Part shown: piece after piece, positions 1-28,259 of the stretch
How the letters are laid out: each line of letters starts with the position of its first letter
Position numbering within the stretch: the stretch's first letter is position 1
Source: a virus
Strand: one strand, 5' to 3'
Virus record (IMG/VR): IMGVR_UViG_3300013137_000079
Span: 1 to 28,259 of that record
Length of the DNA: 28,259 nt
Position numbers and translations under genes: made by a program
The notes under the pieces: model-generated
The model's input: the letters and a program-made list of their open reading frames with translations, nothing else
Told to the model about the DNA's origin: nothing
Databases searched by the model: none

Positions 1-2013
1 TACTGTATTTATCCCAACATTTCCACTCATATCAATAGTCATCTTTGCATCAGTAATAGTAGCACTTCCAGTATCGTCAGCAGTATCTACGGCAAAGTGT
101 AGTTTTCCTCTGCCAAAACCACCTGCCGTTGACTCAAAGATAATTGCACCCTTCTGATAAGCCCCAGCGGTTGTAGTCGAAACTCCTCTGAACTTTATAG
201 CAGCGTCATATATTTGGGCGTTTGCGTCTATAAGTAACCCAACATCAGCACCACCAGTTCCTCTTATATGGACAAGTTCCTCTGGGGCGGTATAACCTAT
301 TCCAAGATTGCCATCACTCGTTAACCTCATCTTTTCAGAAGCAGTTGCTGATTTGGCTGTTGCAAATACAAGGTCAGCTTGATTAACTATATTTGTAAAT
401 ATTGAAGTAGCAACAGACCATATAGCACTACAAGGCAGCAGGGAGTCACCTCCGCTTAGTTCATTAGGAGTGTTAAAATTTATTTTTCCTACAATACTTC
501 CAACTTCAATAGTTTTAATAGCGGAAGATAATGTTAAAATGCCAGGACTAACTATGTCTCCTTTTACTTCTAAATTAGATTGCGGAAGTATAGTTCCTAT
601 TCCAAGATATCCTGCACTTGTCAGCCTCATCTTCTCTTCCGCTGCCTCTGAAGCTCCAGTTGAAAATACTATATCGCAAGGGTTTGCTGTTGAGGTAAAA
701 GAACCAGAAGCCACAGCACTTATTGAAGCTGCGGTCAATAAAGCATCTCCACCACTAGCTTCAAGTGGAGCAACGAAGTTTATAGTTCCAAGAATGTTTG
801 TAGCGACTACTGTAGGGTCTGATGTAGAAAGAGTGAGTATAGGTCCAGCAGTTGTTGAATATCCTCTAACTTCAAAATCAGATACTGGGGTTGTTGAATT
901 GATACCGACATAACCACCAGATAATATTCTCATTCTTTCATAAACAGTACTGGAGGCATAAGTTCTTAAAACCAAATCACCAGTATTATCTCCACCAGCT
1001 CTCACTGCACCAATAGAGGCCAAAACTCCAGTGTTATCACTAACTTCAGTATCTTGCATTCCAAAAACTAATCCACCACCAAAACCATCCACTGCATTCC
1101 CTGTTGATTTTGTAACTAAATAATAACTTGAATTAAAAGTATTTGTTGCCGAAACTTCTCTAATAGATCTCAGTGTAGGAAAATTTGTTCCGTAAATATC
1201 TAATTTTGAACCTGGTGCTGTAGTTCCAATTCCAATACTCCCATCTGAAAGTATGGTCATTCTTGCAAGTAGATTAGTTCCAATAGTTAAATTTGTAGCA
1301 CTTCCTGTTCCTATCGCCATATCTCTGGCTGTGCCAGCAGTATTGAATATAAAATCAGTTGTAGCTTGTGCTAAGCCAAATAAAGTACCAGCTGTACTGC
1401 CTGTTCCTGCTTGAGAGAAAGTAAAATAGTGTCCTGTTGGGTCTTTAATAAGAAATCTAAATCCTGCCGCCGTTCCAGCATTTACGTTTGTCATCTGCAT
1501 ACCTGATATAGCATTGACATCGTCTTTTATTAAAACTTTAGCTGTTCCACCAGTGCCAAGAGATAAAATAGTATCACCGCCGACATCGAGAGAAGCACCT
1601 GGAGCAGATGTGCCTGTCCCTATTCCTATTCTTGCATTAGTAGTATCTATTGAAAGTATATTTGTAGTTCCATCTGCTTTATAGAATCCTATTGCATTTA
1701 CTGCATCTGCCGATGGATAAATTTTAGGAGTTATTAATCCTACACTAAAAGTAGGTGCGCCATTTAAAATTGTTTGTGGTGTTGTTTGGTTAAGATTTAA
1801 TTTACCTTCTAATTCATGATAAACATCTGTTTGATTTGAGAGAGTTCCAGTAATTGAACCCCAAGTAGCAGTTATATCTCCTGGTGCTGATAATGGACTT
1901 GCTGGAGTTCCTAATCCTGTAAGTGTTGAATCGTGAGAAACAAAAAGAAGACCTTGATCAGCATCATCTTCTCGCATAGTATCTAATATTTTATCATATT
2001 TTGGATTCATCAT
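1..2013 (-). CDS. Tail fibre / receptor-binding protein, C-terminally cut by window edge
   Basis: An open minus-strand frame runs from ATG at 2013 (a second ATG follows at once at 2010) to base 1 without a stop: 671 codons, with the C terminus outside the window. The product is beta-rich and repetitive. At least six copies of a motif like GIGTxxPxxxLxV occur (for example SIGIGTTAPGSKLDI and YLGIGTILPQSNLEV), usually preceded by a segment like EKMRLTSxG. Around these, three related modules of very roughly 70-90 residues are visible, two of which share a GGDxLL element. This pattern is common in phage fibres, often ahead of an S74-type chaperone, but no such domain lies inside the window. It starts one base after the upstream stop and has no Shine-Dalgarno, so it is probably the distal gene of the virion operon. 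Sampled lines are richer in G+C (up to about 47%) than the neighbouring genes (about 33%), which may mean acquisition. Role: host binding, inferred. Confidence 0.8.
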   Translation of the reverse strand, partial: MMNPKYDKILDTMREDDADQGLLFVSHDSTLTGLGTPASPLSAPGDITATWGSITGTLSNQTDVYHELEGKLNLNQTTPQTILNGAPTFSVGLITPKIYPSADAVNAIGFYKADGTTNILSIDTTNARIGIGTGTSAPGASLDVGGDTILSLGTGGTAKVLIKDDVNAISGMQMTNVNAGTAAGFRFLIKDPTGHYFTFSQAGTGSTAGTLFGLAQATTDFIFNTAGTARDMAIGTGSATNLTIGTNLLARMTILSDGSIGIGTTAPGSKLDIYGTNFPTLRSIREVSATNTFNSSYYLVTKSTGNAVDGFGGGLVFGMQDTEVSDNTGVLASIGAVRAGGDNTGDLVLRTYASSTVYERMRILSGGYVGINSTTPVSDFEVRGYSTTAGPILTLSTSDPTVVATNILGTINFVAPLEASGGDALLTAASISAVASGSFTSTANPCDIVFSTGASEAAEEKMRLTSAGYLGIGTILPQSNLEVKGDIVSPGILTLSSAIKTIEVGSIVGKINFNTPNELSGGDSLLPCSAIWSVATSIFTNIVNQADLVFATAKSATASEKMRLTSDGNLGIGYTAPEELVHIRGTGGADVGLLIDANAQIYDAAIKFRGVSTTTAGAYQKGAIIFESTAGGFGRGKLHFAVDTADDTGSATITDAKMTIDMSGNVGINTV

Positions 2014-2014
2014 T

Positions 2015-2761
2015 TTATACTACTGATATAGTAGTTGTAGTTCCTACTACAGTAATTATTTTAGTTGCGACCGTTACTCCTGCACGTTTATAAGTTATAA
2101 CTGTTGTAGCTGGAGATAATGCTTCATCTATAATTTGAGTATCAAACATTGGTATAGCAAATCCATCAACTGTAACTGGCATAGGATTATCTTCTCCTAT
2201 TGCAGTAGTTCCTACTCGTATTGCAACTGTACTAGGTGCTGTAAATTCTCCTCCAAAATCTGTTATTTGTTTTCCATTTTTACCCATAACAATAATAGGT
2301 AAAGGTTTTTTACTATTTACTTCATCAAAAATACTCTTATCTTCAACCTCACGATTTACTCCTTCAATAAGTTTATCCATACCTTCTACTTTCATTTTAT
2401 CAGGAAATGTAACAGGTGTAGGTTCTACTGTAATATTTGCAGGTGGAACATTAACAACTGTTTCAGGAACATTAATAGTAGGTAGTTTAATTTCAGGAAC
2501 ATTAACTGTTACTTGTGGAATAGGTATTTCAGGAAATGGAGGATACTCAGGAAAACCTTCAAACTTTGGCATTTCAAGTCCAGTAATACTTTCTTTAATC
2601 GCATCTCCAACTCCCTTTGCTACATTATCTCCAATATCCACAGATATATTGGAATTAGGTGTCTTACGATTTCTTAATTCTATTACTAAAGAATCAATCT
2701 TTCTTCCAAGATTATTCATTCCATTGTTTATAATTTGTGCTATTTTTGTTAGTTCATTCAT
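2015..2761 (-). CDS. Virion-associated protein with Pro/Val-rich repeat region, unknown function
   Basis: A 248-residue protein. Residues 1-35 look like a short amphipathic helix or coiled coil (MNELTKIAQIINNGMNNLGR...). Residues about 65-120 form a striking Pro-, Val- and Ile-rich run with short elements such as PQVTVNVPEI, PTINVPETVV and PPANITVEP spaced about every 10-12 residues, which suggests an extended beta-structured shaft. A charged segment follows, then a beta-rich C terminus ending TTTISVV. It sits between the 1011-residue internal-virion-like protein (21-base gap) and the terminal fibre (1-base gap), so it may be a fibre-linking or structural protein. I do not recognise a named family. 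The start at 2761 is the first ATG in the frame, and no Shine-Dalgarno precedes it. Confidence 0.8.
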   Translation of the reverse strand: MNELTKIAQIINNGMNNLGRKIDSLVIELRNRKTPNSNISVDIGDNVAKGVGDAIKESITGLEMPKFEGFPEYPPFPEIPIPQVTVNVPEIKLPTINVPETVVNVPPANITVEPTPVTFPDKMKVEGMDKLIEGVNREVEDKSIFDEVNSKKPLPIIVMGKNGKQITDFGGEFTAPSTVAIRVGTTAIGEDNPMPVTVDGFAIPMFDTQIIDEALSPATTVITYKRAGVTVATKIITVVGTTTTISVV

Positions 2762-2782
2762 ATAGTTAATGTTAATTAATAA

Positions 2783-5700
2783 TTATTTAGGTACTACGAA
2801 TTTTTTAAATATGTATCCTTCACCTGCTTTTGATATTAGATCTTCTAACTCCCTCTTCTTTTGTTTTTCTTTATATGCTTCCTGTTCAGTTAAATCTATT
2901 CCATAAGGTTTAATACCAGTTAATTGTCTTAATATTTTAAGTTTACCAGATACATTTTCATCTTCTAATTGTCCAATAGTTTGAATAACTCTTGAAGATG
3001 GAGGAATATTGTTAAGAATAAATAATCGTGTAGGATTTAATGCAATATATTTATCAGTTCCATCTTTCTTTTTCTTAGTAGTAAATCCAATATAATCTTT
3101 AATAAATTGTGGAGCATTTTTATAAGGTGTTGCATCATCAACATCTTTTAAGTCTTTATCAAAGAAGAAATGTTTTCCAATTGCTGCTTGAAGAGGTACT
3201 GCAATTACTGGAGATAAACTACCTAAGAAGGCATTATCTTTTATAGAAGCAAAGACTGATTCAATAGGTGTTCCTAATGAATTAATCATTTCTACTTTAT
3301 CTCCATCTCTATTCCAAACTATTCCTAATCCTTCTTGTAGATATGATGGAAGATTTTCTGTTTCTTCTTCAGTCAATGAAGCTCCTGATGAAACTTTAGA
3401 AATATTAGTAAATATCTTAGCTTGTGTTGCTAATTTTCCAGGTTGTTTTAATCCTTGTTTAACTTGTAATTCTAAATTTTTACGAGTAAATGTATAAAAA
3501 GGAACTAATCTTCTCATCACATTTTTTTCAAAATCTGAAAGATTAGTATAGTCAAAAAGAAATTGTTTAGTTCTTTCAGCAGAAGTTACTACATCTCCTG
3601 TTTTTTCAAGATTTGTCATGAAATTTAATATACGTGCTTGTTGTTCTATTGCATTTCCTACTTTTCTACCAAGTTTAAAAGCTTCATTTTGTTGTGAAAG
3701 TGGATTAACTGGTCTTATTGTTTCTCTAAAAGTTTTCTTTGCACCAGTTAATTTAGTGCCTAATTTTTCTTGTATCGTATCTCTTATGTCTAAAAATCCT
3801 GTAAACTCATCTCCAAAAGCTATACGTCTTTCTTTAATTTCTTTTCTTAATTCTCCAAAAGTCCACTTCTTACCAAAATCATCTGTAAGTATAGGTTTCT
3901 TTAATAATGTATCTAATTGATTTTTTGCATTATTAGCAACTTTTCCTCCACGTAAAATTTGTTTTTCTAAATTAGTTGCAATACGATTATCATTTAAAAG
4001 TCCTACTGATAATGCATGCTTAGCTGGACTTAATGCTGATTTACCTATATCTAGTAAATTTAGAAATACATTTGAAATAGCATTTCTTCCATGAAAAGCA
4101 GGAAATAAAGAGGTAACTGATGCTTTCCAAAGATTTTGTACTTTATCAAATGCTTGTAATAATCCTTTAGTTCCTTCATCATTTATAAATGCCTTCTTAA
4201 AATTATCTATACTTTCTGCAATTTGTGGATGAAAAACAAGACCTTCTAATTCTTTTGTTCCTGATTTTATATAACCAGAGGGGGCTATACCTTCTTTAGC
4301 ACCATATTTTGCTATTCCTGTTAAATATTCTTTCATTAAAATAGCTCTCTCAGTAGCAACACTTCCAATAGCTACTGTATTAATTATATTTTTATCAAAA
4401 AATTCTTTGCCAAATGCATCATTTATTTCCTGGATAGTTGCATTAAATTTTTTAAATATTTTACCTTTTGAATTTTTATATCCTTCTATTACTGGAGAAG
4501 TCCCTGGTTTAAAATTTTTAAATATTTTACCTTTTGAATTTTTATATCCAGTTATAATAGGTTTTAATCCAATTTTTTCTGGTTTACCAATTAATTTTTC
4601 TCCTGTTTCTGATATAAATTTTTGAATTGTTCTACCTTTACTTGCACCAAGACTAACTCTTGCCCCTTCGGGTTTAATAGGAATATTTTTTATTGGATTA
4701 TCTACAAAAATATGTGAAACATAGTTTGGAAGTTCACCTACTTTTATTCCAGCTTTTTGAGATCGTGCTAAATTAGAACCCATTTTTTCTTCCAAAAGTT
4801 TTCTAGCATTATTAAGATGATCAGGAGCAAGTGGAAGATTACTCTCTATTGCATTAGTAATAATATGTACTTCATCTATAGTAAGTTTATTTTGTCTAGC
4901 TATTTCTATTGCTTGTTCTAATGCTTCATTAGTTTTGACTTTTCCTAAATCTCTTAATCTATCTTGAAGTTCAATAACTTCATTAGGAAGTTTTCCGTAT
5001 TTAGCTGATATATTACGATTAAATAAAGAACCTAAGGAATTTCTAAGAGGTTGTGTTGCTTCATCTAACTTAGTCATACCTGGTATTTTTTTAACTGTTC
5101 CAGCTATTCTACCACCACTAATTAATGTTTCACCAAAGAATTTAATACCTCCTTTATCTATAAAAGTTTTATAAAGTTCAGGACTTTTTTCTGCCATATT
5201 TGAAAGTGTTTTACTAACAAACTCTCTACCAAATTCTTCTCCTGTTTTTTCTGCTGTTTTTCTTAAAACTTTTTGTCCTGCTTTAGTTACTGTTTTAGTT
5301 AATGTTTTTTCACCAACTTTTACTCCTACTTTCATTCCTGTTCCTGCTCCAAAAGTAACATAGGTTGTAGGATCTAATAAAACATCTAATGCAAATCCTG
5401 CTGCTCCTTTTGTAACTTTACCTACTGTAGTTTCAGGTTTCCATCCTGCTTCTTCAAAAACATCTGAATATGTATGTTTTGTTTGTCCTGTTATACCTGA
5501 TTTTAATCCTCCTACAAAAGTAGTATTAGGATCTTCATCTATTATATTTTTAACTGCACTAGCACTAGCATATCCTGGTCTTGAGATTATATCTAATGTT
5601 TTACTTAATCCTTTTTTTAATCCTTCTCCAACTTTAGAAATAAAAGTACCTTTTTCAAGTTCTTCTGCTTTTTTAGCTAATGCTCCACCTGCTTGTTTTG

Positions 5701-5818
5701 CTATATTATAAAGACCTTCACTTGTAGTTAAATCTTGACTACTTTTACTTGATCTTCCTAAACTTTTACTAGAAGATGAAGCTCTACCTTTTGATTTTGT
5801 TGATGTTGCTCTTCCCAT
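2783..5818 (-). CDS. Large internal-virion / ejection-like protein
   Basis: A 1011-residue protein, too large and too mixed for a fibre. The N terminus (1-30) is Ser/Lys/Arg-rich and probably disordered. Residues about 30-260 alternate hydrophobic helices with lysine-rich stretches (for example LDVLLDPTTYVTFGAGTG). The middle is helical. Residues about 753-781 carry a segment with FLFDYTNLSDFEKNVMRR followed by PFYTFTRKN. I associate this signature with large polyvalent or internal virion proteins of short-tailed phages (LPD-type domains); this assignment is from memory and unverified. A 22-residue unit is duplicated around residues 423-456 (GYKNSKGKIFK twice). In this position it may be ejected with the DNA or line the tail channel. 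The upstream gene ends 6 bases before it. An AGGAGG lies 13 bases before the ATG, but it is part of the Gly-Gly codons of the preceding gene and is too far away to be a convincing ribosome site. Confidence 0.75.
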   Translation of the reverse strand: MGRATSTKSKGRASSSSKSLGRSSKSSQDLTTSEGLYNIAKQAGGALAKKAEELEKGTFISKVGEGLKKGLSKTLDIISRPGYASASAVKNIIDEDPNTTFVGGLKSGITGQTKHTYSDVFEEAGWKPETTVGKVTKGAAGFALDVLLDPTTYVTFGAGTGMKVGVKVGEKTLTKTVTKAGQKVLRKTAEKTGEEFGREFVSKTLSNMAEKSPELYKTFIDKGGIKFFGETLISGGRIAGTVKKIPGMTKLDEATQPLRNSLGSLFNRNISAKYGKLPNEVIELQDRLRDLGKVKTNEALEQAIEIARQNKLTIDEVHIITNAIESNLPLAPDHLNNARKLLEEKMGSNLARSQKAGIKVGELPNYVSHIFVDNPIKNIPIKPEGARVSLGASKGRTIQKFISETGEKLIGKPEKIGLKPIITGYKNSKGKIFKNFKPGTSPVIEGYKNSKGKIFKKFNATIQEINDAFGKEFFDKNIINTVAIGSVATERAILMKEYLTGIAKYGAKEGIAPSGYIKSGTKELEGLVFHPQIAESIDNFKKAFINDEGTKGLLQAFDKVQNLWKASVTSLFPAFHGRNAISNVFLNLLDIGKSALSPAKHALSVGLLNDNRIATNLEKQILRGGKVANNAKNQLDTLLKKPILTDDFGKKWTFGELRKEIKERRIAFGDEFTGFLDIRDTIQEKLGTKLTGAKKTFRETIRPVNPLSQQNEAFKLGRKVGNAIEQQARILNFMTNLEKTGDVVTSAERTKQFLFDYTNLSDFEKNVMRRLVPFYTFTRKNLELQVKQGLKQPGKLATQAKIFTNISKVSSGASLTEEETENLPSYLQEGLGIVWNRDGDKVEMINSLGTPIESVFASIKDNAFLGSLSPVIAVPLQAAIGKHFFFDKDLKDVDDATPYKNAPQFIKDYIGFTTKKKKDGTDKYIALNPTRLFILNNIPPSSRVIQTIGQLEDENVSGKLKILRQLTGIKPYGIDLTEQEAYKEKQKKRELEDLISKAGEGYIFKKFVVPK
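4449..4549 (-). repeat. 35-bp exact direct repeat (66-bp period) inside the 1011-residue gene
   Basis: Copies at 4449-4483 and 4515-4549 are identical over 35 bases. The 66-base period equals 22 codons, so the repeat keeps the reading frame and encodes two copies of GYKNSKGKIFK. This is an in-frame tandem duplication rather than a regulatory repeat. Confidence 0.9.
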
Positions 5819-5824
5819 AAAAAA

Positions 5825-7801
5825 TTAAAATCCTCCTAAACCTTTAAAAAAGTTTCCAATTCCCGAGGCAATATCGACTACCTCTTTAGGTCCAACTATT
5901 CCACCTGTTCCAGAGAATAATGTTGAAGCAATATCCGGAGCATTCTTAGCAACTGATTGTCCTGCACTATACGCTGTAATAGGAGTTTTTACTTGTGTTG
6001 ATAGTACTTCTGGAGTTATTACTTCAGTTTTTATTCCTAATAAATCTTTTAAAGTTTCATCTGATACTTCTTTTTGTGTATATAAATTTCTTAATCTAGT
6101 ATAAGCTACATCTACACTTAATTCTTTTTCATAGATAAATTGATCAATATCTTCTCTAACACTTTGAAGAATTTCTTCAGGAGTTGCTGGTATATTTTTT
6201 TTATCAACTGGAGCTTTAAAATATAAAGTTTTACCTCCAACATTTACTGAAGTTAATCCTGCTTGACCTGTATTTACTCCAACAGGTGTGTATCCCTTTA
6301 ATATCATATCTTTATTAAAATCTATAATCTCTTGTTGATCAGATGCATACTTAAGTTTAGTTCCCCATTCACTTTGAGGTGTTAATATTGTTATACCTGC
6401 TTTAGCAAATTCTACAGCAGTTTCTGGATTTATAAATAATTGTTTAAAAGTATCTGCATTTGTTTGTACTCTATCAATCTTTTTCTGCAATGTATCTATT
6501 GTAGTATTAATAAAATCTTGTTCAGCGTCAGTAAGTTTGATAAGTTTATTTCCTGTTTCTACTGACCTTGAATCATAATAATCTTCAAGTGTTTTATAAT
6601 AATCTAATTGTTCTTTGAATGTATTTGTTATAGCAGTAGTAACTATTGAAAGTTGATTTTGTGTCTGTGTCATGTTATTTTCTTGAGCTGAAATACCCAT
6701 TTGAATAGTTCCTGCTTGAGCTGCAATATTTGCTATAGTTTCATTAACTCTAGGATTTCTTATAGCACTTAATCCTGTTGTTGCTTTTTGTGAAGCAATT
6801 AAAGCATTACCTTGTGTAGTAAGTTGCATAAGTTGATCAACAAAAACTTGTTTTTGTTTATATGCTTCATCCATTCTAGTAATTTCCTTCTGGGTTTCAG
6901 ATAGTTTCATTTCCATTTCTCTTGTAGCAATATCACCTTCTTTTTGGATAGCTTCTTGTTGAGAATTACGATAATCATTTAATTCTTGTTGTGTTTGTTG
7001 TTTATCTTCTTGTATACGTTGCAATTGTTCATTTCTTTGATTATCAATAGTTATTTGCATATTTGCAATCTGTTCATTCTGAGATTCTATATATGATTTA
7101 ATATAATCTTCAACAGGTGGTCGTACTGGAGTATCAGTTATATCAGGAACATCTGTTTTTATATCAGTTTTTAAAGGAGCAGGTGGTAATACATTATTCA
7201 TTTTAGCTGCTGTATTTACTCCAACAATACCATCTGCAGTTAAATTGTTTGCTTTTTGATATGCTTTAACTGCTGCATCTGTATTTGCACCGTATATAGA
7301 ATCAGCACCTGTTGATCCTACATCATATCCTTTAGATATTAGAAAATTTTGTAAATTTGCTACTTCATTTCCTTTTGATCCTATTTTTAAATTTGCTGAA
7401 GATACTGGAGTTGAAGGTGTAACTACTGGTGTAGGAGTCTGTGGTTGAGTAGTAGAAGGTTTATTTAATACAACTTGAGTTTTTGGACCTATAATACCAT
7501 CTTGTACTAAACCATTAGCTTTTTGTATTTCTTTAACTTGAGCTGTTGTAAGATTATTTGGATTACTTCCACCTGATACTGTTTTAGCTTTTGAACTACC
7601 ACTTGATGAACCACTAGAAGTTGTAGTTTTAGTTGTACTTACTTTAGGTACAGAAGTAGTTATTTTTCCAGCTGGTTTACTAACTGATGCACCAGATGAA
7701 GATACTGTTTGACCTTTAGAATTTAAAGTTATACTTCCCCCTGCTCCCGAGTAAGTTACTGTTCCATTTGCATTTTTTGTTACACCTTTTGCTGTTGCCA
7801 T
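5825..7801 (-). CDS. Virion protein with two peptidoglycan-binding repeats and a long coiled coil
   Basis: A 658-residue protein. Residues 1-80 are Ser/Thr/Gly-rich and low complexity. Residues about 84-113 (LTTAQVKEIQKANGL then DGIIGPKTQVVLN) and about 137-202 (LKIGSKGNEVANLQNFLISK, then DGIVGVNTAAKMN) match the PG_binding_1 fold. The second copy is complete and the first is short. A Pro-rich linker follows. Residues about 232-450 are Gln/Glu/Lys-rich with heptad-like spacing, consistent with a coiled coil. The C-terminal 200 residues are unassigned. No catalytic cell-wall hydrolase domain is recognisable, so this is more likely a wall-anchoring or penetration component than a complete endolysin. 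The gene is 6 bases upstream of the 1011-residue gene. It has its own candidate extended -10 element immediately before the ATG, which suggests a separate late sub-operon starting here. Confidence 0.8.
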   Translation of the reverse strand: MATAKGVTKNANGTVTYSGAGGSITLNSKGQTVSSSGASVSKPAGKITTSVPKVSTTKTTTSSGSSSGSSKAKTVSGGSNPNNLTTAQVKEIQKANGLVQDGIIGPKTQVVLNKPSTTQPQTPTPVVTPSTPVSSANLKIGSKGNEVANLQNFLISKGYDVGSTGADSIYGANTDAAVKAYQKANNLTADGIVGVNTAAKMNNVLPPAPLKTDIKTDVPDITDTPVRPPVEDYIKSYIESQNEQIANMQITIDNQRNEQLQRIQEDKQQTQQELNDYRNSQQEAIQKEGDIATREMEMKLSETQKEITRMDEAYKQKQVFVDQLMQLTTQGNALIASQKATTGLSAIRNPRVNETIANIAAQAGTIQMGISAQENNMTQTQNQLSIVTTAITNTFKEQLDYYKTLEDYYDSRSVETGNKLIKLTDAEQDFINTTIDTLQKKIDRVQTNADTFKQLFINPETAVEFAKAGITILTPQSEWGTKLKYASDQQEIIDFNKDMILKGYTPVGVNTGQAGLTSVNVGGKTLYFKAPVDKKNIPATPEEILQSVREDIDQFIYEKELSVDVAYTRLRNLYTQKEVSDETLKDLLGIKTEVITPEVLSTQVKTPITAYSAGQSVAKNAPDIASTLFSGTGGIVGPKEVVDIASGIGNFFKGLGGF

Positions 7802-7807
7802 ATATTT

Positions 7808-7816
7808 ATATTATAT
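7808..7816 (-). promoter_or_regulatory. Extended -10 promoter element (TGATATAAT) giving a leaderless start
   Basis: On the minus strand TGATATAAT ends six bases before the ATG at 7801, so a start site at the usual distance would fall on the A of the ATG. No good -35 hexamer is present at 16-18 bases, which extended -10 promoters tolerate. It reads the same as the element before the small terminase gene. Confidence 0.4.
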
Positions 7817-7839
7817 CATATTTTTAATTAATAAAATTT

Positions 7840-9372
7840 TTAAGCTGCGACATTCGCACCAGTATCACAAGCTATCCAATTATTTCCATCATAAAATACT
7901 AATACTCCTGTTCCAGCTCCAGCTCCTTCTCCTGCTTTTCTTCCATTAGAAGCAAATGCTTGAGAACCAGCTTGAACTTGTAAAGAAGATGTTCCATAAT
8001 AAATTTTAACTTCTAATAAATCTAAGGAAAGAGTTGAACTTGCATATTTTCCTTCTACTCTTATTTCTATACCAGTTAGTGTTTCAGTTCCAGTTGTAAA
8101 TCCAAATGTTTTATATACTTGTGAAATATTTCCTTGTGAAAGTTTTACTCTAAAATTAGCATCTATTAAATCTGCACGTGTCCAATTTGCACCCCATAAT
8201 TCTGTTGAACCACTACCAAAAGTTTTTACACTATCAGAACTAGTAAATGTTACAATTCTTGGGCTATTCCAATTTACTCCAGCATCTTTTGATAATTCTA
8301 TTGTTAAATCTCCACTTGTTGCTGTAAGTGTTGCATATACATCATCTGAAGAATAAATATTAGCTGGATTAGTAAAACCTATTGTAGTAAAAGTAACTTC
8401 TGCTCCATAACTATAACCAGAAGTATTATAAGTATAAGCTCTTGCATAGTAAGTAGTTCTTGAAATTAATCCAGTAATTGATGTTGTAAATGCACCAGTT
8501 GTATATGTTCCAGTAGATTCAGTTTTACTTTCATAAGCAGAACTAGCTGGAGCAATATTACCAGGGTCTGTATGTGTTGATGTTGAATAAACAAATCCTT
8601 TTTTAGTGCAACTTGTATACCCTCCTAAGTCTGTAATATTTCCATTTCCAGTTACTGTTGTAGCAGTTACATCAGTTGCTGCTTGAGTTGTAACTGTTGG
8701 AAGAACACGTACTCCAAAAACTCCATCTACAATAAATGTTGCAATAGAATTTGAACCCGAAGTTGTAATAGTATTTCCAGTTCCTGTTATAGTACAAGTT
8801 CCATAATCTGCAGTTACCCATGAAATAATAACTATACCTTGTTTACCAGTTGCATCAGATGTTGCTTTTCCTCCACGTCCATAAGTACCAGCTCCATTTG
8901 TTCCTTCGGCAGATGGATAACGTCCACCTCCACCACCTCCATAATAAACTGTTGCTCCTGTAATAGTATCAGCAGTTGCAGAACCTCCATTTCCACCTGA
9001 AGAGTTTTGACCATCTTGACCTTCTCCACTATCACCACCACCTCCTCCTCCTGCACCACTAGAATTATTTCTATTTCCTCCACTATTTCCACTTCCACTT
9101 TGTCCACCATATCCATAATTCTGAGCACCTTGTCCTCCAACAGATGTAATAGTACTAAATATAGAAGAACCTCCAGTTCCTCCAGGACTTGAATATCCAC
9201 CATCAGTACCACCAGTTCCAACTGTTACATTATAATCTATTGCTGTTACTACAAAATTTGTATCAGAAGTAACTTGTCCACCTCCTCCTCCGGCTGCATA
9301 CCAAGAACCTGAAAGACCTCCACCTGCTCCTCCTCCTGCTCCTACAACTAATACTTTCATTTCTAATGACAT
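7840..9372 (-). CDS. Glycine-rich tail protein with fibronectin-III-like domain
   Basis: A 510-residue protein. Residues 5-185 form a glycine-rich domain that begins MKVLVVGAGGGAGGG and ends GIVIISWVT, typical of the glycine-rich domain found at the ends of phage tail fibres and baseplate proteins. Residues about 225-331 read as an FN3-like beta sandwich (ATTVTGNGNITDLGGY through TTYYARAYTYNTSGYSYGAE). The C-terminal part (about 340-510) is beta-rich, with ELWGANWTRADLIDANFRVK and a final GNNWIACDTGANVAA. Likely role: receptor binding or adhesion at the tail tip, inferred. It starts three bases after the previous stop with no Shine-Dalgarno. An ATG at codon 5 (MKVLVV) is an alternative start and matches the usual beginning of the glycine-rich domain. 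Confidence 0.8.
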   Translation of the reverse strand: MSLEMKVLVVGAGGGAGGGLSGSWYAAGGGGGQVTSDTNFVVTAIDYNVTVGTGGTDGGYSSPGGTGGSSIFSTITSVGGQGAQNYGYGGQSGSGNSGGNRNNSSGAGGGGGGDSGEGQDGQNSSGGNGGSATADTITGATVYYGGGGGGRYPSAEGTNGAGTYGRGGKATSDATGKQGIVIISWVTADYGTCTITGTGNTITTSGSNSIATFIVDGVFGVRVLPTVTTQAATDVTATTVTGNGNITDLGGYTSCTKKGFVYSTSTHTDPGNIAPASSAYESKTESTGTYTTGAFTTSITGLISRTTYYARAYTYNTSGYSYGAEVTFTTIGFTNPANIYSSDDVYATLTATSGDLTIELSKDAGVNWNSPRIVTFTSSDSVKTFGSGSTELWGANWTRADLIDANFRVKLSQGNISQVYKTFGFTTGTETLTGIEIRVEGKYASSTLSLDLLEVKIYYGTSSLQVQAGSQAFASNGRKAGEGAGAGTGVLVFYDGNNWIACDTGANVAA

Positions 9373-9375
9373 AAA

Positions 9376-12300
9376 TTATTCATAAGCTGAAGGATTTAAA
9401 AATCCTACAGTTGTTGGTGTTACTGGTAAATTTGCGACTGTATAAACTGCATTGTTTATTAAACCATTTGTACCTACATCAAAAGAACCTTTTAATACTA
9501 AATATTGTCCATTCCATTTCATATAATTAGTATCACTTCCTATTGAAAATTTATAATCTCCACCAGAAAGTCCAAGAAAATATCCAGTTCCAGTAGCATA
9601 ATCTGTTTGTCCTCCTTTGATATATCCTGAAGAATTTAAAGTAATAGTTCCTGCTGTAATTGCTCCCATATCTGCACTAATTGCTGAAAGTTGAGAAACA
9701 TTAAGTTTATCTGCTTCTATTGAATTAGTTGTAATTTTTCCACCAGAAACTTCTGTTGTATTATCATTTATATCCTGAGCTGCTGTTCCAGTAGTTAAAG
9801 CATTTCCACCTGTTACTGTAATATTTCCTTTAATTAATAATCCATTAACATTATCATAAGTTAAATATGCACTACTATCTCCTATACCTATACCATATTT
9901 ATCAGTTGTATATCCTAAAAATCCATTAAGATTTCCTATTCTTAATCGTGTATTTATAGTAGTCCAAGGGCTTCCTGCATGGTCAAAAATAGAAAGATAA
10001 GGAGCATTAGTTTCTGAAGCAGTCATATATACTCCACCATCACCTGATTGTCCATAATTTACTATTGTTGCACCTTTTTTCCATTCTGGATTTTCATTTA
10101 CTGCATATTCTGAACCTTTATCTCTTGTAACTACATAAGGATTTCCTACAATTACTCCTGCAAAAGTTCCTTGATGACTAGCCATTCTTGTTATATCTGC
10201 TGAATCAAATCCGTTTGAAGAAAGATAAATTGTATTTGCTCCAGGTGCTAAAGTAAGTGGTGTTAAACCTAAAGTACTTGAGTCTAATTCAGTTCCATCA
10301 GCCCAACCTTCATTAGTTGGTGATGTATATGTTAAAGTTTGAGTATCTGTTCTTACTGTAAAGTTAGTTGAGTTTTTTAAGAATAGAGTTTTAAAATAAA
10401 GTTCTTGAGTTGTTGCTGCACCCCAATTTGCACCATCATAATCTTTTAATACACCACCTGGATAACTTGCAGTAGTTTGTACATTCATTCTAGTATAATT
10501 AGAATTATCAGCAGTTGAAGATTTAATAACAATCCAATAAGTTCCACCAATAGTTAAAGTTAATGGATATGTAACTGTATAATCTGTATTTGTTGTAATA
10601 GCACCCCATTGTACAGCTGTAAAAGTTACTGGTGTTCCTAAATCAGTTCCACTTGGAGTTGTTGAGCCACTATCTGCTTGAATTGAAATAGTAACATTAC
10701 CAATATATGTTCCGGTTTGTGCTCCTTTTCTTATTATAAAACCAGTTAAATATTTTCTTGTAGGAGTAAATTGTTGTCCTAACCAATGAAGTGGAAGTGT
10801 TCCAAATGGTCGTGTATTATCACTTGTTAATTGTGCCTGGTCAATATTATCACTACTACTTACTGCTGTAAATTTAGGATAATATAGAGCATTTGAATCG
10901 TATGAATTTGTTATAGATGAAACTTCTTCTAAAGTTATATTATCAAACCAAGCATCTGATATTGTTCCTACAACATTATTATGACATCTAACAACACATT
11001 TAGTAGTTAAAGAATCTGTTGTAAAACTTATAGTGCATAATGTCCAATCATTAGTTCCAGATAATTTATTTGTAGCTGTTATAGAAACTGTTATAGTTCC
11101 ATCATCTTTATATTGTCTTATATCTAAATAAGAACCATTAGTGCCAACATTATTTGTTTTAACATAACATTGTAATCTATACATAGTAGAACCTTTAACT
11201 GATATAAGGTGATTACTTGTTGTTGTTTCAGCTGATGATACTGATAAATTTCCATCAGTATCAGTTGCTGAAAGTTTTATTGTATGTAAACCAGTTCTTG
11301 TTACAGCACTATCAAATTCTGCACTTACTGTTCCTGCTTTAGTCATATACCATCCATATTTTTCATCTTCTATCCAACCATTTGTAGTTATTGGTGTATC
11401 CCCAGTAGCATCATCTATAACTCTTAAAAGTCCACCCTTAGAAGAAACAGGAGTTATACCTTCACCAACTACTTGCATCCATTCGTCATCTAGTCCATCT
11501 TTTATTCTTAAAATATCACCTATACTAAATGTTGTAGTTCCTTTAGTAGTTAAAGTAGAAGAATCTAATGCTGTCATATCAGTATCTAAAACATCACCAT
11601 CTAATACTGCTAAATTTCCACCAACAACAGAAATTACATCTTTTTGAAAAACTGATGTTCGTATTAATCCTCTACATGCGATATTACCTACTTCAAGCAA
11701 ATTAGAATCTAAATTAAATCCTGAACCTGCATAACCTGAAACATAGTTTGAACTTCGTATTCTTAAATTTGCACCATCTAAATTAAGATAGTTTCCAGAA
11801 GTTGAACCAAGTCTAATTAAAGAGTTTGCTGAATCTATTAAGACATTAGAAGCTGCTTCTGTATCTGATGAACTTAATGTATTAGTATTGATATACCAGT
11901 TAGCTATTCTACCTGAAGTTGCTGTTATTGCACCAGTGATAGTTGCGTTAGTTGCAGTCAAAGCACCAGCTAAAGAAACTCTAAAAGGAGCAGTTGCAAA
12001 AACATTGGAACCTAAAAATATACCTTGTGTTGTATCTAACTGAATTTTTGTAGCACCATCACCTGCATATAAGGCAGTAGCACTTATTGTAAAACCTCCG
12101 ATAGTTCCTGTTGGAGCAGTTAATGATCCACCAAATGTTCCAGCATTAGCTTTTAGATTTCCTTGCATATCTACTGTAAATGGAGCATCAGTAAAATTAG
12201 CACCACCTAGTTGAATTCCTTCTTGACTTATTCTAAAAATATCATTTCCATAACCCTGAGTAAGACTTGTTGCACCAGTTTTTAATCCTCCTATATTAGT

Positions 12301-12426
12301 ATCCTTTGAAGGTTGTATTAAATTTCCTGATGATACTACTTCTGAAGAATCTGAAGTATCTGATACTCCTCCAGGCAAAACCCCACTTGGTGGTATATAA
12401 AATTTTGGTGTAATATTAACTACCAT
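9376..12426 (-). CDS. Large tail fibre / tip protein with carbohydrate-binding-like jelly rolls
   Basis: A 1016-residue protein. The N terminus is Pro/Gly/Ser-rich (PSGVLPGGVSD), followed by beta repeats with GTIGG, GAITATSG and similar elements, as in phage tip and fibre proteins. Residues about 345-505 resemble a CBM4/9-type jelly roll (GWYMTKAG through DAWFDNITLEEV). Residues about 525-690 look like a second beta sandwich (LGQQFTPTRKYLTGFIIRK through ELYFKTLFL). The C-terminal region contains EADKLNVSQLSAISADMGAI and TAGTITLN, a frequent ending of tail-tip J-type and fibre proteins. The start codon overlaps the stop of the upstream nozzle-like gene (TAATG), implying translational coupling. 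It is likely a host-surface glycan-binding fibre; domain names are by eye. Confidence 0.8.
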   Translation of the reverse strand: MVVNITPKFYIPPSGVLPGGVSDTSDSSEVVSSGNLIQPSKDTNIGGLKTGATSLTQGYGNDIFRISQEGIQLGGANFTDAPFTVDMQGNLKANAGTFGGSLTAPTGTIGGFTISATALYAGDGATKIQLDTTQGIFLGSNVFATAPFRVSLAGALTATNATITGAITATSGRIANWYINTNTLSSSDTEAASNVLIDSANSLIRLGSTSGNYLNLDGANLRIRSSNYVSGYAGSGFNLDSNLLEVGNIACRGLIRTSVFQKDVISVVGGNLAVLDGDVLDTDMTALDSSTLTTKGTTTFSIGDILRIKDGLDDEWMQVVGEGITPVSSKGGLLRVIDDATGDTPITTNGWIEDEKYGWYMTKAGTVSAEFDSAVTRTGLHTIKLSATDTDGNLSVSSAETTTSNHLISVKGSTMYRLQCYVKTNNVGTNGSYLDIRQYKDDGTITVSITATNKLSGTNDWTLCTISFTTDSLTTKCVVRCHNNVVGTISDAWFDNITLEEVSSITNSYDSNALYYPKFTAVSSSDNIDQAQLTSDNTRPFGTLPLHWLGQQFTPTRKYLTGFIIRKGAQTGTYIGNVTISIQADSGSTTPSGTDLGTPVTFTAVQWGAITTNTDYTVTYPLTLTIGGTYWIVIKSSTADNSNYTRMNVQTTASYPGGVLKDYDGANWGAATTQELYFKTLFLKNSTNFTVRTDTQTLTYTSPTNEGWADGTELDSSTLGLTPLTLAPGANTIYLSSNGFDSADITRMASHQGTFAGVIVGNPYVVTRDKGSEYAVNENPEWKKGATIVNYGQSGDGGVYMTASETNAPYLSIFDHAGSPWTTINTRLRIGNLNGFLGYTTDKYGIGIGDSSAYLTYDNVNGLLIKGNITVTGGNALTTGTAAQDINDNTTEVSGGKITTNSIEADKLNVSQLSAISADMGAITAGTITLNSSGYIKGGQTDYATGTGYFLGLSGGDYKFSIGSDTNYMKWNGQYLVLKGSFDVGTNGLINNAVYTVANLPVTPTTVGFLNPSAYE

Positions 12427-13817
12427 TAGCCTTCATTAAAATTACCTCTAATAATTATTCTACGAATTTCACAATCATTTGTTTCACTACCTCCTGACCA
12501 ATCTAAACAAACTCTTAAATCCTCAATACTTGCTATACCTAATGTTGAAAAATAATGTCTAGTTATTCCTGTACCAGTTATAGTTTGTGCTGTACTTGTT
12601 TTAGTTGCTTGATCATATTCTAATGTTAAAGAACAACTAGCATTTGCTCCTAATGATTTTGTAATAACTGTAACAGAATCTATAAATGCTTTGTTAAGTC
12701 CACTAACTAATGGAAATACTATACTTTTCCAACTTGCTGTTTTAGTAAATCCATCAAACTTTGAAATAACATAAGTTGAACCATTGTTGCTTGCAACTAA
12801 TGGAGTTCCAAATGGAGCCGCTATTGCTGTAGCATTTGTGTAAGTAGAAGTAGCAATTTGTGAAAGTTGAAAAGGAAGTTCTGAAATTATAGCACCTGCT
12901 GAATATACTAAATTATCTGATAAAAAAAGTATTGTATTATTATATAAAGTTTTATTTTGAAAAGTAGGAAGTGTACCTGTATATCTTCTAAGTGGTGATA
13001 TTGATTTACCATTTATATAACCAATTATAAAACCAGGAGAACTAAGATCTTCATAAGCAACATAAACTATTCCATTAATACGATAAAGAAATCCTATACG
13101 CATCATTCCTACACCAGTTTCGTCTGTAAGAGTATTAATAAGTGCTGCACCATCATAAAGAAATATTTGACCTTCACTTCGATTAGTTCCAGTTACATTA
13201 CTATTAACTGCAATATACCAAAAACCAGAATTATATATAACATCTGCAACTTCCATACCAATTCCAAAATCTAATTTTTCTGTAGTTAAAGAATTTGTTT
13301 CAGCAATATAAACACCTGCATATCTACCATTTCCAAAGACTACTATATCTTCTTTTTTATCACTAGGATGTGGTGCAAGTTGTAATCCTGTTCCCCAATT
13401 ATCATCAAATGTAGAAAAATCATATTTACCTATTGCACCTGCTGATGAAGTATTATAAAAATAAAGTAAATTTCCTTTTAAATATTGTATACTTTCACCT
13501 TCAGTACATCCTGTAATTGTATGTAAATCTGAAATAGCTGTTGATGATATATTATATATTTTAGAAGTTCCTATTGCATAACTAGAATTATTAGAAACTG
13601 CTTTATCCATTATATATTGAATTGATTGAGTTAATGTTCCTGTTAAATTAGTCAGTTTAAATCCTTGTGTAATATTACCATTAAGAATATTTACATTTTG
13701 CATAACACTTGCTTGACCAGATTGTCCAAGTTCTGTTAAGGAATCTGAAAAAGCAAGTGGTGAATATCCTGAACTAAACTTTTCAATTGTTAATAAAATT
13801 GTATTATCTGTAGCCAT
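12426..13817 (-). CDS. Tail nozzle-like / head-completion protein (beta-propeller-like)
   Basis: A 463-residue, almost entirely beta protein with repeated short hydrophobic strands and aromatic pairs (NLLYFYNTSS, NGRYAGVYIAE, SGFWYIAVNS, NGIVYVAYED). It opens with an extended segment (FSSGYSPLAFSDSLTEL) that matches the N terminus of proteins reporting on mean values along a propeller. Its position directly after the neck adaptor and before the fibres is that of P22 gp10 or T7 gp12 type nozzle proteins. That analogy rests on order and fold type, not on recognised sequence identity. It starts two bases after the upstream stop and shares TAATG with the downstream fibre gene. Confidence 0.65.
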   Translation of the reverse strand: MATDNTILLTIEKFSSGYSPLAFSDSLTELGQSGQASVMQNVNILNGNITQGFKLTNLTGTLTQSIQYIMDKAVSNNSSYAIGTSKIYNISSTAISDLHTITGCTEGESIQYLKGNLLYFYNTSSAGAIGKYDFSTFDDNWGTGLQLAPHPSDKKEDIVVFGNGRYAGVYIAETNSLTTEKLDFGIGMEVADVIYNSGFWYIAVNSNVTGTNRSEGQIFLYDGAALINTLTDETGVGMMRIGFLYRINGIVYVAYEDLSSPGFIIGYINGKSISPLRRYTGTLPTFQNKTLYNNTILFLSDNLVYSAGAIISELPFQLSQIATSTYTNATAIAAPFGTPLVASNNGSTYVISKFDGFTKTASWKSIVFPLVSGLNKAFIDSVTVITKSLGANASCSLTLEYDQATKTSTAQTITGTGITRHYFSTLGIASIEDLRVCLDWSGGSETNDCEIRRIIIRGNFNEG

Positions 13818-13819
13818 AA

Positions 13820-14569
13820 CTATAATCTATTATCTGATAATCCAAAACCATCTCCAATTTCACAATTTTCTTTTCTAACATTTAATCTATGAATAGTATC
13901 TTTTTCTCTAGATGAATAAAATTCTATTAATCCTTGTTCCATTTTTTGTATTAATGGTGTAAGAATATTTATCTTTCCATTAAGAGAATTTGCAATAGCA
14001 AAATCTAATGCGGCTCCATATGAAAGAAGTCTATGAAAAGGTGCAGCAAAACCTGGGACTTTTGTTGTATCCGTTGTTGCAAAATATGAAGCATCTCTTT
14101 GATAATAAACCTTAAGTCCACTTGCAAGAGTAACATTAGAAGAACTAGGAGCTGGATATAAATTTAAAAATGCTCCTACTTTTTCGTAATAAATAGGTGT
14201 ACCATCTGTCTTCATAAATTCAGACTTAGCTTGTGTTATTTCTTTTTCACTTATTGGAGTAAGTAATTTATAATTACCATTTATATCTAAAACTTCTACA
14301 CGATTAATAGTAAGATATGTAGTATCTGGAATTGATACTGCATTAGTTCCTTGAGTCATTGTAATAGAAGTAGAAGGTTGTGTTAAGTTATTTGTGTCAT
14401 CCCATTTCCATGTTGCATCACTTTGAAGTATAAGTGAAACAACTTCATCATATTTACGATTTACATTTCTAGTTTTGTCTTCAATAGGATAAGAACTAGA
14501 ATTAGTTCCTATTAAATAATCAATATCTTCTACTATACCAACTTTTGTAACTGAATTACTATATTGCAT
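13820..14569 (-). CDS. Head-to-tail adaptor (neck) protein
   Basis: About 249 residues from ATG at 14569. A TTG at 14584 would add five residues and overlap the upstream gene, so the ATG is preferred. The protein has a mixed alpha/beta composition: TWKWDDTNNLTQPSTSITM, YLTINRVEVLDINGNYKLL, GTPIYYEKVGAFLNLYPAP, then a helical C terminus (FHRLLSYGAALDFAIAN, a linker, then LIQKMEQGLIEFYSSREKD). The pattern of a loop giving the residue sequence YPAP followed by a helix bundle is common in connector proteins that dock under the portal of short-tailed phages. The position between capsid genes and the nozzle-like gene agrees. It ends in TAG, one of only three TAG stops here. Family assignment is by context and architecture. 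Confidence 0.65.
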   Translation of the reverse strand: MQYSNSVTKVGIVEDIDYLIGTNSSSYPIEDKTRNVNRKYDEVVSLILQSDATWKWDDTNNLTQPSTSITMTQGTNAVSIPDTTYLTINRVEVLDINGNYKLLTPISEKEITQAKSEFMKTDGTPIYYEKVGAFLNLYPAPSSSNVTLASGLKVYYQRDASYFATTDTTKVPGFAAPFHRLLSYGAALDFAIANSLNGKINILTPLIQKMEQGLIEFYSSREKDTIHRLNVRKENCEIGDGFGLSDNRL

Positions 14570-14574
14570 TTTTT

Positions 14575-14823
14575 TTACATCCAATTAATTGTTAATTTAC
14601 TAGCTCCAGCTGTTGTTACTGTTAAATAACCACTATAAGAACAATCAAAATTATAAGTTCCTTCAGCAATACTTGCTTTCAATACTGCGATAGTTTCTTT
14701 AGCATCTGCAATAGTTATTGTTCCTGCTGATGTTTCACCAATAACTATATTATGTAATACTCCTGTTGGTTGAGTTCCAATTGTTGTTGTTGTAGCACTT
14801 GATATATATTTTGATTTATACAT
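14575..14823 (-). CDS. Small beta-rich structural protein, unknown
   Basis: An 82-residue protein, Thr/Ile/Ala-rich, with predicted strands throughout (GVLHNIVIGETSAGTITI, AEGTYNFDCSYSGYLTVTTA) and no membrane segment or signal peptide. It resembles small head or neck decoration modules carried by many phages, but I do not recognise a specific family. It starts one base after the upstream 53-residue gene and is followed five bases later by the neck adaptor, so it belongs to the head/neck cluster. No Shine-Dalgarno; A/T-rich bases precede the ATG. Confidence 0.75.
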   Translation of the reverse strand: MYKSKYISSATTTTIGTQPTGVLHNIVIGETSAGTITIADAKETIAVLKASIAEGTYNFDCSYSGYLTVTTAGASKLTINWM

Positions 14824-14824
14824 A

Positions 14825-14986
14825 TTATTTTTTAAATTTTACATTAGGTCGACTTTTTGATAAAGCAATTGCAATTATTTGTTGTCTTGAACGAGGTTTT
14901 CCATTTGCACCACGTTCTTTACCAGGTTTTTTATTATCTCTATAAAGTTCTCTTATATTTTTACTAACATTAGATCCTAATGGCAT
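14825..14986 (-). CDS. Small basic conserved phage protein (53 residues)
   Basis: A short gene reading MPLGSNVSKNIRELYRDN..., with Lys/Arg-rich middle (KPGKERGANGKPRSRQ) and ending QQIIAIALSKSRPNVKFKK. The pattern MPLGS, SKNIREL, Gln-Ile-Ile-Ala-Ile-Ala-Leu is one I associate with small proteins found beside phage capsid genes (similar to DUF6496-type proteins); the name is from memory. It begins one base after the stop of the 90-residue gene and ends one base before the next ATG, so spacing strongly supports it although it is short. Function unknown. Confidence 0.75.
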   Translation of the reverse strand: MPLGSNVSKNIRELYRDNKKPGKERGANGKPRSRQQIIAIALSKSRPNVKFKK

Positions 14987-14987
14987 G

Positions 14988-15260
14988 TTATTTTATTTTA
15001 ACATTAGTTGGTAATTTTTTTTCTCCACCCCAACCTATTCCAAATTGTTTTATTTTAGAATTAGGTTTATATAAATTATTCAAATGTTTATTCATTTTAG
15101 AAACTTGATCATTCATAAATTGTTTTTTAACTACTGGAGCTTTAACTAATGCAGGTATAACCCTACTTGATGCTTTATAATACATTTTACTTTTTGGAAT
15201 AATTTTATCAATCATTTTTCCAACTTTACTATTTTGAACTTTTTCTTTTAATTTATCCAT
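14988..15260 (-). CDS. Small highly basic protein, unknown
   Basis: A 90-residue, lysine-rich protein (MDKLKEKVQNSKVGKMIDKI..., ending KKLPTNVKIK), with one moderately hydrophobic stretch (SSRVIPALVKAPVV) and no clear transmembrane segment. High basicity could reflect DNA binding or a virion-internal role. I recognise no family. It lies after the 821-residue repeat protein, with a hairpin (15271-15314) just upstream, and one base before the 53-residue gene. Confidence 0.7.
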   Translation of the reverse strand: MDKLKEKVQNSKVGKMIDKIIPKSKMYYKASSRVIPALVKAPVVKKQFMNDQVSKMNKHLNNLYKPNSKIKQFGIGWGGEKKLPTNVKIK

Positions 15261-15270
15261 TGTATTTTAA

Positions 15271-15314
15271 TTCTCTTATCCCAAGAAGGATTTTCACCTT
15301 CCTGAGTAAGAGAA
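15271..15314 (-). other. Intergenic stem-loop between the 821- and 90-residue genes
   Basis: TTCTCTTA (15271-15278) pairs with TAAGAGAA (15307-15314). Inside, GAAGG (15285-15289) pairs with CCTTC (15297-15301). Together they form a two-tier hairpin in the minus-strand transcript. No U-run follows on the minus strand, so it looks like an RNA-processing, stabilising or attenuating element rather than a classical terminator. Confidence 0.5.
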
Positions 15315-15333
15315 CTATTAAGTTAATAACATA

Positions 15334-17799
15334 TTAAACTGCTGCACTAAATGGAGTTGCACCAGAACCTGTATTTGTTAATACACCTGATACAGCCCAA
15401 ACATTTGCTGCAATATCTACTAATTCAATCCATTCACCAACAGTTACTGATCCAGTTGTACTTCTATTAAGTGTAATTGTATCAGAATCAGAAGCAGTTA
15501 CGAATGCTGTAACTGTTCCTGCTGTATCTTGGTCAGCAATTATAACTGCACCTTTAATAGTATCAGAACCATTGGCAACTTTAATTATGTGTGAGTTAGA
15601 AGTTGCGATAGCACTAATAATACATTTTATTTTTACACCTGTTCCTGCCGCTGCTGGAAGAGTAACAGTTGAACCTGCTGCTGTATCAAGAAGAATTATT
15701 CTATCTCCATGAGCTGCAAGAGTTGCTGTTTCATCTGCACCTGCTGCAATTAATCTTGCTGAAAGATCAGCTACTCGATTAATTTCAAGTGCTGTAGCAT
15801 CAAGAGTTGTTCCATTAATACTAAATGTTCCACTTGTATGAACAAAGTTTCCAGATGTAAGTGTTAAATTACCAGATGTTAATACTGCATTACCAGATGT
15901 AAGTGTTAAGTTACCAGAAGTTAATACTGCATGACCTGCTGTAATTGTAAGTACATCAGTTGCTGCATTACCAGCTATTGTAACTGCACCATATCTTGAT
16001 ACCTTGAAATCTACTGCTGCACCATCATAACAATTAAGATATTCTCCTGTTGCTGTAGTATTTACTGTAAGTTTCAATACTGCACCAGTTGTTAAACCTG
16101 TAGCAGAAATTGCAACTATATTACCAGTTGTAGCTGAGTTAGCTGTAAGACCAATTAAACCAGTTGTTCCAGTATAAACACCGGAAGTTACAATTTTTAT
16201 TCCAGTACCTACTGTTGCTGCACCCATAGCTAGGTTAATCATTCCACCAGAAGCTGTAAAGTTTGCTCCACCTCCAGTAAATTCTGCAACCCAACCATCT
16301 GTTAATCCTGTTCCAGAAGCTCTTAAGAGTCCTGTACAAGTTGTAGCTGAGTTAGCAACTAAACTAATTAATTCTCCAGTAGTTACCACAGTTCCAGCTG
16401 TTGTAATCAACATACCAGTTCCTGTAGTAAGAGCTGCCATATCAATACTTAATCCAATAGCTGTTGTTGTAGCACCTGCCATTACAACAGCGATACCTTT
16501 AGCAGCACCAGTTGTTACAGAAGACATAGTTACAGAAAGACCAGTAGCTGTTGCTGTTGCTCCTGCTGCTGATATAAGTTCTAAAATTTCTCCTGTATGT
16601 GTTGCACAGTTTGCATTTAGTTTTACTAATGCACCAGATGTAATACTTGTACTATCAATAACTGCTAAATCTGCTGTTGAGATTGTGTTATTTGTAATAT
16701 CAAGAGTTGCTGCATTATCAGCATCTGTAACAGTTACAGAACCATCAGAAAGCAATAAATCTCCAACTGTCATAGTTGCATTACCTGCTGTCATAACCAA
16801 ATGCCCTGAAGTCATTGTTAAGTCTCCAGCTGTAAGAACAATAGAATTAGTTCCTGCTGCATTACCTGAAATAGTCATACAACCATATCTTCCTACAAAT
16901 AAATCTGTTGAAGTTCCATTATAGAAGTGAAGATAACCTCCTTGCCCACTAAATGAAGCACCATTATCAGAATCAACATAAATTGCAGCACCAGAAGTTA
17001 ATCCATCTGCTGTAATTTTTAATCCATAAGATGAAGTTACACCTGCACAAGTTAATTCAATTGATGCTTCATTATCTGGTTGAACCATTGTTATATGTCC
17101 ATCAGAAATTAAAACATCTCCTGCTGTAATTATAAAAGCATCAGCATCTGCTCCACCTGCTACTGTAAGAGTTCCTCCAATTGAAGTTGCTCCTCCACCA
17201 CCTGCTATTGCAACTGCACCTGTTGATGTTCCTGCAATAGTTACTGTTCCTGTATCTGTAGCTTCAAGAACTAAATCTGCTGCAGCTGTTATACTTTCAG
17301 CAATTAAACTAGCAAAAGTTCCTGCACCTGCAGCTGTTACACTCCAAGTTGAACTTGTTCCATCAATATCATTTCCTGAACCACCATTTACTAAATCAAT
17401 AAGATTTCCTGAACCTGTTGCTCTAATAACAACTGTATTATTTGTTGCATGAACTCCAGCAAAATCTACTGCTCCTGCATTTACTGCAATAACACTTCCA
17501 TCATCATAAGCATCATCAAGAGAAAAATTTGAAAGACTTCCTCCACCACCTGCAACTGCATTAAAGTCACAAGATGTTTTTGAACCTTCATTAACATAAA
17601 GGGTAGAACCTGTTGAACCTCCTGTTGATTTCCAGAAAAGACAACCTGGTGCATATCCTTTATCTGCATCGGTAGGAACTCCAGTACCATAAGCACGAGT
17701 TATTCCTGTTAGATTTTCATCTAATACAACAATAGCTGAATCTGCTACAGTTCTTTTATCTCCACCGATATATAAACCACGATTATATATTTTACTCAT
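15334..17799 (-). CDS. Large beta-repeat capsid-associated (decoration/fibre-like) protein
   Basis: About 821 residues from ATG at 17799. An in-frame ATG at 17817 lies inside a perfect hairpin, so I prefer the internal ATG, giving MSKIYNRGLYIGG. Low-complexity Ala/Thr/Gly/Ser-rich repeats dominate: GDVLISDGHITM, GDLTMTSGHLVMTAGN, and a 7-residue tandem repeat (LTSGNLT, LTSGNAV) near residues 620-655, suggesting a beta-solenoid. The final roughly 130 residues look like a separate domain (DRIILLDTAAGSTVTLPAA, GTVTAFVTASDSDTITLNRS, GEWIELVD, ATPFSAAV). Being directly downstream of the capsid gene, it may be a head fibre, decoration or highly expressed spike, but tail fibre is also possible. It is flanked by two hairpins. 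Repetitiveness makes residue numbers approximate. Confidence 0.7.
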   Translation of the reverse strand: MSKIYNRGLYIGGDKRTVADSAIVVLDENLTGITRAYGTGVPTDADKGYAPGCLFWKSTGGSTGSTLYVNEGSKTSCDFNAVAGGGGSLSNFSLDDAYDDGSVIAVNAGAVDFAGVHATNNTVVIRATGSGNLIDLVNGGSGNDIDGTSSTWSVTAAGAGTFASLIAESITAAADLVLEATDTGTVTIAGTSTGAVAIAGGGGATSIGGTLTVAGGADADAFIITAGDVLISDGHITMVQPDNEASIELTCAGVTSSYGLKITADGLTSGAAIYVDSDNGASFSGQGGYLHFYNGTSTDLFVGRYGCMTISGNAAGTNSIVLTAGDLTMTSGHLVMTAGNATMTVGDLLLSDGSVTVTDADNAATLDITNNTISTADLAVIDSTSITSGALVKLNANCATHTGEILELISAAGATATATGLSVTMSSVTTGAAKGIAVVMAGATTTAIGLSIDMAALTTGTGMLITTAGTVVTTGELISLVANSATTCTGLLRASGTGLTDGWVAEFTGGGANFTASGGMINLAMGAATVGTGIKIVTSGVYTGTTGLIGLTANSATTGNIVAISATGLTTGAVLKLTVNTTATGEYLNCYDGAAVDFKVSRYGAVTIAGNAATDVLTITAGHAVLTSGNLTLTSGNAVLTSGNLTLTSGNFVHTSGTFSINGTTLDATALEINRVADLSARLIAAGADETATLAAHGDRIILLDTAAGSTVTLPAAAGTGVKIKCIISAIATSNSHIIKVANGSDTIKGAVIIADQDTAGTVTAFVTASDSDTITLNRSTTGSVTVGEWIELVDIAANVWAVSGVLTNTGSGATPFSAAV
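15851..15934 (-). repeat. Four 21-bp tandem repeats coding for a heptad repeat
   Basis: Four consecutive 21-base units start at 15851, 15872, 15893 and 15914, each beginning ccaga. They alternate as two closely matching types, so a 42-base higher-order period is visible. In the minus-strand frame each unit gives seven residues of the LTSGN type. This is an expandable in-frame coding repeat, not a CRISPR. Confidence 0.85.
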
Positions 17800-17811
17800 T
17801 TTTTTATATGT

Positions 17812-17830
17812 CCCCATAGAAACTATGGGG
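17812..17830 (-). other. Perfect 8-bp hairpin downstream of the capsid gene
   Basis: CCCCATAG (17812-17819) and CTATGGGG (17823-17830) are exact reverse complements separated by three bases. It lies between the capsid stop (17862) and the next gene's preferred ATG (17799), and contains the alternative ATG at 17817. No U-run follows, so a processing or transcript-stabilising role is more likely than termination. Confidence 0.55.
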
Positions 17831-17861
17831 AGATTAATTAATTATTAATACTTACCTATTG

Positions 17862-19064
17862 TTAAACCCAAGAACTAGCATCCATACGAACAGATACAAG
17901 ATTACCTTTCATTCTTTCAAATACTTTTACACCATATAACATCCATGGGTGTACGTATTTACCTAGTCTTAATTCTGCATCTCTAAATACTACATTAGGA
18001 ACTTGTTGTGTTACTAAATCAATAGAACCAACTTGTCCCATAAGAGCGTATTGATATTGTACTGACCATACGTCTGCAGCTTCAGAAGCTGATACAACAA
18101 TATCTCCATAACCAGTTATAGAAACAGAAGTTGTTCCATCTGTCATAGCAATACCTGCTGATTCAATAAGTTGTCTATCTTCTGCTGAAAGAGCATAGTA
18201 TTCTGTTCCAGAAGTACCAGTATCATTAATAGCTTTTACAAGATTATCAAGAGTTGCAGCTAATGAAGTTTCACTTTTTACTTGTCCAGCTGTTGTAAGA
18301 GTTGAAGTTTCAAATGTAAATGTTACTCCATTGATAGTAACAGTATCTCCATCTGAAGGTTGGTCTGCAGGAGTCCATGTTGCTGTATATGGTAAGTTAT
18401 TTGAAAGTCTTAGACTAAATCCAAAACGATTTGCTATCTTTCCATTATCAGAAACTGTATCTCCAAAACCTGTTTCACGTCCACCTACATATTGCTGAAT
18501 AGTTTCAAGCATACGAGGACCAATAAGAGCGAATCTTTCTCCTCCTGTTCTATTATCAGTATTAAGTACTCTTCCTGCTGCTGTAAAGACATTAGAAACA
18601 TTAGCTGCTGTTAATACAATAGCTCCTGCTGCTTCACCTATACTTGCACCTGTTAGGGTTGTTTTTGCATAAGTAACACCAGCATTAATAACTGCCTGGT
18701 CAAGAGTATTGTTTAATTGCTTCATTGCCATTGTTGAAAATGCTTTAATTGCATCATATTTATTTTGAATACGATCAATATCATCAACATAGAAAGATGC
18801 TACTTTTGCAGTTGAAACTGTTAAGTAGTCATCAGTTGAACCAATATCCTTAACTGTAATATCAGTACCTTTTGTATAGGTCTGAACTCTAGGATATGAA
18901 CTATAAGGTTTGTGTAATGTATCTCCATCTCTCAAATCTGAACGTAATTCTGTACTTGCAATACCTAAAGCAACACTTTCTTTAAAGAAAGTTTCTTGCA
19001 TTGTAGGTGTCCAGTATTCAGCATTAAATCCAGTTGAAAGTGTGTTTGCACTTGCTGTTGCCAT
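17862..19064 (-). CDS. Major capsid protein (HK97-fold) with inserted beta domain
   Basis: A 400-residue protein. Features typical of HK97-fold capsids: an N-terminal arm, then LRDGDTLHKPYSSYPRVQTY, the spine-helix region (VDDIDRIQNKYDAIKAF, QAVINAGVTYAK), the P-domain (RTGGERFALIGPRMLETI), and a C-terminal A-domain (VPNVVFRDAELRLGKYVHPW, YGVKVFERMKGNLVSVRMD). Residues about 225-335 hold an insertion with GDTVTINGVTFTFE and LAATLDNLVKAIND, an Ig/hook-like domain often carried by phage capsids and displayed on the outside. No obvious N-terminal protease or delta domain is seen, consistent with the separate scaffold gene immediately upstream. It is flanked by two perfect hairpins, a candidate boundary of an abundant transcript. 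Confidence 0.9.
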   Translation of the reverse strand: MATASANTLSTGFNAEYWTPTMQETFFKESVALGIASTELRSDLRDGDTLHKPYSSYPRVQTYTKGTDITVKDIGSTDDYLTVSTAKVASFYVDDIDRIQNKYDAIKAFSTMAMKQLNNTLDQAVINAGVTYAKTTLTGASIGEAAGAIVLTAANVSNVFTAAGRVLNTDNRTGGERFALIGPRMLETIQQYVGGRETGFGDTVSDNGKIANRFGFSLRLSNNLPYTATWTPADQPSDGDTVTINGVTFTFETSTLTTAGQVKSETSLAATLDNLVKAINDTGTSGTEYYALSAEDRQLIESAGIAMTDGTTSVSITGYGDIVVSASEAADVWSVQYQYALMGQVGSIDLVTQQVPNVVFRDAELRLGKYVHPWMLYGVKVFERMKGNLVSVRMDASSWV

Positions 19065-19103
19065 TTTATATTAGAAAGAAAACATTTAAGTAAATAAACA
19101 AAA

Positions 19104-19146
19104 TCTTCCTGTAAATAATTAATAAATAGAAAGTATTACAGGAAGA
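19104..19146 (-). other. Perfect 11-bp hairpin between scaffold and capsid genes
   Basis: TCTTCCTGTAA (19104-19114) and TTACAGGAAGA (19136-19146) are exact reverse complements with a 21-base loop. On the minus strand the stem is followed by ATTTTGTTTATTT, so it could act as a partial (leaky) terminator or an mRNA processing/stability element upstream of the capsid gene. Confidence 0.6.
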
Positions 19147-19155
19147 CAAAGTTTA

Positions 19156-19719
19156 TTAACCTAATTCTTTTCTTAAGTAATCCTCGTACTTAGCAAAATC
19201 TGCTTTTCCTTCAGGAGTTCTTAAGTCAAAATCAGTAGACTTCATATTCGCATAATCTTTCTTAACTGACTTACGATTAGATCCTAATGAAGCATTATTA
19301 ATCTTTTCTTCTTTTTCTTCTTTCTCTTTTAAGAAAGAAATATAATCAGAAGACAGTGCTTTTTTAATATTTACATTATTAACTTTTGCGTAAGTTGATA
19401 CTTGTTTTTTAAGTTCATCACTTAAATCCAAGTTATCTAGTTCCCTTTTCTCTAGTTTAGCGTCTAAGAGTTTATCTATATCGCCTACTGGAGTGGGTTT
19501 CCCTGTAGGTTTATTTTTAGCCAACTGTTCCTTCATTGATTTAGCTTCTGCTTCCGCTTTTTTTGCACGAGCATAAAGTTTTTTCTCATTTTCAGTATAT
19601 TTTGGCTTATCTTCACCTTCAGTTTCCTCAGATTCACCCTCAACGGATTCTTCTTCGTTGACATTTTCAGTGTCTTCTATCTCATTTAAAGAGTCGAGAT
19701 TCTCATTTTCATTTTCCAT
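19156..19719 (-). CDS. Capsid scaffolding protein
   Basis: A 187-residue protein with a strongly acidic N terminus (1-50, many Glu/Asp), a charged helical middle (EKKLYARAKKAEAEAKSMKE and DKLLDAKLEKRELDNLDL), and a basic-to-mixed C terminus ending DFAKYEDYLRKELG. This acidic-then-coiled-coil design, its short length and its position directly before the major capsid gene are standard for scaffolding proteins, which organise shell assembly and leave the prohead. No protease motif is visible. Its transcript probably starts at the candidate promoter at 19787-19815, making scaffold and capsid a sub-operon within the late region. Confidence 0.85.
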   Translation of the reverse strand: MENENENLDSLNEIEDTENVNEEESVEGESEETEGEDKPKYTENEKKLYARAKKAEAEAKSMKEQLAKNKPTGKPTPVGDIDKLLDAKLEKRELDNLDLSDELKKQVSTYAKVNNVNIKKALSSDYISFLKEKEEKEEKINNASLGSNRKSVKKDYANMKSTDFDLRTPEGKADFAKYEDYLRKELG

Positions 19720-19786
19720 AGATTTTTTGAAGTGAGTTTGTGGGTCTCACAATGATTAGTTATGTGCCAATCGCACGATTAATTAT

Positions 19787-19815
19787 ATTATAGCAAATTT
19801 TTCGACAATTTGCAA
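19787..19815 (-). promoter_or_regulatory. Candidate promoter for scaffold-capsid sub-operon
   Basis: Minus strand TTGCAA (19810-19815), 17 bases, TATAAT (19787-19792). The -10 is a perfect match and the -35 matches at 4 of 6 positions. GCAAATT (19793-19799) and AATTTGC (19807-19813) form a perfect 7-bp inverted repeat in the spacer, which could be an operator. The downstream leader of about 60 bases holds a small GTGAG/CTCAC hairpin. Confidence 0.4.
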
Positions 19816-19817
19816 AC

Positions 19818-20084
19818 TTACAAATCCTCATCAGTAATATGATAAGAATCTCTAGGATCTCTAGTTTTAACTTCATCACTAAAAGTCATTATATCTTGCA
19901 TAATTTCTTTTAATTTAGAATAAGCACGTTTTTGAGCTTTAATTTCTATACTTTGATGTGTTGCAATATCTTTTTCCTTAATAGAATCAATAGATTTAAG
20001 TTCATTAAGTTTAGCTATTAAATATTCTTTAAGAGCTAAACCAGAACCACTATTTAAAGTTTTTTTTATTTGTTCTAAATCCAT
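19818..20084 (-). CDS. Small helical protein, unknown
   Basis: An 88-residue, charged, helical protein (MDLEQIKKTLNSGSGLALKE..., then SIEIKAQKRAYSKLKEIMQD, ending RDPRDSYHITDEDL). It overlaps the upstream 164-residue gene by one base in TAATG, so the two are translationally coupled. Its place between portal and scaffold suggests a role in capsid assembly or packaging, but I recognise no family. Its acidic DEDL terminus is unremarkable. Confidence 0.8.
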   Translation of the reverse strand: MDLEQIKKTLNSGSGLALKEYLIAKLNELKSIDSIKEKDIATHQSIEIKAQKRAYSKLKEIMQDIMTFSDEVKTRDPRDSYHITDEDL

Positions 20085-20578
20085 TATTGATTATAAGGTG
20101 ATACTATTTTTTCATCTTCATTTATTATTGCTGAAAGTTGATACATTTGTTCAACACTAATATCTTGAGGAAAATCTGAAAAATTTATTTTATATAATTC
20201 TAATGTCGATTCTGTATTAAGAAAACTCCCATATTCATTTACTTGTTTTTCTCTTTCATTCCATACCTCCTGATTTTCTTTTTTAATTTTTTCAAATTCT
20301 TTATCAAACTCTTCTTGATTTTCTATTTCATAATTACCACCTTTAACAATAAGTTTTCCTTCTTCATCTCTCTTTGCATATTTCTCTACCAATGGTAGAC
20401 GAACTTCTTTTTCAAATTTAACATATTCTTCTGATGCTGCTCCAGCTTTTTCAATTGATTCCATTTCAGGTTTTAATAGATTTAAGTTTTTTGTTACACC
20501 ATAAGCAAATTTTGCTCCTTTCAATTTTCCTAATTGATTTAATACTCTATTTATATTTAATAATTCTAATTTTGTCAT
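20084..20578 (-). CDS. Conserved phage protein between portal and scaffold (DUF1617-like?)
   Basis: A 164-residue, mostly helical, acidic protein. Residues 1-75 read like the pattern leucine-rich helix, KFAYGVTKNLNLLKPEMESI, then LPLVEKYAKRDEEGK. Residues 76-110 are a charged helix (FDKEFEKIKKENQEVW), and the C terminus has beta-like INFSDFPQDISVEQMYQL. This arrangement (long helix, KYxxxDEEGK, then a short strand plus helix) recalls DUF1617-type phage proteins; the name is from memory and unproven. Function is unknown. A 43-base A/T-rich gap separates it from the portal gene, without a Shine-Dalgarno. It couples to the next gene by TAATG. Confidence 0.75.
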   Translation of the reverse strand: MTKLELLNINRVLNQLGKLKGAKFAYGVTKNLNLLKPEMESIEKAGAASEEYVKFEKEVRLPLVEKYAKRDEEGKLIVKGGNYEIENQEEFDKEFEKIKKENQEVWNEREKQVNEYGSFLNTESTLELYKINFSDFPQDISVEQMYQLSAIINEDEKIVSPYNQ

Positions 20579-20621
20579 TTACATTTATTTTATTAATTAA
20601 TAATTAACATAAGTAATCGAC

Positions 20622-22319
20622 CTATACTTTTTGTTGTTGATTAATAATAGTATCTAAACCACTAGATTGGTCAGTAGGTTGTGGTTGTGGTGGTAAAGGT
20701 GGAGTCTTTGCCAATGAAGATATATCAATATTCTTTTTTTGCATTGCCATTTCAATTAATGCAGTTCTTCTTATTGGATCTTGTTCAAGTTGAATAAATG
20801 AATTTAATGTTTCCATTTCAGTTGCTAGTGCATAATTTTCACCAGTAATAGTAACTCTAACTCTAGGATAAAAATCATTCCACATATCTTTTTCTAAAGT
20901 TACAACTGCTTCTTTATTTTTCAAAAGTTCTTGTAATTTTTTTATTTTAATATCTTTAGCTATTTCTTCATCATGTGGTGGAAAAGATAATAAATTTCTA
21001 ACATACCATGAATCTATTAATGCTTCATAATAAGTATTTAATACACCACTATCAGAAGTTAATCGTAGTATTTCTTTTGTTTTTAAATCTTTAAGTAAAT
21101 TAGGAAGTATCCATTCTTCTATAACACCACTAAAAGCAATACATAATTTTTCTCTAATAAAATCAAATAATTTATTTGCATTCATATTCTGTTGTGCAGC
21201 GAGTTTAAATGCTGTTCTTGCAGGTAAATTCTCACCTGTTACAACTTCATAAGAATTAGCTAAAGAATCAGCTAAAGACATAAGCCTATTCCAGTCGGCA
21301 ATTAATTGGTCTAATCCTTCCATTCTAGTATTAACTTGTACTAAATCAGTAGATTTTATTATATCCCCATTCTGTAAATCAGTAATAATATTTTGTGCAA
21401 TAAGTCTATCAGAAGAACGAAATATAGTTTTTGAAGACCATTCCAATCCTCTTGCAATTTGATTTCCAATTTCATTAGCACGTGTTTGAATATCCATAAG
21501 GATTTCATATAATCCCATTCTTAACCATCTACCACAATAAGAAGAACGATGATATTCTTTATAAGGTTTTTCATCAATTTCTTCACAAAATAATATATGT
21601 GTAGGTTTATCTTTTTCATTTCCTCCAACAATAATTTTTGCAAGAATAAATTTATCTTCATTACCTCCTTCTATACCTTTAGCAGAATTATAAATCTTCT
21701 CACTTACTTCACCATTTCTTTCATATATATAAAATTCTGGTGATGTTTTTTTAGTATCAGTTTTTCCAGATTTTAAAAGTTCTTCTACATTATCCCAAAC
21801 TTCTATTTTTTTTCTAAGATCAGATGAAACCATACACTCATATTCAATCACATCAGATTCCTCTAAGGTCTTAGCAGTTTGGTTAAGAACCATTAAATTA
21901 TTAAGTTCAAGAATCTTATAATCATTTCCTAATTTTTTCCAAACAACATTTCCCCATTCAGAACCCTGTTCTACAACTTCATTTAATTTTTCTGCTTCAC
22001 CAGAAATTGCTAAATAATCTTTCATCGCAACATTAGCAAGTAATATTCTCATTGAATCAGATCTTGAATCAGAATAAAGCATTATATCACTTGTATCAAA
22101 ATCAATATTTTTTACTTCAGAATAAACACGTGGAGATATTACATCAAACCAGTATTTATAATTTCCCTGAGAATCAGTTTTACCTTTTGGATAAACTTGT
22201 GCTTTATATAATCCAATTCTTCTAAGTAATTTATGTGCTGAGAAAGAATATCCATCTAACATTTCATAACTACTATCTTTATAGTTTTGTATTTCTTCAG
22301 TTATTATTTTTTTAATCAT
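20622..22319 (-). CDS. Portal protein
   Basis: About 565 residues from ATG at 22319. A TTG at 22328 would add three residues. Features: an N-terminal region with SFSAHKLLRRIGLYKAQVYP and DVISPRVYSEVKNIDFDTSD, the clip/stem-like region with EWGNVVWKKLG, then a long helical wing with ETLNSFIQLEQDPIRRTALI, DLQNGDIIKSTDLVQVNTRM and SLADSLANSYEVVTGENLPA near the C-terminal third. The order directly after the terminase and small genes, and before scaffold and capsid, is that of a portal, the dodecameric DNA entry channel to which terminase docks. The start overlaps the stop of the upstream 50-residue gene by eight bases, implying coupling. It ends in TAG. Confidence 0.85.
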   Translation of the reverse strand: MIKKIITEEIQNYKDSSYEMLDGYSFSAHKLLRRIGLYKAQVYPKGKTDSQGNYKYWFDVISPRVYSEVKNIDFDTSDIMLYSDSRSDSMRILLANVAMKDYLAISGEAEKLNEVVEQGSEWGNVVWKKLGNDYKILELNNLMVLNQTAKTLEESDVIEYECMVSSDLRKKIEVWDNVEELLKSGKTDTKKTSPEFYIYERNGEVSEKIYNSAKGIEGGNEDKFILAKIIVGGNEKDKPTHILFCEEIDEKPYKEYHRSSYCGRWLRMGLYEILMDIQTRANEIGNQIARGLEWSSKTIFRSSDRLIAQNIITDLQNGDIIKSTDLVQVNTRMEGLDQLIADWNRLMSLADSLANSYEVVTGENLPARTAFKLAAQQNMNANKLFDFIREKLCIAFSGVIEEWILPNLLKDLKTKEILRLTSDSGVLNTYYEALIDSWYVRNLLSFPPHDEEIAKDIKIKKLQELLKNKEAVVTLEKDMWNDFYPRVRVTITGENYALATEMETLNSFIQLEQDPIRRTALIEMAMQKKNIDISSLAKTPPLPPQPQPTDQSSGLDTIINQQQKV

Positions 22320-22464
22320 TGTGTTCAACTTCTAACTTATTACAAACTTCGCATAATGCTATGGGAATTATTTGTATTCCGACTTTCTTTTTATAATTTA
22401 AAAACCAGAACTTTTTATGTTCATATATTTTTTGTATAATAAATTTTTGTTTAAATTTATGCAT
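22312..22464 (-). CDS. Small basic protein with CxxC, unknown (50 residues)
   Basis: A short gene reading MHKFKQKFIIQKIYEHKKFW..., with KKKVGIQIIPIALCEVCNKLE near the C terminus. It is basic, aromatic-rich, and carries a single Cys-x-x-Cys pair (CEVC), a possible half zinc site. It starts inside the stop of the 46-residue gene (TAATG) and overlaps the portal start by eight bases. Such tight double overlap supports real translation despite the small size. No family recognised. Confidence 0.6.
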   Translation of the reverse strand: MHKFKQKFIIQKIYEHKKFWFLNYKKKVGIQIIPIALCEVCNKLEVEHND

Positions 22465-22604
22465 TATAATCCATTATCTTCTTTAATATTTTTTTTACGT
22501 TTCTCACGATTTTCTAAAAGTTTTTTTTTATATTTATTTTCAGGATCGTGATGTTCTCTAAAAATTTCATTAAATTGTTTACCAGCTTCATTTCGTTCTT
22601 TCAT
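22464..22604 (-). CDS. Small charged protein, unknown (46 residues)
   Basis: A 46-residue, very basic and charged peptide (MKERNEAGKQFNEIFREHHD..., KKKLLENREKRKKNIKEDNG), predicted helical and probably nucleic-acid or acidic-partner binding. It starts one base after the stop of the hydrophobic 63-residue gene and shares TAATG with the following gene. The spacing is the main evidence that it is coding. Confidence 0.55.
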   Translation of the reverse strand: MKERNEAGKQFNEIFREHHDPENKYKKKLLENREKRKKNIKEDNGL

Positions 22605-22605
22605 G

Positions 22606-22797
22606 TTAAAAAATTAATGAAATAATTATCATAATTAATCCTAATGGAATTTTTGAAATAGAAATAGAACTTCCAAAACCATAACCTCTTATAATAAAAT
22701 CAGGTTGCTGTGCAAATATAGGTAAAGGAATAAAAAGTCCTAATATTGGAGTTATAAAATTAAACTTACCGAACGAGATTGTTTTTATTTTTTCCAT
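22606..22797 (-). CDS. Small hydrophobic membrane peptide, unknown (63 residues)
   Basis: A 63-residue peptide with two hydrophobic segments (FITPILGLFIPLPIF at about 14-28, and IPLGLIMIIISLIF at the C terminus), joined by a short Gly/Ser-rich polar stretch. It could be a membrane protein; a holin is possible, but no holin family is recognised and no endolysin is next to it. It lies between the large terminase and the tiny genes before the portal, an unusual place for lysis. A candidate promoter with a near-perfect -10 ends seven bases before its ATG. Confidence 0.5.
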   Translation of the reverse strand: MEKIKTISFGKFNFITPILGLFIPLPIFAQQPDFIIRGYGFGSSISISKIPLGLIMIIISLIF

Positions 22798-22804
22798 AAT
22801 AATT

Positions 22805-22833
22805 ATTATAACAAATTTTTAATAAAAATGCAA
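22805..22833 (-). promoter_or_regulatory. Candidate promoter upstream of the 63-residue gene (near-leaderless)
   Basis: Minus strand TTGCAT (22828-22833), 17 bases, TATAAT (22805-22810), with TGT in the extended -10 position. The predicted start falls within about one base of the ATG at 22797. It separates the terminase genes from the portal group. Confidence 0.45.
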
Positions 22834-22836
22834 AAA

Positions 22837-24408
22837 TTAAAAACCAAAGTCCCTATTATTATTTATACGATTAAAACGATTCTCTTCTATCCTTCTTTGT
22901 TCACTCGGATCATCGTAATTATCAAGAGTTAAAAAAGTAAGTGAAAAAGCATCAGCATCATTTGGCGACTTAAGCCCATACTTCTTCTTCATATCTATTT
23001 TAGGCATTATCTGTATCTTACCAGCAAGATTACGTTTATATCTTATACCAAGTAATTCATCTTTAAAATTGTCATTTTCTACTATCTCTCCTCCACTTTG
23101 TAACCATTGTTTAGCCTTATAAAAACATTCAGCTCTTTTATTTAAATAAACCTCAGTATCTGTTTCACTATCACACTTATCCCCAGTATTTATAGTAACA
23201 ATATTTATCGCCCCTTTAGAAGCTATTGCAATTTCTTTTCCAACATTCATTCCAACACCAAAGGCATCCACTACCACATTACATGGTCTAATATTATATT
23301 CAGTCATTAAAGTAAGAGTTTTTTCAGCAATAGTTTTAGAAGTACTTTTAGCTTCTTCCATTATTTTCTTAGCTTTAAATGAATCCCTAATAACCCAAGA
23401 GGTCTTATCATCCCCATCTCCTGCAGGATCTACACCCAAAATAGCATTAGCAGAAAATGTAAGCGAATTCCCAAAATCTGGTTGAGTCCTTATTGCATTA
23501 CTTTGCAAAAGAGGAACATAACCACTATCATCCATTCCATCTTCCTTAGGAAATTGTCCTAACACACGTATTGCATATTGCACCGAATCAATCCCATATT
23601 TAGCCACAATAGAATTGATATATTTATTATCTACCCTAGGACTATCCAAAGAGGAGAAAGTATAGTTCTGCCATCTTGATGCATCCCTATTATGCGTATC
23701 ATAAAAATACCCATTCGCTCTTGTACCATTAGAAATAAGAAAAACTAATATATTTCCAGACGTAAGTGATCCTTCCATTGTTTCAAAAATAGCTTCGTCC
23801 ACTCCAGATGCTTCATCCACTGCCATCAGCACCCAATCAGCATGAACACCCGCCAACGCTTCCGTATTTTCCTTCGACGCAGTTTTAGCACGTGCAAACC
23901 ACGTGTTAGGTGATTCTTTCATACGTATATGACTGGATTCCCAAACATACATTAACGAAATTTGTGCAGGGGCTTTATCAATCCATTTTTTTAACTCCTT
24001 CCAAAGTACGTCATATAATTGTTCCTTTCCAGGAGAAGTACAAGCAATCTGACATTCGGGATGAACAAACATAAACCAAAGAATTAAAAGAGAAAGTATC
24101 ATACTCTTTCCTATTCCATGACCAGATACAATAGAAATCTTAAATGGTATATCACCACGAATAGCTTTATCAACACCAAATAAAATTAATGACTGTTGCC
24201 AAGTAATATGTTTACCTTCTTCAAAAGTATCAAACCATTCTTTTGTTATTTGTGAAACAAATTTATCCCAATCTTTTCCTTTCAAAGATAATCCTTCCTT
24301 AAATTTTTGTTTATACTCTGGAAGAATAGGTTGTGGAACTAATCCCCATACTACTTTAATAAAGTATAGAGAACTTTTTTCCATTTGATTGTAAATAGAT
24401 TTATCCAT
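22837..24408 (-). CDS. terL: Terminase large subunit (ATPase-nuclease)
   Basis: A 523-residue packaging motor. Walker A SGHGIGKS at about 95-102; Walker B LMAVDE at about 194-199, with Glu as likely catalytic carboxylate; coupling region LISNGTR at about 224-230. The nuclease domain has the RNase H-like aspartates GVDPAG (Asp327), VVVDAFG (Asp381) and NDADAF (about 483-488). The length and motif order are those of complete large terminases. It powers DNA translocation through the portal and cuts the genome. It starts one base before the end of the small-subunit gene region and is followed after about 40 bases by the next gene. No truncation or frameshift. Confidence 0.95.
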   Translation of the reverse strand: MDKSIYNQMEKSSLYFIKVVWGLVPQPILPEYKQKFKEGLSLKGKDWDKFVSQITKEWFDTFEEGKHITWQQSLILFGVDKAIRGDIPFKISIVSGHGIGKSMILSLLILWFMFVHPECQIACTSPGKEQLYDVLWKELKKWIDKAPAQISLMYVWESSHIRMKESPNTWFARAKTASKENTEALAGVHADWVLMAVDEASGVDEAIFETMEGSLTSGNILVFLISNGTRANGYFYDTHNRDASRWQNYTFSSLDSPRVDNKYINSIVAKYGIDSVQYAIRVLGQFPKEDGMDDSGYVPLLQSNAIRTQPDFGNSLTFSANAILGVDPAGDGDDKTSWVIRDSFKAKKIMEEAKSTSKTIAEKTLTLMTEYNIRPCNVVVDAFGVGMNVGKEIAIASKGAINIVTINTGDKCDSETDTEVYLNKRAECFYKAKQWLQSGGEIVENDNFKDELLGIRYKRNLAGKIQIMPKIDMKKKYGLKSPNDADAFSLTFLTLDNYDDPSEQRRIEENRFNRINNNRDFGF

Positions 24409-24409
24409 A

Positions 24410-24787
24410 TTAAATCATATCCTCTAGTGGGATAACTTCTTCATTAGCAACTTGTAAACGTTGCTGTGCTAAATCCTTTAAGCTAAATTGCACATTTCCG
24501 GATAAATCGATAGATTCCTTAGCTTTTCCAAATGCACGGTCTAGAAGCGAATTTGACGCCTTTAGGACGGTATCATTATCCTTACCACCGGCACGAACAG
24601 GAAGCGAAGCAACCTCTAATTGTTTATTAACTAAATCTACACTATTTCCAATAATACCACGTATTATTTCTTCTCTACGTATTTCAATTTCTTTAGCAAG
24701 TGGTGTTAATTTTGTTTTCTTTTTTAACTGACGTTTAGCTTCTTCAGTCTTTATACGCATTATATGCATTTGTTTAATAGTAGCCAT
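24410..24787 (-). CDS. Terminase small subunit (probable)
   Basis: A 125-residue protein, basic N terminus (IKTEEAKRQLKKKTKLTPLA), a central helix with EIEIRREEIIRGIIGNSV and NKQLEVASLPVRAG, and a segment LKASNSLLDRAFGKAKESID that resembles the conserved stretch of small terminases and their relatives. It sits directly before the large terminase with a one-base gap and is first in the late operon, the standard place. DNA recognition for packaging is therefore inferred. The ATG lies just after a strong promoter-like element. Confidence 0.7.
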   Translation of the reverse strand: MATIKQMHIMRIKTEEAKRQLKKKTKLTPLAKEIEIRREEIIRGIIGNSVDLVNKQLEVASLPVRAGGKDNDTVLKASNSLLDRAFGKAKESIDLSGNVQFSLKDLAQQRLQVANEEVIPLEDMI

Positions 24788-24798
24788 TTATGAGTATT

Positions 24799-24827
24799 AT
24801 TATATCATTTTTTTTAAAATTTTTCAA
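24799..24827 (-). promoter_or_regulatory. Strong candidate late promoter (extended -10) before the terminase genes
   Basis: Minus strand TTGAAA (24822-24827), 17 bases, TATAAT (24799-24804), with TG at the extended -10 position (TGATATAAT). The -35 matches 5 of 6 consensus positions... to TTGACA apart from one C-to-A change, and the -10 is perfect. The expected start is about 24792, leaving a leader of about five bases before the ATG at 24787. Confidence 0.6.
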
Positions 24828-24841
24828 TTTTTTATTATAAA

Positions 24842-24880
24842 TTAGTTAACATTAGCTAACATTTGCTGGCATTTGTCAAA
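24842..24880. repeat. 10-bp phased tandem repeats (array 1)
   Basis: Successive 10-base units from 24842: ttagttaaca, ttagctaaca, tttgctggca, then a degenerate fourth. They share the pattern TTWGYTRRCA, one unit per helical turn. Protein-binding repeats near the late promoter are the likely explanation. Confidence 0.6.
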
Positions 24881-24970
24881 TAAAGTTTTTTCAAAATTTT
24901 TCATATTTTTTGCACTGATATATAAATATATATAGATTTTTTGGGGGTTGCCACCCATCATTCTATCCAT
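24842..24970 (-). CDS. Possible 42-residue ORF in the control region
   Basis: An open frame reading MDRMMGGNPQKIYIYLYISA..., ending CQQMLANVN and TAA. It lies downstream of the minus-strand divergent promoter (25057-25085) and before the late promoter. Against it: no ribosome site, no family, and its 3' end is made of 10-bp repeats whose period is not a multiple of three, which suggests the DNA is constrained as repeats rather than as protein. Reported as tentative. Confidence 0.25.
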   Translation of the reverse strand: MDRMMGGNPQKIYIYLYISAKNMKNFEKTLFDKCQQMLANVN

Positions 24971-25019
24971 TTGCAAGCCAATGCAAGCTATATATAAACT
25001 ATATGCAAGCTATATATAA
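24971..25019. repeat. 10-bp phased repeats and 17-bp direct repeat (array 2)
   Basis: Two adjacent 10-base units (ttgcaagcca at 24971 and atgcaagcta at 24981). In addition, a 17-base exact direct repeat, atgcaagctatatataa, occurs at 24981-24997 and 25003-25019 with a 22-base period. Confidence 0.65.
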
Positions 25020-25056
25020 TAACTTACTTACACTAGCTAGCATATGCAAGGGTTAT

Positions 25057-25085
25057 TTTATATAGGTATAAAGTACGTCGCACAA
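25057..25085 (-). promoter_or_regulatory. Leftward member of a divergent promoter pair
   Basis: Minus strand TTGTGC (25080-25085), 17 bases, TATAAA (25057-25062). Its -35 overlaps the left arm of the palindrome at 25075-25102. It could drive the 42-codon frame and read on into the terminase genes. Confidence 0.35.
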
Positions 25086-25102
25086 TATGTATTGTTCGGC
25101 GT
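25075..25102. promoter_or_regulatory. 28-bp imperfect palindrome, candidate operator
   Basis: Arms ACGTCGCACAATA (25075-25087) and TATTGTTCGGCGT (25090-25102) match as reverse complements at 11 of 13 positions, with a 2-base centre and a perfect inner ACAATA/TATTGT. It overlaps both -35 hexamers of the divergent pair, the expected place for a dimeric repressor or activator site. Confidence 0.5.
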
Positions 25103-25120
25103 TGTTTATAGCTATATAAT
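25092..25120 (+). promoter_or_regulatory. Rightward member of a divergent promoter pair
   Basis: Plus strand TTGTTC (25092-25097), 17 bases, TATAAT (25115-25120). The -10 is perfect and the -35 weak, which would fit an activated promoter. The next plausible plus-strand gene begins only at 25701, so any transcript would cross the iteron region and could also prime replication. Confidence 0.35.
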
Positions 25121-25151
25121 ATAAGGATTAAAAGTTCGCTAAAAGTGATAC

Positions 25152-25160
25152 ATTATATCA
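25152..25160 (-). promoter_or_regulatory. Additional TGATATAAT element
   Basis: Minus strand TGATATAAT, identical to the elements before the small terminase and the peptidoglycan-binding gene. It also sits in a short dyad (TGATA/TATCA). No gene starts just downstream, and no good -35 is present, so this is weak. In so A/T-rich a genome one or two chance copies are expected. Confidence 0.25.
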
Positions 25161-25240
25161 TTTAATAATAATAATAGTGCTTAAAAGCGAGTTTTACGCG
25201 TTGTTTTTCACTAGCTTGATTGTGATTTGGGGTTTTTGTT

Positions 25241-25280
25241 AGCTAAAGCAGGCCAAAGCAAGCCAAGGCAGGCCATTACT
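25241..25280. repeat. 10-bp tandem repeats (array 3)
   Basis: Consecutive 10-base units agctaaagca, ggccaaagca, agccaaggca and the start of a fourth (ggcca), pattern RGCYAARGCA. It directly abuts the first GTATAGTAAT-type iteron and is much richer in G+C than its surroundings. Confidence 0.7.
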
Positions 25281-25580
25281 ATACCCTAGATATAGTAATT
25301 TTAAGTATAGCAATAAGTATAGCAATTTTTTTTCAACCTATATTATAAGGATATTTTATATGCATTACTATACCTACTATACTTATTTTTATATATATAA
25401 GTTACTATAGAATAAAGAGTATACACACATAGCACCGTGTAGTATATACTCCATCCAAAGTGTTTGGCACTTTTTCGACAAGGTATAGTAATTTTTAAAA
25501 TATCCTTATATAACAAGCTAAAAACCTCCTACTACACTCTTTTAAGGTATAGTAATTATAGTAAAATAGATATAGTAATT
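25275..25580. repeat. Iteron cluster, consensus GTATAGTAAT, in both orientations
   Basis: Forward copies near 25291-25300, 25305-25314 and 25317-25326 (both with gtatagcaat), 25483-25492, 25547-25556 and 25571-25580; inverted copies at 25275-25284, 25364-25373, and partial ones at 25375-25382 and 25402-25409. Copies at 25275-25283 and 25291-25299 form a 9-bp perfect inverted pair. This density of a 10-base motif is far above chance and is typical of initiator or repressor binding sites. Confidence 0.75.
25344..25510. repeat. 15-bp perfect inverted repeat flanking 137 bp
   Basis: tataaggatatttta (25344-25358) and its exact reverse complement taaaatatccttata (25496-25510) flank a segment containing several iterons, an imperfect hairpin (gagtata 25417-25423 / tatactc 25445-25451) and a short hairpin with a T-run (25457-25475). 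It may allow a large cruciform or loop. Confidence 0.6.
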
Positions 25581-25585
25581 AAAAG

Positions 25586-25594
25586 TTATCCACA
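25586..25594 (+). promoter_or_regulatory. DnaA box (TTATCCACA)
   Basis: A perfect match to the bacterial DnaA consensus TTATNCACA, six bases after the last full iteron copy. It supports host DnaA assisting initiation here. Confidence 0.6.
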
Positions 25595-25612
25595 CCTTCC
25601 CCTTTTTTCTCC

Positions 25613-25641
25613 TTGCTATATTATTATTATTATCTTATACT
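25613..25641 (+). promoter_or_regulatory. Candidate early promoter
   Basis: TTGCTA (25613-25618), 17 bases, TATACT (25636-25641). It would give a leader of about 50 bases before the ATG at 25701. Its location at the edge of the control region fits the early operon, but the region is so A/T-rich that other -10-like sequences exist. Confidence 0.35.
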
Positions 25642-25700
25642 TAATATATAAATAATCCAGTCAATTATTTATATATTATAAAAATATTAAAAATATAACA

Positions 25701-25859
25701 ATGAAATTATCATCATATTATGAAACATATTATAACCAAGCAAGCAATTCTATAAAAGTACGAAACATATATGTAGCACATTTTAAAGAATTGACAGCTT
25801 ACGGATCATCTATGTTAGAGGTCATTACAAAGATATTAAAAACAATAAAATGCAAATAA
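25701..25859 (+). CDS. Small early protein, unknown (52 residues)
   Basis: First gene of the rightward block: MKLSSYYETYYNQASNSIKV..., with VRNIYVAHFKELTAYGSSML and a basic C terminus (KTIKCK). The composition (mixed polar, aromatic) is that of a folded small protein rather than random A/T translation. It overlaps the next gene by ten bases. No Shine-Dalgarno and no family recognised. Early-expressed host takeover or regulation is possible but unsupported. Confidence 0.5.
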   Translation: MKLSSYYETYYNQASNSIKVRNIYVAHFKELTAYGSSMLEVITKILKTIKCK

Positions 25860-25963
25860 AAACAAAACATTTAATAAGCTATCGCAAGTATCATTTCAAA
25901 AGAGGCTTCCTAGTCGCTAGCCTTGTCTATATGATAATCATTATAAGTTTAATAGTAAGATAA
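25850..25963 (+). CDS. Small single-pass membrane peptide (37 residues)
   Basis: Reads MQIKTKHLISYRKYHFKRGF..., then LVASLVYMIIIISLIVR. A basic N-terminal half followed by a hydrophobic segment of about 17 residues indicates a membrane-anchored peptide, positive-inside. It overlaps both neighbours (10 bases upstream, TAATG downstream), which supports translation. Function unknown. Confidence 0.5.
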   Translation: MQIKTKHLISYRKYHFKRGFLVASLVYMIIIISLIVR

Positions 25964-26229
25964 TGGAAACAATACCAATAGAAAATAGAAAATTATTTAT
26001 TTTAGAAAATGCTAAAAAGGTAAATGATTATGTGGATTGCGATGTTATACAAATGGGAATTACAGAATTAGAAAAAGAAAATAAACTGGAGCAAATAATT
26101 TACAAAGCAATGGACTTAAAAAATTATATTATATCCAGGACTGGTGAAACTAAAAATACAAACTTTATAGAGCAAATGATAAATGAGTTGTCATCAATTC
26201 ATATTCAAAAATTATCACTAGGAATTTAA
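25963..26229 (+). CDS. Early protein, unknown (88 residues)
   Basis: An acidic, helical protein (METIPIENRKLFILENAKKV..., with GITELEKENKLEQIIYKAMD). Residues about 60-85 (TNFIEQMINELSSIHIQKLS) form a probable amphipathic helix. It is coupled to the upstream membrane peptide by TAATG and is followed by a strong hairpin (26244-26280). I recognise no family. Confidence 0.7.
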   Translation: METIPIENRKLFILENAKKVNDYVDCDVIQMGITELEKENKLEQIIYKAMDLKNYIISRTGETKNTNFIEQMINELSSIHIQKLSLGI

Positions 26230-26243
26230 TAATAAATAACCCC

Positions 26244-26280
26244 CTCAAAGCTATCATCATTTTCTGGTGGTAGCTATGAG
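26244..26280 (+). other. Strong intergenic hairpin in the early operon
   Basis: CTCA (26244-26247) pairs with TGAG (26277-26280); after one A-A mismatch, AGCTATCATCA (26249-26259) pairs with TGGTGGTAGCT (26265-26275) using two G-U pairs, with loop TTTTC. The stem totals 15 pairs. No U-run follows, so it is more likely a processing, stability or regulatory element than a terminator. Confidence 0.6.
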
Positions 26281-26297
26281 ATGGAATATATAAAATT

Positions 26298-26453
26298 ATG
26301 CAAAAAGAACTAGAATCATTAAAAACAGCTAAAGAAAACACCACCTACCTATTGGAGGACGGTAAAGCCGATTCCTCCATTGATATGCACGGCTTATCTT
26401 ACTGGGCAAGCGAAGTTGAACGCTTGCGAGAACTTATTAAGAATAATTTATAA
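26298..26453 (+). CDS. Small early protein, unknown (51 residues)
   Basis: Reads MQKELESLKTAKENTTYLLE..., then DSSIDMHGLSYWASEVERLR and ends ELIKNNL. It is predicted helical, acidic, with a plausible hydrophobic core pattern. The central part (about 26350-26430) is richer in G+C than its surroundings. It lies 17 bases after the 26244-26280 hairpin and six bases before the next gene. Family unknown. Confidence 0.55.
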   Translation: MQKELESLKTAKENTTYLLEDGKADSSIDMHGLSYWASEVERLRELIKNNL

Positions 26454-26459
26454 AACTAT

Positions 26460-26720
26460 ATGAAAAAATACTACGATGAAAAAGGTAGAAAGGTTTTAGA
26501 TAAACCTCTTAAAAACTATTTTATTAGAGCAGAAGTTGAAGAAGAATATCCTGATTACATTTTTGTTATTAGAGCAAAGACACAAAAACAAGCAGAAAAA
26601 CTAGCACAAAAAGAACTAACAACATCTTACCCCGGTATTTTTGTCGGGAAGTATACAGATAGATTTAGTTGTTATGAAATAACAGCAAACGAGTTATTAC
26701 AAAGATTAACAATAAATTAA
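26460..26720 (+). CDS. Early protein, unknown (86 residues)
   Basis: Reads MKKYYDEKGRKVLDKPLKNY..., then FIRAEVEEEYPDYIFVIRAK (strands), TQKQAEKLAQKELT (helix) and a final FSCYEITANELLQRLTIN. The strand-helix-strand pattern gives a small alpha/beta protein, with an overall layout like small phage regulators or inhibitors of unknown type. It starts six bases after the previous stop, five before the next. No named family recognised. Confidence 0.75.
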   Translation: MKKYYDEKGRKVLDKPLKNYFIRAEVEEEYPDYIFVIRAKTQKQAEKLAQKELTTSYPGIFVGKYTDRFSCYEITANELLQRLTIN

Positions 26721-26725
26721 AACAT

Positions 26726-26935
26726 ATGATTAAACAAAACATAATAGCCCGCTCAATCGCCTATCGCAACGAGCAAGCAATCCGCAAGCTCGTGAATATG
26801 GAAGACAATGTCCTCCACCGAAACGATCCACCCGCTCGTCTTCTACCGTTTGCCAAAGTAAAGAAGACAAAAAAGGAGATATGGAGATTATTTTATAAAC
26901 TGTCTGTATCAACATTAAAAGAATTAAGACCGTAA
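26726..26935 (+). CDS. Small basic early protein, unknown (69 residues)
   Basis: Reads MIKQNIIARSIAYRNEQAIR..., with LVNMEDNVLHRNDPPARLLP and a basic C terminus (VKKTKKEIWRLFYKLSVSTL). It is Arg/Lys-rich and predicted helical, so nucleic acid binding is possible. The nucleotides (26740-26870) are clearly richer in G+C than the neighbouring genes. A minus-strand frame also spans this DNA, but this strand fits the operon spacing. No family recognised. Its stop codon lies inside an 8-bp hairpin. Confidence 0.6.
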   Translation: MIKQNIIARSIAYRNEQAIRKLVNMEDNVLHRNDPPARLLPFAKVKKTKKEIWRLFYKLSVSTLKELRP

Positions 26936-26953
26936 ACATCTTATATTTACGGT
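26929..26953 (+). other. Perfect 8-bp hairpin at the end of the 69-residue gene
   Basis: ACCGTAAA (26929-26936) and TTTACGGT (26946-26953) are exact reverse complements with a 9-base loop; the stop codon is in the left arm. No T-run follows, so transcription termination is not well supported on either strand. Confidence 0.5.
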
Positions 26954-26963
26954 AGAAATCATT

Positions 26964-27053
26964 ATGAAAATATTTTTCTTTGTTTTAATAGTTTTGTTTA
27001 TTGCATTTGTTCGTAGTTTAATAGTTAGTAAAGAGCAGGCAAGCAAAAAATAG
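26964..27053 (+). CDS. Tiny single-pass membrane peptide (29 residues)
   Basis: Reads MKIFFFVLIVLFIAFVRSLI and ends SKEQASKK, TAG stop. About 15 consecutive hydrophobic residues followed by a basic tail make it a plausible membrane peptide. Its last eight codons are nearly identical to codons of the primase gene 400 bases downstream (see the repeat entry), so part of it may be a duplicated fragment. The second DnaA box starts on the base after its stop. Tentative. Confidence 0.4.
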   Translation: MKIFFFVLIVLFIAFVRSLIVSKEQASKK

Positions 27054-27062
27054 TTATCCACA
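27054..27062 (+). promoter_or_regulatory. DnaA box (TTATCCACA), second copy
   Basis: A second perfect TTATCCACA, same orientation as the one at 25586, lying ten bases upstream of the candidate primase promoter. It may link host DnaA level to replicase expression or mark a second initiation site. Confidence 0.5.
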
Positions 27063-27071
27063 TATACTTAG

Positions 27072-27101
27072 TTGCTAATAATAATACTTATATGCTATGC
27101 T
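27072..27101 (+). promoter_or_regulatory. Candidate promoter of the primase leader
   Basis: TTGCTA (27072-27077), 18 bases, TATGCT (27096-27101), with TG at the extended -10 position (tgctatgct). The predicted start, about 27108, would place the 5' arm of the leader pseudoknot (27109-27117) at the very 5' end of the transcript. Confidence 0.4.
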
Positions 27102-27108
27102 AGTGCTA

Positions 27109-27188
27109 TGCACGAGAATACAAAAACTTATTCGTATATAACAACCAGTAGAGGAGAGAGCGATCTCGTGCAACCTCTACTGGTTTTT
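27109..27188 (+). terminator. Terminator hairpin with pseudoknot-capable 5' leader, before the primase
   Basis: AACCAGTAGAGG (27143-27154) pairs perfectly with CCTCTACTGGTT (27174-27185), followed by a T-run (27184-27188): an intrinsic terminator. Within its loop GAGA (27156-27159) and TCTC (27164-27167) close a GCGA tetraloop (GNRA type). In addition TGCACGAGA (27109-27117) is the exact complement of TCTCGTGCA (27164-27172) in the loop; order a-b-a'-b' makes an H-type pseudoknot of 9 and 12 pairs. The long helix can form in both states, so pairing a would compete only with the apical hairpin and could alter termination. The start codon of the primase follows five bases after the T-run. Confidence 0.65.
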
Positions 27189-27192
27189 CTAT

Positions 27193-28259
27193 ATGAATGA
27201 AGAAAAAAAACAAAATAATATACTAGAGCAAGCCTTTGCTTATCATATTAATGGTTTTTCAGTAATGCCTGTTAAGAAAGACAAAAGACCTTTTTTGTCC
27301 TCTTGGAAGCAGTATCAAACAACACTAGCAACAGATGATGAGATATTAAATTGGTTTAAAAATTCTAATGTAAATATCGCAATTATAACAGGTAAAATAT
27401 CAAACTTGACCGTAGTAGATATTGATAATAAAGTTAGTGAAGAGCAGACAAGCAAAATGCTAGCCCTATTTCCCGAAACTTACACGGTGCAAACACCTTC
27501 AAAAGGTTATCATTTATATTATCAATATCAAGAAGGACTTACTATTTCAGCAAATGCTTACTCTCAATATCCTAATGTGGATATCCGTGGCGAGAGTGGT
27601 TATGTAGTAGCACCACCATCTAAAACCGAAACTGGTGAATATATTGTATTAAAAAATCTTCCATTTGCTCCATTTCCTATAAATCTATTCCCGCGAGCAA
27701 AACCTAAAAAAACTTTTACAGAAATGACAACAGCGTCAATAGGAAATCGGAATGATACTCTTGCTTCTGTAATTGGTAAATTATTGAAAGCTACAAAAGA
27801 AGAAGAATGGTTTAATGAGGTTTTACCTGCGGTGCAGAAAATTAATTTAACTTATTCTCCACCATTACCTGATCACGAAGTGTTAACTGTATTTAATAGT
27901 ATTGTTAATAAGGAAAAGCAAAATAGGCAGATAGTATTATCCGATGGGCAAAGAATACCTATAATGAAAAATAAAGCTGGTGTTCCATATATGAATATGT
28001 CAAATGTTATAGCTATATTAAAAGCACATCCAGATTTTAGAGATAAGATACGATATAATACCTTTAAGCAAGTATTAGAGATTGATGGAAAGGAGCTACA
28101 AGATGAAGATACATTGCGAGTACAGCATATATTACAGATTAAATTTGGCTTGCATTCTATAACAAAAGATACAGTTTACTCCGCTTTAGTACATTGTGCT
28201 TATGATAATCGCTATGATGAAGCACAAGATTGGCTTAAATCGCTTGTTTGGGATGGTGA
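27193..28259 (+). CDS. Primase-polymerase (AEP) fused to VapE-type domain, C-terminally cut by window edge
   Basis: 355 codons are visible, with the end outside the window. Residues 1-165 are an archaeo-eukaryotic primase (bifunctional primase/polymerase, PF09250-like): N-terminal AFAYHINGFSVMPVKKDKRP, motif I VVDIDNK (Asp76, Asp78), motif II KGYHLYY (His107), motif III VDIRGESGYVVAPPS (Asp130). Residues about 184-240 resemble a PriCT-type C-terminal module (GNRNDTLASVIGKLLK). Residues about 268-355 (NVIAILKAHPDFRDKIRYNT, then EAQDWLKSLVWDG) match the region ahead of VapE-type ATPases, so a helicase domain is expected just past the window. Such fusions prime and unwind phage or plasmid DNA. 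The start ATG directly follows the leader terminator; no Shine-Dalgarno. Confidence 0.9.
   Translation, partial: MNEEKKQNNILEQAFAYHINGFSVMPVKKDKRPFLSSWKQYQTTLATDDEILNWFKNSNVNIAIITGKISNLTVVDIDNKVSEEQTSKMLALFPETYTVQTPSKGYHLYYQYQEGLTISANAYSQYPNVDIRGESGYVVAPPSKTETGEYIVLKNLPFAPFPINLFPRAKPKKTFTEMTTASIGNRNDTLASVIGKLLKATKEEEWFNEVLPAVQKINLTYSPPLPDHEVLTVFNSIVNKEKQNRQIVLSDGQRIPIMKNKAGVPYMNMSNVIAILKAHPDFRDKIRYNTFKQVLEIDGKELQDEDTLRVQHILQIKFGLHSITKDTVYSALVHCAYDNRYDEAQDWLKSLVWDG

Follow-up and report, generated by a model that had tools for sequence, protein, structure and literature searches.

The primase gene at the end of an uncultured phage sequence is preceded by a leader that we read as an attenuator with a built-in start-codon lock. 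A short open reading frame (ORF), predicted to start at the very first base of the RNA, runs through an intrinsic terminator (stem S2), and the loop of that terminator can pair with the bases at the leader start codon (helix S1). We give this reading a probability of about 60%, and the element is better explained in this way than as a riboswitch or a non-coding RNA. The window, i.e. the whole stretch of viral DNA analysed (28,259 nt; IMG/VR record IMGVR_UViG_3300013137_000079), cuts the gene, a primase-VapE/SF3-type helicase fusion, at its end, and full-length versions exist among relatives. Ten other uncultured phages have the same S1/S2 architecture ahead of their primase-helicase genes. The features are collected in Table 1.

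Table 1. Features of the primase leader and its surroundings in the window.
Feature	Position	Strand	Sequence	Basis
DnaA box, 45 nt upstream of leader AUG	27054..27062	+	TTATCCACA	exact consensus
Candidate sigma-70-type promoter	27072..27101	+	TTGCTA-18-TATGCT	read from sequence
Leader ORF, 30 codons; AUG at predicted +1, TGA overlapping primase start	27108..27200	+	MHENTKTYSYITTSRGESDLVQPLLVFLYE	equivalent ORF in all 10 related leaders
S1 5' arm, starting at second base of leader AUG	27109..27117	+	TGCACGAGA	sequence, duplex energy, nascent folding
P1 lower stem, 5' strand; partner is the primase start region	27128..27138	+	TTATTCGTATA	folding; near-identical strand in L003 and L060
S2 terminator stem, 5' strand	27143..27154	+	AACCAGTAGAGG	7/12 pairs changed on both sides in L003/L060
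Apical hairpin, competitor of S1	27156..27167	+	GAGA-GCGA-TCTC	sequence, energy
S1 3' strand (anti-start), within S2 loop	27164..27172	+	TCTCGTGCA	exact reverse complement of S1 5' arm; 3/9 pairs vary, all compensated in L003/L060
S2 terminator stem, 3' strand	27174..27185	+	CCTCTACTGGTT	exact reverse complement of S2 5' strand; covariation
Intrinsic terminator T-run	27184..27188	+		read from sequence
P1 lower stem, 3' strand, primase AUG inside	27190..27200	+		folding
Primase (Prim-Pol + PriCT_1), then start of VapE/SF3 helicase	27193..28257	+		Pfam PF09250 1.3e-27, PF08708 2.8e-6; PHROG primase and helicase

An earlier sequence-only reading of this DNA had described the 9-bp helix S1, the perfect 12-bp terminator stem S2, a T-run with the ATG close behind it (27193) and a GCGA tetraloop hairpin as an alternative. 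All of them are present exactly as described, and the tetraloop hairpin contributes about -3.5 kcal/mol to the S2 hairpin. In the window, S1 alone is worth about -11.5 kcal/mol and S2 with the apical hairpin about -21.5 kcal/mol. The folding energy of the leader lies 5.6 sd below that of its dinucleotide-shuffled versions (z = -5.6), and with S2 held fixed an S1 this good is found in about 0.1% of shuffled 5' regions (p = 0.0012). Over 12 hairpin-bearing leaders (the 11 with this architecture plus the Bacteroidota-like L051) the combined Fisher p for S1 is 1.5e-12, and S1 duplex energies compared with shuffled arms give a combined p of 2.7e-11 (11 leaders), rows that are not fully independent in either test because the window, L003 and L060 are related. 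No Rfam covariance model matched the window at the gathering threshold, and no relevant match was found at E up to 5 in the loci with the leader and their relatives.

Covariation was summarized in the window, L003 and L060, the only leaders that align (n = 3, a small sample). In these three sequences S1 is paired in 100% of cells and 3 of its 9 pairs are changed on both sides, as are 7 of the 12 pairs of S2. The 10 two-sided pair changes overall were reached by 0 of 500 shuffles, and sliding the partner abolishes the signal (three sequences). Compensatory change in both helices had been named as the support to look for, and the three alignable leaders provide it; the leader structure, which recurs in the ten other phages, is under selection. 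The proposal of a cis-acting switch that overlaps a terminator and controls the replicase gene is supported, while its ligand-sensing variant is disfavoured because no loop nucleotides are conserved outside the subgroup of the window, L003 and L060. Among the divergent leaders no conserved loop nucleotides were visible by inspection, and only the AUG and the architecture recur, so that a ligand riboswitch is unlikely. The lower stem P1 is weakly supported, because its 5' strand is nearly identical in the three leaders and the changes are one-sided alone, with zero two-sided pairs.

The architecture set comprises 11 leaders (window, L003, L016, L018, L055, L060, L069, extended as L079, L071, L074, L076 and L078). 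L003 was found by a terminase search (78% protein identity), and its primase leader has the same element with compensatory changes; further uncultured phages were found through primase searches and a helicase-motif scan. The eight leaders that do not align keep both helices despite almost wholly different sequence, and L069, L071 and L078 combine the same leader architecture with a different N-terminal primase module. The pseudoknot element is absent from three related loci (L063, L066 and L077). No nucleotide relatives were found among named phages and no close relatives in bacterial genomes; isolates related through their primase or terminase proteins share less than 60% identity, and the element is absent from the two of their leaders inspected.

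Several candidates were left out of the family. At distant primase loci the upstream gene abuts or the hairpin is missing. L051 and L052 have a terminator and loop-loop complementarity without a leader AUG: at L051 3830-3960 (and in L052), ahead of a distant primase with a Bacteroidota-like promoter, the terminator apical loop TGGCGG is complementary to the upstream hairpin loop CCGCCA (kissing loops). L068 was set apart as a different design in which the loop pairs with a downstream arm; in its helicase-gene leader (minus strand) a 16-bp hairpin begins near the promoter, its loop TAGCGTGCT pairs with downstream AGCACGCTA, and ATGGAT/ATCCAT closes the stem, giving an opposite-handed pseudoknot over a start codon. 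The exact 9-mer pair also occurs elsewhere in viral contigs and was not read as homology, because short inverted pairs occur by chance. A loose scan of other gene starts yielded many chance pseudoknots, and for this reason only stricter combined criteria were used. A blind scan of the collected loci, requiring the hexamer, S1/S2 and a short ORF that adjoins a long one, gave 16 matches among 18,134 ATGs (1.36 Mb counting both strands). Half of them (8 of 16) are primase leaders, including nearly all with the longest stems, and the others, which have stems of 6-8 bp and for the most part long loops, look like chance occurrences within genes.

What the sequence-only reading had missed is that an ATG begins at A27108, the predicted transcription start, and that the ORF it opens spans the entire element. 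Each of the 11 leaders has an ATG at its 5' arm, and the frame of 29-53 codons that follows is uninterrupted in S1, S2 and the T-run, so the ORF spans the terminator in every case. The AUG-to-S2 stem spacing is 35-44 nt (11 of 11), and the ORF stop ends -12 to +11 nt from the A of the primase ATG (11 of 11; a 23-nt range). Openness alone is moderately improbable (Fisher p = 2.4e-5 with the ATG given, and ATGs picked by eye before testing), and the way in which the stops gather around the primase start adds to this improbability. Since a short ORF reaches from the 5' arm to the primase start in 11 of 11 leaders, the earlier suggestion of an RNA with no coding function is not the preferred interpretation. 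No conservation of the leader peptide was seen across the 11 leaders beyond MH...YSY in three of them, and because the peptide is unconserved it is probably the act of translation, rather than the product, that counts.

A promoter TTGCTA - 18 nt - TATGCT is plausible from the sequence; its +1 would be A27108, and the leader AUG follows the -10 at about 6 nt. In most relatives a -10-like hexamer (TATAAT in L003, L018 and L071) stands 6-7 nt upstream of the leader AUG, and with the ATG at this distance the RNA would be leaderless; the spacing is poor in L074 and L076. The window leader is most likely a leaderless mini-cistron. The primase AUG itself has no Shine-Dalgarno sequence and sits within stem P1. 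Elsewhere in the window, Shine-Dalgarno sequences are almost absent from the genes, and TATAAT occurs 7-11 nt ahead of some start codons (5825-7801, 22606-22797 and 24410-24787, all minus strand), a combination that suggests leaderless mRNAs in this phage. Two further observations concern the upstream region: a 26-nt near-duplicate (92%) links 27023-27048, at the 3' end of an upstream ORF of 29 aa, with 27432-27457 inside the primase gene, and in L003 and L016 small ORFs judged by eye to be excisionase/MerR-like HTH proteins lie directly upstream of the primase leader, with a DnaA box overlapping their 3' ends.

In order to follow the leader as it is made, each of the 11 RNAs was folded up to, and without, the S2 3' strand. 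In 10 of 11 the AUG bases U+2 and G+3 are paired to the S2 loop at this stage (P about 0.66-1.0), and L076 is missing the S1 lock on its AUG. When the S2 3' strand is added, S2 dominates in nested models. Pseudoknots lie outside what the folding programs represent, so whether S1 and S2 could coexist was judged from geometry; with linkers of 25, 9 and 1 nt it looks feasible.

The helices, their covariation, the ORF, its spacing and the DnaA box are read directly from sequence; from them we infer the start site, termination, the effects of ribosomes and any part played by DnaA, in the following course of events. RNA polymerase would start at A27108 and produce a leaderless RNA beginning 5'-AUGCACGAGA; 70S ribosomes bind such 5'-terminal AUGs directly (reviewed in PMC9031893). 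A ribosome that engages the 5' AUG while nt 27164-27172 are still inside the polymerase would cover the 5' arm and, trailing the polymerase, would block S2 as a terminator and open P1. Translation of the leader to its end would then allow reinitiation at the overlapping primase start, and termination-reinitiation does occur at overlapping ATGA-type junctions (PMC6728339). If no ribosome arrives early, the loop would pair with the AUG (S1) and S2 would form next, so that transcription would mostly end at the T-run with the primase off, and any read-through RNAs would remain closed at both start codons. Primase-protein output is thus probably tied to ribosomes loading during transcription.

The terminator is the point on which a device acting on translation alone would differ. 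Here the S1/S2/P1 pseudoknot would be inhibitory and opened for the primase by translation of the leader ORF, in the style of repY-repZ or tap-repA, and the terminator look would be incidental. L055 and L076, which retain the helices and the ORF despite weak T-runs, fit such a device, as does P1, which lies beyond the T-run, can pair in the window, L003 and L060 and is usable by read-through RNA only. However, at least 4 T follow directly after a perfect S2 stem in 9 of 11 leaders (L055 and L076 being the two with poor T-runs), and we regard this explanation as unlikely, if the most serious of the alternatives. In repY-repZ and tap-repA systems activation comes from the pseudoknot and inhibition from an antisense RNA, whereas the predicted phage pseudoknot takes in the start codon of the leader and would be inhibitory, an opposite sign suggested by its anatomy. 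In the window, a look-up for an antisense promoter returned a weak minus-strand match at 27246-27217, no more than chance. The likeness is that the leader ORF of IncI-alpha/IncL/M repY-repZ and IncFII tap-repA overlaps or abuts the replication gene, with translational coupling and an RNA pseudoknot (studies cited in PMC10724649); the phage leader ORFs likewise stop at the downstream start.

For the attenuator reading with the start-codon lock, a useful comparison is the Escherichia coli pyrBI leader. Its initiation is led by a Shine-Dalgarno sequence, it depends on UTP-dependent pausing and it is not known to have a start-codon lock, whereas initiation on the phage leader is probably leaderless, with the start codon paired to the loop of the terminator, and no conserved U tract was noticed upstream of S2 in the phage leaders. 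Common to both is an intrinsic terminator in a leader ORF: the pyrBI terminator sits inside its leader gene, and termination is prevented when a ribosome follows close behind (PMC4824070). Terminators are repressed by ribosomes in their vicinity, and those early in a gene often escape ribosomes (PMC4824070); the latter is the main theoretical objection to the attenuator reading.

The terminated RNA of about 80 nt could also act in trans, as a small RNA on nascent leaders in the manner of phage P4 CI or Gifsy-1 IsrK, its free loop pairing with the 5' arms of other molecules. The Gifsy-1 IsrK and phage P4 SeqA-CI RNAs are phage leaders with short terminated and read-through forms, and such short or processed leader RNAs control coupled genes (orf45-anrP in Gifsy-1) or replication genes (in P4, by RNA-driven termination) (PMC4825925). 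Those RNAs act through several complementary segments in lysogens, whereas here there is one intramolecular pairing and no integrase was found. With just one complementarity, and that intramolecular, pairing in cis should win; in the window no second complementary site for the leader was found at the search sensitivity used, where the query matched itself and its own inverted repeat only. Lysogenic immunity is unlikely because no Tyr integrase was found in 16 records and no Ser recombinase in 13, although several of the records are fragments. Action in trans is accordingly quite improbable. The IsrK/P4 CI leaders and the IncI/IncL/M and IncFII replication leaders are the nearest functional parallels, and none of them is shown to be homologous.

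That the element accompanies primase-helicase genes with two kinds of N-terminus would suit autogenous control, in which repression would come from the primase, or some other phage protein, binding to the leader pseudoknot, as with T4 gp32. T4 gene 32 is under protein-binding autoregulation and is not known to have a leader ORF or a terminator. Its likeness is a 5'-end pseudoknot on the mRNA of a replication protein (PMC535899). Yet the same architecture stands before proteins with unrelated N-terminal primase domains, and no unpaired motif is conserved across the 11 leaders, which makes this explanation slightly more improbable still than a trans-acting RNA.

Of 15 related loci, 13 have a DnaA box TTATNCACA, exact or with 1 mismatch, upstream of this gene, usually 41-55 nt ahead of the AUG and just upstream of the -35. 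In the 15 loci, 8 exact boxes were observed upstream of the primase gene and 0.09 are expected. The element might hence be part of a replication origin, with DnaA box, promoter and hairpin acting at the DNA or R-loop level, and iteron-like repeats do adjoin a box in L060, L077 and the window. But the box is also present in L063, L066 and L077, relatives without the pseudoknot, so the features are separable, and the ORF and its stop position need a reason at the mRNA level; we consider this the least probable of the explanations. Since the box occurs without the pseudoknot, it is taken as part of the promoter or origin and not of the RNA switch. Separately, four GGTATAGTAA(TT) copies in both orientations occupy 25276-25594 of the window and end beside a second exact DnaA box (25586-25594), which from its sequence is likely an iteron-type replication origin. 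The same GGTATAGTAA repeat stands ahead of the replication gene of L066, and AAGTCACAT arrays adjoin a DnaA box in L060 and L077.

To our knowledge, control of leaderless initiation by RNA structure has been little explored. More tentatively than the attenuator itself, and at somewhat less than even odds, we suggest that these phages have a mechanism that regulates leaderless initiation as such: the 5'-terminal AUG would be free only during RNA synthesis and covered once the terminator loop emerges, only ribosomes loading in the first 60-odd nt would switch the primase on, and a host DnaA box would accompany the promoter at an almost constant distance. The start-codon-lock model is clear and testable by mutation. 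The architecture also offers a diagnostic signature with which metagenomic phages could be searched for replication genes and for mini-cistrons that lack annotation. If the reading is true, four known principles (DnaA box, leaderless start, start-codon lock and a terminator inside an overlapping leader ORF) would be joined within fewer than 150 nt into a compact circuit that controls the replication commitment of uncultured phages.
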